From an uncultured Chlorobiota bacterium (GTDB lineage Bacteria; Bacteroidota; Ignavibacteria; UBA10030; UBA6906): 64,000 nt of DNA. The DNA lies in NCBI GenBank assembly GCA_900696645.1, contig CAADGV010000040.1:101848-165847 (forward strand). Reading direction: 5' to 3'. Below, one piece after another: positions 1 through 64,000 of the stretch (position 1 is the first letter of the stretch; every line of letters begins with the position of its first letter). The position numbers were made by a program, and so were the translations under genes. Below the pieces are notes generated by a model, which was not told the origin of the DNA, made no database searches, and saw nothing but the letters and a program-made list of their open reading frames with translations.

Positions 1-382
1 GTTCAGGACTCAGCGCAGGAACGAAATGTCCCGCATACGTTGTAAACGCAATCGAAATGGCGGCAACCGAGCCCGCCTTGTTGATGAAGAAGTCATTCCA
101 GCTAAACAGAAATCCCCATACCTTCCCGAAGCTCTCCCGCAAATACACGTACGGCCCGCCGGTTTGCGGAAGAACGGCACTGAGTTCTGCAATCGACAAC
201 GCCCCAAAAAGAGAGAGAAGCCCAGCAACTATCCATACGAGAAGAATCGGGCCGGTGGCTTCAAGGTATCCGGCAATGACGGCAGGCTTGAGAAAAATGC
301 CCGAGCCGATAATACAGCCAACATGAATAGCTATTCCCTCGCGGAGACCGAGGGCGCGGAGGAGTTGGGGAGGTTGTTGCAT
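1..382 (-). CDS. APC-family amino acid permease, N-terminal part (cut by window edge)
   Basis: Reading the minus strand from ATG at 382 gives 127 codons open to the window edge, starting MQQPPQLLRALGLREGIAI. The first membrane segment carries the unwound-helix motif of the APC superfamily, IIGSGIFLKP, followed by a second hydrophobic stretch, then the acidic residue of SIAELSAVLPQTGGPYVYLRE, which is characteristic of amino acid/polyamine antiporters. The LREG opening and GGPYVYLRE resemble the LAT/y+LAT-type and bacterial serine/threonine-exchanger branch. Substrate cannot be told from the N-terminus. It is the last gene of its run; the nuclease-like/DUF2283 pair lies upstream on the same strand. 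Only about a quarter of the usual 450-500 residues is present. Confidence 0.85.
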   Translation of the reverse strand, partial: MQQPPQLLRALGLREGIAIHVGCIIGSGIFLKPAVIAGYLEATGPILLVWIVAGLLSLFGALSIAELSAVLPQTGGPYVYLRESFGKVWGFLFSWNDFFINKAGSVAAISIAFTTYAGHFVPALSPE

Positions 383-415
383 AACTCAGGATCTGGTCGG
401 CGGCAAGAATTGCGG

Positions 416-637
416 TTATGCAACTGAACTCTTCAGGGTCACCGAAATCGGTTTTCGCATTGAAAGCGAGCTTACCTTGAGAATCGAAAATCCAATCACG
501 TTGCCATGCTTGTCCACTTTTTCCATTACCGCATCGTTCTTTGTTTCGCGGAAGTAACCCGATTTCTTCTGGAACATAACCTCCAGAAAATCAGCCTCTT
601 TGTCGTACCACACGACTATCTTCTTCCCATGATCCAT
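416..637 (-). CDS. DUF2283 family small protein
   Basis: A 73-residue protein with the DUF2283 pattern: a YDKEADFLEVMF beta-hairpin followed by the Y-F-RETKNDAVMEKVDKHGNVIGFSIL stretch. DUF2283 proteins are small beta-rich proteins of unknown function, often encoded next to a small toxin- or RelE-like partner. Here the start overlaps the end of the nuclease-like gene (616-906) by 22 bases, so the two are translated together. This suggests an antitoxin-like or modulating role; that is inference from context only. Confidence 0.8.
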   Translation of the reverse strand: MDHGKKIVVWYDKEADFLEVMFQKKSGYFRETKNDAVMEKVDKHGNVIGFSILKVSSLSMRKPISVTLKSSVA

Positions 638-906
638 AATACTTTGCCTCGCTTGATAGTGTCAGTGAAATAAAAGGTAAGAATAAACTTGTCCAGTTCA
701 ACAGTCTTGACAACAACACAAAGGAATTTGGCTCCGACAGGGGTCTTCTTATAGAATCGATAATACAAGGAGACTGCAATATCAGAGCGGGATTCGACAA
801 TTCTATCCGGCCTGCCCACCGTCTCACGAACCTTTTTCATTTGGTTTCGAAGTTCAGGATGAAATTGCACGGCATGACTGAGGCGCTCATCGGTCAGGCG
901 AACCAT
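616..906 (-). CDS. Small RelE/EndoU-like nuclease-fold protein (PBECR/DUF4258-like)
   Basis: A 96-residue basic protein. Residues 15-30 (FHPELRNQMKKVRETV) form a helix with the HPE element, and residues 32-45 (RPDRIVESRSDIAV) precede a run of beta strands (LYYRFY, KFLCVVVKTV, FILTFYFTD). This order, helix-HPE, PD-x-I, then strands ending in a T-x-Y/F-x-T-D, resembles the phage Barnase-EndoU-ColicinE5/RelE-like nuclease domains and DUF4258. Assignment is by pattern and not certain. It overlaps the DUF2283 gene downstream, giving the compact layout of a toxin-antitoxin-like pair. No other mobile-element genes are seen nearby. Confidence 0.55.
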   Translation of the reverse strand: MVRLTDERLSHAVQFHPELRNQMKKVRETVGRPDRIVESRSDIAVSLYYRFYKKTPVGAKFLCVVVKTVELDKFILTFYFTDTIKRGKVLWIMGRR

Positions 907-994
907 ATTGTCATGATGTCTCTAAAAGACCGCACGGCAGCCCATCATTGAATTCTCTGCTTTAATCATACTACACCAAGGATAGAATTCTGCA

Positions 995-2935
995 TCACAC
1001 TCTCACACCCTCAACCTTCTTCCCCACAAATCTCATAACGAGAATGAGAATGACGGTTCCGACTGCAATGGAAATCCACGGCGACACTCCGTACGCCGTC
1101 GGGATATCACCAACCAGCATGCCAACAACTGCGGCAAGCACGGCATAAGGAAGTTGCGTACGAACATGATCGATATGATCGCAGGCTGAGGCCATCGAAC
1201 TGAGTATTGTCGTGTCGGAAATGGGCGAACAATGATCGCCGAACACAGCGCCCGCCAGCACGGAACTGATGACTCCGTGCAGAATGATGATCTGATCTGT
1301 ACTCGATAGTCCGGCATCAATGCTTAATGTGCTGCCGAGCGGAATCACCAGTGGCATCATGATGGCCATGGTTCCCCAGCTTGTGCCTGTGGAAAAGCTG
1401 ATAAGCGCTGCAATCAGAAATACCAGCACGGGAAGCCAATGCGGCGCTATAGTTCCCCGCAAAACCTGCACGAGGTACCCCGCAGTTTGGAGTTCTTCGG
1501 TAACGGCGCCGATGGACCATGCCAGAATAAGAATCAGCATGGCAAGAAGCATGGACTTTATTCCGTTGGACCAGGCGTCGATCGCTTCGGTCAATTTCAT
1601 GATTCGCTGGGAAACCGTCAGCAGAATTGCCACAAAACAGCCGGAGAGTGACGCCCACAGAAGTGAAGAGTACGAATCCGACTTGCTGATAATCTCCCCG
1701 ATGCCGTACGATGTCTTTCCGTCCGCTGCCAGTGCAGCCGTGCCTGTTGTGTACAATCCGTACAGCCCCACAACCAAGACTGTCAGGATTGGCAGGAAAC
1801 CGTTGTACCACCGTGCAGGTTTGTCACCGGTGGCAATGTAGGTGGCGGATTCGGTGAGATCGGTTGCAGGTTGGGCGCCATCTCGCATGACTTTTCCGGT
1901 TGTGCGGGCTCTGCGTTCGGCCGCAAGCATTGGCCCGAAATCCCTTCCCATGAAACCGACAAGAAACACCAATATAAGCGTGAAGATGGGATAGAATCTG
2001 TACGGTATCGTTTGCAGAAAAACTGCATACGCATCTTCCGACGAGTTGATCATCTTCAACCCCTGCTCGATAAGGCCAACTTCGTATCCGATCCAGGTCG
2101 AGATAATCATGATGCTTGCAACCGTCGCCGCTCCGGCATCAACGATGAACGACAGCTTTTCGCGCGAGATTCTGAGTTTATCGGTAATCGGCCGCATCAG
2201 GTTGCCGCGGATAAGGCAGTTTGCGTAGTCATCGAAGAAAATCACAAATGCCATGAACAATGTTGACAGTTGCCCGCCCCGGGCAGTCCGGGCATAGCGG
2301 GTAATTACATTGGCAATTCCTACCGTTCCGCCGTTTCTGGAAATCACCCCCACCATCCCTCCAAACAACATACTGAAGACGATGATTTGCACGTGGCTGG
2401 GCTCCGACAGTGCCTTGACGACAAAGTGATCTACAACTCTGAATATTCCGCCGATGACATCAAAATCAAAAATGAATACGGCTCCCACATAAATCCCCGT
2501 GAAAAGAGAAATAACAACCTGGCGTAAGGTCAGCGCGAGCACAATGGCAATGAGGGGGGGTAGAATGCTCAGGAAGCCGGGGATAGCTCTTGTCGTTACA
2601 GCCTCACTTCCGCTTTGCGTCGAAACAGAGATCGTGTGCCGTCCCGAGGCGTTAATCGTCACATCATCGACGACGAGTTTGCCGTTGGTGAAAGAAAGGG
2701 GTGAGGCCTCTTTTTCAGAAGATCGGGTGACACCTTGCAGTCGGGCCACCTCATTGAACCCGGCAATCACATTCCCTGCAGTGTCCTTGGCAATAACCTC
2801 AAGCGTGAAACCGACGTCAGCAAGAATAACAGACGGCGTTTTGATTTCGAATGTTACAGACGAGGAAACGGGTTGGGCACAAAGTAATGCCCCGGAGAAG
2901 ATGACGATAGCCAATGACGAGAGAACTCTGATCAA
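995..2935 (-). CDS. NhaC-family Na+/H+ antiporter with N-terminal secreted Ig-like domain
   Basis: 646 residues. Residues 1-20 form a signal peptide (MIRVLSSLAIVIFSGALLCA). Residues about 27-115 form a beta-rich, Ig/Big-like domain (VTFEIKTPSVILADVGFTL..., DVTINASGRHTISV). The transporter starts at about residue 121 and is typical of COG1757 NhaC-like proteins: FFDDYANCLIRG at 233-244, RPITDKLRISREKL after it, ISTWIGYE, and near the C-terminus GAVFGDHCSPISDTT. The family exchanges Na+ for protons, or amino acids such as malate/lactate or lysine in relatives. The export signal plus periplasmic domain in front of the membrane part is unusual; the domain should sit in the periplasm. It is a single gene, divergent from the DedA-like gene at 3079. 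Confidence 0.88.
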   Translation of the reverse strand: MIRVLSSLAIVIFSGALLCAQPVSSSVTFEIKTPSVILADVGFTLEVIAKDTAGNVIAGFNEVARLQGVTRSSEKEASPLSFTNGKLVVDDVTINASGRHTISVSTQSGSEAVTTRAIPGFLSILPPLIAIVLALTLRQVVISLFTGIYVGAVFIFDFDVIGGIFRVVDHFVVKALSEPSHVQIIVFSMLFGGMVGVISRNGGTVGIANVITRYARTARGGQLSTLFMAFVIFFDDYANCLIRGNLMRPITDKLRISREKLSFIVDAGAATVASIMIISTWIGYEVGLIEQGLKMINSSEDAYAVFLQTIPYRFYPIFTLILVFLVGFMGRDFGPMLAAERRARTTGKVMRDGAQPATDLTESATYIATGDKPARWYNGFLPILTVLVVGLYGLYTTGTAALAADGKTSYGIGEIISKSDSYSSLLWASLSGCFVAILLTVSQRIMKLTEAIDAWSNGIKSMLLAMLILILAWSIGAVTEELQTAGYLVQVLRGTIAPHWLPVLVFLIAALISFSTGTSWGTMAIMMPLVIPLGSTLSIDAGLSSTDQIIILHGVISSVLAGAVFGDHCSPISDTTILSSMASACDHIDHVRTQLPYAVLAAVVGMLVGDIPTAYGVSPWISIAVGTVILILVMRFVGKKVEGVRV

Positions 2936-3078
2936 GCACGCTCCCTGGAGAAGAGTGATGGATGAAGGGGAAAAGTCGTCGCAAGATAGAGGCTTTTTGC
3001 GTCAGTCGCAAGCCTTGAATCACCGCCACGTTTTGTTTATCTTCATTCGCCGATTTTCACATCATCCAAGGGGACTTT

Positions 3079-3681
3079 TTGAAGAAGATTTCTGAACTGC
3101 TGTACAAGCTCAAAGCGTGGGTCGAGAGTTTTGCGGCGAAACCCTATGCTACTTGGGCTTTGTTCATTATTGCATTCGTCGAATCGTCATTCTTCCCCAT
3201 TCCTCCCGATGTTCTGTTGATTGCGCTTGGCGTAGCGCGACCGAAGCGGGCTTTCTGGTATGCGCTTGTGTGTACGCTCGGCTCGGTTGCGGGCGCATTT
3301 CTCGGCTACTACATCGGCTATGCCTTCTTCGAGACAATCGGCTCGCGTATTGTTGATTTCTACGGCTTCCATGACAAGTTTCAGTTTGTGTTGGATAAGT
3401 ATCGCGAGAATGCATGGACAACAATTCTCGTTGCAGGATTCACCCCTATTCCCTACAAAGTGTTTACAATAGCGGCCGGGTTCAACGAGACGATTGACCT
3501 TGCGACGCTTGCACTTGCATCGTTGGTGGGACGGGCATCCCGCTTTATGCTCGTAGGCGCATTGTTGTATGCCTTCGGCCCGAAAATGAAAGAGTATCTC
3601 GACAAGTATCTCGAACGCCTGACCCTGGCTCTCGGAATCTTGTTCATTCTCGGCATTCTTACCATCAAGTACATTTTCTAA
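3079..3681 (+). CDS. DedA/YqaA-type membrane protein (VTT domain)
   Basis: 200 residues with four or five hydrophobic segments. The sequence has the SNARE-associated/VTT fold marks: FVESSFFPIPPDVLLIALG near residue 34-52, GSVAGAFLGYYIGYAF near 87-102, and FTPIPYKVFTIAAGF near 140-154, the last with the re-entrant-loop proline and basic residue. This is the YqaA branch of DedA proteins, implicated in membrane lipid flipping and membrane homeostasis. The start is TTG at 3079, chosen because an AAGGGGA ribosome site lies 4 bases upstream and no ATG aligns with the family start. It faces away from the NhaC gene. Confidence 0.88.
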   Translation: MKKISELLYKLKAWVESFAAKPYATWALFIIAFVESSFFPIPPDVLLIALGVARPKRAFWYALVCTLGSVAGAFLGYYIGYAFFETIGSRIVDFYGFHDKFQFVLDKYRENAWTTILVAGFTPIPYKVFTIAAGFNETIDLATLALASLVGRASRFMLVGALLYAFGPKMKEYLDKYLERLTLALGILFILGILTIKYIF

Positions 3682-3761
3682 TTCTTTTAATGTTGGTTTC
3701 ATCTACATTTCGCCTTTTCTACTTAGATTACGCGGCACAATAATCGCCAAATAGGATTTGC

Positions 3762-4082
3762 ATGTCGCGGGTAACCGCTTCTTTCGCTATCATCTTCTTG
3801 GTTCTTCTGCACGGGGTCTCTCCGGCATTCCTTTCGGGAGGTAACGTCGGCGAACGTCCGGAACTCCAATACCTGGACCTCCAAGAGTACCTCCTCACAA
3901 CTGCCTGGCAGCCGACCAAGCTTCCTGTTGATTCGCAAACCGACCGGGGAGTCTCTATTTGTCAGGAAGCGGACGATTCCCTTTCGATACTGAGAGGTTT
4001 TCATCCGCCCGTATTCTCTCCGAACGTCAACCCTCTCTCTTCCCATCTCGTATATACCCAAACAACCAGCTCGCATCTGTAG
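3762..4082 (+). CDS. Possible small secreted protein, no recognised family
   Basis: 106 codons opening with a signal-peptide-like N-terminus (MSRVTASFAIIFLVLLHGVSPA, cleavage plausible after SPA or FLS), then a polar stretch with no repeats and no family I recognise. An AGGAT element lies 5 bases before the ATG. An overlapping minus-strand frame of 117 codons (3723-4076) shows no better coding signs. I rate this as a possible real gene only because of the signal peptide and ribosome site. Confidence 0.35.
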   Translation: MSRVTASFAIIFLVLLHGVSPAFLSGGNVGERPELQYLDLQEYLLTTAWQPTKLPVDSQTDRGVSICQEADDSLSILRGFHPPVFSPNVNPLSSHLVYTQTTSSHL

Positions 4083-4189
4083 CTGATTCTACCTGCAAAT
4101 TCGTTCACTGCACGCTCTCGTGTCGCAGAACTATTCTGCGATGAAACGATTCGTGTATCCATTTCTCAACGAACATGAAAGGTAGTAGT

Positions 4190-4312
4190 ATGCACCAGCA
4201 ACAGATTGAACAGGAGAAAACCCAGCCTGGCTGGAAAATCGGAGTCGGCATCGTCGGGTTTCTTATTGGATTGACGGTATTATTGCTTGTTCTGAAGATG
4301 CTGTTAATCTAA
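4190..4312 (+). CDS. 40-residue single-pass membrane peptide
   Basis: An ATG at 4190 opens a 40-codon frame: a polar N-terminus rich in Gln/Glu (MHQQQIEQEKTQPGWK) and then one hydrophobic helix (IGVGIVGFLIGLTVLLLVL). GAAAGG lies about 8 bases upstream of the start, and a strong intrinsic terminator starts 24 bases after the stop, so this looks like a genuine short transcription unit. It is just upstream of the membrane pyrophosphatase gene. It could be a small regulatory subunit, but nothing in the sequence proves this. Confidence 0.55.
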   Translation: MHQQQIEQEKTQPGWKIGVGIVGFLIGLTVLLLVLKMLLI

Positions 4313-4335
4313 AATATTACGGAAACAAACCTGAG

Positions 4336-4375
4336 GCCCTTCTTCCGCCTGTTGCGGGAGAAGGGCTTGTGTTTT
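4336..4375 (+). terminator. Intrinsic terminator after the 40-residue membrane peptide
   Basis: Positions 4336-4348 (GCCCTTCTTCCGC) pair with 4354-4366 (GCGGGAGAAGGGC) through 13 base pairs with one G-T pair and a 5-base loop, followed by TTGTGTTTT. This isolates the small-peptide transcript from hppA. Confidence 0.8.
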
Positions 4376-4596
4376 CCGACAGGAACTGAATATCACATTT
4401 TTGTAGAAAGAATAGGGGAAATTGGCTATATTGGTTCGAATTTCTGGTCAGTCAGGCCCGCTCCGGTCGGCTTCAATCCCCTATCAAGAAGTCAGTTTTC
4501 TCCGAGTCAAAAGAAGAACTGTAGCTATTGCTAAGATTGATTCTGTACGTCAATAAAAAACATCAATAACCGTTACACTGAAGGAGTACCTACTCT

Positions 4597-6726
4597 ATGG
4601 AAATGTTTACCCAGCTATCACCCGTTGTGGGCGCGGTCGGGTTGCTCGTCGCATTCGGCATCTATTTCTCGCTGAAGCGACAATCTGCCGGAAGCGAACT
4701 CATGCAAGACATCGCCGACCAGATTCATGTCGGCGCAATGGCCTTCCTCAAACGTGAGTACGTCGTTCTCGCATTCTTTGTCACCGTTGTTGCGTTGCTG
4801 CTCGGGTTCTTTCTCCAACCTGCAACAGCCGTTGCGTTTATCAGCGGGGCGCTCTGTTCGATTCTGGCCGGCTTTTTTGGAATGCAGGCTGCAACCAAGG
4901 CGAATGTGCGGACTGCACAGGCAGCAAAGGAACACGGGCAGGGCAAGGCTTTGCTGACGGCGTTCAATGGCGGTGCCGTCATGGGCGTAAGCGTCGCAAG
5001 TCTCGGACTTATCGGCGTCGGGACTTTCTTCATGTTGTACGGAAGTCCCGAAACAGCCAACATTATCAACGGATTTGCAATGGGCGCCAGCTCGATTGCG
5101 TTGTTTGCCCGTGTGGGCGGCGGTATCTACACGAAAGCTGCAGATGTCGGCGCCGACCTTGTCGGCAAGGTTGAAGCCAACATCCCCGAAGACGATCCGC
5201 GTAACCCCGGCGTTATTGCAGACAACGTGGGCGACAATGTGGGCGACGTTGCCGGCATGGGAGCCGATATTTTCGAGTCGTATGTGGGATCGATGGTTGC
5301 AACCGTTGCTATCGGAGCAACGCTTCTTCCCGAGGGACTTGCCCAACTGAAGGCCCATGCCGACGTTGCGGATACAAGCATCAAGGGCATCCTCATGGCA
5401 TTACCAATTGTGCTTGCAGTTATCGGCTTGATCGCTTCATTCATCGGTATTGGATCGATGAAGATTCTGAAGCAGTTCTCCCCTGCAGCAGCCCTGCGCT
5501 ACTCCACATTTATTGCAGCAGGATTGTTTCTGGCCGGAGCGTACGGACTTGTCAGCACATATGATGTAAGCAACAACGTCTTCTGGGCTGTGTTCTTCGG
5601 AACATTTGCAGGTATCGCCATCGGACTCATCACCGAGTACTACACATCGATGGGCCCAGTCAAACGTATTACGCTGGCAAGCAAAACAGGCTCGGCAACA
5701 AACATCATCAGCGGCCTTGCTGTGGGTTTAGAGTCAACAGCATTGCCTGTGCTCACAATATGTCTTGCGATCTTTATTTCAAATGATGTCGCAGGCCTTT
5801 ACGGTATCGGCATTGCGGCAGTTGGCATGCTCGCTACAGTCGGTATCACGATGTCTGTTGACGCCTACGGCCCGATAGCCGATAACGCCGGGGGTATTTC
5901 GGAGATGTCAGGGTTGGGCCCGGATGTTCGCAAAATTACCGATGGACTTGATGCTCTCGGCAATACCACCGCAGCAATTGGGAAAGGGTTTGCCATCGGC
6001 TCCGCAGCCTTGACGGCACTCGCATTGTTTGCAGCATACTCGCAGGCCGTATCAGCCTCGATTGGAACAAAGCTGGCAGCAATGGTGGCAGCTGGTATCG
6101 AACCGGTAGGTGAATGGAAACGTTACGCAACGTTAATCGGCGAGGGCGAAACACCTCTTCAGATTATCGTCACCAATCCAGCAGTGGTAATTGGTCTTTT
6201 CATCGGCGGTGTTTTGCCGTTCTTCATCGGAGCCCTCACCATGACGTCAGTTGGGCGCGCTGCGGGAAAAATGGTTGACGAAATCCGTCGTCAGTTCAGG
6301 GAAATCCCGGGCTTGCTCGAAGGAAAGCCGGGCGTAAAGCCTGATGCGGCCCGTTGTGTCGATATTTCAACCACGGCTGCTTTACGGGAAATGGTACTAC
6401 CCGGTATTACGGCCGTTCTCGCCCCGGTTATCGTTGGATTCCTGCTGGGACCTGCTGCACTCGGTGGAATGCTGGCCGGTGCAACAGTCGCAGGCGTGCT
6501 GCTTGCCCTTATGATGGCAAACGCGGGCGGTGCATGGGATAACGCCAAAAAAGCTATTGAGAAGGGAGAAGTTGAAGGAGAGAAAAAAGGGACAGATGCT
6601 CACAAAGCCGCCGTTGTCGGCGATACAGTCGGTGATCCGTTCAAAGACACATCCGGCCCGGCAATGAACATCTTGATCAAGTTGATGTCAGTCGTGTCTC
6701 TTGTTATTGCCCCGTTGCTCGTGTAG
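4597..6726 (+). CDS. hppA: K+-dependent membrane-bound ion-pumping pyrophosphatase
   Basis: 709 residues, about 16 membrane segments, full length. It hydrolyses pyrophosphate and pumps Na+ and/or H+ out of the cytoplasm. Pyrophosphate/Mg-binding motifs are intact: [22 protein letters not shown] (183-204), DNVGDNVGD (209-217), [13 protein letters not shown] (421-433) and [14 protein letters not shown] near the C-terminus. [10 protein letters not shown] (455-464) has Ala at 459 where K+-independent enzymes have Lys, so K+ dependence is expected. D224-I-F-E227 places the gate glutamate as in Thermotoga Na+-PPase (D243/E246 there), pointing to a Na+-type pump or a close H+-pumping relative. An AAGGAG site lies 10 bases before the ATG. 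Pyrophosphate from biosynthesis, or linked to PPDK at 12300-15071, is the likely fuel. Confidence 0.97.
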
Positions 6727-6750
6727 CAACTCAGCTTTCAGGATAACAGA

Positions 6751-6786
6751 AAATCCCGCCCGTTGTTCTTCCGGGCGGGATTTTTT
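6751..6786 (+). terminator. Intrinsic terminator after hppA (usable from both sides)
   Basis: AAATCCCGCCCG at 6751-6762 pairs with CGGGCGGGATTT ending at 6783 around a 9-base loop, followed on the plus strand by a run of T. On the minus strand the A-rich flank becomes TTTTCTGTT, so it can also end the plsY-gpsA transcript arriving from the other side. Confidence 0.9.
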
Positions 6787-6825
6787 GCTTGTTGACACTC
6801 CATCCGCAGTTGCAATCCGAAATCT

Positions 6826-7827
6826 CTAATACACTTCCCCCTTCGCCCCCCTCGTCATCAAGTCGTAAGTTGACTGTCTGGGATCCTTCCCTTCAAACAG
6901 CATTTTACGGACTTCCGCACAAATGGGAACCTCGACGCCGACTTTTTCTGCCAAGGCGTTTGCTGACTTCGTCGTTTCCACGCCTTCTGCCACCATCACC
7001 ATCTCCTTCAGAACATCATCAAGCTTCCTACCCTTCCCGATCTCAACCCCGACGTGGCGGTTGCGGCTGTGGCGGCTCATGCACGTCACCATCAGGTCGC
7101 CGATACCGGAGAGCCCGGCAAATGTCTGCACGTGTGCCCCTAATGCAACGCCAATGCGGGTAATCTCGGCGATTCCGCGAGTCATCAGAGCTGCTTTTGT
7201 GTTGTCTCCCAGATTGGCGCCGTCAACGATTCCTGCCGCGATGGCAATTACGTTCTTGAGCGAGCCGCCAAGCTCGACACCCTTGAGGTCGGTGCTTGCA
7301 TAGACTCTGAACGTAGGCGTCATGAACGTCCTTTGTACGAGCTTCGCCGTTTCCACACTCTCGGATGCGGCGACGACGGTTGTTGGAATCTGCCTGCTTA
7401 CTTCTTCGGCATGGCTCGGACCGGAAAGCGTGGAGATATTGGCTGGCTGAACTCCGGGTAATACGTCTTGTAACACACGCGACATCGTCATCAGCGTGCC
7501 GACTTCTATTCCTTTAGCAACATTGACGAACGTTAGCCTGTCGAACGGCAAATGATGCAGCCGCTGCACAACACTCCTAATAAACTGCGACGGTACAGCC
7601 GTCACAATCATCTCACAGCCTTCTACTGCACGATCAAGATCGCTTGTCGCTTCAATACCTTGAGGGATGGGGATTCCGGGAAGAAATGAGGGGTTCTCCC
7701 GCTTCGAAAGAATGTCGTTTGTGTATTCTTCATTGTGCGACCAGAGCGCAACATGATGGTTGTTGCTGGCAAGGATGATGGAGAGGGCTGTTCCCCAACT
7801 ACCGGCTCCGAGGACGGTAATACGCAT
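6826..7827 (-). CDS. gpsA: Glycerol-3-phosphate dehydrogenase [NAD(P)+]
   Basis: 333 residues, the family's usual length. It reduces dihydroxyacetone phosphate to sn-glycerol-3-phosphate for phospholipid synthesis in the cytoplasm. The dinucleotide-binding loop GAGSWGTAL is at residues 7-15, the FVNVAKGIE segment is near residue 100, and the substrate region ELGGSLKNVIAIAAGIVDG (near 185-203, with the conserved Lys) and NTKAALMTRG follow. The C-terminal helical domain carries GIGDLMVTCMSRHSRNR. It follows plsY by 72 bases on the same strand, so glycerol-3-phosphate supply and its first acylation are co-expressed, probably from the promoter at 8600-8628. Confidence 0.97.
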   Translation of the reverse strand: MRITVLGAGSWGTALSIILASNNHHVALWSHNEEYTNDILSKRENPSFLPGIPIPQGIEATSDLDRAVEGCEMIVTAVPSQFIRSVVQRLHHLPFDRLTFVNVAKGIEVGTLMTMSRVLQDVLPGVQPANISTLSGPSHAEEVSRQIPTTVVAASESVETAKLVQRTFMTPTFRVYASTDLKGVELGGSLKNVIAIAAGIVDGANLGDNTKAALMTRGIAEITRIGVALGAHVQTFAGLSGIGDLMVTCMSRHSRNRHVGVEIGKGRKLDDVLKEMVMVAEGVETTKSANALAEKVGVEVPICAEVRKMLFEGKDPRQSTYDLMTRGAKGEVY

Positions 7828-7899
7828 GACGCGGGACTACTGAACTTGTGAAAAAAGAAAATGGGGAACTCAGGCGTCCCCCGGAAGAAGTGACAACTC

Positions 7900-8568
7900 T
7901 CAGCGCCGGTTGAAAAGCGGTATCCGAACGATTCTGTTTTCCGTACCTCTCAGCAAGCGCTGCACGTTCGAGCGATGCGTGTAGATAATGAGCAGGGAAA
8001 CACCTATGCTGAACCATATGAGTGTATGATACCCCTGAATGTCAACCATGAATACGTTCTCCCGCAAGAACATTGTAACGGGAAACGTCGTTGCAGCGGT
8101 TAACGAACCCAGCGACACATAATGAGAAATCAGAAAAACAATCATGAACACACCAAGCGATACGGAAACCTCAACGGGGGCAATCCCGATCAGCATGCCG
8201 CCGGCCGTCGCAATACCTTTCCCGCCTTTGAACCCTGCAAACAATGTCCAGATGTGACCGAGCATTGCAACACAACCGGCAATAATCTGAACAACCGTGA
8301 AATCGTTGAACGGCGGATTGCTTGCGAAGGGAAGCACGAAGAGAAGTTGCGAAATGACCATCGTGGCGAACAAGCCTTTGGCCATATCACAGACGATCAC
8401 AAATGCACCTGTTTTCCAACCCAGCACGCGGATAACGTTCGTTCCTCCGGCGTTTCCGCTGCCGTGCTGACGAATGTCAATACCCTTTCGTGATTTTGCA
8501 ACGATAATTGCCGTCGGAATTGAGCCGACGAGGTAACTCAAGATTGCAATTATTGTAATGGGAATCAT
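7900..8568 (-). CDS. plsY: Acyl-phosphate:glycerol-3-phosphate acyltransferase
   Basis: 222 residues, five or so membrane helices. PlsY transfers an acyl group from acyl-phosphate to glycerol-3-phosphate at the inner membrane. The three PlsY motifs are visible: GSIPTAIIVAK and then SGNAGGTNVIRVLGWKTG with the Ser-Gly-Asn-x-Gly-x-Thr-Asn loop, MLGHIWTLFAGFKGGKGIATAGG with the Gly-rich glycerol-phosphate loop, and LISHYVSLGS near residue 150. It forms an operon with gpsA downstream. Slightly long C-terminus ending in basic residues (ENRIVRIPLFNRR). Confidence 0.96.
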   Translation of the reverse strand: MIPITIIAILSYLVGSIPTAIIVAKSRKGIDIRQHGSGNAGGTNVIRVLGWKTGAFVIVCDMAKGLFATMVISQLLFVLPFASNPPFNDFTVVQIIAGCVAMLGHIWTLFAGFKGGKGIATAGGMLIGIAPVEVSVSLGVFMIVFLISHYVSLGSLTAATTFPVTMFLRENVFMVDIQGYHTLIWFSIGVSLLIIYTHRSNVQRLLRGTENRIVRIPLFNRR

Positions 8569-8599
8569 TCAGACCTTGGAGTTGTAAAAAAGGTGTTAT

Positions 8600-8628
8600 A
8601 ATATAGAGAATGCCGTGCCCAGTTGCAA
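8600..8628 (-). promoter_or_regulatory. Sigma70-like promoter for plsY-gpsA
   Basis: On the minus strand TTGCAA (8628-8623) and TATATT (8605-8600) are separated by 17 bases, placed about 32 bases before the plsY start. The match to the -35/-10 consensus is good, but no transcription data support it. Confidence 0.5.
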
Positions 8629-8657
8629 CAGGAGACTAACCGATGAAAAATTCATCA

Positions 8658-9347
8658 TTACAGAAGGAATTCAGCAAATTTCAGATCATCCTTCGTGGTG
8701 ATTTTGATGTTCTTGGGATCACCCGGAACAACCTTCACGGGAATCCTCAAGCGTTCCACTAACGAAGACTCATCGGTGCCCAAGAATGCCGACCGTTGAG
8801 CGGCAAGATGTGCCCGCATCAGAATTTCGTACCGGAATCCTTGCGGCGTTTGGACGGCCCGGAGCCTGCTTCGGTCAAGAGTTTTTCTGTAGAATCCGTC
8901 AGACTCAAGTTTGATGGTATCTTTTACCGGTACGCCAACAACCGCCGCTTTGTATTTCCGACTTGCGTCAATAATAGTGGTGATCACGTCACGCGATACG
9001 AGGGGCCTGACGGCATCGTGAACAAGAACAATATCCGGTGCTTCATCGAACGCAAGCAATCCGTTGCGAACCGAAAACTGTCGCTCAGTTCCCCCTACGA
9101 CAACATGAGAAACCTTCTTGAACCGGGCATTCGCCACGAGCCTCTCGGCGACCATGACCTGATTATCCGGAACAACTACAACTATCTCATCGACGAGAGG
9201 ATGGATGTCAAACACCCGGATGGAATGATACAGAACTGGCTTTCCCGCGAGAAGCATGAACTGTTTGGGAACATCACTTCCCATACGGCGCCCGCGGCCT
9301 CCGGCGGGAATCACAACGCCGACTCTATGAGTCTTTCTTTTTGCCAT
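8658..9347 (-). CDS. ispD: 2-C-methyl-D-erythritol 4-phosphate cytidylyltransferase
   Basis: 229 residues, the normal size. IspD joins CTP and MEP in the non-mevalonate isoprenoid pathway. The nucleotide-binding loop VVIPAGGRGRRMGSDVPKQF spans residues 10-29, followed by LVHDAVRPLV near 108-117 (metal/CTP-binding Asp) and the IPVKVVPGDPKNIKITTKDDL segment near 203-223 containing the MEP-binding Lys. The start lies 23 bases inside the end of the permease gene, so translation is probably coupled. No ispF is fused or adjacent. Confidence 0.96.
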   Translation of the reverse strand: MAKRKTHRVGVVIPAGGRGRRMGSDVPKQFMLLAGKPVLYHSIRVFDIHPLVDEIVVVVPDNQVMVAERLVANARFKKVSHVVVGGTERQFSVRNGLLAFDEAPDIVLVHDAVRPLVSRDVITTIIDASRKYKAAVVGVPVKDTIKLESDGFYRKTLDRSRLRAVQTPQGFRYEILMRAHLAAQRSAFLGTDESSLVERLRIPVKVVPGDPKNIKITTKDDLKFAEFLL

Positions 9348-11163
9348 AATAGTCGATCGAGAAATTGAACTCCGGAAACTCTTTCGGCAGTTTCATAATA
9401 CTGAATACCATCACGCCGATGGAGATGCGGTCGATCCAGGATGATAGCGGCCATCCAAAATGGAATGTGATCTGTTTGTGCGGCAGCTCGTACTTGAACA
9501 CATACAACAATTCCTCAATACTATCGTACAGGGTTTGTCCGCTTTGCACAAACCGGAAATGGTTCGGAGCAACGCGGGGGGGAACTCCTGCCCGCGGTGA
9601 GTAAAAGCTGATATACGCCACCGAGGGATCCGGCGTCCCGCCTTCTTCAAGCGGCCTTTTGAAATACACGTCGATCTTGTCGCCCGGTGCCTCTGCGAGA
9701 TGAAGAATCATTTCCATGGGAGTATCGGTTTCCTCGATGACTTTCTTCTCGGGAGGCCGCTTCTTTGCAACAAACAATCCGACTACTAAAAAGAAGACTG
9801 TCGCTCCTGCCCACAACCCAACACCGTAGGGTCTTGTGAACGCAAGGTATGCAAAACAACTCGCCAGAATAACAAACAGCACGAGCGTACCGAACCGGGA
9901 CGTATTGTATTCACGAATCTCCTTCGTTCCTTTGAAATAGCGGTAGAAGAGCAGGCTACCCATGTTGATGACGAAGCTCGCAACAAGAGAGAGTGCATAC
10001 ATTTCCGCCAGCGTCTTTTGTTCACCCTCAGTTATCAAGATTATGCAGGTGAAGAAAATGGCGCTGAGAACGTGAATCCGGTAGAGCGATTGCCGCCGGT
10101 TCGTCTTGATAATCCAATGAAAATCGTAGCGATGCGCAACACGCTCCATCAATTCGCTTGACGCGACAAATGCCGTGTTCACAGCCATGACGAGGGCAAT
10201 GCTGGCAATAACGCCGACGAGTACACCGAACGGTATGCCGTTGATAGCGGCAGCGTATTGGGTAATCAGGTCCGTTTCATGAACGGCCGGATCGAGTCCG
10301 GAAGTCAAAACTAAAGACGAAAGCAGCGGAGTAAAAATACCCGTGGTTACGGCAAGAAAGATATATGCCTTTCCGATCTCCTTCCAGCTTTTGACGAGTC
10401 CGGCAATCTGCACAACGGACTCTATACCGGAATACGCAAGGATACAACCCGAAATGCTGATAATGATAAACGCAAATCCCCCAATAATGCCTGCTTCGCC
10501 AATCTCAAAAAAAGAAGTCGAGTAACTCTGCCCGATACTCTGCCAGGATTCGGGTGTTGATTCGTACAATCCTGAGGCAAGCAGGCTGAGCAACACAACC
10601 GCCACAACGGAAAACAGCCCGAACGTGAACCGCGCATTCTCCCTAATGCCAAGAATGTTCAGTCCCGCTATCCCCCACACAATCCCAAACTGGAACATGA
10701 GTTTTTGCGTATGGGAGAACTGCATGAACGTAAGGCCGTTCTCCACCGCGCTAACGGTGGAAATACTTGCGGTGAGAACGTACACAACGAGAATCGATGC
10801 AACCGCAATGAAGGAAAGTGTGGGCCCGAGGACGAGATAGGAAAACGAATACACCCCGCCGCCGCGGATGTTGTGATGTTCGAGAATCTCCGCAATCTCC
10901 ACCATGCGTGTAGAAAGAAACCGCATAAGTATGGATGTGATTGCGAGAAATGCAATGGCGTACGTTCCGATAAACCGGAATGCTTCGCTGGGGGCGTAGA
11001 AGATGGACGTCAACTCGTCCATCAACGTGATGACGGCGATGGAAAGCCACGTCAGCCACCAGCGGCCATTGCTGAAGTAGGAAAGGAGCCCCTTCTTACG
11101 GGAGAGATAAACAAACGTCCCGATTACTGCAACGTTCAGAAGAACAAGCAGCAGGATCTTCAT
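9325..11163 (-). CDS. APC-superfamily transporter with C-terminal soluble domain
   Basis: 612 residues. The first about 470 residues form some 12 membrane helices; segments such as ISGCILAYSGIESVVQIAGLVKSWKEIGKAY and AVNTAFVASSELMERVAHRYDF are typical of APC amino acid permeases (TM6 region and TM8-loop). TM1 is preceded by an extra N-terminal hydrophobic helix (MKILLLVLLNVAVIGTFVYLS). The last about 130 residues (from KKRPPEKKVIEETD) are soluble and of no family I know. Substrate unknown. It sits between queA and ispD in the same direction, with 23 bases between it and queA's stop. Confidence 0.8.
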   Translation of the reverse strand: MKILLLVLLNVAVIGTFVYLSRKKGLLSYFSNGRWWLTWLSIAVITLMDELTSIFYAPSEAFRFIGTYAIAFLAITSILMRFLSTRMVEIAEILEHHNIRGGGVYSFSYLVLGPTLSFIAVASILVVYVLTASISTVSAVENGLTFMQFSHTQKLMFQFGIVWGIAGLNILGIRENARFTFGLFSVVAVVLLSLLASGLYESTPESWQSIGQSYSTSFFEIGEAGIIGGFAFIIISISGCILAYSGIESVVQIAGLVKSWKEIGKAYIFLAVTTGIFTPLLSSLVLTSGLDPAVHETDLITQYAAAINGIPFGVLVGVIASIALVMAVNTAFVASSELMERVAHRYDFHWIIKTNRRQSLYRIHVLSAIFFTCIILITEGEQKTLAEMYALSLVASFVINMGSLLFYRYFKGTKEIREYNTSRFGTLVLFVILASCFAYLAFTRPYGVGLWAGATVFFLVVGLFVAKKRPPEKKVIEETDTPMEMILHLAEAPGDKIDVYFKRPLEEGGTPDPSVAYISFYSPRAGVPPRVAPNHFRFVQSGQTLYDSIEELLYVFKYELPHKQITFHFGWPLSSWIDRISIGVMVFSIMKLPKEFPEFNFSIDYYGKKKDS

Positions 11164-11186
11164 TCAAAGCAAGCCCGTGTGATACA

Positions 11187-12227
11187 TCAGAGAATTAGCA
11201 TTGCGTCGCCGTAGCTGTAGAAGCGCATGCCATCTTTGATGGCGCGCTTGTACGCCTTCATAATGAAGTCACGCCCGGCGAACGCGGACACCAGCATCAG
11301 CAACGTCGATTCGGGCATATGAAAATTCGTAATCAGGTGGTCGGTCACTTTCAATTCATACGGGGGAAATATGAACTTGTCCGTCCAGCCGCGATTACTC
11401 TTCAAATGTCCGTCGGTTGTAACGCTGGATTCAATCGCCCTGCATGTGCTTGTGCCCGCAACAAATACATTTCCTCTGCTGTCAATGCATTTGTTGACAA
11501 TCTGGGCAGTCTCTTCAGAAATCTCATAATACTCTGAATCCATTTTGTGTTTCGTCAGATCCTCCACTTCAACGGGGCGAAACGACCCCAACCCGACATG
11601 AAGCACAACAGGCACAACGTGAACGCCTTTCTTTTTCAGAGCTGCGATAACCCGTTTCGAGAAGTGAAGGCCCGCCGTTGGCGCGGCAACAGCTCCGGTA
11701 ACCCGCGCAAAGATCGTCTGGTACATCTCCTTGTCTTTTTCCGTCGGGTCGCGCTTGATGTAGTACGGCAACGGCATGCGCCCGATCCGCTCGATGATTT
11801 TGAACAGATCGCCCTCCGCATTGAACCGTACTGTTCGGCCGCGAGAAGTAGTGTTATCAATAACTTCGCAGTAGAGATTGCCTTCATCGAAGAAGATCTT
11901 GTTGCCGATACGAACTTTGCGCGCAGGGTCAACGATCACATCCCAGATGTTTTCATTCTTGTTCAACTCGCGCAGTAGAAACACCTCGATTCTGGCGTTT
12001 GTTTTCTCCTTGCGGCCAAACAGGCGGGCAGGGAATACCCTTGTTTCATTGACAATCAGGCAGTCACCCTTCTTAAAGTACTGTGTGATCTTGTAAAACT
12101 TGTCATGTATCTGAATCGATTCATCGGCACGGTTCAGCACCATCAAGCGTGATTCATCCCTCGGGTTCGCAGGGTACTTGGCAATGAGATTTCTGGGAAG
12201 CGGATAACGAAAATCCGAAAGTTTCAT
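11187..12227 (-). CDS. queA: S-adenosylmethionine:tRNA ribosyltransferase-isomerase
   Basis: 346 residues from ATG 12227, where the protein begins MKLSDFRYPLPRNLIAKYP, the standard QueA opening. The frame is open further to a TTG at 12275 but those 16 residues match nothing in the family. QueA makes epoxyqueuosine in tRNA. Conserved parts: RDESRLMVLNR, KGDCLIVNETRVFPARLFGRK, the GAVAAPTAGLHFS segment near the middle, HVGLGSFRPVEVEDLTKHKMDSE, and the C-terminal NFHMPESTLLMLVSAFAG. An AGGAAAG element lies 11 bases before this ATG. Confidence 0.96.
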   Translation of the reverse strand: MKLSDFRYPLPRNLIAKYPANPRDESRLMVLNRADESIQIHDKFYKITQYFKKGDCLIVNETRVFPARLFGRKEKTNARIEVFLLRELNKNENIWDVIVDPARKVRIGNKIFFDEGNLYCEVIDNTTSRGRTVRFNAEGDLFKIIERIGRMPLPYYIKRDPTEKDKEMYQTIFARVTGAVAAPTAGLHFSKRVIAALKKKGVHVVPVVLHVGLGSFRPVEVEDLTKHKMDSEYYEISEETAQIVNKCIDSRGNVFVAGTSTCRAIESSVTTDGHLKSNRGWTDKFIFPPYELKVTDHLITNFHMPESTLLMLVSAFAGRDFIMKAYKRAIKDGMRFYSYGDAMLIL

Positions 12228-12257
12228 CTCTGTAGTTCTTTCCTCTTGTACATAAAT

Positions 12258-12288
12258 ACTCTCCTCCGCTATCAAGACAGAGGAGAGT
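12258..12288 (-). terminator. Hairpin between ppdK and queA
   Basis: ACTCTCCTC at 12258-12266 and GAGGAGAGT at 12280-12288 form a perfect 9-base-pair stem. On the minus strand it is followed by only ATTTATG, a weak T stretch, so it may attenuate rather than end transcription between ppdK and queA, or act in the queA leader. Confidence 0.4.
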
Positions 12289-12299
12289 GTGAATAGTCC

Positions 12300-15071
12300 T
12301 TAGCGCTTCTTCTTGCGTTTTGCGGCTTTTTTCCGCGACGGAAGCGTTCTCGCTGTTACGACTTTCTTGTCTGCCAACGCAGCACGTGCAGCCGCCAACC
12401 GGGCAATCGGCACACGGAACGGCGAACAGCTCACATAGTTCAGCCCGATCATGTGACAGAATTCTACGCTTGACGGATCGCCACCGTGTTCACCGCAGAT
12501 TCCGATTTTCAATGCCGGGCGAACGCCGCGACCTTTCTCCACAGCCATCTTCATCAGTGATCCGACGCCTTTGCGGTCGATAACCTCGAACGGATCCTTC
12601 TCGTACACTTCCATTTCAACATACGGTATGAGGAAACGTCCGGCATCATCCCGGCTGACGCCCAGAGTAGTTTGTGTGAGATCATTCGTACCGAAGCTGA
12701 AGAATTCGGCAACGGTCGCAACCTCATCGGCTGTAATGGCGCCGCGGGGAATTTCGATCATAGTACCGACAAGGTAGTTCAGCTTCACACCCTTCTCCTT
12801 CATCACTTCTCCGGCTACCTGCCGCACAATTTTCTCTTGGTGAGCAAGCTCTTTCACGTTGCCAACCAGAGGGATCATAACTTCAGGTTCGACTTTGATT
12901 CCCCGAAGCTGGACATTCGCCGCCGCCTCGAAAATAGCGCGGGATTGCATTTCCGTAATTTCGGGAAAAATCAATCCCAGACGGCAACCACGGAAGCCGA
13001 GCATCGGGTTGAACTCGTGCAAACTTGCAACGCGCTGATGCACTTTTTCGTAACTGATGCCCATCTGACTTGCGAGGGCCCGCTGTGCCGGTTCTTCGTG
13101 CGGAACGAATTCATGCAACGGCGGATCAATGGTACGAATCGTGACGGGACGGCCGTTCATCGCCTCAAAAATCCCCTCGAAATCTTCACGCTGCAGAGGG
13201 AGAAGTTTCGCAAGCGCAACCTTACGTTGCTCGACACTATCTGCGAGAATCATCTCACGCATCGGGCCGATCTTTCCCTCACCGAAGAACATGTGCTCGG
13301 TGCGGCACAATCCGATTCCTTCAGCACCGAATGCAACAGCATTGCGTGATTGATCGGGCTGGTCGGCATTGGTGCGCACTTTCAAACGGCGATACTTGTC
13401 GGCCCACGTCATGATCTTCTTGTACTCTTGATAGATAGGGGCATCCTTCGGATCAAGAGTCTTGTCGATCAATACTTGTAGAACCTCGGAAGGCTTTGTG
13501 GCAACCTTGCCTTCCATGACTTCTCCGGTAGTACCGTCAAGCGAAATCCAATCACCCTCTTTCACAACCTTCCCGTTCACTGACATTGTGTGTGTGCCGT
13601 AGTCAATGTTCAAGGCCGAGCATCCGGCGACACACACTTTGCCCATTTGGCGCGCAACGAGGGCGGCATGCGATGTCATACCGCCGCGAGCTGTGAGGAT
13701 ACCTTCCGCAGCGTCCATTCCCTTGATATCTTCAGGAGAGGTTTCAATGCGCGTCAGGATTACCGACTCACCGCGCTTCTTCCATTCTTCGGCATCGGGG
13801 GCATTGAATACGACGCGTCCGGTTGCTGCGCCGGGACCGGCGTTCAGCCCCCTTGCAAGCAGTCGCCCGTTGGTGATTGCGGCATTTTTCTCGTGCAGGT
13901 CGAACACGGGGCGGAGCAACTGATTCAGCTGATCAGGCTCAATCCGTTGCAATGCCTCCCGATCCGAAATCAGCCGTTCATTCACCATGTCCACCGCAAT
14001 CTTGATAGCCGCAAACGCCGTGCGTTTCCCGACCCGGCATTGAAGCATGTACAGCTTGCCTTGTTGAATGGTGAATTCAATATCCATCATGTCACGATAG
14101 TGCTTCTCCAGCCTCTTCCGGATGACATCGAGTTGTTTGTAGATTGTCGGATTTGCTTTTGCGAGTTCGGAAATCGGAAGCGGGGTTCGCGTGCCCGCAA
14201 CGACATCCTCACCCTGCGCATTCATGAGGTACTCACCGTAGAATACATTTTCGCCCGTTGCCGCATCTCTCGTAAATGCCACACCCGTTCCCGAATCCTC
14301 TCCCATGTTGCCGAACACCATCGACTGAATATTGACGGCGGTTCCCCACGATTCAGGGATGTCGTACATTTTGCGGTAGGCAATAGCCCGTTCGTTGTTC
14401 CATGACCCGAACACAGCACCGATAGCTCCCCACAATTGCGACATCGGGTCTTGCGGGAAGTCATGCCCCGTTTTATCCTTGATTGCCGTCTTGAACAATC
14501 CGACAAGTTCTTTCATGTCGTCGGCATTAAGGTCGGTATCAAGGTGAACGCCTTTGGATTTCTTTTTCTCTTCAATGATGAGTTCGAACGGATCAATTTC
14601 ATCCTTGTGAACAGGTTTCAACCCGAGGACAACGTCGCCGTACATCTGCACGAAACGTCGGTAGGAGTCGTAAACAAAGCGAGGGTTGTTTGTCTTCTTC
14701 ACCAATCCTTCGGCAACGGCATCGTTCATACCCAGGTTGAGAATGGTATCCATCATGCCGGGCATTGATGCACGGGCACCCGACCGGACAGAAAGCAGCA
14801 GCGGGTTCTTTACATTGCCGAGCTCCGCACCCATCATTTTCTCAACTTTCTTCAGAGACTTTGCAACTTCAGCTTTCAGTGTTTTGGGATATGTTTTTTT
14901 GTTCGCATAGTAATAGGTGCAGACTTCCGTCGATATCGTAAATCCTGCCGGTACAGGCAGTCCGATATTTGTCATCTCGGCCAGATTGGCACCTTTGCCT
15001 CCCAGGAGGCCTTTCATTTCAGCTTTTCCTTCGGCTTTGCCACTGCCGAACACGTAAACATATTTCTTCAT
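12300..15071 (-). CDS. ppdK: Pyruvate, phosphate dikinase
   Basis: 923 residues. It interconverts pyruvate + ATP + Pi with PEP + AMP + PPi. The N-terminal nucleotide domain has [21 protein letters not shown] (24-44) and [19 protein letters not shown] (96-114). The phosphohistidine domain has [15 protein letters not shown] with catalytic His 468. The C-terminal TIM barrel has [24 protein letters not shown] and [15 protein letters not shown] with the catalytic Cys. The last about 20 residues ([12 protein letters not shown] end) form a very basic tail absent from most relatives. Its PPi product or substrate links to the membrane pyrophosphatase at 4597. Same-strand neighbours are the glutamine-amidotransferase-like gene and queA. 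Confidence 0.97.
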
Positions 15072-15125
15072 CGTCTATTTTCCTTTGGTGAATGTAAAGT
15101 GCATCGTTAATGATGGTACAGTTTT

Positions 15126-15824
15126 TCAGTCCTCTGCTTTTGACACAACCGCAAGAACGAAGTGTTCGAGCAGGTTCTTTGAGCACGGGTTTGCGTGATC
15201 TTCCATCCGCTCGGGATGCCACTGCACAAGTTGCAGGAAGGGCCTGGCTTCACTCTCTTCCCATTCCAGTCCTTCCACTACGCCGTCAGAAGATCTTGCA
15301 GTAACGCGCAAACCCTTCGCCACCACATCAACCGCCTGATGGTGTGCGGTGTTGACTTCGCCTTTTGCCGCCTCGACAATCCAGTGCAACGTCGTGCCCC
15401 GCTCAATCTCGACTTTGTGACGGCGATCTTTGCCTTCCTTCGTTTTCCCGTGATTCTTATGTCCTTCGCGTTCAAGATCGGAAATGAGGGAGCCGCCAAG
15501 TGCCACGTTGCACACTTGCATTCCCCGGCAAATACCGAGAATTGGGGTCCCTTTCTTTACCGCTTCCTTCACAAGTTTGATTTCAAAGGCATCACGCTTT
15601 TCGTTGATATCGTCGAGATCCTTTGCATGATCGTCGCGGCCGTAAAATTTCGGGTGCACATCACTTCCCCCGGTGAGAATCAACCCGTCGCACTTTTTGA
15701 TCTCCTTCAGGTTATTCGCTTCATGTGACAGCTTGATGACTTCGACCTGCTTTGCAACTTTCCTTAACCAGTGAACATAGTTGTCGTACTTCTTGTTGAA
15801 TGTGTCCGTAATTCCAATAATCAT
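15126..15824 (-). CDS. Class I glutamine amidotransferase-like hydrolase (peptidase C26, PuuD-like)
   Basis: 232 residues. The nucleophile elbow is GICRGMQVCN with Cys 99, and the catalytic His-x-Glu is QWHPER with His 203 and Glu 205; GSDVHPKFYGR near 53-63 is the substrate-side loop of gamma-glutamyl-GABA hydrolases. The family cleaves gamma-glutamyl amides such as gamma-glutamyl-GABA; the exact substrate here is not known. Its ATG overlaps the lpxK stop by 4 bases (ATGA), so it is translationally coupled to lipid A synthesis genes, an unusual neighbourhood for PuuD and not explained by the sequence. Confidence 0.88.
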   Translation of the reverse strand: MIIGITDTFNKKYDNYVHWLRKVAKQVEVIKLSHEANNLKEIKKCDGLILTGGSDVHPKFYGRDDHAKDLDDINEKRDAFEIKLVKEAVKKGTPILGICRGMQVCNVALGGSLISDLEREGHKNHGKTKEGKDRRHKVEIERGTTLHWIVEAAKGEVNTAHHQAVDVVAKGLRVTARSSDGVVEGLEWEESEARPFLQLVQWHPERMEDHANPCSKNLLEHFVLAVVSKAED

Positions 15825-16876
15825 GATATGATCTTTCCCCTGATGGAGTTGTTAATACTCGAGTGAAGTGTTTCTTGTCCCCCGACAATCTCCACCCGTA
15901 TTGTTGCATAGAAAACCGGAACCTCGCCAATCAGTTTTTGAGCTGTATTCCTGTCTGAACGAATCCTGACTGCATCCTTTTCCGTGGTGATACACGCATC
16001 GACATTCATCGCTTTTGCGAACGAAGCAAGCGTGAGCATATCGGCTTCCGAGTAGCGATGGTGATCGGGAAACCGCATGTCGCTCAGAGGATTGAACCCC
16101 GTCTCCCGCAGTTGAATCGTGAATGCTTCATGATTCCCGATCCCGCTGAACGCAATCACACTCATCCGCTTCACAACGTCCGGCGATGCAAGGCCGTCGT
16201 CATGCACACGCCGAATTTCATGAAGAGTGTAATGAAAACGGACAAATGGCGCAGTTGTAAATGAACTGAGTTTCTTTTCAAGTCCAGCATGGTCAGGATT
16301 GTTTTCGTTGAACCTCGATAGCGCAACGATTTTTGCTCGCCGCAATCCCGAGAGCGGTTCTCGCAATCTTCCAGCCGGAACAACAGCATCATGCAAAACA
16401 TTCGTCGTCGCATCTACGACGACGATATCCAAGTTTCGTTTCAAATAGCGATGCTGAAAACCATCATCCATCACCAACACATCCGCCCCGAATTGAACAG
16501 CTTTCCGTGCAGCATCGGCCCGCTTTTCGGATACAACCACAATTGAAGCGGGAAATTTGTGCGCAATCTGAACGGGCTCGTCGCCACCCTGTTCCGCTGT
16601 AGCGACTATCTTCTCTCCGTCTGATACAACAGCAACACCGGTCGAATTCCGCTTGTATCCCCGGCTGACAACGCCAACCCTTCTTCCGTCACGAAGCAAG
16701 TATTCAACGATGTATTCAACCAGCGGTGTTTTGCCTGTTCCACCGACAGTGAGGTTCCCGACTGAAATAACCGGGACACCCGCATCTTCCGATTTCAATA
16801 CGCCCCAATCAAACAGCTTGTTGCGAACAATCACAACGAACGCATACAGCCACGAAAGCGGAAGTAACAATTTCAT
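15821..16876 (-). CDS. lpxK: Tetraacyldisaccharide 4'-kinase
   Basis: 351 residues from ATG 16876 (a TTG two codons earlier is also in frame). LpxK phosphorylates the 4' position of the lipid A disaccharide at the inner membrane. An N-terminal membrane helix (LLLPLSWLYAFVVIVRN) precedes the P-loop SVGNLTVGGTGKTPLVEY. VVSRGYKRNS, the DVLVMDDGFQHRYLKRNLDIVVVDAT segment with its DDGFQH motif, and VPAGRLREPLSGLRRA are all family marks. The gene follows the TPR lipoprotein and lpxB in the same operon, consistent with the step order LpxB then LpxK. Confidence 0.96.
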   Translation of the reverse strand: MKLLLPLSWLYAFVVIVRNKLFDWGVLKSEDAGVPVISVGNLTVGGTGKTPLVEYIVEYLLRDGRRVGVVSRGYKRNSTGVAVVSDGEKIVATAEQGGDEPVQIAHKFPASIVVVSEKRADAARKAVQFGADVLVMDDGFQHRYLKRNLDIVVVDATTNVLHDAVVPAGRLREPLSGLRRAKIVALSRFNENNPDHAGLEKKLSSFTTAPFVRFHYTLHEIRRVHDDGLASPDVVKRMSVIAFSGIGNHEAFTIQLRETGFNPLSDMRFPDHHRYSEADMLTLASFAKAMNVDACITTEKDAVRIRSDRNTAQKLIGEVPVFYATIRVEIVGGQETLHSSINNSIRGKIIS

Positions 16877-16890
16877 AATCAAGGGGGAAC

Positions 16891-17745
16891 TTACTTCCCC
16901 AATTCCTTCAGCTTCTTCTCCACATCGGCAAGTTTGTCGGTTGCCTTGTATGTCGTGTGAAGAAGCTTAAGTGATGTCAGAATTCCAATCTTGTCGTCTT
17001 TGAGCCGCGAGAAATCGGCGCTGTTGCCGCTGTCGGGATTCTTTCTCAAATCCGCCGTTTTGGCATCAATCGCCTTCAGTCCGGCATAGAATGTTCGTTC
17101 CGCCGTCTGGTCGCGGTCCACTTTCATGTATGCTCTCCCCATTTGGCGGTAGAATGATCCGATGAACGGAGACGACTTGAATTTCTCAACTGCATCTTTG
17201 CACACTTTGATGACGTTGTTGAAATCTTCAGCACTGAAGTATGCATAGCTCAGATTGTAGAATTGCCGGTCGTACGGAAATTTGTCGGCATTCTTGCGTG
17301 CATACTTCAGAAGAGTCTTGTTGTCGCTGACGGCATTAGAGACTTCACAAATCCGTTCGTATGTGTCAGAATCCGTCACACCCAGCGCTTCAAGCGTAAC
17401 GTAGTAGTCGCGTGATTGCCGCAGCAACTCTCTTTTCTTGCTTCCGGCATCCGGTGCCATCCCAAGATCATAGTGGAGCGAGGCCAAATCGGCCAGCACA
17501 TCGGTGTCGTTGGCATCCAACGTGAGAGCCTGCTGAAGAACAATTCTGGCGCTGTCAAATTGTTGAAGGAGATACAGTTGATGGCCGTGTTTGTATAACA
17601 TCTCCTTCGTCGCAACGGGAGGCACAACAGATTCCATTTTCTCCGACTCGGATGAGGAACCGCAGCCGAACAGCAACAACGTCGAACCCAGCAACACAGG
17701 GAACGCGAGGTGTGCTGGATTGATTCGATTCTTGGGTCGATTCAT
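16891..17745 (-). CDS. TPR-repeat lipoprotein
   Basis: 284 residues. The N-terminus has a lipoprotein signal ending LLLFGC with Cys 28 as the likely lipidated residue, followed by a Ser/Glu linker. Residues about 45-240 consist of helical pairs of TPR type (for example YKHGHQLYLLQQFDSARIVLQQALTLDANDTDVLADLASLHYDLG and NLSYAYFSAEDFNNVIKVCKDAVEKF). It probably sits in the envelope as a protein-binding scaffold. The start overlaps the lpxB stop by 4 bases (ATGA), and lpxK follows 14 bases later, so it is embedded between two lipid A genes; a role in lipopolysaccharide assembly is possible but unproven. Confidence 0.8.
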   Translation of the reverse strand: MNRPKNRINPAHLAFPVLLGSTLLLFGCGSSSESEKMESVVPPVATKEMLYKHGHQLYLLQQFDSARIVLQQALTLDANDTDVLADLASLHYDLGMAPDAGSKKRELLRQSRDYYVTLEALGVTDSDTYERICEVSNAVSDNKTLLKYARKNADKFPYDRQFYNLSYAYFSAEDFNNVIKVCKDAVEKFKSSPFIGSFYRQMGRAYMKVDRDQTAERTFYAGLKAIDAKTADLRKNPDSGNSADFSRLKDDKIGILTSLKLLHTTYKATDKLADVEKKLKELGK

Positions 17746-18875
17746 CCTGCTCTCCCAAGCTCAATAATTCCTTCGGCAACCTTTGCCGACGCGCCGCTTG
17801 TGCCGAGTCGGGCTTTGAGTACCGAGAGCCTTGACCGGAGATTGCCGGCATACGCGGCATCCGCAAGTTGCTTCTTCATTTCGTGTGTTATGTTCTGCAC
17901 ATTCATGTCTTTCTGCACAAACTCCGGAACGATCTTCTCGCCCGCGACTATATTTACGAGGCCGATATACGGAACGCCAACCAACATCCGCCCGATGCTG
18001 TACGTTACCGGCGACGTTTTGTACACCACTGCCATCGGTGTTCCGAACCAGCCGGTTTCCAGCGTTGCCGTTCCCGAGGTGACTATCGCTGCGTCAGCGT
18101 GTGCCATGACATCGTATGTTGCGTGTTCAACAAGCGTCACCCCAGCCGGTTCAGATACGAATCCTCTCAAGAATTCACTTCCCAAATTCGGCGCCACACC
18201 CACGGCAACCTGAATGCCAAGTTCCTGTTTCAAACGTGCCGCTGTCTCGAGCATTGTCGGGAAGATATTTTCGATTTCTTGCTTACGGCTACCGGGCAAA
18301 AGCGCGAGCAGTTTCTTCTCCCGATCAAATCCGTTTACGGAAAAGAATTCGTCCCGCGATATCTGCGATCCTATGCTCTCTGCAAGAGGATGCCCGACAA
18401 ACTCTACATCTATTCCTTCGTTCTTGTAGATTTCAACTTCAAACGGAAACACAACCTTCATCCGGTCAACGAGCGAGCGCATCTTCTTCACACGTCCCTT
18501 ATGCCACGCCCACACCTGCGGACTGATGTAATACAGAACCTTGATGTTCCGTTGTTTTGCTTTCTTCGCAAACCGAAGGTTGAAGCCCGGATAATCAATC
18601 AACACTACAACATCCGGCCTGCGGGCATCGAGAAGCGCTTCAAGCTTTCGTCCCAATTCGTTGATTGTCGAGAGATTCTTGAGAACCTCCATAAATCCCA
18701 TGAATGACAGGCCGGAGATGTGATGAACAAGTTCCATCCCTTCAGCCTTCATTCGATCTCCTCCGACTCCGAACACATCAACGGCAGGGAGACGACTTTT
18801 CAATTCTCGCACAACGCCCGAGCCGTGCAGGTCGCCTGATGCCTCACCCGCAATCATCATCACGCGCCCAAGCAT
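17742..18875 (-). CDS. lpxB: Lipid-A-disaccharide synthase
   Basis: 377 residues from ATG 18875 (GGAG 9 bases upstream); a TTG start at 18884 is possible. LpxB joins UDP-diacylglucosamine and lipid X. Family motifs: MMIAGEASGDLHGSGVVREL at the start, VFGVGGDRMKAEGMELVHH, LIDYPGFNLRFAKKAK, YYISPQVWAWHKGRVKKM, LLALLPGSRKQEIENIFP, and TSGTATLETGWFGTPMAVVYK near the C-terminus. Part of the tight cluster with the TPR lipoprotein and lpxK. The earlier lipid A genes lpxA, lpxC and lpxD are not in this window. Confidence 0.96.
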   Translation of the reverse strand: MLGRVMMIAGEASGDLHGSGVVRELKSRLPAVDVFGVGGDRMKAEGMELVHHISGLSFMGFMEVLKNLSTINELGRKLEALLDARRPDVVVLIDYPGFNLRFAKKAKQRNIKVLYYISPQVWAWHKGRVKKMRSLVDRMKVVFPFEVEIYKNEGIDVEFVGHPLAESIGSQISRDEFFSVNGFDREKKLLALLPGSRKQEIENIFPTMLETAARLKQELGIQVAVGVAPNLGSEFLRGFVSEPAGVTLVEHATYDVMAHADAAIVTSGTATLETGWFGTPMAVVYKTSPVTYSIGRMLVGVPYIGLVNIVAGEKIVPEFVQKDMNVQNITHEMKKQLADAAYAGNLRSRLSVLKARLGTSGASAKVAEGIIELGRAG

Positions 18876-18880
18876 AACGC

Positions 18881-19477
18881 TCAACTCCGGACTGCAAAGA
18901 TGACGACGAGGATAAGTGTGACAATCCCAATCGCTTGCAACGTTCTTCGTTCCGATGCAAATCCCTCGCTGGCCGTTACGCGTTTCGGCGGAGGATTCGG
19001 CGCAACGTATGCGGTCAATCGCGGAAGGAATCTGCGCACGTGACTCTTGTAGTGAGCATAATCATCCCCGAATTGTTCCGCCAGATATTCTTCCTCCTTC
19101 GACACAATAAGTGTGTATTGAATGTAGAACCACACACACGCCGCAATGAGGAGCCACGGGAACAACGCCATCGACATCACGCCGACTCCGGCGTACAGCA
19201 ACATGTTGCCCACGTACAACGGATTGCGAACGCGGGCAAACGGCCCGTTCGTAATAAGATATGTTCCGCCGACGGTGCCTGTTGTGCGGGTTTCACTTCC
19301 GGCAATTGCAACACCCCAAAAACGGATCGCCTCGCCAACAACAACTACCGCAAATCCGGCAATCAGACTGACAAGCGTCGGTTGTGCAAAAACAACCATC
19401 ACAATCAAGAACGGAATCGGCGTGTAGCTCCGATACTTGAAGACAAGCTTTCTGAAATCGTCGTCTTGTGATGACAT
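18881..19477 (-). CDS. Isoprenylcysteine carboxyl methyltransferase-like membrane protein
   Basis: 198 residues from ATG 19477, which has GGAAAG just upstream; an in-frame TTG at 19489 abuts the previous stop. Four or more membrane helices. The SAM-binding signature of the ICMT/PEMT-type family is clear: TNGPFARVRNPLYVGNMLLYAG, followed by the C-terminal EEEYLAEQFGDDYAHYKSHVRRFLP motif. Bacterial members methylate lipids or unknown substrates; since bacteria lack prenylated CaaX proteins the name gives only the fold. A further C-terminal hydrophobic helix (IGIVTLILVVIFAV) is present. It lies directly upstream of lpxB, so an envelope lipid substrate is plausible. Confidence 0.85.
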   Translation of the reverse strand: MSSQDDDFRKLVFKYRSYTPIPFLIVMVVFAQPTLVSLIAGFAVVVVGEAIRFWGVAIAGSETRTTGTVGGTYLITNGPFARVRNPLYVGNMLLYAGVGVMSMALFPWLLIAACVWFYIQYTLIVSKEEEYLAEQFGDDYAHYKSHVRRFLPRLTAYVAPNPPPKRVTASEGFASERRTLQAIGIVTLILVVIFAVRS

Positions 19478-19489
19478 ATCTTTCCGCAA

Positions 19490-20209
19490 TTACTCGCAAC
19501 TGAATGCTTCTCTGCGTTTCATTTCCGCTTCGCGCCGCTTCTTCGGCCTTTTTCGCGAGAGAATATCTTCCATTCTTTCCACTACGTCATCAAATGAGCT
19601 GTAGAGAAAGTAGGAAATGTTCTTCTCCTGACAAAACTTCTGCAACTCGTCCTTTGCAAATACGACATCGGCATACTGTGCAGGGCATCTGTCCGAATAT
19701 CCCTCGCCGATATATACGATGATGTCCTCTTCCCCGGCATGCGTCAGCATGATGTTCCGCTTGCAGCAAGCGCATCGCGTACACTCGGCGTGATCAAACG
19801 GGAAACTGATATCAAGCCGTGCAATGCCGTTCTCCCGGACAGCCTCCAGCTTGTTTGCAAAGAATGAAACTCCGTCAATGCCGTTGTGCGACAGAATTTT
19901 CCGGATATAATAATCGAGTCCGTCACTCACAACGTGAAACGCGATTGCGCGTGCGCGGCAGAATTCCACAAAACTCTTGAAGCTATCATCAATCGGCTGG
20001 CTGAAAAGAAAATCTTCCGCTCTTCCTTCATCCAGCACCCCTATCGCGGCAACCTCCTGTCGAAAAAGTTCTTTCGCTGAGATTTTCTCTGCCTTGTATT
20101 CCGCGACATACCCGCTGCATCTCTCCCCGCCAAACTCTCTGAAGAATGCATTCCCGACATCCTGCCGGGTGATCGTCCCGTCAAAATCAACAAAGATCTT
20201 CAGCGCCAT
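19490..20209 (-). CDS. HAD-family phosphatase (MtnX-like, subclass IB)
   Basis: 239 residues. The HAD motif I is KIFVDFDGTITRQDVG with Asp 8 and Asp 10, motif II is FHVVSDGLDYYI with a Ser, and motif III/IV is VVYIGEGYSDRCPAQYADVVFAK. A cysteine cluster (HAECTRCACCKRN) near residue 145-155 resembles the one in MtnX, the 2-hydroxy-3-keto-5-methylthiopentenyl-1-phosphate phosphatase of methionine salvage, and in related phosphoserine-type enzymes. No other methionine salvage gene is nearby, so the substrate is open. A basic tail (SRKRPKKRREAEMKRREA) ends the protein. It starts 8 bases after the smc stop. Confidence 0.82.
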   Translation of the reverse strand: MALKIFVDFDGTITRQDVGNAFFREFGGERCSGYVAEYKAEKISAKELFRQEVAAIGVLDEGRAEDFLFSQPIDDSFKSFVEFCRARAIAFHVVSDGLDYYIRKILSHNGIDGVSFFANKLEAVRENGIARLDISFPFDHAECTRCACCKRNIMLTHAGEEDIIVYIGEGYSDRCPAQYADVVFAKDELQKFCQEKNISYFLYSSFDDVVERMEDILSRKRPKKRREAEMKRREAFSCE

Positions 20210-20217
20210 GGTGCCCG

Positions 20218-23200
20218 CTATCCCGACACCACAGCGGCAGATTGAACTTGCGAGCCTTGATTGAAACGAACTGTGACGAGCTTTGACACTCCCTCCTCTT
20301 CCATCGTAACGCCATACAGCGCGTTGGCCGCTTCCATCGTTCGTTTGTTGTGCGTAACGACAATGAACTGTGTATTGTCGGCAAATTTCCGGATGATGCG
20401 GGTAAACCTGTCGATGTTCGCATCATCCAGCGGTGCATCAACTTCATCAAGTATGCAGAACGGGCTGGGTTTCACGAGGTAAATGGCAAACAGTAAAGCG
20501 GTCGCCGTCAACGTTTTCTCTCCTCCGGAAAGGAGATGAATTGATGTCGGGCGTTTGCCTCGCGGCTTCGCAATAATATCAATGCCTGCTTCGAGGGGAT
20601 CAACATTCTCTTCAAGCTTCAGATCACATTCATCGCCGGAATCGAACAGGCTCTTGAACGTTTCGATGAAATTCTGACGAATCTTTTCGAACGTCTCCAG
20701 AAACTTTGCTTGTGCCGTTGCATTGATTTCTTCAATAGTTGCCAACAATGTCTTTTCGGCCTCGATCAAGTCGTCACGCTGTGTTGAAAGAAATTCAAAT
20801 CGCTGCTTCTCTTCCGTGTACTCTTCAAATGCTGCAAAGTTGATGTTGCCCAGCGATTTGATTTTGTCGCGGAAGCGCTGAATTTCATCACGCAGGGCGG
20901 CGAAATCCACGAACTCGTCTTCAGGATATTCCTTCAACTCAAGTTGAAGTTCGAATTCCGTGAATGCCCGCTCTTTCAAATGTTCGATCTTCGCCTTGAG
21001 GTCGGCAATCTTGAGTTCAAGATCGTGCACGGCCTGTATCGTATCGTCATGCGAGCGGCGTTCATCGCGTATCTTCAGTTGAATGCGATGCATTTCCTCG
21101 CGGAGGTGGAGATTCTCGCGTTCAACATCCGATTTTCGCGATTCCAGACCGGAGAGTTCAGCCATCAATCCCTCGAGCACGACCGCATCTTCCTGAACTG
21201 AAGAATTAATGTGTGAGATTTCATGCTGTGCAGCGGCGATATCCGTCTCCCTCTTCTCCAGCGTGAGGGCAATTGCGGCAATGCTTTCCCTGCTTCTTGT
21301 CAACTCATTTTCGGTATTCTGCAGCGTCCCCTCCAACTGCACAGCTTTGATTTCAAGTTCGTTTACCTCTTTGGATCGCCGCTCGAAATCCGTTTCGAGG
21401 GCTTCCCGTTCACTGGTTGCGGCGCCGACATTCTGTTCGACAGCCGTTTTCTCTTCCCGCAACTTGTCGAGTTCGGGAGCCTCACTCGCAATCACCGCAA
21501 GAAGCTCATCGGCTTCGTGCTTCAGCGCTTCGATTTCTTCCTTGTTCTTCTCCATCACATCCCGAGCACGCTTGCGCTCGAATTCAAGCTGGGCAATGCG
21601 CATCTCCACGGCATTCATTTCTTTCTCGATGTCTTTTACTGTTCCCGAGAAGGATTTCAGATCGATTGCGTCATGCTGGGCCGCGACACGTTCAGACATC
21701 TGTTTGATGGCGGCAAGTTTTGCATTCGTCATCTGTAATTCCTGCTGCAGCAATTCGATCTGGTTCTGCTTGCCGATCACGCCACCCTCGTCGAGCCGCT
21801 TGCCGCCGCCCCGGGTCAATCCGATGCCGGATGTTGATTCGCCCTCAAGAGTGACGCATCGGATGCCGCTGTATTTTGTGCTGATTGTCTTCGCAGTCGC
21901 GGCGTCCTCGACGATCAGGATCCGGTCGAGCAGGAGACGAAATAATGAATCGTACACAGGATCAAATCGGGCATGGTCAATGGCCCAACCGCACACACCC
22001 GGCTCGTCGGGCAATGAATGGCGACTTGTCAGGAGCGGAAGCCGATCAAGCGCAACAAACGTTGCTTTCCCTTTCTGTTCTTCCTTCAGCAACGAAACAC
22101 CCAGCTCAACTTCTTCCACCGAATCAACCACAATCAACCCTGCATGCTCGCCGAGTGCAGCCTCGATTGCAACTGCAAACCTATCCTCTGCATGTACGGA
22201 ATCAGCAACAGTCAACTGGCGGGCAGGCCGCTTCCATTTTTCCGTGGTAGAGAGAAAACGAACTCCCTCGGAAAATCCCTCCTTACTTTCGATCAATCCT
22301 TTCAGGAAATCAATGCGGGCCGCGATCCGGTTCGACTCGGCAACAACATCCATTTCCTCGCGCTGAAGCGCATCGAGCTTCTCTTCGAATTCCCTTTTGG
22401 TTCTTTCTGCTTCATAGTATTTGACTTCCGCTTCACTGAATTGCCTGCGAAGCTGCTTGTCTTGCGTCGTGTGTTCTTCCACTTCGGCTGCGAGCCGGAC
22501 GAGTTCGTCTTCGTACTCCCGGTTTTCCTCCTCCGCCCGCGCCATCCGGCCATTGAGGTTTTCCACGCGACCCTTCTGCTTATCCTGAGCGCGTTGTCGC
22601 TCGGATATTGATTGAACCAACTCAAGCGTCCGTTCGTTCAGGGATGCCAAGTCGGCTTCCTTTTCGTCGAGTCTCCGGCCGGCTTCGGATGCTTGCTGAC
22701 GGTGAAGCGTGAGATCCTCTTTCAATTGTTGTTGCTGCGCCGTCAGCTCAACAATGGATTGCTCGAGCGACACCACAAGCGATTCAAGGCGGGCCTTCTC
22801 GCCGCGCTGTTCTTCCCGTTCACGTTCGTACCGGAGTATGTTGTCGTGAAGCGCTTTCGAGCGTTCAGCGGCAACAAGGTTCTTCTGCTCGATGCGATTG
22901 ACCTTCTCCATGTGTTGGCTGACATCGCGCTGTGCTTCAATCAGACGCTTCTCGGCTTCGTTCATCGACTGGCGGAGTTCTTCGAGCCTTGTTTCTTCAC
23001 GGGAGAGATCAACGTCAATCTGTGCCCTGCTGGAAGTCATTTCAGCAAATCGAACCTGCAGCGGTTCGACGCGTCCGAGAAGCTGGGCATACTCGCGTTC
23101 CATCAAATCAATCTCAAATGCACGAAGCCTCGTTCTAAGCTCGTTGTATTGCTCGGCTTTCCGTGCCTGACGTTCGAGTGAGTTGACTGCTTTTTGAACT

Positions 23201-23790
23201 TCCAGCACAATGTCGTTCACGCGAACAAGATCGGCCTGAACGGCTTCAAGTTTGCGATAGGCGGCTTTTCGGCGGTGCTTGTACTTTGTGACACCCGCGG
23301 CTTCTTCAAACAGACGGCGGCGTTCCTCGGTTCTGTCGCTCAGAATCGTTTCCACCATCTTCAATTCAATTACCGAATACGCATCGGCACCCATTCCCGT
23401 ATCCATGAACAGGTCGAGAATATCCTTGAGCCTGCACGGAACTTTGTTCAACAGATACTCGCTCTCGCCCGAACGATACACACGCCGGCCCACAGTAACT
23501 TGCGTGTATTCAGAGGGAAGAATTCCCTTGTTGTTTTCGATAACAAGAGATGCCTCGGCCATGCCAAGCGGTTTACGGCTTTTCGTTCCGTTAAAAATCA
23601 CATCTTCCATCTTCTCGGACCGGAGGGCACTGTACCGCTGCTCACCCAACACCCACCGGATTGCATCAACGATATTTGTTTTACCGCAACCGTTCGGGCC
23701 GACAATTGCCGAAATGCCCGAATCGAACGAGAGATTCACCTTCTGCGCAAATGATTTGAAGCCGATTATTTCGAGCTTGGATAGGTACAT
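20218..23790 (-). CDS. smc: Chromosome segregation protein SMC
   Basis: 1190 residues, full length. SMC forms a ring-shaped ATPase that organises and segregates the chromosome. Walker A is GPNGCGKTNIVDAIRWVLGEQ (32-52). Two long coiled-coil arms (about 170-500 and 670-1020) flank the hinge, seen at about residues 510-670 with SGIGLTRGGGKRLDEGG. The C-terminal head holds the ABC signature HLLSGGEKTLTATALLFA and Walker B PFCILDEVDAPLDDANIDRF. ScpA and ScpB are not in the window. The gene abuts the GH2-like gene (start of smc at 23790, stop of the other at 23791). Confidence 0.97.
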   Translation of the reverse strand: MYLSKLEIIGFKSFAQKVNLSFDSGISAIVGPNGCGKTNIVDAIRWVLGEQRYSALRSEKMEDVIFNGTKSRKPLGMAEASLVIENNKGILPSEYTQVTVGRRVYRSGESEYLLNKVPCRLKDILDLFMDTGMGADAYSVIELKMVETILSDRTEERRRLFEEAAGVTKYKHRRKAAYRKLEAVQADLVRVNDIVLEVQKAVNSLERQARKAEQYNELRTRLRAFEIDLMEREYAQLLGRVEPLQVRFAEMTSSRAQIDVDLSREETRLEELRQSMNEAEKRLIEAQRDVSQHMEKVNRIEQKNLVAAERSKALHDNILRYEREREEQRGEKARLESLVVSLEQSIVELTAQQQQLKEDLTLHRQQASEAGRRLDEKEADLASLNERTLELVQSISERQRAQDKQKGRVENLNGRMARAEEENREYEDELVRLAAEVEEHTTQDKQLRRQFSEAEVKYYEAERTKREFEEKLDALQREEMDVVAESNRIAARIDFLKGLIESKEGFSEGVRFLSTTEKWKRPARQLTVADSVHAEDRFAVAIEAALGEHAGLIVVDSVEEVELGVSLLKEEQKGKATFVALDRLPLLTSRHSLPDEPGVCGWAIDHARFDPVYDSLFRLLLDRILIVEDAATAKTISTKYSGIRCVTLEGESTSGIGLTRGGGKRLDEGGVIGKQNQIELLQQELQMTNAKLAAIKQMSERVAAQHDAIDLKSFSGTVKDIEKEMNAVEMRIAQLEFERKRARDVMEKNKEEIEALKHEADELLAVIASEAPELDKLREEKTAVEQNVGAATSEREALETDFERRSKEVNELEIKAVQLEGTLQNTENELTRSRESIAAIALTLEKRETDIAAAQHEISHINSSVQEDAVVLEGLMAELSGLESRKSDVERENLHLREEMHRIQLKIRDERRSHDDTIQAVHDLELKIADLKAKIEHLKERAFTEFELQLELKEYPEDEFVDFAALRDEIQRFRDKIKSLGNINFAAFEEYTEEKQRFEFLSTQRDDLIEAEKTLLATIEEINATAQAKFLETFEKIRQNFIETFKSLFDSGDECDLKLEENVDPLEAGIDIIAKPRGKRPTSIHLLSGGEKTLTATALLFAIYLVKPSPFCILDEVDAPLDDANIDRFTRIIRKFADNTQFIVVTHNKRTMEAANALYGVTMEEEGVSKLVTVRFNQGSQVQSAAVVSG

Positions 23791-26403
23791 TTAGCGCTGC
23801 TTGCTTGCCACACTGTTGTACAAGTATTTTGCGTACGCAGACGCTGATTCGGTGCGATCGAAATAGAAGTACAAACCGGCACCCAGCACGGCAACCATCA
23901 AGAGCGCGGCGATGTACATCTTGAGAGGGTAGACATCAAGGATGATCGAGATGCCCTTCAGAAAGCGCAGCGCAACCCAGAACATCAGCAACACCGCCAA
24001 TAGAATGGACGGCAGCACGTACACCGGGCTATCCATCAATCTGAACAAAATCATGCCGAACGGAACGAGAATGAGCAACGGCGGCGTTGACCACATGGTG
24101 ACCGCATACGCATGATACGGGTAGATGCGAGCCTTGAACAGGGGGGCCACCATCCACAGAAGCATACTGATAACGAGAAGATGCAGAAAGAATACGCCGG
24201 TAAACACAACAATGAACTTGTTCGGCTGCCGGACCAACTCGATTACCTCGTGCTTCACTCTATCCGAAATAAGGATGAATGACAACAGATTATCCAACAC
24301 CAGACTGTGGCGGAAATAGAACAACAGACTCGACAGAACAATCGCCGTACCCGCGGACACAACAAGCCCGAGAAGCGTACTGTGCAAAACGGTTACAATG
24401 CGCTGGTCGCGGATATCGGAGAAGAAATTATACGAGTTCACTATTGAGCGGTTGAGCGACTCGCGAAAACGGCGGCTGGAGTTGTACCAATATGCCGTTC
24501 CGACAAGAATGACAAGTCCGGCCAGTACATAAACAATAGGAGATGACGAAGGATTATGGCCAATCGGCAGGGCGGAAAATTTCTCGTTATTAAACGCTGC
24601 ACGCACAGCCTCGTATGCGAGCCGCTTGTCTCTCGCGTGATTCACCACCCCCAGTGTGTGCATCCACGGATCGCCGGAATTCACGGTAAGCGCCGGCCGA
24701 TCGCCTTTCCAATCATTGAACGACAAAATGAACGTTCCGGCAACATCGGACTTAAACACGGCATCGATGTGCTGGAACATGTAACGTGCCTGCGCCTCGT
24801 ATGAGAGGGGATCGCTGTAACCGTTACTGTTCTTCGGCTGAACTTCACTTCCCATCGTAACAATAACAGGCTTTTCGGGATTTGCCTCCCGAAGACTGTC
24901 CAATTCGCTTCGAAACTCCTTTGCGTCACGCGTCATGACGGCAGGCATGATAATATCAACGAGATCGCTGCCCGCGTCGGGGAAATTCTTGCGGGTTCCA
25001 TAATACACGGGTCTTGCATCAAGGCGGCGGGCGAGATTTCCCAACTGCTCGATGAATTTTCGGGCAACCGGTGAAGGCGACTCGAAATCATCGCCCAAGC
25101 CCCATGCCACCACTGAAGGGTGATTTCTATCGCGTACAATCATTTCGCGCATAGCGTTACTTGCCAACTCGATGTAGTAGTCGCCGGAGAGGATCGCCGC
25201 CGGAACATTTCTGACCGGAAGCTCGACAAATGCAAACAGACCGTACCGATCGCACAGGTTCAGCATATACGGATGAGGAGGATGAAACGCGAAGCGAATT
25301 GCATTCGCGCCAGCACTTCGGATCAACGCTACATCCTTCTCCATTTCCTCACGAGTCATTGCGCTACTGTAGGAGGGATGATCCTCGACCCAAACAAACC
25401 CCTTGAGATCCTGCTTCTTTCCGTTGAGGAATAGCCTTCCGTTCAACAGCTCAATCTTCCGTATGCCGATATGCATATAGTATTCATCCAATTTCACTCC
25501 GGTTTTTGCTTCGGCAAGATACGTTTTGAGAAGATAGCGGTCGGGGGTTTGCGGGCTCCAGGGCCGGGGATTGGCAACAGTGAATTCCACAGTAGCCGGG
25601 TTCCAATCCTTACCCAGCCGCGTTACGGGAATCGACGGGCTCGTTGCTACCAATGTGTTCGACTGTCTGTCATGCAACTCGGCAAAAAGTTGCAACTGCG
25701 GCAGCAATGTATCTGCTGCACCGCGGCCCTCGCTTTCGAAGGTTGTGACGACTCTTATCCGGACAGACGAGAAATCACTCTTTGGTTCCGAGGAAGCAGA
25801 AACATCCGAAATGAACACTTTCGGGGTTCCGAGAATGTACACGTCGCGCAGAATGCCACCGTAATTCCGCCAACCCCATACCTGTGAGCGAAGCGGCAAT
25901 GTTTTAGTGGCATCCAGCGTGTTGTTCGTCGTGATCCTGATAATATTCTCGGCGCCGATTTGCAGAGTTGAGGATGGAATTGGCGCCATAAAACTTGTGT
26001 ATCCGCCTATATGATTTACAATGAAATCCCTGTTGATGGATACCGCGGTATTGTAGTTCGATCCCAGCATAACGAGATGGAACTGGTACTTGTCCAGATC
26101 CTCCTCCTTCAGTTCAACCTTCCTCTCGAACACCACTTCGCCCGCAAAGTCGTACGCTGATGGAATTCTGACACTCCCTTGGGGCCCATTTGTTACGCTG
26201 TACGACCACAAACCCGACAGGTCAATCTTCATTCTGGTCGGCGTGTCCAACAAATAGCCCGTCTCGAGGCCACTTGCCATAACAGAGCCGTTTTCAAGGA
26301 ATCGATACTGGGAGAATGTTACGTTAGGCTGAAGGAACTGGATAAGAAGGCCAAAACAAGCAGCGGCGAGAATCTTACGCAATTTCGGGGCGTGCAAAAA
26401 CAA
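23791..26403 (-). CDS. Degenerate GH2-type protein fused to a C-terminal multi-pass membrane domain
   Basis: 870 residues. A signal peptide (about 1-31) is followed by a GH2 jelly-roll sugar-binding domain (about 60-195), an Ig-like domain (about 200-310) and a TIM barrel (about 315-610) with GFVWVEDHPSYSSAMTREEMEKDVALIRSAGANAIR-type sequence. The two GH2 catalytic glutamates are missing: the usual W-x-x-G-N-E reads WGLGDDF (434-440), and K-P-x-x-x-T-E reads KPVIVTM (511-517). From residue 622 seven or so hydrophobic helices follow, resembling the Yip1-type domain. The protein is thus likely an inner-membrane-anchored, non-catalytic carbohydrate-binding protein. The start is a TTG without a clear ribosome site, so the exact N-terminus is uncertain. 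Next to smc, with no sugar genes around. Confidence 0.75.
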   Translation of the reverse strand: MFLHAPKLRKILAAACFGLLIQFLQPNVTFSQYRFLENGSVMASGLETGYLLDTPTRMKIDLSGLWSYSVTNGPQGSVRIPSAYDFAGEVVFERKVELKEEDLDKYQFHLVMLGSNYNTAVSINRDFIVNHIGGYTSFMAPIPSSTLQIGAENIIRITTNNTLDATKTLPLRSQVWGWRNYGGILRDVYILGTPKVFISDVSASSEPKSDFSSVRIRVVTTFESEGRGAADTLLPQLQLFAELHDRQSNTLVATSPSIPVTRLGKDWNPATVEFTVANPRPWSPQTPDRYLLKTYLAEAKTGVKLDEYYMHIGIRKIELLNGRLFLNGKKQDLKGFVWVEDHPSYSSAMTREEMEKDVALIRSAGANAIRFAFHPPHPYMLNLCDRYGLFAFVELPVRNVPAAILSGDYYIELASNAMREMIVRDRNHPSVVAWGLGDDFESPSPVARKFIEQLGNLARRLDARPVYYGTRKNFPDAGSDLVDIIMPAVMTRDAKEFRSELDSLREANPEKPVIVTMGSEVQPKNSNGYSDPLSYEAQARYMFQHIDAVFKSDVAGTFILSFNDWKGDRPALTVNSGDPWMHTLGVVNHARDKRLAYEAVRAAFNNEKFSALPIGHNPSSSPIVYVLAGLVILVGTAYWYNSSRRFRESLNRSIVNSYNFFSDIRDQRIVTVLHSTLLGLVVSAGTAIVLSSLLFYFRHSLVLDNLLSFILISDRVKHEVIELVRQPNKFIVVFTGVFFLHLLVISMLLWMVAPLFKARIYPYHAYAVTMWSTPPLLILVPFGMILFRLMDSPVYVLPSILLAVLLMFWVALRFLKGISIILDVYPLKMYIAALLMVAVLGAGLYFYFDRTESASAYAKYLYNSVASKQR

Positions 26404-26485
26404 TTAGTATGACCGAAGACAGTAATTTGGCTGAATTTGACAAAATATAATCAATAACGCATGGGAAAGCAATGAAAAACAAGGC

Positions 26486-27250
26486 TCAGCGGGCAGGGGC
26501 TGAACCAATTATTGAAGAGAACGAGTCGGCTTTGAGACACGCCCCCCCCACCAAGGCCCCGTCTATGTCATCCTGTGCCAGCAATTCAGCCGCATTGTCA
26601 GGCTTCACACTTCCACCGTACTGAATAACAAGCCCTTCAGCAACATTCCATGAGTAAAGTTGCCCGACAAGTTTGCGGATGTGCATATGAACCTGCTGCG
26701 CCTGCAGCGGGGTTGCCGTCTTCCCCGTGCCAATCGCCCATACAGGCTCGTAGGCGATTATCACTTTCTTCATATCATCCGACGAAATACCGGAAAGCAC
26801 TCCCTTGATTTGGGCCGAAACAATCTGTTCCGTCACCCCGGCCTCGCGTTCCTCCAACTTCTCGCCAACACAGATGATTGGCTTCAGCCCGTTTGCCAAA
26901 CCTTTTTTGGCCTTCAGGTTGATAAGCTCATTCGTTTCGCCAAAATACTGCCGGCGTTCGGAATGGCCGAGGATGACATATTCACATCCGGCTGACTTCA
27001 ACATCTTCCACGACACCTCGCCGGTGTACGCCCCCTCGTCATGCTCGCTCATGTTCTGTGCACCAAGCTTGATGCTTGAATCCTTCAGAAGGCTTGAAGC
27101 AATTGCCAGCGATGTGAAAGGCGGACAGACAATAACATCGACATTCGGTTTGAGATTTGAGGTGAGAGGTTTGAGTCCGTTGATCAGTTCAATAGATTCC
27201 TCAATGGTTTTGTACATTTTCCAGTTTCCGGCAATAACTGTTCTTCGCAT
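26486..27250 (-). CDS. tpiA: Triosephosphate isomerase
   Basis: 254 residues. Interconverts dihydroxyacetone phosphate and glyceraldehyde-3-phosphate. All active-site parts are present: AGNWKMYK (7-14, Asn and Lys), VILGHSERRQYFGE with catalytic His near residue 98, AYEPVWAIGTGKTATPLQAQ with catalytic Glu near residue 169, and the phosphate loop QYGGSVKPDNAAEL plus ALVGGACL. An 82-base gap separates it from the GH2-like gene. It follows gatB on the same strand. Confidence 0.97.
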   Translation of the reverse strand: MRRTVIAGNWKMYKTIEESIELINGLKPLTSNLKPNVDVIVCPPFTSLAIASSLLKDSSIKLGAQNMSEHDEGAYTGEVSWKMLKSAGCEYVILGHSERRQYFGETNELINLKAKKGLANGLKPIICVGEKLEEREAGVTEQIVSAQIKGVLSGISSDDMKKVIIAYEPVWAIGTGKTATPLQAQQVHMHIRKLVGQLYSWNVAEGLVIQYGGSVKPDNAAELLAQDDIDGALVGGACLKADSFSSIIGSAPAR

Positions 27251-27280
27251 ATGAGTTCTCGTTTTGATGAATGGTAGAAT

Positions 27281-28759
27281 TTATGAGATGTGCTTGGCGT
27301 TGAGTTTTTCTCTCAGAATCTCGTTCACCAGTTTCGGATTTCCTTTGCCCCGTAGTTTCTTCATTGTCTCGCCGACAAACCATCCGAAGACTTTTTCGTT
27401 TCCGCTCAAGAAGGTCTCCACTTGAGATTGATTGGCGGAAAGAACTTCGACGACCGCCTGCTCAATTGCAGATGTGTCAGATACTTGAACCCAGCCTTTC
27501 TTCCCGACAATCGCTTTTGCTTCATCGGAATCCGTCAGCATTTCCTCAAATACTTGCTTGGCAATCGTTCCGCTGATCATTCCTGATTGAATGAGACTAA
27601 TCATCCCCGCAAGCCGGCTTGGTTGGATCGCAAAGTTCCTTATCGAAATCCTCTTTTCGCCGACAACGCGGAGAACCTCCGTCATAACCCAATTGCTGAC
27701 CACCTTTGCGTTCTCGTTCCGCTGCTTGCCGTTGAGATGAGACAAGGCAGCAGTAGCAGATTCAAAATAGTCGGCGATTTCCTTTTCCGCCGTCAACACA
27801 TCCGCATCATAGCGGGGCAAGCCGAGTGATTCAAGATAACGGCTTCGGCGGTGCGACGGCAATTCGGGCAACTGAGCGCGGACTGTATTCTTCCAACCCT
27901 CGTCAACACATACCGGCACCAAATCAGGATCGGGAAAGTAGCGGTAGTCGTGAGCCTCTTCCTTGCTTCGCATCGAGTGCGTGGTGTTTGCGTCGGCATC
28001 CCACAGCAGTGTCTCCTGCTCTACCTCTTTGCCGTCCGCAAGCAGGGCTATCTGCCGGTTGATTTCGAATTCCAACGCCCTCTCGACATTGCGCAGCGAG
28101 TTCATGTTCTTCACTTCAGTCTTCGTACCGAATTCGCTTACTCCCTTCTTCCGAACTGAGACATTTGCGTCGCAGCGCAAACTTCCCTCTTCCATATTTC
28201 CATCACAAATTTCGAGATAGGTCACAAGTTGCCGGATTTTCCAGAGGTACAAGTATGCTTCACGCGGTGAACGGATATCCGGCTCGCTCACGATTTCTAT
28301 CAAGGGAACGCCGCAACGGTTCAGATCGACGAGGGTTCCGCTTCCCGCATCGTGAATCAATTTGCCTGCATCTTCTTCCATATGAATGCGGGTGATGCCG
28401 ATGTTCTTCCGGCTTCCATCCTCTGCTTCGATTTCGATTGAGCCGTTCGAGCACATTGGTTCTTCATATTGCGAAATCTGATATCCTTTGGGAAGGTCGG
28501 GATAGAAGTAGTTCTTGCGGGCGAATATCGAGCTTCCTGTGATCGTAGAATTTGTTGCCATTCCCATCCGAAGGATGAACTCGACAAGATTTCTATTGAG
28601 AACAGGAAGGGTTCCGGGCATGCCGAGACATACCGGACAGACGTTGGTATTCGGCGCATTGCCGAATGTCGTCGGGCAACCGCAGAATGCCTTCGACTGC
28701 GTCAGCAGTTGTGCATGAACTTCCAGCCCGATAACGGCTTCATACGCCTGTGCATCCAT
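27281..28759 (-). CDS. gatB: Aspartyl/glutamyl-tRNA(Asn/Gln) amidotransferase subunit B
   Basis: 492 residues from ATG 28759 (an in-frame TTG lies two codons earlier). GatB selects misacylated Glu-tRNA(Gln) or Asp-tRNA(Asn) and activates it for amidation with GatA and GatC, which are not in the window. The opening [23 protein letters not shown] and the zinc-site cysteines ([19 protein letters not shown]) are present, then [31 protein letters not shown], and the C-terminal YqeY-like tail domain (about 340-492, ending [25 protein letters not shown]) that binds tRNA. Confidence 0.97.
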
Positions 28760-28782
28760 AAGCAAACAGGTTGGAATGTTCT

Positions 28783-29946
28783 TCAGTTCTTGATGGCTTC
28801 AGTCACCTTCTCAGCAGCCTCCTTCAGCGTCTTCGCAACGAGAAAGTTCATTCCCGAATTCGCAAGAATATCCGCTGCAAGATCGGCATTGGTGCCTGCA
28901 AGACGAACAACCACAGGAATGTTGACATGCACCTTCTTCACCGCTTCAACAACGCCGGTTGCAACACGGTCGCAGCGAACAATTCCGCCGAAGATATTGA
29001 TGAGAACAGCCTTCACGTGCTTGTCTGAAAGGATGATCTTGAACCCGTTCTCAACCGTTTGCGCGCTTGCCGTTCCGCCAACATCCAAAAAGTTGGCAGG
29101 CTCGCCACCTGCAAGCTTGATGATATCCATCGTGCCCATTGCAAGTCCGGCGCCATTCACCATGCATCCGACGTTGCCATCGAGCTTGATGTAGTTGAGA
29201 TTGGATCTTGATGCTTCTATTTCGAGAGGATCTTCTTCATCCAAATCCCTCAACGATTCCAGTTCGGAATGACGGTAGAGAGCATTGTCATCAAAGTTGA
29301 TTTTCGCATCGAGAGCGAGAATCGCACCTTCGCCCGTTACAACCAGCGGGTTGATCTCCGCAAGCGAGCAATCCATTTCATCATACGCCCGGTACAACGC
29401 CTTCAGGAATTTCACGCCGTTCTTGAACGCATCACCCGTCAAGGCCAAACCGAAAGCAATATTCCGGGCCTGAAAATCCTGGAACCCGACCGCCGGATCG
29501 ACAAACTCCTTTAAGATCTTCTCAGGAGTTTCCTCCGCTACTTTCTCGATTTCCACGCCCCCTTCCGTTGATGCCATCACCACGTTACGCGACGTAGATC
29601 GGTCGAGCGTAATACCTACGTACAACTCACGGGCGATGTTGACACCCTGCTCGATCAGCAATCGCTTGACGAGCCTTCCCTCAGGACCGGTCTGATGAGT
29701 CACGAGCGTCATCCCGAGAATCTGCGATGCGTAATCGCGGACTTCCTGCAGACTTCTGGCAACTTTGACGCCGCCGCCCTTGCCTCGTCCGCCGGCATGA
29801 ATTTGCGCCTTGACCACCCACACGCTGCCGCCAAGCTCTTGAGCAATGGCAACGGCCTCATCAACGGAAAAAGCCGGCTTCCCGGCCGGAGTTGCAACGC
29901 CGAATTTTCTGAGGATTTCTTTCCCTTGGTACTCGTGAACTTTCAT
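28783..29946 (-). CDS. sucC: Succinyl-CoA synthetase (ADP-forming) beta subunit
   Basis: 387 residues from ATG 29946, chosen because AAGGAG ends 6 bases before it; another ATG-like codon two codons upstream overlaps that site. The ATP-grasp domain starts [17 protein letters not shown], with [20 protein letters not shown] at about 45-64. The Mg-binding region EINPLVVT and the CoA-ligase domain [21 protein letters not shown] close the protein. The alpha subunit gene sucD is not in the window. It works in the TCA cycle, which also receives alpha-ketoglutarate from the hydroxyproline pathway further right. Confidence 0.96.
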
Positions 29947-29968
29947 GTACATCTCCTTGAAATGAGAA

Positions 29969-30466
29969 TTAGTTTAGCGAATCGAAATCAGGTTGGCCCT
30001 TCTGCCACTCATCCAGCACTTCCTTCCCTTTGATGTACTCATCAAGCGGGACGAAGATCTTTGCCGGATTGTTCAGATTGCTGCGCGACAGCGGACTGTC
30101 GCCGCCGCCATCCCACGCGTAGCCGATGGAGCTGAAGTTCTGCACTTCAACGTGAAGCTTTGCATCCAGAAGAAGCGACCGCGCCAACTCTGCGTCATGC
30201 ACATCGGTAGAGCGGAACACTTCCGCCCAATCGCCATCAACACGAACGTCAAGGTGATCGAGACAAAATACCCTGCGGTCGCTTTCTTCACTGCATTGCT
30301 CGCAGACAAGCTTCTGACAAATGATGCAGACACCCCCCGCCTCGTTGTTTCCGTGAGTTTCGCACCAGAGGGTTTGGTCAGTCAGCAAATAGCCGCAGCG
30401 AGGACAGAACTCGCTATCCGCTGTTACTTCCCCTTCACAATTCGAGCATGTAATGAATTGGGGCAT
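29969..30466 (-). CDS. Zinc-ribbon, B-box-type zinc finger and DUF2007 protein
   Basis: 165 residues in three parts. A zinc ribbon uses Cys 7, 10, 21 and 24. A B-box-type zinc finger uses Cys 35, His 38, Cys 47, 50, 55, 58, 68 and His 71. The C-terminal part (about 80-155; [31 protein letters not shown]) is a DUF2007/putative signal-transducing domain with a ferredoxin-like pattern. The combination suggests a cytoplasmic metal-bound regulatory or adaptor protein; its partner is unknown. It lies 22 bases upstream of sucC in the same direction, so it may be co-transcribed with it. Confidence 0.82.
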
Positions 30467-30479
30467 GTCGTGTCCCGGC

Positions 30480-30761
30480 TTACGTTCCGCTTGTCAAGGC
30501 CTTAATGATCGGCTTCGGTAAGATGATCGGGCGAAAGAACTTCTGTGAGAAGATATAGTCTTCACCAGATTCATCGACGACACGAATGAGACCATGACTG
30601 TGAGCGAACGAATCGGCAAGGACCTTGTACACTTTCCCGCGTTCCAAGGAGGCGGGATACTCCCGGTTGTCGACGCAAATTGCAAAGCCCGCCTTAGAGG
30701 TGCGACCTTTAGAGCGGTCGCTTAATCTTGATTTCCTTTTTCCCGATACCGTGCGCTTCAT
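30480..30761 (-). CDS. Small conserved protein, partner of the 77-residue gene; start uncertain
   Basis: The conserved core starts at about 30677 (CVDNREYPASLERGKVYKVL, then HSHGLIRVVDESGEDYIFSQKFF) and ends at 30480. I recognise this core as a small protein commonly found beside the gene encoded at 30709-30942. No ATG, GTG or TTG lies in frame between the core and ATG 30761, which is 53 bases inside the upstream gene and would add about 27 basic residues. An ATT codon at 30680-30678, 11 bases after AAGG, is where family members would be expected to start. So the gene either uses ATT, uses the far ATG, or is damaged. Confidence 0.55.
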   Translation of the reverse strand: MKRTVSGKRKSRLSDRSKGRTSKAGFAICVDNREYPASLERGKVYKVLADSFAHSHGLIRVVDESGEDYIFSQKFFRPIILPKPIIKALTSGT

Positions 30762-30942
30762 ACCAATGCACCTCGACATAGTGAATAGTGTTGTCAGCCA
30801 GTCGAACGAGCGCCGAGCCTTTGTGTTTTCTCCAGCGCCCCTTCCCATACATTCGCTCCAAGCGTTTGAGATCCCGGATTGATTTGCCGGCGGCTATCAA
30901 TTCAATGTGGTCAATCTCCCCAAGAATCTCAAACTCTGGCAT
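30709..30942 (-). CDS. 77-residue conserved small protein (unknown function)
   Basis: Begins MPEFEILGEIDHIELIAAGK and contains RMYGKGRWRKHKGSALVRL and HWYEAHGIGKKEIKIK. This is a small, strongly basic family met in many bacteria, usually followed at once by the CVDN-type partner encoded next here. Function unknown; the two-gene arrangement is like a toxin-antitoxin module, but no toxin motif is visible. GGAGG precedes the ATG. It is upstream of the zinc-finger/DUF2007 gene and downstream of the P5C dehydrogenase gene. Confidence 0.75.
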   Translation of the reverse strand: MPEFEILGEIDHIELIAAGKSIRDLKRLERMYGKGRWRKHKGSALVRLADNTIHYVEVHWYEAHGIGKKEIKIKRPL

Positions 30943-31014
30943 CAGCCCTCCTGAACAGATGTCTCAACTAATAGAACGAATCTCCTTGCCCCCGAATCTT
31001 TCAATTTTTCTGAT

Positions 31015-32574
31015 CTACTTCCTGACTTTCTCCGCAATCGATTTTGCCTGCATGAACAGCAACAGGTAATCACGCCCGCCTGCTTTGGAGTCCGTGCCGC
31101 TCATATTGAATCCACCGAACGGATGCACGCCGACGAGAGCCCCGGTACATTTCCGGTTCAGATAGAGATTTCCGACAAAGAAATCCCGTTCAGCTTTTTC
31201 AAGACGTCTTTTGCTCTTCGTGTAGACAGCGCCCGTCAAACCGAATTCGGTATTGTTGGCAATCTGCAACGCCTCATCGAAATCCTTAGCCTTGATGACG
31301 GCAAGAACGGGACCGAAGATTTCCTCTTGCGCAATTGTCGCTTTCGGATCAACATCGGCAATCACCGTCGGGCGTATGAAATAGCCTTCGTCGCCTGCTT
31401 TTTTGCCTCCTGCAACCAGCCGTCCGCCTTCGGCAATTCCTTTTTCGATATAGGCGAGGATGTTCTCTTCCGATTTTTTGTTGATGACGGGTCCCATATA
31501 GTTGGATTGAATGGCGGAATCCCCAACAGTAATAGCTTCGGCCTTCTTTGCAAGAAGGTCAACGAATTTGTCATAGATCTTCTCGTGAACAATCACGCGA
31601 GAGCAGGCCGAGCATTTCTGCCCCTGGAAACCGAACGCTGAAACGGTGACACCGGCAGCAGCTTCATCAAGATCAACGCCCTCATCAACAACAATCGAAT
31701 CCTTGCCGCCCATCTCGGCAACAACGCGCTTCAGCCAGATTTGTCCTGGACGAACCTTTGCCGCTTCCTCATTGACGTGAATGCCGACTTCCTTCGAGCC
31801 GGTGAACGAAATGAACCGCGTCTTCGGATGCTTCACGAGCGTGTCGCCGACTGCGCCGCCGGGGCCGCTGACGAAGTTCAGCACGCCAGCCGGTAGTCCG
31901 ACTTCTTCCATAATCTCATAATATTTCCATCCGGTTAGCGGCGAGTCGCTGGAAGGTTTGAGAATGACCGTGTTGCCTGTGACAATCGCCGCCGAAGTCA
32001 TTCCGGTGAGAATGGCGAGCGCAAAGTTCCACGGCGGAACCACAACGCCAACACCGAGAGGAATATAAAGAAGCTTCCCTTTCTCTCCCTTGTTCGGAAC
32101 GACGGGTTGCGGGCCGCCGTATCGCAGCATTTCACGTGCATAGAATTCGAGGAAGTCAATCGCTTCGGCAGTATCGGCATCCGCTTCCGGCCAGGTTTTT
32201 CCGACTTCGAGAATCATTGTTGCGTTCAACTCGAACCGGCGCTTGCGCATTAGCTTTGCAGCTTTGAACAGATAGTCAGCCCGCTTCTTGTACGGAACAT
32301 TCTTCCAGTCCTCAAACTTCGCCAACGCAACATCCATTGCCTTGTTGGCAAGCTCTGCGGTTCCTTTCTGGAACACGCCGACAATCTCCGACGACTTCGA
32401 AGGATTGTAAGAATTGAATTTCTCCTGTGTGTAGATCTTCTCGCCCCCGATCACAATCGGGTATTCTTTTCCGATCTGCGATCGTACCTTTGCAATGGCT
32501 GCTTCCTGCGCTTTACGGTTTTTGGCCTTCGAAAAATCTGCGAGCGGTTCGTTTCTGAATTTTGAGATTGGCAT
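31015..32574 (-). CDS. L-glutamate gamma-semialdehyde (P5C) dehydrogenase
   Basis: 519 residues, the length of the single-domain RocA/PruA type. It oxidises glutamate semialdehyde, from proline or arginine breakdown, to glutamate. PPWNFALAILTGMTSAAIVTGN is the NAD site region, FTGSKEVG the adenine-side loop, VAEMGGKDSIVVDEGVDLDEA holds the catalytic Glu (near residue 286) and FQGQKCSACSRVIV the catalytic Cys (near residue 320). The C-terminal GALVGVHPFGGFNMSGTDSKAGGRDYL is typical of P5C dehydrogenases. No proline dehydrogenase is adjacent. It fits the amino-acid-degrading gene set of this window. Confidence 0.95.
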   Translation of the reverse strand: MPISKFRNEPLADFSKAKNRKAQEAAIAKVRSQIGKEYPIVIGGEKIYTQEKFNSYNPSKSSEIVGVFQKGTAELANKAMDVALAKFEDWKNVPYKKRADYLFKAAKLMRKRRFELNATMILEVGKTWPEADADTAEAIDFLEFYAREMLRYGGPQPVVPNKGEKGKLLYIPLGVGVVVPPWNFALAILTGMTSAAIVTGNTVILKPSSDSPLTGWKYYEIMEEVGLPAGVLNFVSGPGGAVGDTLVKHPKTRFISFTGSKEVGIHVNEEAAKVRPGQIWLKRVVAEMGGKDSIVVDEGVDLDEAAAGVTVSAFGFQGQKCSACSRVIVHEKIYDKFVDLLAKKAEAITVGDSAIQSNYMGPVINKKSEENILAYIEKGIAEGGRLVAGGKKAGDEGYFIRPTVIADVDPKATIAQEEIFGPVLAVIKAKDFDEALQIANNTEFGLTGAVYTKSKRRLEKAERDFFVGNLYLNRKCTGALVGVHPFGGFNMSGTDSKAGGRDYLLLFMQAKSIAEKVRK

Positions 32575-32629
32575 ACTATACCTTCAGTTTATGATGTAAT
32601 GAAAATGGATGTCATTCGTTGAACTACAT

Positions 32630-33547
32630 TCACGTCTTTGCGGATTCGATCGCCAACAACACGGCACCGTATGCCGGAGGATGCAGGGCCGTTTGAATAT
32701 TCACATTAAGAATGCGGCTCACAATCATCGAGCGGAGAATGTTGGTGTAATCGGATTCCCGCTCAAGCAGTCCGCCCGAAAACGCAACCGCGACCTTGCC
32801 TGCAATATCAAGCTGTGCAGCAACCGCTTGTGTTTGCAGGGCTAATTCTGTTGCTCCGCGAGCAAGAATCTCCTGCGCAACATCATCGCCTCCCGCCGCG
32901 GCTTTGATTACAAGCGCCGCCAATTGTGACAACTCGAACCCTTCGCGATAGACGGCCGCAATCAATCTATCACGACTGTCGAATCCGAATTCTTGCCTTA
33001 TCAATCCGGCAAGAAGATGCGAGCCTCCGCGGCCATCGTACCATCGTGCCACGGATTTCAGGGATTCGGCCCCTAACCAAAACCCGCTTCCTTCATCCCC
33101 CAGCACTCTGCCCCAACCACCGGCGGTAACAATCTTGCCCGAACTGTTCTTACCAATCACAACTGAGCCGGTGCCTGCAATGACGAGAATTCCCGGCCCT
33201 CCGTTGAACGCGCCTTCAAGTCCTACCCTCGCATCCGTTTCAATCACGAGTGGAATCTCACGTCCTGCAAGCTTCACAATCTCCAGACGAAGTCGCTGAC
33301 GATTCTCTTCCCTTCCCGCGCCTGCGAGTCCGAGAACGATCGCATTCAGGTCTGTAACTACACAGCCCGCCTCTACGCAACAATCGGCAATCAGGCCGTA
33401 AAGTCGCGCAGCAGCAATATCAAAACCGACTACGTTCACATTTGTTCCGCCGACACTCTTCTGCGCGCAAAGAGTACCATTCCCATCCGCGATGAATCCG
33501 AGGGTTTTTGTTCCCCCGCCATCTGCACCAAAGACGAGAGTATTCAT
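32630..33547 (-). CDS. BadF/BadG/N-acetylglucosamine kinase-type ATPase
   Basis: 305 residues of the ASKHA fold. PHOSPHATE 1 is FGADGGGTKTLGFIAD at the N-terminus, the substrate-side loop is GGTNVNVVG, phosphate 2 is GILVIAGTGSVVIG, then GGWGRVLGDEGSGFWLG and near the C-terminus the adenosine motif VAFSGGLLERESDY. The layout matches eukaryotic-type N-acetylglucosamine kinases; glucosamine or another amino sugar is the likely substrate, ATP the donor. It lies 55 bases upstream of the P5C dehydrogenase gene on the same strand and 338 bases after metH part 2. Confidence 0.87.
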   Translation of the reverse strand: MNTLVFGADGGGTKTLGFIADGNGTLCAQKSVGGTNVNVVGFDIAAARLYGLIADCCVEAGCVVTDLNAIVLGLAGAGREENRQRLRLEIVKLAGREIPLVIETDARVGLEGAFNGGPGILVIAGTGSVVIGKNSSGKIVTAGGWGRVLGDEGSGFWLGAESLKSVARWYDGRGGSHLLAGLIRQEFGFDSRDRLIAAVYREGFELSQLAALVIKAAAGGDDVAQEILARGATELALQTQAVAAQLDIAGKVAVAFSGGLLERESDYTNILRSMIVSRILNVNIQTALHPPAYGAVLLAIESAKT

Positions 33548-33885
33548 GAAGTGGTGGAAAGTGAATGAACGCGAGCCTGCCGGAGGCGATTACAAACTTC
33601 GAAAAGTTACGGAAAATGGGGGAGAATAGCACATTCCGGACGTACAGAGCATGTTTTTGCGTCAAGTTTCCCTTGAGAAAACTACAACTGTTCGGCAATT
33701 CTGGTATTGCATTAGTTTGTGCGGAAGAGCGGGTATGGGGCGCATAAGCGTGATCAAATTCGCTTTCAGCCATGAAGGGCGTGTAGCCGGAAATATCGGC
33801 GAGAACACGATGTTCGTGCTGAATCGTGGAGTCCATGAATCACGCACAGACAAGTGTGGAAAGTACGGTTACAGAAAAGCCGTCG
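33548..33885. other. 338-base gap without a supportable gene
   Basis: Several short frames of 60-82 codons cross it in both directions, but none has a ribosome site, a recognisable motif or consistent codon use. The BadF-type kinase gene to the left probably has its promoter here. Confidence 0.5.
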
Positions 33886-33906
33886 TTACTTCACGTTGAA
33901 GTAACG
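33884..33906 (-). terminator. Hairpin overlapping the metH part 2 stop codon
   Basis: CGTTACTTCA (33884-33893) and TGAAGTAACG (33897-33906) form a perfect 10-base-pair stem with a 3-base loop. It contains the last codons and stop of the gene. The downstream side on the minus strand is not T-rich, so it may protect the mRNA end or act as a weak terminator. Confidence 0.4.
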
Positions 33907-35595
33907 TGCTTCGGGATGATGGACGATAATCGCGTTCGTGCTTTGCTCCGGTTCAAGCGAACATTCATCCGTCAGGCAAACGCCGATACGTTCACCATTG
34001 AGTAATTCAAAAAGTTTTGTTTGATCTTCTAAATTCGGGCACGCCGGGTAACCAAAGCTGTAGCGCGACCCTTGATATCCTTGCGAGAAGAGGCGTTTGA
34101 TCTCCTTCGCATCCTTTCCGGCAATACCCAGTTCCTCACGAACCTTTTTGTGCCACAACTCCGCAAGCGCTTCGGCCGATTCGACACTGAGCCCGTGGAA
34201 ATAGAGATAATCCTTGTAGTTGTTTGCTGCAAACAGTTTTGCTGAATATTCCGAGGCAACACTTCCCATCGTTACAAGATGAAATGCAACAACATCCATC
34301 CGGCCCGATTCGACAGAGGCGAAATAGTCGGAAAGACAGAGAAACCGGTCATCCGATTGACGGGGGAATGTGAACCGCATCCGCTCGCTTTTCATATCAT
34401 CGTGATAGATGATGAGATCGTTACCAACGGACTGGCATGGGAAATAACCGTACACAACTTTCGGCTGCAGTAGGTTTTCGGATTTGATTTTTGATTTCAG
34501 ATGTTCATAGTCAGGATAGACTTTCTCTTCCAACAGCTTGCGGTACTCGTCCTCATTCATTTTACCCTTGCGAACCTGCCACTGGCCGCGAATCAGCGCG
34601 ACCTCATTGACATACTGAAACACGTCATCGAGCGGAACATCATCAACGACTTTTGCCCCCCAGAAGGGCGGCTTCGGAATAGACACATCTCTTGAGACGC
34701 GTGAAACGCCTACCCTCCGCCTCCCGTTTTCCGATTGCGCGTACAACCGGTTCTCTTTATGCGCAAGCGCAATTTTTGCTTCTGTGCCGGTCAGCTTCTC
34801 CTCTTCATCTTCATCGGTATGAGCCGACGGCGGGTAGTCGAGACTGCCAATCGTCACCTTCTCCATAAAGTGAAGTCCGTCAAAGGCGTCGTTGGCATAG
34901 AACACTTTGCCTTTGTAAATGGCGCGCATGTCTTGCTCAACATATCGTCGTGTTAGCGCGGCGCCTCCGAGAACAACGGGAATCGTCACGTTGCGCTCGT
35001 TCATCACTTCAAGATTCTCTTTCATGATGAGTGTGGATTTCACGAGCAGGCCGCTCATACCGATGGCGTGAGCGTGATGTTCTTCCGCTGCATGCAACAT
35101 GGTTTCAACCGCGCATTTGATGCCGAGATTGACAACCTTGTACCCGTTGTTTGTGAGAATGATATCGACAAGATTTTTGCCGATGTCATGAACATCGCCT
35201 TTCACCGTTGCGATGACGAACGTTCCTTTGCTCGCCGAGTCTGCCTTGTTCATGAACTTCTCGAGATAGGCAACGGCGGCCTTCATCGTCTCGGCAGATT
35301 GAAGTACGAACGGCAACTGCATCTGTCCGCTGCCGAACAACTCCCCAACGACCCTCATTCCATCCAATAAAACGTTGTTGATGATGTCGAGAGCAGAATA
35401 CTTCTTCAGCGCTTCATCAAGATCGGCCTGCATTTCCACTTTGTCGCCGTCAATGATGCGGTTTTTCAGACGTTCTTCAACCGTTCCGGCGCGGGCGGCC
35501 TTCTCCTTCTTCTCACCCTTCTTGTCGGCGTAGTACGCCATGAGTTCGGTGAGGGGGTCGTAAACGACCTTCCGAATTTTTGCTGATTCACTCAC
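33886..35595 (-). CDS. metH: Cobalamin-dependent methionine synthase, C-terminal half (cap, B12-binding, reactivation domains)
   Basis: 569 residues. Residues about 35-120 are the helical B12 cap domain. The Rossmann B12 domain carries VKGDVHDIGKNLVDIIL with the cobalt-ligand His 136, then GLLVKSTLIMKENLEVM and PVVLGGAALTRRYVE. Residues about 310-569 are the reactivation domain with its SAM-binding RYSFGYPACPNLEDQ motif and HPEARYFNV at the end. Together with the overlapping upstream gene (35592-37412) it makes one complete MetH in two polypeptides; the 4-base ATGA overlap ensures coupled synthesis. Reactivation needs SAM and a reductant. Confidence 0.95.
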   Translation of the reverse strand: MSESAKIRKVVYDPLTELMAYYADKKGEKKEKAARAGTVEERLKNRIIDGDKVEMQADLDEALKKYSALDIINNVLLDGMRVVGELFGSGQMQLPFVLQSAETMKAAVAYLEKFMNKADSASKGTFVIATVKGDVHDIGKNLVDIILTNNGYKVVNLGIKCAVETMLHAAEEHHAHAIGMSGLLVKSTLIMKENLEVMNERNVTIPVVLGGAALTRRYVEQDMRAIYKGKVFYANDAFDGLHFMEKVTIGSLDYPPSAHTDEDEEEKLTGTEAKIALAHKENRLYAQSENGRRRVGVSRVSRDVSIPKPPFWGAKVVDDVPLDDVFQYVNEVALIRGQWQVRKGKMNEDEYRKLLEEKVYPDYEHLKSKIKSENLLQPKVVYGYFPCQSVGNDLIIYHDDMKSERMRFTFPRQSDDRFLCLSDYFASVESGRMDVVAFHLVTMGSVASEYSAKLFAANNYKDYLYFHGLSVESAEALAELWHKKVREELGIAGKDAKEIKRLFSQGYQGSRYSFGYPACPNLEDQTKLFELLNGERIGVCLTDECSLEPEQSTNAIIVHHPEARYFNVK

Positions 35596-37412
35596 GCCGC
35601 CACCTCTTCGAACTTCCGTTCATCAAAAATCAACTGGCGGCATAATTCTCTTCCCCGTTCATCAATCTTGTAGAGCGGCATAATCTTCGACGCGTGCACG
35701 ATTGCCATGTCGAGACCTGCTTCAATGGCGTAGTGAAGGAAGACGGAGTTCAGAACGTGTCGCATATGCGGCGAAAGTCCGAACGAAATATTGCTGACGC
35801 CGAGAAGTGTCTTCACCCCCGGGAGTTCCTTCTTAATGAGACGGATTGCTTCGATGGTTTCCATTCCGGCTCGGCGGAATTCCTCGTCCCCCGAACCGAG
35901 CGTGAACGTGAGAGTATCGAATATGAGATCGTGAGGCCTCATCCTGTATTTGTTGACGACAAGATCATAGATGCGCCTGGCAATGGCGAGTTTCTTTTCG
36001 GCCGTTTTTGCCATTCCCTCTTCATCAATCGTGAGGGCAATGACGGCGGCACCGTATTTTTTGCAGAGAGGAACGACATCATCAATCCGCTTCTCGCCGT
36101 CTTCCAGATTGATCGAGTTCACGATGGCTTTTCCTCCGATGAGTTGCAGCGACTCTTCGATAACATTTGCCTCTGTTGAATCAATTACAATCGGCAACTG
36201 CACTTGCGTGTTGAAGCGGAAGATAATTTCACGCATATCGTTCACCTCGTTGCGCCCGACGTACGCCGCGCAAACATCCACCATGTGGGCGCCCTCTTTC
36301 ACCGCCTCACGTCCCATTGCAACTATGCCTTCCCAATCTTCCTTTGCAAGCAGATCACGAAAGAGTTTGCTGCCGTTGGCATTTGTCCTTTCGCCAATCA
36401 ATACAGGTGGTGGATTGATACTCAGTGGTGCAGATTGATACAGACTCGAAGCGCTCGGAACAAAGTCAATCTCACGCTTCTTCGGAGCAAGTCCGCCGAC
36501 TGCATGCGCAAGCTGGCGGATGTGTTCCTTGGTCGTTCCGCAGCAGCCGCCGACAACACTCACACCCAAGTCCTTCACGAAGTGTAACATGAACCGGGAA
36601 AGTTCCTCGGGCGAGAGCTTGTAGTGTGCATGCCCGCCCACGTTCTCCGGAATTCCTGCATTGGGCATCACGAACACCGGCTTCGGACTGCTTGAACAGA
36701 GAACGCGGATATGCTCCGACATTTCCGCCGGGCCGGTTGCGCAGTTCATCCCAATCACATCAATATCGTACGGCTCAAGCGAAGTAAGAGCAGCCGAGAT
36801 TTCCGTTCCCAACAACAATGTGCCCATTGTTTCCACAGTAACGGATGTGATGACGGGAACCTGCTTGCGTGCCTCCTCAAAATACCCGAAGATGCCATAG
36901 AGCGCCGCTTTGGTCTGCAAAATATCCTGACAGGTTTCGACGCACAGAAGATCCGCTCCGCCCTCAACCAATCCTTTTGCTTCCTCCTTATATGACAGGG
37001 CCATCTCCTTGAACTTGATATGACCGAGCGATGGCAGCTTTGTTGTGGGCCCCATGGAACCGGCGACGAAGCGAGGCCTGTCGGAAGTTGAGAAATCGTT
37101 GGCGACACGCTTCGCAATCTGCGCGGCCTTAAAACTCAACTCATACGCACGGTTCGCAAGATTGTATTCAGCAAGCACGATGGACATTGATCCGAATGTG
37201 TTCGTTTCAATAACATCGGCCCCGGCTTCAAGGTAATCGCTGTGAACACGCTCCACCGCGGACGGTTTCGAGACAACGAGATATTCGTTGCATCCGTTCA
37301 GATGCTCGCCGCCGAAATCGTCAGCGGTCAAATTTTGTCCCTGCAAATGCGTGCCTGTGGCGCCATCGAAGACGATGATCTTTTCGTTTAGAAGATGAAG
37401 AAAGGATTTCAT
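35592..37412 (-). CDS. metH: Cobalamin-dependent methionine synthase, N-terminal half (homocysteine and folate domains)
   Basis: 606 residues. The homocysteine-binding barrel (about 1-310) has FDGATGTHLQ and ETNTFGS, and the zinc ligands Cys 224 (GMNCATGP) and Cys 290/291 (GGCCGTTKEH). The pterin-binding barrel (about 330-590) has LIGERTNANGSKLFRDLL, VIDSTEANVIEESL, NSINLEDGEKR and LGVSNISFGL. It lacks the B12 and reactivation domains, which are in the next gene. In most bacteria all four parts form one protein of about 1200 residues; here the sum is 1175, so this is a clean split between folate and cobalamin modules. Confidence 0.96.
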   Translation of the reverse strand: MKSFLHLLNEKIIVFDGATGTHLQGQNLTADDFGGEHLNGCNEYLVVSKPSAVERVHSDYLEAGADVIETNTFGSMSIVLAEYNLANRAYELSFKAAQIAKRVANDFSTSDRPRFVAGSMGPTTKLPSLGHIKFKEMALSYKEEAKGLVEGGADLLCVETCQDILQTKAALYGIFGYFEEARKQVPVITSVTVETMGTLLLGTEISAALTSLEPYDIDVIGMNCATGPAEMSEHIRVLCSSSPKPVFVMPNAGIPENVGGHAHYKLSPEELSRFMLHFVKDLGVSVVGGCCGTTKEHIRQLAHAVGGLAPKKREIDFVPSASSLYQSAPLSINPPPVLIGERTNANGSKLFRDLLAKEDWEGIVAMGREAVKEGAHMVDVCAAYVGRNEVNDMREIIFRFNTQVQLPIVIDSTEANVIEESLQLIGGKAIVNSINLEDGEKRIDDVVPLCKKYGAAVIALTIDEEGMAKTAEKKLAIARRIYDLVVNKYRMRPHDLIFDTLTFTLGSGDEEFRRAGMETIEAIRLIKKELPGVKTLLGVSNISFGLSPHMRHVLNSVFLHYAIEAGLDMAIVHASKIMPLYKIDERGRELCRQLIFDERKFEEVAA

Positions 37413-37432
37413 TGTGATCGCTGCATTCGGAA

Positions 37433-37471
37433 TTCAGAAAACAAACAACGGCGGGCACATTACCCGCCGTT
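37433..37471 (-). terminator. Intrinsic terminator after the TlpA/DipZ-like gene
   Basis: AACGGCGGG at 37447-37455 pairs with CCCGCCGTT at 37463-37471 around a 7-base loop, and on the minus strand GTTTGTTTTCTG follows. It separates this gene from metH, whose promoter should lie in the same 87-base gap. Confidence 0.85.
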
Positions 37472-37499
37472 TCACTTCGTTGTTCGTGCAGGAGATGTG

Positions 37500-38522
37500 T
37501 CAGTTATTCGATATCAATTCAGGAATAGCACTTGACACAAATGTAAACGAATACAGGGAAAATGCGTCGCTCTCCGTCACAAGCCGCAGAACATGCTCGC
37601 CGTAGGCGGGATTCTTCACCAAATTGTACATCCGCGGCTCGGTAATGGCGATAACACTTTTTCCTTCAGTGTCAATCTCGATATCGTTGCCCCTGTTTTC
37701 ACCGGTAAGAAACTCACCATCCTGAGTCACAACAACTTCAATCGTGCTGTCACCTTCCGGCTTTGCCACAACATTTACCCCAAGAGCATGATAACGGAGA
37801 ATGATCTTTCCTGTCTCATGTTCATAATGACGCAAGCTGTTGCGGTCATTCATCCAAACACCTACCGCATAAATTCTGTCACCGAGATAAAAATCAGGGT
37901 CATCATAGTTCACAGCCGACTCCGGCGCGTAACCTTCCACGTTTCCGATGCTTCCCTTGAGATAGCCGGCAAACAGTTCGGGCGTTGATCGGTATAGGAC
38001 AGAGCCCGCCCTGTCTTCTTCCCGCAACGGGTCCATCAACATCGGCATTTCATCGAACACTCCCGCATCATACAACAGGGTCTGTAACACACGCTCCGTG
38101 GTTGCGTATTGCCCTTCACCCGTACTCTTGTAGCGTATGAAGCCGTGCTTGTCAATAAGATACGTCGTCGGCCAATCGCGGTTGTCATATCGTGCGGCAA
38201 TAACCGCCTCATTATCCATCACAACCGGATACGAAATTCCCGACCGCTCGATTGCCTTTTGCACGTATTCCGGATTCTTGCCGAAGGGGAATTTCGGTGT
38301 GTGCACGCCAATCACAACCAGGCCGTGTTCCCGGTAGCGCTTGTACCATTCATTGACATACGGCAACGCTCGCAAGCAACTGCCGCATGTGTAATCCCAG
38401 AACTGGATCAGCACCACCCGGCCCCTCAAAGCGGAAATGATCACCGGTTCCGAGTTGAACCAGAAATCGCCGAACACTTCATGTGCACGGGTTGTTTGTG
38501 GTTGGATTTCAGTCGCCGTCAT
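37500..38522 (-). CDS. TlpA/DipZ-like thioredoxin-fold protein with C-terminal beta domain, no signal peptide
   Basis: 340 residues. The thioredoxin domain (about 15-160) has LIQFWDYTCGSCLRALP with redox Cys 46 and Cys 49, and the cis-proline in DWPTTYLIDKHG. The rest (about 180-340; APESAVNYDDPDFYLGDRIYAVGVW, then Ala-rich beta strands) resembles the C-terminal domain of DipZ-type disulfide-handling proteins. DipZ itself has a CcdA-like membrane domain in front, missing here, and no signal peptide is seen, so the protein appears cytoplasmic, where such proteins could act as peroxiredoxin-like or disulfide reductases. Start ATG 38522. Confidence 0.82.
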   Translation of the reverse strand: MTATEIQPQTTRAHEVFGDFWFNSEPVIISALRGRVVLIQFWDYTCGSCLRALPYVNEWYKRYREHGLVVIGVHTPKFPFGKNPEYVQKAIERSGISYPVVMDNEAVIAARYDNRDWPTTYLIDKHGFIRYKSTGEGQYATTERVLQTLLYDAGVFDEMPMLMDPLREEDRAGSVLYRSTPELFAGYLKGSIGNVEGYAPESAVNYDDPDFYLGDRIYAVGVWMNDRNSLRHYEHETGKIILRYHALGVNVVAKPEGDSTIEVVVTQDGEFLTGENRGNDIEIDTEGKSVIAITEPRMYNLVKNPAYGEHVLRLVTESDAFSLYSFTFVSSAIPELISNN

Positions 38523-38616
38523 GCAAATCTCACTTGTCGTTCATCCCAGAACTCATGAAAAATATAGATAATCGGTGCTGGAATTGCAAGAAAGGGAATT
38601 CTTGCGAAACGGTGAT

Positions 38617-39408
38617 TTACCGCCTGAAACCGGCCAGATGGATTGTCGGTTGCAGTGGTATCGCTTTCTTGTCACCTTTGTAATAGATGCGCTCGAGAAA
38701 CAATCCCGAGGGAGGGGCTGTGAGCCGGGCAGGCTCATTGGAAGGAGTAATCAGAAAACGCTGTACATCTTCCACCGAAAGCTTGCCGCGGCCCACTTCG
38801 GTGGTAACGCCAACTATTCTGCGAACAAGCTTCCATACAAAATGGGAACCGACGATGCGCAGGAGAATCAGATCGCCTGCTTCTGCAATCTCAACAGACT
38901 CGATCAATACCTTTGTCGACTTCTCCTGCGGGTCGTCGTCGGTAAACGATTGCATATTCTTCATGCCGACGAATAGCCGGAGCGTTTCTTCCATCCTTCT
39001 GATATCAAGCTTGTCTTTAATCCACCAGACATACCGCTTGCCGAACGCCGTGCGGCGCCGGGAAATCTGGTAGAGATAGCTTCGCGCAACCGCGTCGTGC
39101 CGTGCGTGAAAATCGGGGCGGGCCTTCTCCACCTCAACAATGTTGATATCCGCCGGAAGTTCGTCATTCACCTTCATCCGGATGATTTCCGGACCGAGCA
39201 TCGTTTTTACATCGAGGTGAGCAACCTGCATCAGCGCATGCACGCCCGCATCCGTGCGTCCTGCGCCGTGAAATTCGAAGTCACCCGTCTTGAACACCGT
39301 CTTCATTGCCCCGATCAGATCCCCCTGAACTGTGCGCGCATTCTTCTGCACCTGCCAGCCGCTGTAGCGGGTTCCTTCGTATTCGATATAGAGTTTAAAA
39401 CGGGACAT
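38617..39408 (-). CDS. truA: tRNA pseudouridine(38-40) synthase
   Basis: 263 residues. TruA isomerises uridines 38-40 in the anticodon arm. The opening MSRFKLYIEYEGTRYSGWQ, the catalytic motif GAGRTDAGVHALMQ with Asp 53, RSYLYQISRR and FVWKLVRRIVGVTTEVG are all family marks, and SGLFLERIYY is near the end. A lone gene: a GxxExxY remnant and the NUDIX gene lie upstream, and 94 bases separate it from the thioredoxin-like gene. Confidence 0.96.
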   Translation of the reverse strand: MSRFKLYIEYEGTRYSGWQVQKNARTVQGDLIGAMKTVFKTGDFEFHGAGRTDAGVHALMQVAHLDVKTMLGPEIIRMKVNDELPADINIVEVEKARPDFHARHDAVARSYLYQISRRRTAFGKRYVWWIKDKLDIRRMEETLRLFVGMKNMQSFTDDDPQEKSTKVLIESVEIAEAGDLILLRIVGSHFVWKLVRRIVGVTTEVGRGKLSVEDVQRFLITPSNEPARLTAPPSGLFLERIYYKGDKKAIPLQPTIHLAGFRR

Positions 39409-39417
39409 AGTTCAACC

Positions 39418-39563
39418 ACAGAGATCCCAGTGTTCACAGAGATAACTGAGAAAAGTCAAAAAGTCTCCTTGTTGATAAACCGTTTGATTCCTGATTTGAG
39501 AACGGGAACGTTGAAATTGATCAACAGCCCGACCGTAGCCTTCGATGCTTTGAGGTAGTTCAG
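39418..39563 (-). pseudogene. C-terminal remnant of a GxxExxY (PDDEXK_3) gene with a repeat arm
   Basis: On the minus strand positions 39563-39456 read [35 protein letters not shown] and stop; this is the C-terminus of GxxExxY-family proteins (the same [16 protein letters not shown] signature as in the broken copy at 45530). The rest of the gene is gone: the reading frame runs straight into the end of the NUDIX gene, whose TGA (39562-39560) overlaps its first codon. After the stop, 39418-39448 holds a CCACAGAGA-type repeat arm related to those flanking the 45.5 kb copy. Confidence 0.7.
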
Positions 39564-39988
39564 AGCCCTCGGGCTACTCTGCTGTTCACCAATTCCCAAG
39601 CATCAGCGATGATCTTCTTATGATCAAATGCAAGCGGAATGTTCATCCAATCTTCTACCACCTCAACATGTGATGCATCATCTCCCGCTTTCAGCGTTGA
39701 GAGATCGGCATCGGCGAGAAATGCCACAGCCACAGTGTGTCGTTCCTCGTCACGCTTCGGATCGGAATATACTCCGATCATTTTGAGATTGTGAACGACA
39801 AGGCCGGTCTCCTCCAGCATCTCCCGTTTGCATGCTTCCTCAACAGTCTCATTCACATCGACGAAGCCGCCGGGCAAGGCATAGTGATCCTCGAATGGCT
39901 CATGTCCCCTCTTGATGAGTACCACTGCATCGTTGTCAAGAACAACGCAATCGACCGTTAGAGGTCGTGTCGGGAATGAGAGAGCCAT
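39560..39988 (-). CDS. NUDIX hydrolase
   Basis: 142 residues. The Nudix box is intact: [24 protein letters not shown] matches G-x5-E-x7-R-E-U-x-E-E-x-G-U. [22 protein letters not shown] and YALPGGF resemble ADP-ribose pyrophosphatase or 8-oxo-dGTPase-like members; the substrate is not certain. Its 3' end has been joined to the GxxExxY remnant, so the last residues (NSRVARGL) may come from that event. The oppositely oriented GHL10 gene starts 125 bases upstream. Confidence 0.87.
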
Positions 39989-40112
39989 CTGCGTGCGTGT
40001 ACAGTAGTTTAGTGAAGATTGAAAGAGACTTGTTGGAACAGCGTTGATTTCTTACATTATTGCCGATCCTTATCGCAACCCATTTCGATTCAATAACGAA
40101 ATCTATCTGCTC

Positions 40113-41333
40113 ATGTTCAAGAAGGCATTCGTTTTTATTGGTATCTGTATTCTTTCAGGATTCTCCTTGTTTCATTCCGGCTGTGCCGGCAGCGGCGAAC
40201 AACAACAGCAGAGGCCTGCCCCTGTTGAGCTTCGCGGCGTATGGATCACACAACACGATCGTGTTCTGGAAACCAGGGAAAGCATCGCGAACGCCATGCA
40301 ATTTCTTGCTGATCACAATTTCAACGTCGTCTTTCCGGTTGTGTGGACCAACGGCATGACGCTGTTTCCCAGCACAACAATGAACGTGTTGTTCGGCATT
40401 GAGATAGACACGCTTGCGGCGTACAAAGGCCGTGACCCGCTTGCGGAAGTAATCGAAGAAGCGCACAAGCGCAACATCGCCGTCATTCCCTGTTTCGAGG
40501 GAGGATTTTCGGCCGGCGATTCGGAAAGCGTTATCATCCGCTCGAAACCACATTGGGCTGCGCGTGACCGCGCAAATAAGATTGCCGTCAAAGACGGCGT
40601 TGCGTGGCTAAACGCATTTCTCCCCGAAGTCCAAAACTTCATGTTTGCAATCATCGGTGAAGTGGTACAGAAATACGATATCGACGGCGTGCAGGGGGGA
40701 ACACGTTTGCCCGCCCAGCCTATTGAAGCAGGTTACGATTCTGTGTTTGCCGCGGAGTACACCGAATTGCACGCGGGAACGCCCCCACCGCTCGACATAA
40801 ATGAGAAGCACTGGAAATTCTGGCGCGCAGTACGCCTCAACACATTCGCACGGCAAGTCTATTGGAAAGTGAAAGCGACCAAACCGGGGGCGGTGGTTTC
40901 ATGGTCTCCCTTCGCGTATCCGTGGTCACTTGACGAGTACTTGCAGGACTGGCGTATCTGGATCAGCAAAAGTCCCGACGGTGAATACTCGGCAGACATC
41001 ATGCATCCGAGAATCTTCCGCTACGACATCGAAAGCTACAAGCGAACGCTTGCGTCGCAGCATCGCGATTCGATTCGCATTCATAGCGAGAAGCGGTACA
41101 TGTATCCCGGCATACTATTGCAAGACAAAAGCTTCAGCATGACTGATGATTTCCTGACGGAAGGTGTCCGCTTCAACCGCTACCTTGGATACAACGGTGA
41201 GGTGTTCTACTCGTATGAGGGATTGAGAAAAGATAACGGCAGGCTTGCGAAGGTACTGAAATCAACTCACTACAGATTGCCGGCAAGACTTCCCTTTACG
41301 CCTTCAAGCCGGAAAAACATTTCAGGTCCGTAG
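40113..41333 (+). CDS. GHL10-family lipoprotein (glycoside hydrolase-like)
   Basis: 406 residues from ATG 40113, which gives a clean lipoprotein signal (MFKKAFVFIGICILSGF then HSGC, Cys 24); a TTG at 40044 would add 23 unlikely residues. LRGVWITQHDRVLETRESIANAM, FNVVFPVVWTNGMTLFPS and RNIAVIPCFEGGF are the GHL10 (DUF187, YngK-like) barrel strands. The expected acidic catalytic strand after DIDG reads VQGGTRLPA (192-200), where relatives have acidic residues after the same glycine, so activity is doubtful. WSPFAYPWSLDEYLQDW and the HPRIFRYDIESYK region follow. One of two plus-strand genes in the right three quarters of the window. Confidence 0.83.
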   Translation: MFKKAFVFIGICILSGFSLFHSGCAGSGEQQQQRPAPVELRGVWITQHDRVLETRESIANAMQFLADHNFNVVFPVVWTNGMTLFPSTTMNVLFGIEIDTLAAYKGRDPLAEVIEEAHKRNIAVIPCFEGGFSAGDSESVIIRSKPHWAARDRANKIAVKDGVAWLNAFLPEVQNFMFAIIGEVVQKYDIDGVQGGTRLPAQPIEAGYDSVFAAEYTELHAGTPPPLDINEKHWKFWRAVRLNTFARQVYWKVKATKPGAVVSWSPFAYPWSLDEYLQDWRIWISKSPDGEYSADIMHPRIFRYDIESYKRTLASQHRDSIRIHSEKRYMYPGILLQDKSFSMTDDFLTEGVRFNRYLGYNGEVFYSYEGLRKDNGRLAKVLKSTHYRLPARLPFTPSSRKNISGP

Positions 41334-41337
41334 CTGC

Positions 41338-42516
41338 TTATTTGACCAGCAGCAGTTCCCTCTGAGGAGTCGAGAGGAACTCGGCACCGTTTTCCTTCAC
41401 AACAACCATCTCCTCCACCGTTGCAATGCCGCGACCCGGAACGGGTAATCTTGGCTCAATCGTGAACACCATCCCCGCCTCAAGCTTCTGAAATGGTTTC
41501 TGTGCGTATTTCTCCCAAGCCGGGCCCAGCAACGCGGTGCCGTCATGCGCAAATCTCCCGACCTGATGTCCCAAGCCGTGCGGATATTCGGGGTAGCCGG
41601 ACTGAGTGATGTATCCGCGCGCTGTCTTATCTATTTCAATTCCCTCAATCCCCGGTCGCATTTGCTTTCTTGCCAACTCGATTGATGTCACAATCGTATC
41701 GAACCCTCGTTGAACTTCCGGCGGGGCTTTGTCCTCCCCTTCTTTCAAGACATAGAACGTCCGCTGTAAGTCGGAGCAATACTCATTGTACTTCAGGCCA
41801 AAATCCATGTTGAGAATATGCCCGCGTTCAATGACCCGGTCCGTTGGGCCGTAATGTGCCTCGGCTGTGTCGGGGCCGGTGAAAACGGCCGGACATGATT
41901 TCGGATCCCAGGCATACGTCACGCCGGCTTCCTTCACTTTTTGCCTCATGAACTCTGCGACCTCCTTCTCCGTCTTCCCCGGCTTGACGAATTGAGTAAC
42001 TTCTGAATAGATTCTCTCTGTAATGCGAATTGCTTCTTTGATGTTCTCGATTTCGGCCTTCGTCTTACGTTGACGGAGTGCGGAGATGATTTTTTCGGCG
42101 GAGATGAGTCTGTCCTGAAAATCAATCTCATACAGAAAATCCCTCAGCGTCAGGTACATGCCGTGCGTCAGTCCGTCGCAGATTTCACTTCCGGTCGAGT
42201 AGTTGACGGCAATCTTCTTCGGATTGATACGCTTCATGAATCCGAGGAAATGTTCCTTGATTCCCTGCACATAGCCGACTACCTCGTCGTACGCGTTTGT
42301 GTCCTCAACTCCCTGTTTGTCATACTGCCCGACAATTGCATACGCATTGGATTGCGTAAGAATGAATGCGGAATGCCACGTAACAACACCATCTATCAGA
42401 AATGGCAATGTCGGATCGCCGTTGAGCGAACTCTCGCGGACAAACGTGATCCAACAATCTACGTCGAATTCTGTGAGAATTGCTTTGGCTTGATTGACTT
42501 TTTCTTGAATCAGCAT
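41338..42516 (-). CDS. M24 family metallopeptidase (Xaa-Pro aminopeptidase-like)
   Basis: 392 residues. The N-terminal creatinase-like domain (about 1-150) precedes a pita-bread domain with the five metal ligands Asp 238, Asp 249, His 317, Glu 354 and Glu 368 (NMDFGLKYNEYCSDLQRTF, HGLGHQVG, FTIEPRL, TVEEMVVV) and the substrate His 221. Such enzymes release N-terminal residues next to proline. With the hydroxyproline cluster downstream this suggests use of proline- or hydroxyproline-rich peptides. It converges with the GHL10 gene, 4 bases between stops. Confidence 0.93.
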   Translation of the reverse strand: MLIQEKVNQAKAILTEFDVDCWITFVRESSLNGDPTLPFLIDGVVTWHSAFILTQSNAYAIVGQYDKQGVEDTNAYDEVVGYVQGIKEHFLGFMKRINPKKIAVNYSTGSEICDGLTHGMYLTLRDFLYEIDFQDRLISAEKIISALRQRKTKAEIENIKEAIRITERIYSEVTQFVKPGKTEKEVAEFMRQKVKEAGVTYAWDPKSCPAVFTGPDTAEAHYGPTDRVIERGHILNMDFGLKYNEYCSDLQRTFYVLKEGEDKAPPEVQRGFDTIVTSIELARKQMRPGIEGIEIDKTARGYITQSGYPEYPHGLGHQVGRFAHDGTALLGPAWEKYAQKPFQKLEAGMVFTIEPRLPVPGRGIATVEEMVVVKENGAEFLSTPQRELLLVK

Positions 42517-42533
42517 ATTGAATCCTTGTTTTT

Positions 42534-42609
42534 TTCAACACAAAGACACGAAGTGACACAAAGGTTCACGAAGTGTTTTGAAGTATTTTCTTTGTGCCTT
42601 CGTGTTGAA
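42534..42609. repeat. CACRAAG-type inverted repeat, solo hairpin
   Basis: TTCAACACAAAGACACGAAG at 42534-42553 and the reverse complement of 42590-42609 (TTCAACACGAAGGCACAAAG) agree in 17 of 20 bases, the differences being A/G changes. The left arm continues with further ACACAAAG/TCACGAAG units to 42573. It fills the gap between the PhoH gene and the M24 peptidase gene and looks like a collapsed copy of the 45.5 kb unit. Confidence 0.8.
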
Positions 42610-42615
42610 CTCCCT

Positions 42616-43947
42616 CTACAGTACATTACTCGCAAGTTCTGCAAGTTCCGAGCGTTCACCCTTTTCCAGATTGATGTGAGCGTAGAGCGGCTGCCCCTTC
42701 ATCTTCTCGATCAAATAGCTGAGTCCGTTGGAACGGCTGTCGAGATAAGGATGATCTATTTGATAGATATCGCCCGTAAACACCAGCTTTGTCCCCTCTC
42801 CTGCCCGCGTGATAATCGTCTTGACTTCATGCGGTGTCAGGTTTTGCGCCTCGTCGATAATGAAGAACGCCTTTGCGAGGCTTCTTCCCCTGATGTACGC
42901 CAACGGCTCAATGACAAGCTTTCGTTCCTGAACCAACTGTGTGATCTTCTTATACCTTTCATCCGATTCCGAAAACTGATGTTGAATCACGGCAAGATTA
43001 TCAAACAGCGGCTTCATGTACGGGTCGAGTTTCTGCTCGATATCGCCGGGAAGATAGCCGATATCACGGTTGCTTAACGGAATAACCGGACGCGCAACAA
43101 GAATCTGGCGATAAAACCTCCTGCACTCAAGTGAGGCGGCAAGAGCCAAGAGTGTTTTTCCCGTTCCTGCTTTTCCGGAAATGCTCACCAACTGAATATC
43201 AGGATTGAGAAGCGCCTGCAGTACGAATGTCTGTTCTGCGTTGCGCGGCGAAATGCCATAGGCGCTTAGTTTATCAACTTTCCTGATAAAATGATCGGCG
43301 GCGTAGTACATTGCCAATGCCGAGTGCTTGCCGTTGCGCATGACGAGGAATTCGTTCGCCAGCAACTTCTTCCTGAATGCAATTTCATCTTCATCAATAT
43401 GATACGGCTTCTCGTACAACCGCTGAATGATTTCACCGGGGAGATTCTCTTCAACCCTATGACCTGTGTACAGCGCATCAATATCTTTCACCTGATCGGA
43501 TTTATAATCCTGCGACATCAACCCGAGCGCCTTTGCTTTCATGCGCAGATTCACATCCTTCGTCACGAGCGTCACGGGGACTTCGGGTTTCTCTTTCGCG
43601 ATGTGATATGCGATGTTTAAAATATGATGGTCGGGTTTGTCAGGGGAGAAGTTCAATTGAAGGTCGGCGTGAAACTCCCGTTCAAGTTTCACTGAAATCT
43701 TGCCGAGCTTCGGCCCGATCTTCACACCGCCGTTGAACAGCTTGTCCTGACTCAACTCGTCGAGCGTCCGCACAAACTCGCGAGCGTGAAAATTCAGCAC
43801 TTCATTCCCCTTCTTGAACTGGTCCAGTTCCTCCAGCACGGTCACGGGAACAACGACATTGTGTTCTGCAAAGTGTGTGATGCATGAACTGTCATGCAGA
43901 ATAACGTTGGTGTCGAGCACGAAAGTCTTCTTCTGAGAACGGGCCAA
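42616..43947 (-). CDS. PIN-domain/PhoH-like ATPase (YlaK type)
   Basis: 443 residues. N-terminal PIN nuclease domain (1-about 150) with FVLDTNVILHD (Asp 12) and acidic DEVLEELDQ and LVTKDVNLRMKAKAL. A linker leads to the PhoH ATPase: Walker A SGKAGTGKTLLALA (257-270), VARPVIPLSNRDIGYLPGD, and Walker B FFIIDEAQNLTPHEVK (361-376), then TGDIYQIDHPYLDSRSNGLSYL. Such fusions are RNA helicase/ribonucleases. Its stop lies 6 bases from the CACRAAG hairpin at 42534-42609. Upstream 43997-44126 is a candidate small RNA on the same strand. Confidence 0.93.
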   Translation of the reverse strand: MARSQKKTFVLDTNVILHDSSCITHFAEHNVVVPVTVLEELDQFKKGNEVLNFHAREFVRTLDELSQDKLFNGGVKIGPKLGKISVKLEREFHADLQLNFSPDKPDHHILNIAYHIAKEKPEVPVTLVTKDVNLRMKAKALGLMSQDYKSDQVKDIDALYTGHRVEENLPGEIIQRLYEKPYHIDEDEIAFRKKLLANEFLVMRNGKHSALAMYYAADHFIRKVDKLSAYGISPRNAEQTFVLQALLNPDIQLVSISGKAGTGKTLLALAASLECRRFYRQILVARPVIPLSNRDIGYLPGDIEQKLDPYMKPLFDNLAVIQHQFSESDERYKKITQLVQERKLVIEPLAYIRGRSLAKAFFIIDEAQNLTPHEVKTIITRAGEGTKLVFTGDIYQIDHPYLDSRSNGLSYLIEKMKGQPLYAHINLEKGERSELAELASNVL

Positions 43948-43996
43948 TACGGTGAATCCTCCTCTTCTGTGAATTGTGCAATGAACGGAACGCGCA

Positions 43997-44025
43997 AATA
44001 AAAAAAGGCGCCGCGTTGACGCCTT
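43997..44025 (-). terminator. Intrinsic terminator of the candidate small RNA
   Basis: AAGGCG (44005-44010) pairs with CGCCTT (44020-44025); on the minus strand a run of seven T follows. No protein gene ends just before it: the nearest upstream stop is at 44230. Confidence 0.7.
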
Positions 44026-44126
44026 GGTTCAGTCAATGTTGATGGTTGACGCTGCTATGTAGTACGACATGTGAAAACTGTGCGACAGGGTTCAAATCTC
44101 CGATTGCTACGTGGTATCCGGTTCCC
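44000..44126 (-). ncRNA. Candidate small RNA gene of about 125 bases
   Basis: Between a good promoter (44132-44160) and a clear terminator (43997-44025) there is no frame of note. The predicted transcript starts about 44126 with TAGGTGGGAACCGG. GTGG pairs with CCAC of the following CCACG to make a first hairpin, and the T-rich terminator stem closes the 3' end. It is not a tRNA, and I see neither the SRP RNA core nor a riboswitch core I recognise. It could also be a leader of phoH with an attenuator, since that gene starts 50 bases downstream. Confidence 0.45.
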
Positions 44127-44131
44127 ACCTA

Positions 44132-44160
44132 ACGATACAGTATTCACATCAAATTGTCAA
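44132..44160 (-). promoter_or_regulatory. Sigma70-like promoter before the candidate small RNA
   Basis: TTGACA at 44160-44155 and TATCGT at 44137-44132 are 17 bases apart on the minus strand: a perfect -35 box with a fair -10 box. Confidence 0.55.
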
Positions 44161-44229
44161 CTGATTTATATGAAGTTACGGAATTATTAAGAGAATTCAG
44201 TTGAAGACTGCGAATATGCCAAACAGCGT

Positions 44230-45480
44230 TTAGGAAAACCTGTCCGGGCTTGTGAGTGACAAGTCGAATGATGGCTTCGCGTTGGTGGCAATTTCTGAAA
44301 CAAGCTTGCCCGTGATGGGTGCCAGAGAAATTCCGATCATCGCATGTCCGGTTGCTGCAATCAGATTTGAGTAAGAAGAAAATCTTCCGATGTACGGAAC
44401 GCCGTCGGGACTTACAGGCCGCAAGCCTGCCCACGGTTCCGCGCCCGCGAAATCCGATTTCTCAAATCCCCCGATGTAGTTTGGGATGGAATTGAGAATT
44501 GCATCAACGCGGCGGCGCGTGATGCTGAGATCAAGTCCGGCAATCTCCATCGTGCCTGCAAAACGGATTGTGTCACCCATCGGCGTTACAGCGACACGCG
44601 CTTCAGCGAAGATGAGTGGAATAGCGGGTTTGTTTTCTTTTCGGGGAATGGTGACGCTGTAACCTTTGCCTGCCTGAACAAGCAATCTGATTCCGAGTTT
44701 TTTCACGATGTTCGGCGACCATGAACCGCCCGCAAGAACAAACTCATCCGCCGACAAATCTCCTGCCGAAGTTGCCACTCCGACAACACGTTTGCCCTCA
44801 ATCTTGAACCCTGAAACCTCCGTGTTCTTCAATAACCTCACTCCGCCCGCTTCAAGATGCTTTGCCAACCCTTCGACAAATTTCGCCGGAGTCATGTGAC
44901 AATCGTCCGGAAAATACAGGCCGCCTTCTGCCCGCATTTCGACGTTCGGTTCAAGTCGTTGGAGGGATGGTCTGTCAAGCAGTCTCGCGTTGATCCCGAT
45001 CTCTTTCGCAAGTCCGGCTTCCTCCTCACAATCGTGGCGTCCCCTTTCGGTACGATATAAGATTAGCAACCCTTTCGGAGTCCACTCGAAGTCAAACGCC
45101 TTCATTGCAGCAAATTCTTCGTACAAATCAAGACTTGCATTGCCGAGATCGCGCAGCAGGGGCATCGCCCTTCTTACATTCTCATCTGTACATGACTTTT
45201 TGAAATTCCATACCCACGAAATGAAGTCCCGCTCAAGCCGCGGCTTGACATAGAACGGGCTGACCGGACTCAGCATCCACTTCAATCCCTGTGAGATAGT
45301 TCCGGGAGACGCAAGAGGAATGAAATGACTCGGGCAAACGTAGCCCGCATTGTGCAACGACGAGCCGTGCCCGAATTCGCCTTTGTCGATGACTGTGACG
45401 CTTGCGCCTGCTTTATTAAGATAATAAGCGGAACAGAGCCCGATTGCCCCGCCGCCGATGATGACAACGTTAGATTTCAT
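44230..45480 (-). CDS. FAD-dependent D-amino-acid (D-hydroxyproline) dehydrogenase, DadA family
   Basis: 416 residues from ATG 45480; an upstream GTG at 45507 lies in the repeat and is rejected. FAD site NVVIIGGGAIGLCSAYYLNKAG is at residues 4-25, GSSLHNAGYVCPSHF follows, and the C-terminal EPWAGLRPVSPDGVPYIG and ATGHAMIGISLAP are DadA-type. The neighbouring 4-hydroxyproline 2-epimerase, aldehyde dehydrogenase and DapA-like deaminase indicate oxidation of cis-4-hydroxy-D-proline to pyrroline-4-hydroxy-2-carboxylate. Electrons probably go to the respiratory chain. It is separated from the epimerase gene by the 464-base repeat unit. Confidence 0.87.
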   Translation of the reverse strand: MKSNVVIIGGGAIGLCSAYYLNKAGASVTVIDKGEFGHGSSLHNAGYVCPSHFIPLASPGTISQGLKWMLSPVSPFYVKPRLERDFISWVWNFKKSCTDENVRRAMPLLRDLGNASLDLYEEFAAMKAFDFEWTPKGLLILYRTERGRHDCEEEAGLAKEIGINARLLDRPSLQRLEPNVEMRAEGGLYFPDDCHMTPAKFVEGLAKHLEAGGVRLLKNTEVSGFKIEGKRVVGVATSAGDLSADEFVLAGGSWSPNIVKKLGIRLLVQAGKGYSVTIPRKENKPAIPLIFAEARVAVTPMGDTIRFAGTMEIAGLDLSITRRRVDAILNSIPNYIGGFEKSDFAGAEPWAGLRPVSPDGVPYIGRFSSYSNLIAATGHAMIGISLAPITGKLVSEIATNAKPSFDLSLTSPDRFS

Positions 45481-45496
45481 CGGTTTTGCTTTCTTA

Positions 45497-45960
45497 AAGA
45501 GAACCACGAAGACGCGAAGTCGCGAAGTTTCATGAGAGAATTATACGTTTGATGCCATCCTTGATCAAAGGGACATTGAAGTTGATGATGAAGCCAAGAA
45601 GCTTCTTCATCAACCGTAGATATGACAAAACCTGGGCTTCATAGAGAGGAATCGTTTTTTCAACAGCTTTGAGTTCGACTATAACCAAACTATTCACCAG
45701 CAAATCCAATCGAAGAGCAGCATCAATCTGCATCCCTTCGTACTCGATTGGAACGGCGAGCTGAGTTTCGACCTTAACCTCTCAGTCGAAGTTCATGGAA
45801 AAGGCAGATTTCGTAAACTGATTCCAACAATACGGGTCCCAGGGATTTATGCACTTTGACGACGGAATCTACAATTTCGGTCGCTATCCGTTCAGTTTCC
45901 TGATCCAAGTCCAAACTCATTTCAAATACCTTCGTGTCTTCGCGCCTTCGCGGTTTTCTT
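45497..45960. mobile_element. 464-base unit: broken GxxExxY gene between 31-base terminal inverted repeats
   Basis: The left end, 45497-45527, and the reverse complement of the right end, 45930-45960, match in 26 of 31 bases; both consist of repeated CGAAG-type units with A/G variation (first 20 of the left arm: AAGAGAACCACGAAGACGCG). The inside is almost exactly one GxxExxY (PDDEXK_3) gene. The right end stops 3 bases before the epimerase stop codon and the left end 16 bases before the dehydrogenase start, so it fits the gap between two pathway genes tightly. No transposase is inside. Shorter relatives are at 42534, 49338, 61563 and 39418. Confidence 0.65.
45530..45920 (-). pseudogene. Frameshifted GxxExxY (PDDEXK_3 nuclease-fold) gene
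   Basis: From ATG 45920 the minus strand reads 53 codons, including RIATEIVDSVVKVHKSLGP and LLESVYEICLFHELRLRG, and then TAA. One base shifted, it continues as KVETQLAVPIEYEGMQIDAA and onward to LLGFIINFNVPLIKDGIKRI and the stop at 45530. So a single frameshift at about 45778 splits an otherwise full-length GxxExxY protein of about 128 residues. The glycine of the name-giving motif has become Val (PVLLESVY). GxxExxY proteins have a PD-(D/E)XK-like fold; their role is not known. Confidence 0.85.
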
Positions 45961-45963
45961 CAA

Positions 45964-46968
45964 TCACAGCACCTGAAACCCACGCGCGAACGGATCATCC
46001 TCATCATCAATCGAAATCGTATTGAACCCATATATCTTCGCCCAGCCTTCGATGCTTGGAATGACCGCATCGTACTGACCAACCTTTGCCCGTCCTTCGA
46101 TACGGGCTTTGAAGAGACTGCCGATGATGCTCTCATGCACGAACACATCTCCTTCTTTCAGTTTTCCTTTGGCGGCCCATTGGGCAACACGAGCCGACGT
46201 TCCTGTGCCGCATGGCGACCGGTCAATCGCTTTCTCTCCGTAAAAGACGGCGTTGCGCGCCGTGGCTTCCGGATGATTCGGCTTGCCCGTCCACATTACG
46301 TGACTACATCCTTTGATTGTGGGATTTTCCGGATGGACAAATGTGTACCTCTCGTTGATGCGTCGTCGAACGACGGGACTCCAGCGCAACACATCAGATG
46401 CACCAATGTGCTCAAGTCCCTTGAAATTTTCCTGCGGGTCAACAATCGCATAAAAATTACCGCCGTAGGAAGCATCAACCCTCAGCATGCCGATGTCGGG
46501 ACATTCGACTTCAAGATTCGTGGAATGGAGGAATGCCGGGACGTTCACGATGCGTACACTCTTGACTTTCCTGCCTTCCATCTCATAATACGCCTCAACG
46601 ATTCCCGCCGGAACCTCCAGCCGCAGCTTGCCCGGAGTTTTTGGCGTGACAAGTCCGTGCTCAATCATCACGGTAACTGTGCCGATCGTTCCGTGACCGC
46701 ACATGGGGAGGCACCCGCTGGTTTCGATAAACAAAATGCCGATATCCGTATCCTCCCGCGTCGGTGGATACAGGATGCTGCCGCTCATCATATCATGGCC
46801 GCGAGGCTCGAACATCAATCCGGTACGAATCCAATCGTATTCCCGGAGAAAATGCTGTCGACGCTCGCTCATGTTTGCGCCGTTCAGTTGCGGCCCGCCG
46901 GCGGTTACAACCCTGACCGGGTTGCCGCAGGTGTGGGCGTCGATGCAGAAAAAAATCTTAGTTGACAT
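45964..46968 (-). CDS. 4-hydroxyproline 2-epimerase (proline racemase family)
   Basis: 334 residues. The two catalytic cysteines are Cys 90 (LPMCGHGTIGTV) and Cys 253 (DRSPCGTGTSARVA), typical of trans-4-hydroxy-L-proline 2-epimerases, which also start with the IDAHTCGNPVRVV segment at residues 9-21. It converts trans-4-hydroxy-L-proline to cis-4-hydroxy-D-proline, substrate of the dehydrogenase encoded next. trans-3-hydroxyproline dehydratases have Thr in place of the second Cys, so this is not one. First step of the cluster 44230-50306. Confidence 0.93.
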   Translation of the reverse strand: MSTKIFFCIDAHTCGNPVRVVTAGGPQLNGANMSERRQHFLREYDWIRTGLMFEPRGHDMMSGSILYPPTREDTDIGILFIETSGCLPMCGHGTIGTVTVMIEHGLVTPKTPGKLRLEVPAGIVEAYYEMEGRKVKSVRIVNVPAFLHSTNLEVECPDIGMLRVDASYGGNFYAIVDPQENFKGLEHIGASDVLRWSPVVRRRINERYTFVHPENPTIKGCSHVMWTGKPNHPEATARNAVFYGEKAIDRSPCGTGTSARVAQWAAKGKLKEGDVFVHESIIGSLFKARIEGRAKVGQYDAVIPSIEGWAKIYGFNTISIDDEDDPFARGFQVL

Positions 46969-47006
46969 GAGTGTTTAGATTGACAATGAGACGCTTCCCG
47001 TTACGG

Positions 47007-47822
47007 TCACATCACACCGATGGTATAGCCAAGCCTGATACCAAAATGCGTCCGCGACGATTCGGGTTGATGCAATCCACCTTGTACATTGGGCGACCGC
47101 GAGAGTGTCCACGTCTCGTAATCGAATACCGCTAACACGCGGTACACGCTGCCACCTATATGGAATGCAAGTTTTGGGTTGATTCCGGGACTTATCGAAA
47201 GATTGGCATATTGCGGTTGACCCCGCGGGAACTTGTCGATCGTTTCTGAAATCGAAAACGGCATTTTCACTTTGAAACCAAAAAACAATTGAAAATTGTT
47301 GCTCGCAACGTACGTTCCGTTCCCTCCAATACTGCCAAGGAACACGGAGTACAACTCATCGTAACCACTTGGATCACCGCGTGCAAGCTCGCGATTCCAC
47401 ACCTCATACCCAAATCCCGCAACAGGAGTGAGTTGAAATGTTCTCGAAAGTGTGATGATGTAGCCCGTGTTCGCCGCCACTTCAAAGTGCGTATAGCCTG
47501 TTTGCGATGTAAACGGCGTCCGTTGTCCTGTTTGCAGGTCAAACTTATGCCCCTGGTAGTCTACGGAGCCGAATGTGTATTGCAAATCCACCTCGATATA
47601 GAGGTTCTTCTTGTGCAGGAATGAATACCGCGGCACAACACCAAACGCGAATTTCGGCCCGCTCTCCTTTAATGCTTCAGAGCCGTTGTCGTCAAACTCC
47701 TTCCACGTATAACCGTGCAGGTTGAAGTACGGCGTGATTTGGAATGAGGAGCCTGGATTTTGGGCAAACGCTCCTGAGCATAGCAGCATGAACAGCGCAA
47801 ATAGCCTGCTTGTGTGCTTCAT
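47007..47822 (-). CDS. Outer-membrane beta-barrel protein inside the hydroxyproline cluster
   Basis: 271 residues. Signal peptide MKHTSRLFALFMLLCSGAFA with cleavage before QNPGSS. The rest alternates hydrophobic/polar strands with aromatic ends (FQITPYFNLHGYTWKEF, LYIEVDLQYTFGSVDY, FEVAANTGYIITLSRTFQLTPVAGFGYEVW, FQLFFGFKVKMPF, HFGIRLGYTIGVM), ending as barrels do. About 8-10 strands by eye. No family was recognised. Between the epimerase and the aldehyde dehydrogenase genes it may import or bind pathway substrates, but small barrels of this kind are often structural; this is inference. Confidence 0.7.
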   Translation of the reverse strand: MKHTSRLFALFMLLCSGAFAQNPGSSFQITPYFNLHGYTWKEFDDNGSEALKESGPKFAFGVVPRYSFLHKKNLYIEVDLQYTFGSVDYQGHKFDLQTGQRTPFTSQTGYTHFEVAANTGYIITLSRTFQLTPVAGFGYEVWNRELARGDPSGYDELYSVFLGSIGGNGTYVASNNFQLFFGFKVKMPFSISETIDKFPRGQPQYANLSISPGINPKLAFHIGGSVYRVLAVFDYETWTLSRSPNVQGGLHQPESSRTHFGIRLGYTIGVM

Positions 47823-47864
47823 GATTGTTCTCTCCTTTCTTTGCGTGCATGACCGTGATTTATC

Positions 47865-49304
47865 CTATCCCGCCGCCACATAACACGTCTTCACCACCGT
47901 ATAAAATTCCTTCGCATACGAACCCTGTTCGCGTGTGCCGTAGCTTGATCCTTTCCGTCCGCCGAACGGCACGTGGTAATCAACTCCTGCTGTCGGCAGA
48001 TTCACCATCACCATTCCGGCTTGCGCGTTGCGTTTGAAATGCGTTGCATGCTTCAGCGAAGTCGTGCAGATTCCGGCACAAAGCCCGAACTCCGTGTCGT
48101 TGGCAACGGCGAGGGCTTCATCGTAGTTCTTCACGCGAATCACTCCGGCGAGGGGACCGAAGGCTTCTTCGCAATTGAATCGCATTGTGTTCGTGGTCTC
48201 AGTGAAAAGTGCCGGAGCAAGATACCAGCCGTTTTTCTCGCGTTTCAGGCGTTCGCCGCCGAACGCGAGTTTTCCTCCTTCTCTTCTCGCAAGCTCGATA
48301 TAACTCTCGTCTTTCATAAACTGGGCGCCGTCGATGACGGGGCCGATATCCGTGCCGGGCGCAAGTGCATCATCGACCTTTAATGCCTTCATTCTCTCCA
48401 CCATCGCCTGTACGAAGCGATCATGAATCCCCTCCGTCACAACCAACCGGCTTGACGCTGTGCAACGTTGTCCGGTTGAAAAGAACGCCCCGTTGATTGC
48501 GGCATTCACCGCAACATTCAAATCGGCGTCGTCTAACACAACAAGCGGGTTCTTTCCTCCCATTTCAAGTTGCACGCGTGCAAGACGTTTTGCCAGATTT
48601 GCGGCAAGCGTCCGTCCCACCTCAACAGATCCGGTAAAGCTCACTCCCGCAACGTCAGGATGATTCACAATTGTGTTGCCGACAGCGCTCCCTTTCCCCA
48701 TCACCAGATTGAACACGCCTTTCGGCAGACCGGAACGCGAGATGATTTCGGCAAGATTCCATGAACATGCCGGGGCAAGTTCGGCAGGCTTCAGCAAGAC
48801 AGCATTGCCGAATGCGAGGGCCGGAGCGACTTTCCATGAAGGAATAGCCATCGGGAAATTCCACGGCGTGATCAATCCGACAACGCCAAGCGACTCGCGC
48901 ATCGTGTCGATCTCGATGCCCGGACGGACGGACGGAATGTGCTCGCCCCCGACACGCAACGCTTCAGCGGCAAAGAACTTGAAAATGTTTCCTGCCCGGA
49001 CAACTTCGCCGATTCCCTCGGGCAGCGTTTTCCCTTCTTCACGGGAAAGCAGTCTGCCAAGCTCGTCTTTGCGTGCAAGTATCTCCGATCCGATGAAGTC
49101 AAGAACGTCGAAACGTTGTTGCGGTGTGCTTGCCCCCCACGCAGGTTGCGCAGCCTTTGCTGCCGCGACTGCATTGTTCACTTGTTCGGCGTCGGCCTGA
49201 GCGTACTCGCCGACAACGTCGGTGATGTCCGAGGGATTGATGTTCTTGGACGTGTGAGCGGATGCAACCCACTCGCCGTTGATGTAGTTGTCAAAAGTGT
49301 TCAT
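47865..49304 (-). CDS. Alpha-ketoglutarate semialdehyde (2,5-dioxovalerate) dehydrogenase
   Basis: 479 residues from ATG 49304 (the frame continues to 49349 into the repeat, rejected). Opening MNTFDNYINGEWVASA; NAD-binding TPWNFPMAIPSWKVAPALAFGN (146-167), FTGSVEVG, the catalytic Glu 247 (LEMGGKNPLVVLDD) and Cys 281 (FSTGQRCTASSRLVV). Related aldehyde dehydrogenases oxidise alpha-ketoglutarate semialdehyde to alpha-ketoglutarate; the link to the Hyp cluster makes this the likely role. Followed by the deaminase, 49401, upstream. Confidence 0.9.
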   Translation of the reverse strand: MNTFDNYINGEWVASAHTSKNINPSDITDVVGEYAQADAEQVNNAVAAAKAAQPAWGASTPQQRFDVLDFIGSEILARKDELGRLLSREEGKTLPEGIGEVVRAGNIFKFFAAEALRVGGEHIPSVRPGIEIDTMRESLGVVGLITPWNFPMAIPSWKVAPALAFGNAVLLKPAELAPACSWNLAEIISRSGLPKGVFNLVMGKGSAVGNTIVNHPDVAGVSFTGSVEVGRTLAANLAKRLARVQLEMGGKNPLVVLDDADLNVAVNAAINGAFFSTGQRCTASSRLVVTEGIHDRFVQAMVERMKALKVDDALAPGTDIGPVIDGAQFMKDESYIELARREGGKLAFGGERLKREKNGWYLAPALFTETTNTMRFNCEEAFGPLAGVIRVKNYDEALAVANDTEFGLCAGICTTSLKHATHFKRNAQAGMVMVNLPTAGVDYHVPFGGRKGSSYGTREQGSYAKEFYTVVKTCYVAAG

Positions 49305-49337
49305 AGTGTGTTTTGAGAAAGAAAAGAAAACCACGAA

Positions 49338-49397
49338 GACCCAAGGCACAAAGTTGCAGTCAAGAGAAAGCCTCGCATCTTCGTGCCTTAGTTGTTC
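49338..49397. repeat. CACRAAG-type inverted repeat, solo copy
   Basis: GACCCAAGGCACAAAG at 49338-49353 faces the reverse complement of 49377-49397, which contains CTAAGGCACGAAG; the common core is AAGGCACRAAG. The left arm begins with AAAACCACGAAGAC at 49327. The copy lies between the deaminase and semialdehyde dehydrogenase genes. Confidence 0.7.
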
Positions 49398-49400
49398 GCT

Positions 49401-50306
49401 CTATATTTTCGGTAAATCAGGCCTCGCCTCCAGCGCTTTCTTGACAATCGATTCAACCCTCTTGCGTTCTTCGCCGGTCAGCGGTAGCCGCGGCGGACGA
49501 ACGTGCTCGGTACCAACGCCCGCCATTGTCTCAGCAAGCTTAATGTTCTGCACAAACTTCGTCGAAACGTCGAGATGCAGCAGCGGCATGAACCAACGGT
49601 AGAGTTGAAGGGCTTCATCCATCCGTCCAGCTTTCACGAGTTTGTACAATACAACTGTCTCCTTTGGAAAGGCGCAAACGAGTCCGGCAACCCAACCCAC
49701 AGCGCCCAGCATGACGCTTTCCATTGCAAGATCATCTACACCGGTGAATATCTGGTACCGGTCGCCAACGGCGTTGATGATGTCCGTGATGCGTCGAACA
49801 TTGTCCGAGGATTCCTTGAGAGCAACGAACTTCGGTTCATCTGCAAGTTCGGCAAACATTTCAGGAGTGAGATCGACCTTGTACGACACGGGATTGTTGT
49901 ACAGCATAATCGGAACATCACTTGCAGCGGCGACGGTCCGAAAGTACTGAAGCGTCTCTCGCCGGTCGGCGGGGTACACCATTGCAGGCATCACCATGAA
50001 TCCGTTTGCGCCGTTTGCCTGCGCCTGCTTGATGTAGTTACACGCCATTGCGGTTGATGTTTCGGCGACGCCGGAAAGCACCGGGACTCTCCCTCCACTC
50101 ACCTGCAACGCAAGCTTCAGAACGTCCTGCTTCTCAATCGGCGCAAGTGTTACATTTTCACCGAGCGAGCCGAGAACGATGAGTCCGTGCACGCCCGATT
50201 CGAATTGAAAGTTGAAGTGTCGTTCCATCGCTGAAAAATCGAGCCGTCCATCCTTGTCGAATTTGGTTGTGACGGCGCTGAAAATGCCGGACCATGTTGT
50301 TGTCAT
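49401..50306 (-). CDS. DapA/NanA-family lyase; probable Delta1-pyrroline-4-hydroxy-2-carboxylate deaminase
   Basis: 301 residues of the Schiff-base-forming DHDPS family. The catalytic Lys 164 is in FVALKESSDN and the proton-relay Tyr 136 in PIMLYNNPVSYK; VLGSLGENVTLAPIEKQD contains the substrate loop. The family includes dihydrodipicolinate synthases, neuraminate lyases and deaminases; the neighbours (4HypE, D-Hyp dehydrogenase, KGSA dehydrogenase) point to the deaminase that makes alpha-ketoglutarate semialdehyde. It is upstream of that dehydrogenase, so the cluster runs in the minus direction from 50306 to 44230. Confidence 0.88.
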   Translation of the reverse strand: MTTTWSGIFSAVTTKFDKDGRLDFSAMERHFNFQFESGVHGLIVLGSLGENVTLAPIEKQDVLKLALQVSGGRVPVLSGVAETSTAMACNYIKQAQANGANGFMVMPAMVYPADRRETLQYFRTVAAASDVPIMLYNNPVSYKVDLTPEMFAELADEPKFVALKESSDNVRRITDIINAVGDRYQIFTGVDDLAMESVMLGAVGWVAGLVCAFPKETVVLYKLVKAGRMDEALQLYRWFMPLLHLDVSTKFVQNIKLAETMAGVGTEHVRPPRLPLTGEERKRVESIVKKALEARPDLPKI

Positions 50307-50383
50307 TGTAAGAATCTTGATGTTGGTGATTGGAGAGCCGATTGGAAAGAACTATTGAAGAATACTTCAAAAACTGAAGAGAT

Positions 50384-52465
50384 TCAAGGGAAAGAAGAGA
50401 ACTCAGGGCGAGGACGCATATCGCTCCACAGTTCATAAGAATCAAATTGCGACCGCACTTTGATCTCATCTTTTGTGGAACGTAGTCGATTGCTTAGCTT
50501 TTTATCGATAAGACGGGCTTTCACGTTGTCACGAAGCTGCAGGTCGAGGATTTCCTTGACTCGCTGCTGAATCTGCTTGTCATAGATCGGGAATGCAACT
50601 TCAATGCGTCTGTCAAGATTGCGCTTCATCCAATCAGCAGACGAAAGGTACAGGCGCTGGTTGCCGTTATTGTGAAACAGAAACACGCGGGCGTGCTCAA
50701 GAAACCGGTCAACAATGCTGATAACTTCAATATTCTCACTCATCCCCTTGATACCGGGGATCAGGCAGCAAATGCCCCGCACGATAAGTTTCACTTTCAC
50801 ACCGGCGTTGCTCGCCTCGTACAGTTTTTCGATCATACCGGGATCTTCAAGCGAGTTCATCTTCGCAACTATCAATCCCTCACGACCCTTCTTGGCGTGC
50901 TTGATTTCCCTGTCGATCAGCTCCTCAAAACCCGCTCGCATCGAAAACGGTGAGACGAGGAGATGCTTGCATTCTACTTTTTTCTTTTCCCTTCGCAACA
51001 CTTGAAAGATTCGCTTGCTCTCGTTCGTAAGACGTTTGTCCGATGTGAAGAAACCGAAATCAGTGTACTGTGTTGCGACGGACTCGTTGAAATTTCCCGT
51101 GCTGAAATAGGCATACAGCCGTATGCCGTCGCTTTCCTTCCGTGCGACAAGGCAGAGCTTTGCATGTACTTTCAGATTGGGAATGCTGTACAACACTCTG
51201 GCGCCTGCCTTCTCTAATTCTTCGGCCCAGAAGATGTTCGATTCTTCGTCAAAACGCGCTTTCACTTCGACAAACACCGTTACATCTTTCCCATTGTTCG
51301 CCGCCCGCAGAAGTTGCCCGACAACTCTTGAGTCTCTCGCAACTCTATACAACGTGATGGTGATGGAATGAACCGCTTCGTCATGTGCGGCATCGTTGAT
51401 GAATCGCAAGACACTGTCGTACGAGTGATACGGGAAATGAGCAAGCCTGTCTTTTTCTTTTATTGCATCAAATATCGAACCTTCATCTTCAAAAAGCGAC
51501 AACGGCGGTACCGGCTCATACATCAGCGATGGCGATTTTGGATTCGGGAACGAGAAAAAATCACTGAAATTGTGAAACCGGCTTCCGGGGATCAGATCGT
51601 CGTCGGTAAGACCAAAAAGCTTCTGCAGAAAAAGAAGAAGCTTCTTCGGCATCTCCGTATCGTATAGAAATCGCGCAGGGACGCCTTGGCTCCGTTTGCC
51701 GAGCGCCTTCTTCACTTTTTCGAGAAGATCATCGCTGTACTCGTCACCCAACTCTAACTCGGCATCGCGGGTCAGCTTTATTGCATACGCGCCGGCCACA
51801 TCGTGTTGGGGAAACAGATCATCCAACCCTAAACGAATGACATCGTCAAGAAAAAGAATGTAGTGTTGACCACTGTCGGCGGGGATTGAAGAGAATCGGT
51901 GCGTACGTGCAGTCGGAATTTCAATGAGAGCATACTGTTCCGGCTGTTTCATAAGTACGTCAGACTTGCGTCGCAGACGGACAATCAGATACAGCGCACG
52001 ATTGTGAAGAAACGGAGGCGCTTTCTCTCCACTCAAAAACACAGGCGAGAGTTTTGGGAAAACTGTGGATCGAAAATGAGAGATCACAGACTCCTTCTGC
52101 TTCTTGCTTAGCTCATTGTCCCGAACAAGGAATATCCCTTCCTTCGCCAAATCCTTCTTGATGCGTTTCCTGAATATCTCTCCAAATTCCTCCTGCTGTA
52201 ACCAGACACCTTTGAGGAGTCTCTTGAGAAGTTGTTCCGGCTCGATGTCAAGTTTCTTCTTCGTCTTCTTCTTCAAACGGGCCAGCGCCCGCAATGACGC
52301 AACGCGAACACGGAAGAACTCGTCAAGATTCGACGACCAGATGGCGAGAAACTTGATGCGTTCGTACAGTGGAACTGCCGGGTCCGCTGCTTCCTGCAGC
52401 ACGCGGTGATTGAATGCGAGCCAACTGATGTCGCGGTTCTTCAGTCGAAGATCGGGGGCTTTCAA
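50384..52465 (-). CDS. ppk1: Polyphosphate kinase 1
   Basis: 693 residues, the normal length for PPK1. Domains in order: N-terminal helical (about 1-110), head (110-310), C1 and C2 with two phospholipase-D-like halves. The first half has EVKARFDEESNIFWAEELEKAG and the autophosphorylated His in NLKVHAKLCLV; the second half has ARVFLFHNNGNQRLYLSSADWMKRNLDRRIEV. It makes polyphosphate from ATP reversibly. The start is TTG 52465 with no visible ribosome site; the conserved NRDISWLAFNHRVLQEA opening at residues 10-26 supports it. Upstream is the acetyltransferase gene. Confidence 0.95.
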   Translation of the reverse strand: MKAPDLRLKNRDISWLAFNHRVLQEAADPAVPLYERIKFLAIWSSNLDEFFRVRVASLRALARLKKKTKKKLDIEPEQLLKRLLKGVWLQQEEFGEIFRKRIKKDLAKEGIFLVRDNELSKKQKESVISHFRSTVFPKLSPVFLSGEKAPPFLHNRALYLIVRLRRKSDVLMKQPEQYALIEIPTARTHRFSSIPADSGQHYILFLDDVIRLGLDDLFPQHDVAGAYAIKLTRDAELELGDEYSDDLLEKVKKALGKRSQGVPARFLYDTEMPKKLLLFLQKLFGLTDDDLIPGSRFHNFSDFFSFPNPKSPSLMYEPVPPLSLFEDEGSIFDAIKEKDRLAHFPYHSYDSVLRFINDAAHDEAVHSITITLYRVARDSRVVGQLLRAANNGKDVTVFVEVKARFDEESNIFWAEELEKAGARVLYSIPNLKVHAKLCLVARKESDGIRLYAYFSTGNFNESVATQYTDFGFFTSDKRLTNESKRIFQVLRREKKKVECKHLLVSPFSMRAGFEELIDREIKHAKKGREGLIVAKMNSLEDPGMIEKLYEASNAGVKVKLIVRGICCLIPGIKGMSENIEVISIVDRFLEHARVFLFHNNGNQRLYLSSADWMKRNLDRRIEVAFPIYDKQIQQRVKEILDLQLRDNVKARLIDKKLSNRLRSTKDEIKVRSQFDSYELWSDMRPRPEFSSFP

Positions 52466-52506
52466 GACAGAGGACTTTCAGATATTCTCAATACAGACCT
52501 GAGATT

Positions 52507-53190
52507 CTATAACTGATCCTTCGGCAATGAATGTTCCTGCTTCCCATGAAGTTTGGTGAGCGAAAGTCCGGGGTTGGCAAAGTACCGCTCGAAATCACCT
52601 TTGCGTTCAGGCCATTCACTGTCGAGCATGGCAAACCATGCCGTATCGCGATTCTTGCCCTTCACCACCATGTGTTGCCGGAACAGACCCTCATACGAAA
52701 AGCCAAGCCGGACCGCAGCATACTTGCTTGCTTCATTCTCGTCGTCACATTTCCATTCAACTCTGCGATATTTCAGTTCGTCGAAAAGATAGGAAAGAAA
52801 GAGAAACGTCGCTTCCGAATTCACAATCGTTTTCTGCACGAGCGGACTGTACCAGATGCTTCCCAGCTCCACCCGGCCGTCATTCGGCTCAACGTTCATG
52901 ATTGCGTACATACCAACTCTCTTGTTGAGTTGCTTGCTGAAGACTGTATAGAACAGCGGATCGCTACTATCCTTCAAGCCAACCATCCACTCATACATTT
53001 CCTTCTTGTCGCGAAACGGACCGTAGTGCATGTACTTCCACAAGACATTGTACTCCGGCTTTGCGTGGGAGACTTCGTACAGATCGTCGATATCTTCATC
53101 AGGGTTGAGGCGCGAAATAAGTACATGCTTGCCCTCAAGTTTCTCCGGAGCGGGAAGAGGCCAGGTAGTCAGGGTGATTTCTTTAGTCAT
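52507..53190 (-). CDS. GNAT family acetyltransferase (RimJ/RimL-like)
   Basis: 227 residues. After an N-terminal part (EGKHVLISRLNPDEDIDDLYEV, typical of the RimJ/L-like branch) the acetyl-CoA domain has FYTVFSKQLNKRVGMYAIMNV, VELGSIWYSPLVQKTIVNSEATFLFLSYLF and YRRVEWKCDDENEASKYAAVRLGFSYEGLFRQH, the WKCDxxNxAS pattern of protein N-acetyltransferases or small-molecule relatives. Its target is unknown. It overlaps the pdxB stop by 8 bases and is coupled to it. Confidence 0.88.
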   Translation of the reverse strand: MTKEITLTTWPLPAPEKLEGKHVLISRLNPDEDIDDLYEVSHAKPEYNVLWKYMHYGPFRDKKEMYEWMVGLKDSSDPLFYTVFSKQLNKRVGMYAIMNVEPNDGRVELGSIWYSPLVQKTIVNSEATFLFLSYLFDELKYRRVEWKCDDENEASKYAAVRLGFSYEGLFRQHMVVKGKNRDTAWFAMLDSEWPERKGDFERYFANPGLSLTKLHGKQEHSLPKDQL

Positions 53191-54343
53191 GGTTCTTTCT
53201 CTTTGAATGAAGTGAGAAACCTACCGCACAGAGGATGTCAGATGTTTCCGCAGGGAGGCTTCGAGGGTTGACAGCGTAATTGTGGAATTCTTTTCTGATC
53301 GGATAGTTCGCACGCAACTGTCGGAAGTAGTCTGCGCGCAGTTCAGGCGCAAATGACGCAAGTTGCCGGAGGCGTTTGTCGTCTTCTTCGATATTGTAGC
53401 ATTCTCTCACTGCATAGCGCAGCATTGCTTCATATGGTAGATCCGTTTGCGACAAAAGGATCTCTTTCAAGTCTCGTGTATCTTCGACACGGCCGTCAGC
53501 AACCTGTTGATGCAAGAACTCTCCCAGCGCTTGTTGCAACATTCGGGTCGCGTTCACTTTTCCGTCATGCGAGTAGCCTGCAATGTGCGGCGTTCCGATC
53601 AACGCCGACTGAAGCATCTCAACATCAATGTCCGGTTCATTCTCCCACACGTCAAGAACACAGGCCCTCACATGCTGATCCCGGATCTTCTTCTTGAGTG
53701 ACGGAGTGTCAACAACGGCACCTCTCGAAGAGTTGATGAGGATACTTCCCACCTTCATCGCCGAAAGTCGTTGTTCATCAAAAAGATGATACGTTGGATC
53801 GTCGCCCGACGTTGTGAGCGGAACGTGAAGTGAAACGAAATCAGCGCCCATCAACGCGTCAAGTGGAAGGTAGCGTGCATCACCTGTCGCCCGCGCAAGC
53901 GGCGGGTCGTTCAGCAACACCCGCATGCCGATCGCTTCAGCTTTCTTTGCAACTCTGCTTCCTGTGTTTCCATGCCCGACCACGCCAAGCGTTTTGCCCG
54001 TCAGGGCGAACCCCAGCTTGAAGCTTGTCTCGAGCAACGCGGCGAGTACGTATTCGGCGACCGAGTTTGCGTTGCTGCCCGGACAGCTTGCAAATGCGAT
54101 ATTGTGCTTGCGGAGATAATCAAGATCCACATGGTCGGTGCCGATTGTTGCAGTGCCAACAAAACGAACCTTCGTTCCGTCAAGCAGGTCTCCGTTTACC
54201 TTCGTCTCAGATCGTACGAGCACGGCGTCGGCGTCTGCAATCGTCTGACGGGATATTTGTTTTGTAGGAAGAATTCTGACGTCGCCAAACCGACCGAAGG
54301 CCGTTGATGCGTGGGGAAGTTTGGCATCCACAACAATTAGCAT
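53183..54343 (-). CDS. pdxB: Erythronate-4-phosphate dehydrogenase (pyridoxal 5'-phosphate synthesis)
   Basis: 386 residues. D-2-hydroxyacid dehydrogenase with LGVVGHGNTGSRVAKKAEAIG as the NAD site near residue 117, the NSSRGAVVDTPSLKKKIR segment with the catalytic Arg, CVLDVWENEPDIDVEM with the Glu, and HIAGYSHDGKVNATRM with the catalytic His. The last about 100 residues form the PdxB-type C-terminal dimerisation domain. Second step of DXP-dependent vitamin B6 synthesis. Start ATG 54343; the rhodanese gene is divergent upstream. Confidence 0.93.
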   Translation of the reverse strand: MLIVVDAKLPHASTAFGRFGDVRILPTKQISRQTIADADAVLVRSETKVNGDLLDGTKVRFVGTATIGTDHVDLDYLRKHNIAFASCPGSNANSVAEYVLAALLETSFKLGFALTGKTLGVVGHGNTGSRVAKKAEAIGMRVLLNDPPLARATGDARYLPLDALMGADFVSLHVPLTTSGDDPTYHLFDEQRLSAMKVGSILINSSRGAVVDTPSLKKKIRDQHVRACVLDVWENEPDIDVEMLQSALIGTPHIAGYSHDGKVNATRMLQQALGEFLHQQVADGRVEDTRDLKEILLSQTDLPYEAMLRYAVRECYNIEEDDKRLRQLASFAPELRADYFRQLRANYPIRKEFHNYAVNPRSLPAETSDILCAVGFSLHSKRKNHD

Positions 54344-54430
54344 AGCTCAGTGTGAACAAGAATGGTAAGGATGAACTGTATGCAAAGTATTCAACCTCTC
54401 TGAGATTATCAAGCCGCCGGTCGCGACGAT

Positions 54431-54458
54431 TTGTTCCAAAATCGAAAATTGTTATACT
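54431..54458 (+). promoter_or_regulatory. Sigma70-like promoter for the rhodanese gene
   Basis: TTGTTC (54431-54436) and TATACT (54453-54458) with a 16-base gap, 48 bases before the ATG. Weak -35, good -10. Confidence 0.4.
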
Positions 54459-54506
54459 ACATCCGAAGCGTCTTTCCAACTATTCACGCCGCTTAGGAAT
54501 CAAGTC

Positions 54507-54836
54507 ATGTTGCAGGAAATCAAATCCGTCACCGTCGATGAACTCAAACACATGATGGATACGAATGAAGATTTTCAACTGATTGATGTTCGTGAGAAAC
54601 TGGAGAAGGATTTTGCCGATATCGGCGGCGAGCTGATTCCGATGGGAGTGGTTCTTCTTCATGCCGATAAGATCAGCAAGGATAAGAAAGTCATCGTCTA
54701 CTGCAGGAGCGGAAACAGAAGCGGCCGGATTATTGCCGAATTGCAGCGGCGGTACGGATTCTCCAACCTCTACAATCTTGCCGGAGGTATTCTCGCCTGG
54801 TCCGACAAGATCGATCACTCAATTAAAAAATACTGA
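54507..54836 (+). CDS. Single-domain rhodanese
   Basis: 109 residues. Opening LQEIKSVTVDELKHMMD, the DVRE substrate loop at residues 27-30 and the active-site loop VIVYCRSGNRSGR with Cys 66, in which the C-R-S-G-N-R-S loop is typical of sulfurtransferases of this size. Ends GGILAWSDKIDH, as the family does. It carries or transfers sulfur from thiosulfate-like donors; the in vivo donor is unknown. AGGA ends 8 bases before the ATG. One of two plus-strand genes in this half, between pdxB (divergent) and the beta-barrel gene (convergent). Confidence 0.9.
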   Translation: MLQEIKSVTVDELKHMMDTNEDFQLIDVREKLEKDFADIGGELIPMGVVLLHADKISKDKKVIVYCRSGNRSGRIIAELQRRYGFSNLYNLAGGILAWSDKIDHSIKKY

Positions 54837-54915
54837 CGGGCAGATCATCCAGCCAACACACACCTGCATGAACTGCCCGCTGTTCGGCATCGCAGGTTCA
54901 CCGAATCTTATCACA

Positions 54916-56160
54916 TCAAAAATCAAAGTTGAAGCCAAGGGTTGCGTACAAGTAGTACGGGTGTTCCCATTCCCTCGCCTCACGCCACAACACCGCTGAA
55001 TACTTCACTTCGGCGTTCACGTACCGCGGTACAATCTCAGCCCACGCACCGAAGCTCAGCAAGCGCGAGTACTGCATGTTGAGCCGGAACCAATCCGCCC
55101 CGTTGTTCTTGTATTCAAACGCAACGACGGGCGTGACGAAATTCTCGTGATCGTATTTATATATTTCGTTTGCGAGAAATCTGTTCAGCGTTACGCGATG
55201 CCATGTCATGCCTGCCCGCGCTGAGACACACTTCTCTTCGTCGAAACTGTAGTTGAAGGCGTAGTGGAGCTGCAACAGGGCGCTGATCGAGTAGAGTCTC
55301 TCGAGATTGTTTGTGAGATATTCCGGTCTTCGGCGGTCGAGACTGCCAACCGCGAACGAACCGCCGATTCCACCGTACGTGAAGCGGGAGGAACTGATCT
55401 TCACCTCATCCCACTCAAACTCGAATCTCCCCGCAACTCCCGTGCTTCCGTTCAGCAACCTCGGCTTCAAGGAGAGCGGCCGTTCAGCATGATTCGTCTC
55501 AATGAGACCGCCGTGCAGCGGCAAATAGGCGCCGAGTTCAATCGACTTGTATCCCGCCAACATTCTGATTTGTCCCGACGACCAGAATGCGTAGCCCAAT
55601 TCATCTGTGCCGATTCTTCCGGTAATTCTCCAATCATTGCCGAATCGCATCTCTCCGCCGAAGAGTGAGATGTTCATCGAAACCCAATTCGGATTCTCAA
55701 CCGGCAAACGGTTCTGCCGTGCGGCGTTCCGGTATCCGAACGGTGTCTCTTCAACAAGCACATACTCTTTTTTCAGAAGCCTCTTCTGCAATTCCGGGTC
55801 GAGTGACTTTGACGTATACAGCCTCCCGTATGAAGTATTGCCGATGCGGATATCTGCTATTCCTTTCATATTGGGATTAGCGATGACAATGACCTGGTCC
55901 TCTTCCGAGAATTCCTTTCCGCGATTGCGGAATGCCGAATAGATGCTAAGCCTCATGTTTCTGTCAACAACGGCCCACATCGGGAAATACAATGCATACG
56001 TCGTATCGCCGCTGTTGAGCGTTGCAAGAATGCGTTCGAGCGATTTCAGTTCTTCGTTTTCAAATTGCAGTTCCCCGCGCAGTTGCTCGATCTGTGCCGT
56101 TGTCCGACTCATTCCGCACAGCAGCAGCAACACGACGAAGAACAGGATGTTGTGTTTCAT
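54916..56160 (-). CDS. Outer-membrane beta-barrel protein, paralogue B of the motor operon
   Basis: 414 residues from ATG 56160, which has AAAGG 7 bases upstream. Signal peptide MKHNILFFVVLLLLCGMSRTTAQ. A coiled-coil stretch (IEQLRGELQFENEELKSLERILATL) comes first, then a beta-rich N-terminal domain and from about residue 165 barrel strands. FGNDWRITGRIGTDELGYAFW and LSLKPRLLNGSTGVAGRFEFEW are shared with the next protein upstream (see 56172-57605), so the two are paralogues. End FNFDF is typical of barrels. Function unknown; last gene of the GldLM-like operon. Confidence 0.75.
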   Translation of the reverse strand: MKHNILFFVVLLLLCGMSRTTAQIEQLRGELQFENEELKSLERILATLNSGDTTYALYFPMWAVVDRNMRLSIYSAFRNRGKEFSEEDQVIVIANPNMKGIADIRIGNTSYGRLYTSKSLDPELQKRLLKKEYVLVEETPFGYRNAARQNRLPVENPNWVSMNISLFGGEMRFGNDWRITGRIGTDELGYAFWSSGQIRMLAGYKSIELGAYLPLHGGLIETNHAERPLSLKPRLLNGSTGVAGRFEFEWDEVKISSSRFTYGGIGGSFAVGSLDRRRPEYLTNNLERLYSISALLQLHYAFNYSFDEEKCVSARAGMTWHRVTLNRFLANEIYKYDHENFVTPVVAFEYKNNGADWFRLNMQYSRLLSFGAWAEIVPRYVNAEVKYSAVLWREAREWEHPYYLYATLGFNFDF

Positions 56161-56171
56161 TCTATTACCTT

Positions 56172-57605
56172 TCACAAAGTAACTGTGTACGGTATTGTCA
56201 CGATCACGAAATGCGACGGCTCCCAGTCCGCACTCGAGCGGAGAAGCGGCAGCGCGCCCTTCAGTTCCACACGCAGTGTATTATTGATGATCTCCAACCA
56301 GGCGGTGGCAAGCCCCCACTCTTTGTAGTATTGCAGACTTGCACCGAACCTGTTGGAGAATTGCTGATTCATGAATTCGACTTTTAAGTACGGGCTCCAG
56401 AAAAATCTCGTATGGTCTGTTGTCAGAATCCGTGCCTCTTCAGTCCCCATTGCCGGCATCAGTGCATCCTGTGAAATCGAATGCATACCGGCGCCGAATT
56501 TCACGCGCATGAGGTTCGCCTTATTATGGATGTTCAACGTGTACGAATACCACAACAATGCCGATGTCCGGATGGAGTAGATGTGGTTGGGATCGGCGAA
56601 TGTTCCGTCCGTATCGCGACGCCTGCCTCCGAATGTGAATGAACCGCCGACGAATGCGAAATCGAACTCACCTGCTACTCCGTATGTTCCGTCAAGACGT
56701 CGCGGCTTCAATGATGAGCCGAGGAACGATGACGTACCAGTCCCGCCTGCAAAAGGAAGTTGCATCCCAAGCTTGATACGCTTGTACAACGCCATGACCG
56801 CAAGGTTACCGCTCGTCCACATCGGATAGCCCAATTCGTCGTTGCCGAGTTTCACTTCTGCTCCCCAATCATTGCCGAAGCGGATGTTTGCATTGTCGAA
56901 CAGGCGTAGATTCAACACTGTCGGTTCTGTCTGAGGATCATAGCTCAGATTGTAGCGATTGAAGCTGCCGAGAATACTGTCGCTTTCTGTAACGAGCATC
57001 GGCGGAAGGATGTTTTCGATCCTGAAATTCCGGTCAACGAGTTCGCGATCCTGCCCGAACTGACCGCTGGCGACCAGTTTCTGTTTGAGACGAAGCGGCC
57101 TGTTCTCCGGATTCGTAAGCACCTCCCGCAACCGTTTCCCCTGAAGCTCGTTCTCGCCAAAATAGATGGCTACGAGATCGTTATGCGGATGGGGAGTTGC
57201 GATCACCTGAATATCCGATTTCTCAAGAATGATGTTTGAATCCTGCGTTACTCTGAACACGGCGTTGCGCAATACATCCTGGAATTCGAAATCGTTGATG
57301 CGCCACGACCGCAAACCCGAGAAGTTGAATGACGAGCGTTCGAGACCGTCGAGCAAGGCATACAACTGCTCGACACGCTCGCGTACAATCTGCAGCGAAT
57401 CCTGCAACCGCGTCGTAATCGCCCTTTCCGCCAGCAGTGTCGCGGGCGCAATCGTAATCCGTGATGTGTCACGCCCGATATCCATTCCCGACGTTGATGC
57501 ATACTGACCGTACGCTGTTGCGATGAGAATTGCGTACACGAGGGCAATAAACAGCACAACCTCCAGACCGTGAATCAGATCTTGTTTCCATTCGTGATGT
57601 CTCAT
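56172..57605 (-). CDS. Outer-membrane beta-barrel protein, paralogue A of the motor operon
   Basis: 477 residues from ATG 57605 (GAGGATACC just upstream; the frame is open to 57890 but those codons lie within the GldM-like gene and code nothing plausible). A long signal-like segment (VVLFIALVYAILIATAYGQ, about residues 16-34) is followed by a helical stretch (ATLLAERAITTRLQDSLQIVRERVEQL) and then a periplasmic domain (SDIQVIATPHPHNDLVAIYFGE). From about residue 230 barrel strands occur, including FGNDWGAEVKLGNDELGYPMW and SLKPRRLDGTYGVAGEFDF, matching paralogue B. It starts 17 bases after the GldM-like stop. If the segment is not cleaved, it would be tethered to the inner membrane, which is unusual for a barrel. 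Confidence 0.72.
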   Translation of the reverse strand: MRHHEWKQDLIHGLEVVLFIALVYAILIATAYGQYASTSGMDIGRDTSRITIAPATLLAERAITTRLQDSLQIVRERVEQLYALLDGLERSSFNFSGLRSWRINDFEFQDVLRNAVFRVTQDSNIILEKSDIQVIATPHPHNDLVAIYFGENELQGKRLREVLTNPENRPLRLKQKLVASGQFGQDRELVDRNFRIENILPPMLVTESDSILGSFNRYNLSYDPQTEPTVLNLRLFDNANIRFGNDWGAEVKLGNDELGYPMWTSGNLAVMALYKRIKLGMQLPFAGGTGTSSFLGSSLKPRRLDGTYGVAGEFDFAFVGGSFTFGGRRRDTDGTFADPNHIYSIRTSALLWYSYTLNIHNKANLMRVKFGAGMHSISQDALMPAMGTEEARILTTDHTRFFWSPYLKVEFMNQQFSNRFGASLQYYKEWGLATAWLEIINNTLRVELKGALPLLRSSADWEPSHFVIVTIPYTVTL

Positions 57606-57622
57606 GGTATCCTCAACAATCT

Positions 57623-58909
57623 CTAATAAAGAATGGGGAATGTTCTGTCCAATGGAGCCGACACGCCGCCAATGCCGTGAATCGATGTCCGAATGACCAG
57701 TGCCTGCGGACGGGTCGCTGTGACATTCTTGACGGTAAACGTGAACGCCTTGCCGTGGCGTGCGCTCAACACGGCAGTCAAGCCCGACGGCTGAACGAGT
57801 GTGCAATTCACGTTCACATCCTTTCCACCGACATCTTCGGCCGTGAAACTGATGACGTAATCGTCTCCGATCAACCGCGAGCTTGTCCATTTGATCTGCG
57901 GCGGCGGCGGAGCTTTTACGGGAATTTCCGTCCTGATTATCTCATGGCCATTAATCGATGTGGCTACAAAGGTCATGCTCGACCATGTTGGTTGCGGCAT
58001 GACGACAATGGGAAACTGTTTCGTCGCCAGTGACGAAACAGGAGTAGAGCCGTTGGCAAACACGCTCACTGTATAGTCGTTTACGTCAAGCTCACCGACC
58101 CGACTCTGAAACGTGTATGGAATGTTCCAGTATGCCGTCTTCTGTGGTAACGGATTCCACGTCGGCGGCTCAACGTTGACAGCGAACGCGAGCGAAGCGG
58201 CATCAAGCGCGGTAGAGAGATTTCTGCCGGCATTTCCGCTCAACGCAATTTGCAGCGTTCCCGGCATCGGCTTGTCCCAAATAAGCTGAATACTGTTGTC
58301 GCCAACGACTCCACGACGAAAACCGGCGGGCAAACCCGCAAGACTGACTTTGCGCGGATCGGTGTTCACGAACACTGTCTTGATGTAGGGAATTCCTGAA
58401 ACCCACTGCTCTGCTTTCTTGTCAACCCCCATCGAGAATTTTGTTCCCGGGATTTCGCTTTTCTCATTCGAAACGACAATCAACAGCGTTGCAGTATCGG
58501 AGCCGGTACGCACACGCTGCCCGCCTGCACCTTTAGGCAATTGTCGCATCACATTCGCCCACACGCTGAAACGATATTCACCTGGTTTGTCGAACACTCC
58601 GGCAAACTTTGCATTACCGGTTTCACTGTCAATAATAGGTGATATCAGAACCTCGCCGGTCTCCGACTGGGACGTGACAAAGTACTGAATGGTTGACCTT
58701 TCGAGAGAAGATTTGACGTTCGAAACCAGTACTTCAACTGTATCCGAACGGGAAACGACAAACTGCGACACCGACGGAGCGGAAAGCTTGAGCGGCTGCT
58801 CGTAGTCCCTGACAAGACTGTCGAGAGCATAATCCCGTTCCGTGATAATGGAGAGAAGATTGACAATTCCAATCAGATACAACACAAAATAAAATGAGGC
58901 TTTCGGCAT
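57623..58909 (-). CDS. GldM/PorM-like periplasmic motor protein
   Basis: 428 residues. A single N-terminal membrane helix (SFYFVLYLIGIVNLLSI, residues 5-21) precedes beta-sandwich domains rich in short strands over the whole rest, in order: about 35-160, 160-230, 235-335, 335-428, the last starting after APPPPQIKWTSS. GldM of the gliding/type IX secretion machinery has exactly this plan, one helix then four periplasmic domains. Sequence likeness is remote; the R residue near the start of GldM's helix is not conserved. Ribosome site GAGAGG 7 bases before ATG. It follows the GldL-like gene by 13 bases. Confidence 0.55.
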   Translation of the reverse strand: MPKASFYFVLYLIGIVNLLSIITERDYALDSLVRDYEQPLKLSAPSVSQFVVSRSDTVEVLVSNVKSSLERSTIQYFVTSQSETGEVLISPIIDSETGNAKFAGVFDKPGEYRFSVWANVMRQLPKGAGGQRVRTGSDTATLLIVVSNEKSEIPGTKFSMGVDKKAEQWVSGIPYIKTVFVNTDPRKVSLAGLPAGFRRGVVGDNSIQLIWDKPMPGTLQIALSGNAGRNLSTALDAASLAFAVNVEPPTWNPLPQKTAYWNIPYTFQSRVGELDVNDYTVSVFANGSTPVSSLATKQFPIVVMPQPTWSSMTFVATSINGHEIIRTEIPVKAPPPPQIKWTSSRLIGDDYVISFTAEDVGGKDVNVNCTLVQPSGLTAVLSARHGKAFTFTVKNVTATRPQALVIRTSIHGIGGVSAPLDRTFPILY

Positions 58910-58922
58910 CGGGATACCTCTC

Positions 58923-59504
58923 TCACGAAAGCGTTGAACTGTTTTCTACTTGAGGTCTCCGACGAACGAGATGCGCGCTCTTCAGGAAATCAACATTCGC
59001 CTCAATGCGTTCAAGAATATTCTCATCCGCTGCGTGATGTTCGTCGAGTCGCCGGGCAAGCAGTTCGAGAATACTCCGCTGTGATTCGGCAATCGTGTTA
59101 TACTTGTTCCCGATTTGCTCAATAACACGACGTTCGGCCTCGACAAGCGTTTCAATTTTCTTGCCCAGAGCTTCTATCATTTCCCGCTCTGCTTTGAGAA
59201 GCCCCGCAATATCCGGAGACGCAGCAACAGCTTGCACGGCATGTTTCCCTTCAACTGCAACGTCACCCGTAAATCTCGGCCCCTTATAGAACACGTACGC
59301 AAGCGCCATCAGCATAATAAATTCTGCAACCAGTCCGAAGATGACGATGTTAACGGAAATCCTCCCCGTGCTCTCCTCAAGCAGCCAGCCGGGAACAAAC
59401 TGAAGCTGGCTCAAGTCGCCGAGTCCCCGAAGGCCGACGATCACAACAAGAAAACCCGCTCCCGCATACACCAGCGCCTGAATCACGTTGAAATATCTCT
59501 GCAT
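58923..59504 (-). CDS. GldL/PorL-like inner-membrane motor protein
   Basis: 193 residues from ATG 59504, chosen for a GAGGAG site 6 bases upstream (the frame is open to 59555). Two membrane helices, about residues 6-30 (NVIQALVYAGAGFLVVIVGL) and 49-71, the second with Glu 61 in FGLVAEFIMLMALAY. GldL likewise has two helices, a key membrane glutamate in a T-E-x-L-I-F context in helix two, and a long cytoplasmic tail. Here the tail (about 75-193) is helical with heptads (GLLKAEREMIEALGKKIETLVEAERR). With the GldM-like gene this suggests a proton-driven rotary motor. Remote similarity; not proven. Confidence 0.6.
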   Translation of the reverse strand: MQRYFNVIQALVYAGAGFLVVIVGLRGLGDLSQLQFVPGWLLEESTGRISVNIVIFGLVAEFIMLMALAYVFYKGPRFTGDVAVEGKHAVQAVAASPDIAGLLKAEREMIEALGKKIETLVEAERRVIEQIGNKYNTIAESQRSILELLARRLDEHHAADENILERIEANVDFLKSAHLVRRRPQVENSSTLS

Positions 59505-59748
59505 TACTATCTCCTCGGATAAGTTGGGGGTAGATGTGTTTGCCATGCGTGGCACTATGTCAATTCACATGCCACGGAACGCTCAGAGAAACTGCGGAAA
59601 ACAAGGGGAAAATGAGAAGGGATTGTAAAGATTATAAAATGTGATGGCCAATATTAGTCATCTGAACAATTCGTCTGGACGGCGGTATTAGATGACCTGC
59701 TGAACAGGCACTCAAAAGAGAAACGGGTTGCTCAACGGTGAATCGGGC
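59505..59748. other. 244-base gap upstream of the motor operon
   Basis: No gene was found. It should hold the promoter of the GldL-like gene and the end of the esterase transcript; I saw no clear terminator or promoter. Confidence 0.4.
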
Positions 59749-61491
59749 TCAGTACCTCCAACTCGTTAGATCGGCTCCTCGAGGGGCAGTCTTGAGAATC
59801 CGCTCGACACTCCGCGGAATGAACATTTGATGGTAGCGGAGACGGGAAAACGCGTTCGGACGAGTGTGGTCGCCGTTCCAGCAATGTTCAGCGCGGGGCT
59901 CATAATCCACTTCGCCTCCGTAAAATGGATTGTTGGTTGATTTGAGGAATTCCTCAATAAGATAGACGGCGTTGTTGAGAAAGTAGTTATCCGCTTCGCC
60001 GCAATAGATGTGAATCTTCCCCTCCAACTTTTTGCCTAAGCCCGTGTCCCAATCACGTCGGAGAATGTAGCAGAGGTCGTAATTCTCACGCCAGTGTTGC
60101 GCAACCGCGTGATCAATCTTTCCCGTCATCTTGTCCCAAATCGGCTTCGGGTAACCATTGGAGCCGACGGGTGAAAACACCGCCTGCCAGATATCCCACT
60201 GCTCGCCGGAACGGCTGTTCGTTCCCAACACAATTTCGAGATGGTTTGCCTCTTCCAATGTCGCAAGCGTTTCGCCGAGATAGTTGCGTGTTGCGGGACG
60301 GGGTGTCGTTTTCCACTGACTGTCATAGTAGTACGCATTCCCGTGCTCGTACACGTTCACTATACCATAGGCACGGAAATCAACCGGGTCGGGACACGCC
60401 GCGAAGCAGCCGTTGAATTCATCAGGATAGAAGATTTGAACAGCAAGTGCCTCCCATCCCCCGGTTGAGCCGCCGTACATGAAGCGCGACCAGCCCTCGC
60501 CGATGCAGCGGAACTTCTTCTCAACAAACGGAATCAACTCGTACATGATGGCATCGCCGTACGGGCCGAGATTGGCGGAGTTCACAGCGTAGGAATCATC
60601 GTAGTAGGGATTGGGATGTTGAATTTCGATTGCAACGACGCGAGGAAAGCCGGGCGCCGTCCATTCTTTGTAGAATTCATACGCCGCCATCGCTTCAATC
60701 TTATTGTAGTCGGGCAGATTGAACCGCTTGCTGTATTCACCCTTCATGGAAGCTGTATCGGGAAGCGTTTCACTGAATCCGCCGAACGTATATGGAAAGT
60801 GTCCGTGATACACCATCAGCGGGTAGCGCGCGTCGGGATGTTCGCCGAATCCTTCGGGCAAAAGTACGTTAGCGCCGAGGTACATCGGCCGCCCCCAGAA
60901 ATGCGAGAGCTTTTCGCTTTTGATTTTCACATGCTTGATGTATTTCGTATCCTTCGGGGGTTCGATCGGGGGGATTTCCTTGTCGAGAACAATCGGTATC
61001 GTCTCTCTCTTCTTCGGATCAATCCACATTTTCTTCGGTGCACTGAGAAGGTTCCCCGGCGCAAGATTCCAATGCTGCCCCTCTCCCCTATCCATCGGCA
61101 GCTTCACCGTATGCCCGTCCGCGCGACGGAATGTTTCGTATCTGTGCAGAAGTCCCTGCACCCAATACCATCCGGCGGGAATTTCGGAGATACTCTTTTT
61201 CGGAAAGCCGAACGTGTTCGCATCAATCATAACCTGACTGCCGGGCTTCAACCCGTCAACATCAACACCGAAGACGAGTTGCGTCTCTGCCCCTTCTCCG
61301 ATTTGAAATCGAGGCTCCTTCGTGCTGTCGGAGGAAATGAGAAGCAACATCCGACCGTCGAGAGCCTCTCTGCTGCGTTCCTGCGGGAATGAAAGCGAGA
61401 ACCGAAGCGGCGTATTCTGTGATAAGAGGGTATTGGGTAGAAATACAAACAACAGAGAGAAGGCAAGGTTGCACGGCTTGGGGAGTTTCAC
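59749..61491 (-). CDS. Secreted alpha/beta-hydrolase esterase
   Basis: 580 residues with signal peptide MKLPKPCNLAFSLLFVFLPNTLLSQ. Start GTG 61491 has GGAG 7 bases upstream. An N-terminal beta-rich region (about 30-190) precedes the alpha/beta-hydrolase domain of the putative-esterase (enterochelin-esterase/esterase-D) family, with the nucleophile in FMYGGSTGGWEAL (Ser near residue 347), ARYPLMVYHGHFPYTFGGF as the oxyanion side, and the HCWNGDHTRPNAF segment near the end carrying the likely His. Substrate unknown. Between the motor operon and the secreted protease. Confidence 0.82.
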   Translation of the reverse strand: MKLPKPCNLAFSLLFVFLPNTLLSQNTPLRFSLSFPQERSREALDGRMLLLISSDSTKEPRFQIGEGAETQLVFGVDVDGLKPGSQVMIDANTFGFPKKSISEIPAGWYWVQGLLHRYETFRRADGHTVKLPMDRGEGQHWNLAPGNLLSAPKKMWIDPKKRETIPIVLDKEIPPIEPPKDTKYIKHVKIKSEKLSHFWGRPMYLGANVLLPEGFGEHPDARYPLMVYHGHFPYTFGGFSETLPDTASMKGEYSKRFNLPDYNKIEAMAAYEFYKEWTAPGFPRVVAIEIQHPNPYYDDSYAVNSANLGPYGDAIMYELIPFVEKKFRCIGEGWSRFMYGGSTGGWEALAVQIFYPDEFNGCFAACPDPVDFRAYGIVNVYEHGNAYYYDSQWKTTPRPATRNYLGETLATLEEANHLEIVLGTNSRSGEQWDIWQAVFSPVGSNGYPKPIWDKMTGKIDHAVAQHWRENYDLCYILRRDWDTGLGKKLEGKIHIYCGEADNYFLNNAVYLIEEFLKSTNNPFYGGEVDYEPRAEHCWNGDHTRPNAFSRLRYHQMFIPRSVERILKTAPRGADLTSWRY

Positions 61492-61562
61492 GATTCATCT
61501 CCGAAAAGGAATAGAAGTAGGATACTAATCCAAGAAATGGAAATTGCCACAAAGACACAAAA

Positions 61563-61608
61563 AACAAAGGATGCACAAAGGAAAAATTATCTTTGTGAAT
61601 CCTTTTCT
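61563..61608. repeat. CACRAAG-type inverted repeat, solo hairpin
   Basis: AACAAAGGATGCACAAAG (61563-61580) and the reverse complement of 61591-61608 (AGAAAAGGATTCACAAAG) agree in 15 of 18 bases. Further ACAAAGACACAAA units lie to the left (61549-61560). On the minus strand the A-rich side becomes T-rich, so it may also end the protease transcript. Confidence 0.65.
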
Positions 61609-61631
61609 TGTTAGATCAAGCCTGCTCAAAG

Positions 61632-63470
61632 TTACTTCAGCAACATCATCCGCTTCGTCTCAGAAAATGTCCCCGCCTGAAGCCGGTAGAAATACATGCC
61701 GCTCGACAGCCGCTCGGCATTGAATGTCGATTCATAACTTCCTGCCGTCAATTGCCCGTCAACCAGCGTTGTCACTTCTCTTCCCAACATGTCAAACACT
61801 TTCAGTGTTGCATGTTCTGGTGCCAGAAGATCGAATCGAATTCTCGTAGAAGGGTTAAACGGATTGGGATAATTCTGTTCGAGTCCCATCGCAACGGGAA
61901 TTTCACCCGGGCGGCGTTCCGGTACAGAAGACGAACCCACCGACGTGACGGTGAAGTGATCAATCCACACATTATCCGAATGCGTGCCGCTCGGTCCGCC
62001 ATTGACGATGTAGTAGTTCACCGCAAAGAAGATGTTCGAGCCGGCAAATTGCGAGAGGGGGAACTTGTATTCGTGCCATGATCGGATCGGGCCATCCACC
62101 TTGAAGTAGCCGATAAGATTGGTGAAGCTTGTACGATTGCTGTCGGTTGTCGAAATCCATACACGCAGCGAGTCTTTAAACTGGCCATCGATTGCTCCGG
62201 CCCAGAAGCTGAGTGTATCACCGACAGCAATATTGTTGATTCTCGGCCCGATCAGCCATTCGTCAATGCGTCCGCTCGCATTGGCACCGTTGTAACTGCC
62301 GAACCAGAAACTTGTGCCGATTTGCGGACGAATTGTGTCGCCGCTCTGAAACACTATTTGTTGGCGAAACGCGAGGGGCGTGCCGCCACCGTCGTTGTCA
62401 ACCACACGCCATCCGGCCGGAACCGTCGTTGACAGGAACCGTTCCTCGAACTTGACTGTGCTTCCGCCGCCACCACCTGTTGTCCATCCCATATCGCGGA
62501 ACATGCCGAGCGTGATCGGGCCCGGAGTGTGAATGGCTTCCGCCGTTCCGATTTCGGGAGTCATGAGAGAATGCTGGTTGCCTGCAGGATACGTTGCCTC
62601 ATCCAAATGGGAATAGCTTGAGCCTTGAATCCAGGAACCAGGGGCGTACAGTCGGGGACGAATGCCTCCGTTCGCTGCAACGGCTTGCGGTCCGTTGAAG
62701 AAGATGTTGTTGCTCTGCAACTGTGTTGCCAGTGCAACAGACGGATTCGGGAAGAGAGTGGTATTGAGCAGCGCCTGCGCTGAATTGTTTTCCGCGTAGC
62801 GATCATAAATGTAGGGGAACGCCGTCCCTCCTCCCCAACTTCCCTGCCCTGATGAAACCGTCATCGAACCGAAGAACGAAAGTCCGTGCCCCAACTCGTG
62901 CAGCACGATCGTCACAAAATCAAACTGACCGGAAGGGGTATTGCCATCCGTTCCGAAATACCAGTTGGGGATTGCGCTGCTGAAGTTTGCGTTGATGTCG
63001 GCGGATGTTGTCGGGTTGAGGTCGGCTCCTGCCAGTTTCTCGGCAACGGCAACCGCATACCATGTTCCCGCTTGCGGCGCGTTCGGAAAATCACGATACA
63101 ACGCGGAGGCACCCGCCGATCCGAGAACGTTCGGAGGTAACGCAGTCCAGTTCGCCGTCACTCTGATCGGGACAGCCGAGGTAAGCAGCGACGCCCAGAT
63201 ATTCACGGCATATTGAAATGCCGCTTGCGCCTGCGGCGTGAAGCCGTTGTAGGTTACAATGAATGTGGCTGTTGCCGGGCGTCCGGTTGATGCCGGAGGT
63301 GGAATGAATGTGTTCATGTCGCGCAGCACTCCCCGCACAACGGTCTGATGTTCCGGCGCAACGGATGCCATCTCCGTAGCCACAATCGGCGAACGGACGG
63401 GCTGCAGGTCCTGAGCAAACGAGATTGCCGTGACAACAGCGGCCAGCAAAACAACGCGCAGTAGCTTCAT
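61632..63470 (-). CDS. Secreted zinc metalloprotease with T9SS sorting tail
   Basis: 612 residues. Signal peptide MKLLRVVLLAAVVTAISFAQ. Catalytic domain with VLHELGHGLSFFG (His 191, Glu 192, His 195), an HExxH zinc site; the metzincin third-His spacing is not seen. A jelly-roll-like domain (about 345-510) follows. The last about 90 residues are a type A T9SS C-terminal sorting domain: LEQNYPNPFNPSTRIRFDLL, LKVFDMLGREVTTLVDG, and the end SSGMYFYRLQ ... KRMMLLK. The protein should cross the outer membrane by the type IX route. Upstream GGGGAG close to the ATG. With the proline peptidase and Hyp cluster it would release peptides outside the cell. Confidence 0.9.
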   Translation of the reverse strand: MKLLRVVLLAAVVTAISFAQDLQPVRSPIVATEMASVAPEHQTVVRGVLRDMNTFIPPPASTGRPATATFIVTYNGFTPQAQAAFQYAVNIWASLLTSAVPIRVTANWTALPPNVLGSAGASALYRDFPNAPQAGTWYAVAVAEKLAGADLNPTTSADINANFSSAIPNWYFGTDGNTPSGQFDFVTIVLHELGHGLSFFGSMTVSSGQGSWGGGTAFPYIYDRYAENNSAQALLNTTLFPNPSVALATQLQSNNIFFNGPQAVAANGGIRPRLYAPGSWIQGSSYSHLDEATYPAGNQHSLMTPEIGTAEAIHTPGPITLGMFRDMGWTTGGGGGSTVKFEERFLSTTVPAGWRVVDNDGGGTPLAFRQQIVFQSGDTIRPQIGTSFWFGSYNGANASGRIDEWLIGPRINNIAVGDTLSFWAGAIDGQFKDSLRVWISTTDSNRTSFTNLIGYFKVDGPIRSWHEYKFPLSQFAGSNIFFAVNYYIVNGGPSGTHSDNVWIDHFTVTSVGSSSVPERRPGEIPVAMGLEQNYPNPFNPSTRIRFDLLAPEHATLKVFDMLGREVTTLVDGQLTAGSYESTFNAERLSSGMYFYRLQAGTFSETKRMMLLK

Positions 63471-63704
63471 GATTCTCCCCTTTTTGTTATTGGTTGAGGT
63501 TTAGGATGTGCCAAGGTAAAGAATCTGAATGAAGAACACAAGTCAACGCCGTTTTTTGGCAGACGATTGTGAGGGCGTACACAGTCCCTATATGGCCACC
63601 ACCGGTCGTCACGGTTTCCCTGTATAGCATGGCACCATGACGACACCCAGGATTATACAACAGCTGTTATGTGGCGTTGCCTTAGATTCGTGGACTCTCT
63701 GGTC
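63471..63704. other. 234-base gap, nothing recognised
   Basis: No gene, repeat or clear terminator was seen. It holds the promoter of the metalloprotease gene presumably, but no box stands out. Confidence 0.4.
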
Positions 63705-63877
63705 TCAAACAGTCAAGCCAAAACTGACGTACAGTGGGGCGACGAAAGCGTACGTGAACCCCAAACCTACACGAAACACAGAGCCCCCTGAATTTGGATG
63801 GTAACGATACCCCACCACTATTGCTGGATAAGCTTTCCATTGCGGAGTTTCACTCCCACGAAACCAGTTATTACTAG
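63705..63877 (-). pseudogene. C-terminal fragment of an outer-membrane beta-barrel gene, cut by an IS element
   Basis: On the minus strand the frame reads ASNNWFRGSETPQWKAYPAI then VVGYRYHPNSGGSVFRVGLG and FTYAFVAPLYVSFGLTV before TGA at 63707-63705. The alternation and final aromatic/valine strand are those of an outer-membrane barrel end. The frame meets the IS end at about 63878, and upstream of it the next in-frame codon group leads to a TGA, so no start exists. The N-terminal part should continue beyond the IS, outside the window. Confidence 0.7.
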
Positions 63878-64000
63878 CAGGTTGCTGAAAAACTCATAAA
63901 AAGTTCGCGATTGATCAATCGAGTGTTTATCTTGGTGGCGCATACTCCACCATCAAGGAAAAGAGCACCATGCGAGGCAACGACCCCAAGCAAGCGCCAC
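63878..64000 (+). mobile_element. Left end of an IS1182-like insertion sequence (cut by window edge)
   Basis: CAGGTTGCTGAAAAACTC at about 63878-63896 is a typical left terminal sequence of IS1182/IS5-type elements. The transposase starts at ATG 63970. The right end is outside the window, so target-site duplication cannot be checked. Confidence 0.6.
63970..64000 (+). CDS. IS transposase, first 10 codons (cut by window edge)
   Basis: The frame reads MRGNDPKQAP to the edge. The MRGxDxxQ opening is that of IS1182-family transposases, and it lies 92 bases inside the IS left end. Confidence 0.5.
   Translation, partial: MRGNDPKQAP

Follow-up and report, generated by a model that had tools for sequence, protein, structure and literature searches.

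A GldLM-like operon with two paralogous outer-membrane barrel proteins in the Ignavibacteria class

GldL and GldM form a proton-driven motor on which both protein export and gliding depend among the Bacteroidota that have been studied. Glu49 of GldL is strictly conserved and is essential for secretion and gliding, and in Flavobacterium gliding is powered by GldLM (PMC8986121). The first domain of GldM (D1) is a five-helix bundle (PMC5790014). A survey of T9SS proteins found SprA, PorV and Plug in Ignavibacterium and Melioribacter, and no other T9SS protein in these organisms (PMC11705866). Our search of the open-access literature, subscription papers being outside its scope, found no paper joining GldL, GldM and Ignavibacteria. 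Here we describe two proteins, L and M, that appear to be a distant, undescribed cousin of the GldL/GldM motor, in a group thought to have the export channel and no motor.

The genes for L, M, A and B form an operon at positions 54916-59504, on the minus strand of the window, by which we mean the whole 64,000-nucleotide stretch of DNA that was analysed. L (58923..59504) encodes a 193-aa membrane protein with two helices and a helical cytoplasmic tail, and M (57623..58909) encodes a 428-aa protein in which a single membrane helix at the N-terminus precedes four Ig-like domains in the periplasm. These are followed by A (56172..57605), which encodes a 477-aa outer-membrane barrel protein that has a signal peptide and, in the periplasm, a small alpha/beta domain, and by B (54916..56160), which encodes a 414-aa paralogue of A with a signal peptide, a periplasmic domain and a barrel whose last residue is aromatic. 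The first-pass annotation of this DNA had described four minus-strand genes with gaps of 11-17 bases; the open reading frames lie where it placed them, and the intergenic gaps are 13, 17 and 11 bases. Both motifs that it had noticed in A and B, FGNDWxxxxxxGxDELGY and SLKPRxLxGxxGVAGxFxF, are real. Relative to a congeneric genome (G096), all four genes showed 85-91% identity and dN/dS values of 0.08-0.11. Because such values reflect purifying selection, we conclude that L, M, A and B are real, maintained genes. Pfam and NCBIfam contained no convincing match for any of the four proteins, nor for the L and A/B families, and PDB sequence and profile searches returned helical, coiled-coil or chance matches only, with no convincing solved structure. 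Near the operon, positions 61632-63470 of the window encode a secreted protein whose C-terminus resembles, by eye, a T9SS sorting domain.

When L was compared with five canonical T9SS profiles, GldL was the best match. This whole-profile comparison alone was only suggestive of kinship (probability 10-27%, with 1 of 60 shuffles as good), and L fell below the cut-off of the curated GldL model, TIGR03513. Kinship was instead apparent from the conserved residues. Glu61 of L (codon 59322..59324, minus strand) sits in the second hydrophobic segment, as had been noted previously, and is present in 50 of 50 L homologues. Gly15 is invariant in the same homologues and Ala16 is found in 47. A basic residue lies 11 positions after Gly15, this being Arg26 in L (codon 59427..59429, minus strand); the spacing of 11 is kept in 50/50 homologues, and the residue is Arg or Lys in 49 of them. 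Counted from the basic residue, the Glu comes 17-20 residues later in 43 homologues and 33-36 later in 7. Canonical GldL proteins from Bacteroidota loci (n = 13) carry Gly16, Ala17, Lys27 and Glu49 at the equivalent positions, with the same step of 11 followed by one of 18-22 to the Glu where measurable, and hhalign paired Glu61 of L with Glu49. The frame common to L and GldL is GA-x9-[K/R] and then a Glu in the second transmembrane helix. Written as a regular expression, the combined motif matched 12 of the 13 GldL and 48 of the 50 L sequences. Among about 735 other open reading frames (284,211 aa) it gave a single match, located in the canonical loci and likely a GldL that had been left out of the 13. 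On the strength of these residues it is well supported that L, a two-helix protein like GldL, is a divergent GldL relative outside the curated family, and the proposal that L is built on the GldL plan was upheld as one of homology.

The membrane helix of M (residues 3-23; 58841..58903, minus strand) contains an invariant Y7-F8-x-x-Y11 and no acidic residue within the membrane. A conserved Glu lies shortly past this helix and, together with the Tyr of M, is comparable to Glu31 and Tyr17 of GldM. Of the same five canonical profiles, GldM was the best match for M. The hhalign probability was modest (21-32%); the score of 35.9 compared with a block-shuffle null of 15.1 ± 2.7, and none of 60 shuffles was as good. 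M fell below the cut-off of the curated GldM model, TIGR03517. Thus, the profile link of the pair to GldL and GldM was borne out in part: M stood above its shuffles and L was suggestive, but both missed the curated cut-offs. Judged from its sequence, M is probably a GldM relative outside the curated family.

The structural model of M (pLDDT 88) consists of an N-terminal helix at residues 3-37 and then four beta domains. Generic Ig and cadherin strings filled the results of a fold search with this model, and neither GldM nor PorM was among the matches listed. Because Ig strings dominated, the search argues neither for nor against GldM. M resembles GldM/PorM in having one N-terminal helix, four periplasmic domains and a gene that adjoins and follows that of L. 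In contrast, domain 1 of M was modelled as beta, whereas GldM has a helical D1 and then three largely beta domains, and the M gene is accompanied by two barrel genes downstream and by neither GldK nor GldN. Since D1 of GldM is a five-helix bundle, M would be a GldM-like axle with a different first domain. Of the GldM plan assigned to M in the first-pass annotation, the single helix, the four periplasmic domains and a probable homology remain; the four beta stretches are not those of GldM, its D1 being helical.

A and B are homologous and constitute one family, and each has a beta barrel at its C-terminal end. In A, modelled with a pLDDT of 73, an N-terminal helix is followed by a small alpha/beta domain at residues 98-183 (57057..57314, minus strand), which is shared in outline with B, and by a predicted barrel at residues 229-477 (56175..56921, minus strand). 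In the model, the strand-helix order of residues 98-183 is suggestive of a POTRA domain. The best fold matches to the barrel were FadL/TbuX (Z 13.7), with PorV (6h3i_F) lower at Z 11.3, and a plug domain was absent from the model. It had been suggested that A might span both membranes. This is unsupported because the N-terminal helix of A looks like a signal peptide, and its homologues begin with ordinary signal peptides. Comparison of A/B with GldK and GldN by hhalign gave probabilities of about 1% or less. Although the scores against GldN and PorP were slightly above those of shuffles, the probability was about 1% and we do not claim homology to either. PorP/SprF and PorG are also outer-membrane barrels, and in several of the canonical loci gldK has a PorP-like gene upstream of it. 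However, PorP has no detectable profile similarity to A/B, and A and B are two paralogues that are encoded downstream and that each have an N-terminal periplasmic domain. They would hold the same place between the axle and the outer membrane as the GldK/GldN (PorK/PorN) ring, yet they are barrels.

The operon had been called an orphan, a description that must be given up, as the genome contains three related operons and members of the family are found widely across the class. A search with L identified a second full operon in the same genome (locus L005, 4877-9676) whose proteins are 30-45% identical to those described above. A third variant, found via M (locus L041, 5265-10201), has genes for L, for a short M (181 aa), for X, which is a secreted protein of 374 aa, and for two barrels. 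Given the full second copy and this variant, the set is not unique. The short M and X of the third variant apparently constitute a split axle, X having the look of a periplasmic portion that has come away from M. The M protein of one family (f6; 534 aa) also matched the X profile (8e-8), and alignment of X with M by hhalign was weak.

The four-gene order, whose recurrence had been left as a point to check, does recur in relatives, with variants. In nearly every locus that we read, M was followed directly by two paralogous barrels, amounting to about two dozen loci in at least a dozen families. The order is L-M-A-B in the genus of this bacterium, L-M'-L-M-A-B in family f21, M'-L-M-A-B in family f6 and L-shortM-X-A-B in families f1, f13 and f23. 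M-A-B with L elsewhere was found in eight families (f7, f10, f14, f18, f20, f24, f25 and f27), and at one locus (L040) the barrels are ahead of L-M. Copies of L apart from M also occur, as do L-M' pairs without barrels.

Deep profiles of the L and M families were run against 197 genomes of the Ignavibacteria class. L and M were each detected in 80 genomes, with both in 79, M only in 1, L only in 1 and neither in 116. Across 345 genomes sampled from the phylum, the only L-family matches outside this class were four weak ones, and a narrower search with the M alignment found related loci in Ignavibacteriae/Bacteroidetes metagenome genomes. SprA was present in 196 of the 197 class genomes, and the genome studied here has SprA and C25 peptidases. 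Canonical GldM was found in 0/197 class genomes, in a search in which no positive control registered a match, and no class genome exceeded the curated GldL cut-off among the matches listed. The GldN profile gave short partial matches in 2 of the 197 genomes and none in our genome. Neither GldK nor GldN was labelled alongside L and M in the loci scanned. In agreement with the earlier view of a set without GldK/GldN, the class thus has no convincing GldN, and a separate canonical motor did not appear in the same genome when judged by the curated GldL and GldM models and the GldN profile. The suggested connection to the T9SS fits with SprA and C25 in the genome, but it is weaker than had been implied. 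Since L and M occur in 80 genomes each and SprA in nearly all, the motor is patchy and accessory to the T9SS rather than coextensive with it, and the idea that it serves as the T9SS motor throughout the class was dropped.

By a small margin of belief over doubt, we favor the reading that the operon encodes a GldLM-type, proton-driven inner-membrane motor whose targets are two paralogous outer-membrane barrels in place of a GldK/GldN ring. Several L subunits would assemble into a ring that conducts protons, with Glu61 carrying them, and M would be the axle, with its helix within the L ring, perhaps in a 5:2 assembly. The four Ig-like domains of M would span the periplasm and contact the small domains that A and B have there. 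The motor would most likely move or gate A and B, resulting in export or translocation of surface proteins or adhesins, and its role would be accessory to the T9SS of these cells. The ring-and-axle plan would be held in common with the 5:2 motors MotAB, ExbBD, TolQR and ZorAB. The present pair would differ in that L, the protein with two helices, has the conserved carrier acid, as GldL does, and there is none within the membrane helix of M. More tentatively, and with doubt somewhat outweighing belief, we propose a GldLM-type rotary family, restricted to the Ignavibacteria class in the phylum sample, that drives paired barrels directly with no K/N ring; some lineages would have split the axle into a short M and the secreted X, and extra L copies would work with other partners.

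The operon might instead be the T9SS secretion motor itself, functionally equal to gldKLMN, with A and B doing the job of PorP, PorK and PorN. The class has no canonical GldM and no convincing GldN, while SprA and C25 are nearly everywhere and are neighbors of these genes in some relatives, and only SprA, PorV and Plug are recorded for Ignavibacterium and Melioribacter (PMC11705866), all of which would suit such a motor. However, we consider it unlikely, as 196 of the 197 class genomes have SprA but 116 of the 197 have neither L nor M at a detectable level, the distribution is patchy within families f1, f13 and f23, and one genome carries three such operons. Patchiness is what an accessory trait would produce, and several paralogous motors per genome would likewise be compatible with a motility motor that moves surface adhesins in gliding while the T9SS runs without it. 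Gliding of Flavobacterium is indeed GldLM-powered (PMC8986121), but no adhesin or gliding gene was recognised beside the operon within the window and no record of motility in these lineages came to light, and we judge a motility motor to be improbable. We give very little credence to a TonB/ExbBD-like energiser in which L/M would open A and B as transporters of a hydrophobic or large substrate. FadL/TbuX as the best match to the A barrel is in keeping with transport of this kind, but the model of A has no plug domain, L and M resemble GldLM in the comparison with canonical T9SS profiles, and PorV, which belongs to the T9SS, also figures among the proteins that the barrel matched.

If the more tentative reading of a class-restricted rotary family driving paired barrels is true, a motor would be supplied for a T9SS-bearing clade that was thought to lack one. 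The divergent family allows one to ask what powers export or motility in the class, whether a K/N ring is needed at all, and how new outer-membrane partners come to be recruited by 5:2 motors. The 116 class genomes without detected L, M or canonical GldM, nearly all of which have SprA, raise a more pointed question, namely what drives the T9SS in them.

Inspection of neighboring genes in relatives revealed, in 7 genomes from 5 families (loci L097, L100, L118, L121, L122, L123 and L125; families f10, f17, f18, f20 and f25), a large C25 peptidase (1793-1942 aa) whose immediate neighbor is a solitary L of about 450 aa. We considered whether this C25 protein was PorU and rejected the assignment, since at least two of the genomes (G027 and G037) have a PorU-sized C25 elsewhere, so that the L-adjacent one there is a second C25. 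Proteins with vWA and OmpA domains recur near M-A-B loci in 6 genomes, in several cases directly after B. In a single genome (G194; locus L112, 16-13112), M-A-B is closely preceded by an SprA gene on its upstream side, which is weak evidence because the chance of one such case among 80 genomes is an estimated 0.08 or so.

At two other loci (L101, 6671-12456; L110, 3564-7453), L copies precede a gene whose product has an AAA ATPase domain, and the 1603-aa reading at L101 also has BNR repeats and a weak match to a T9SS tail. In a distant Bacteroidota genome (locus L086, 787-5636), GldL- and GldM-like genes adjoin a gene for a 661-aa protein. The N-terminal region of this protein is of no recognised kind, and its C-terminal half is a strong match to GldK (probability 100%).
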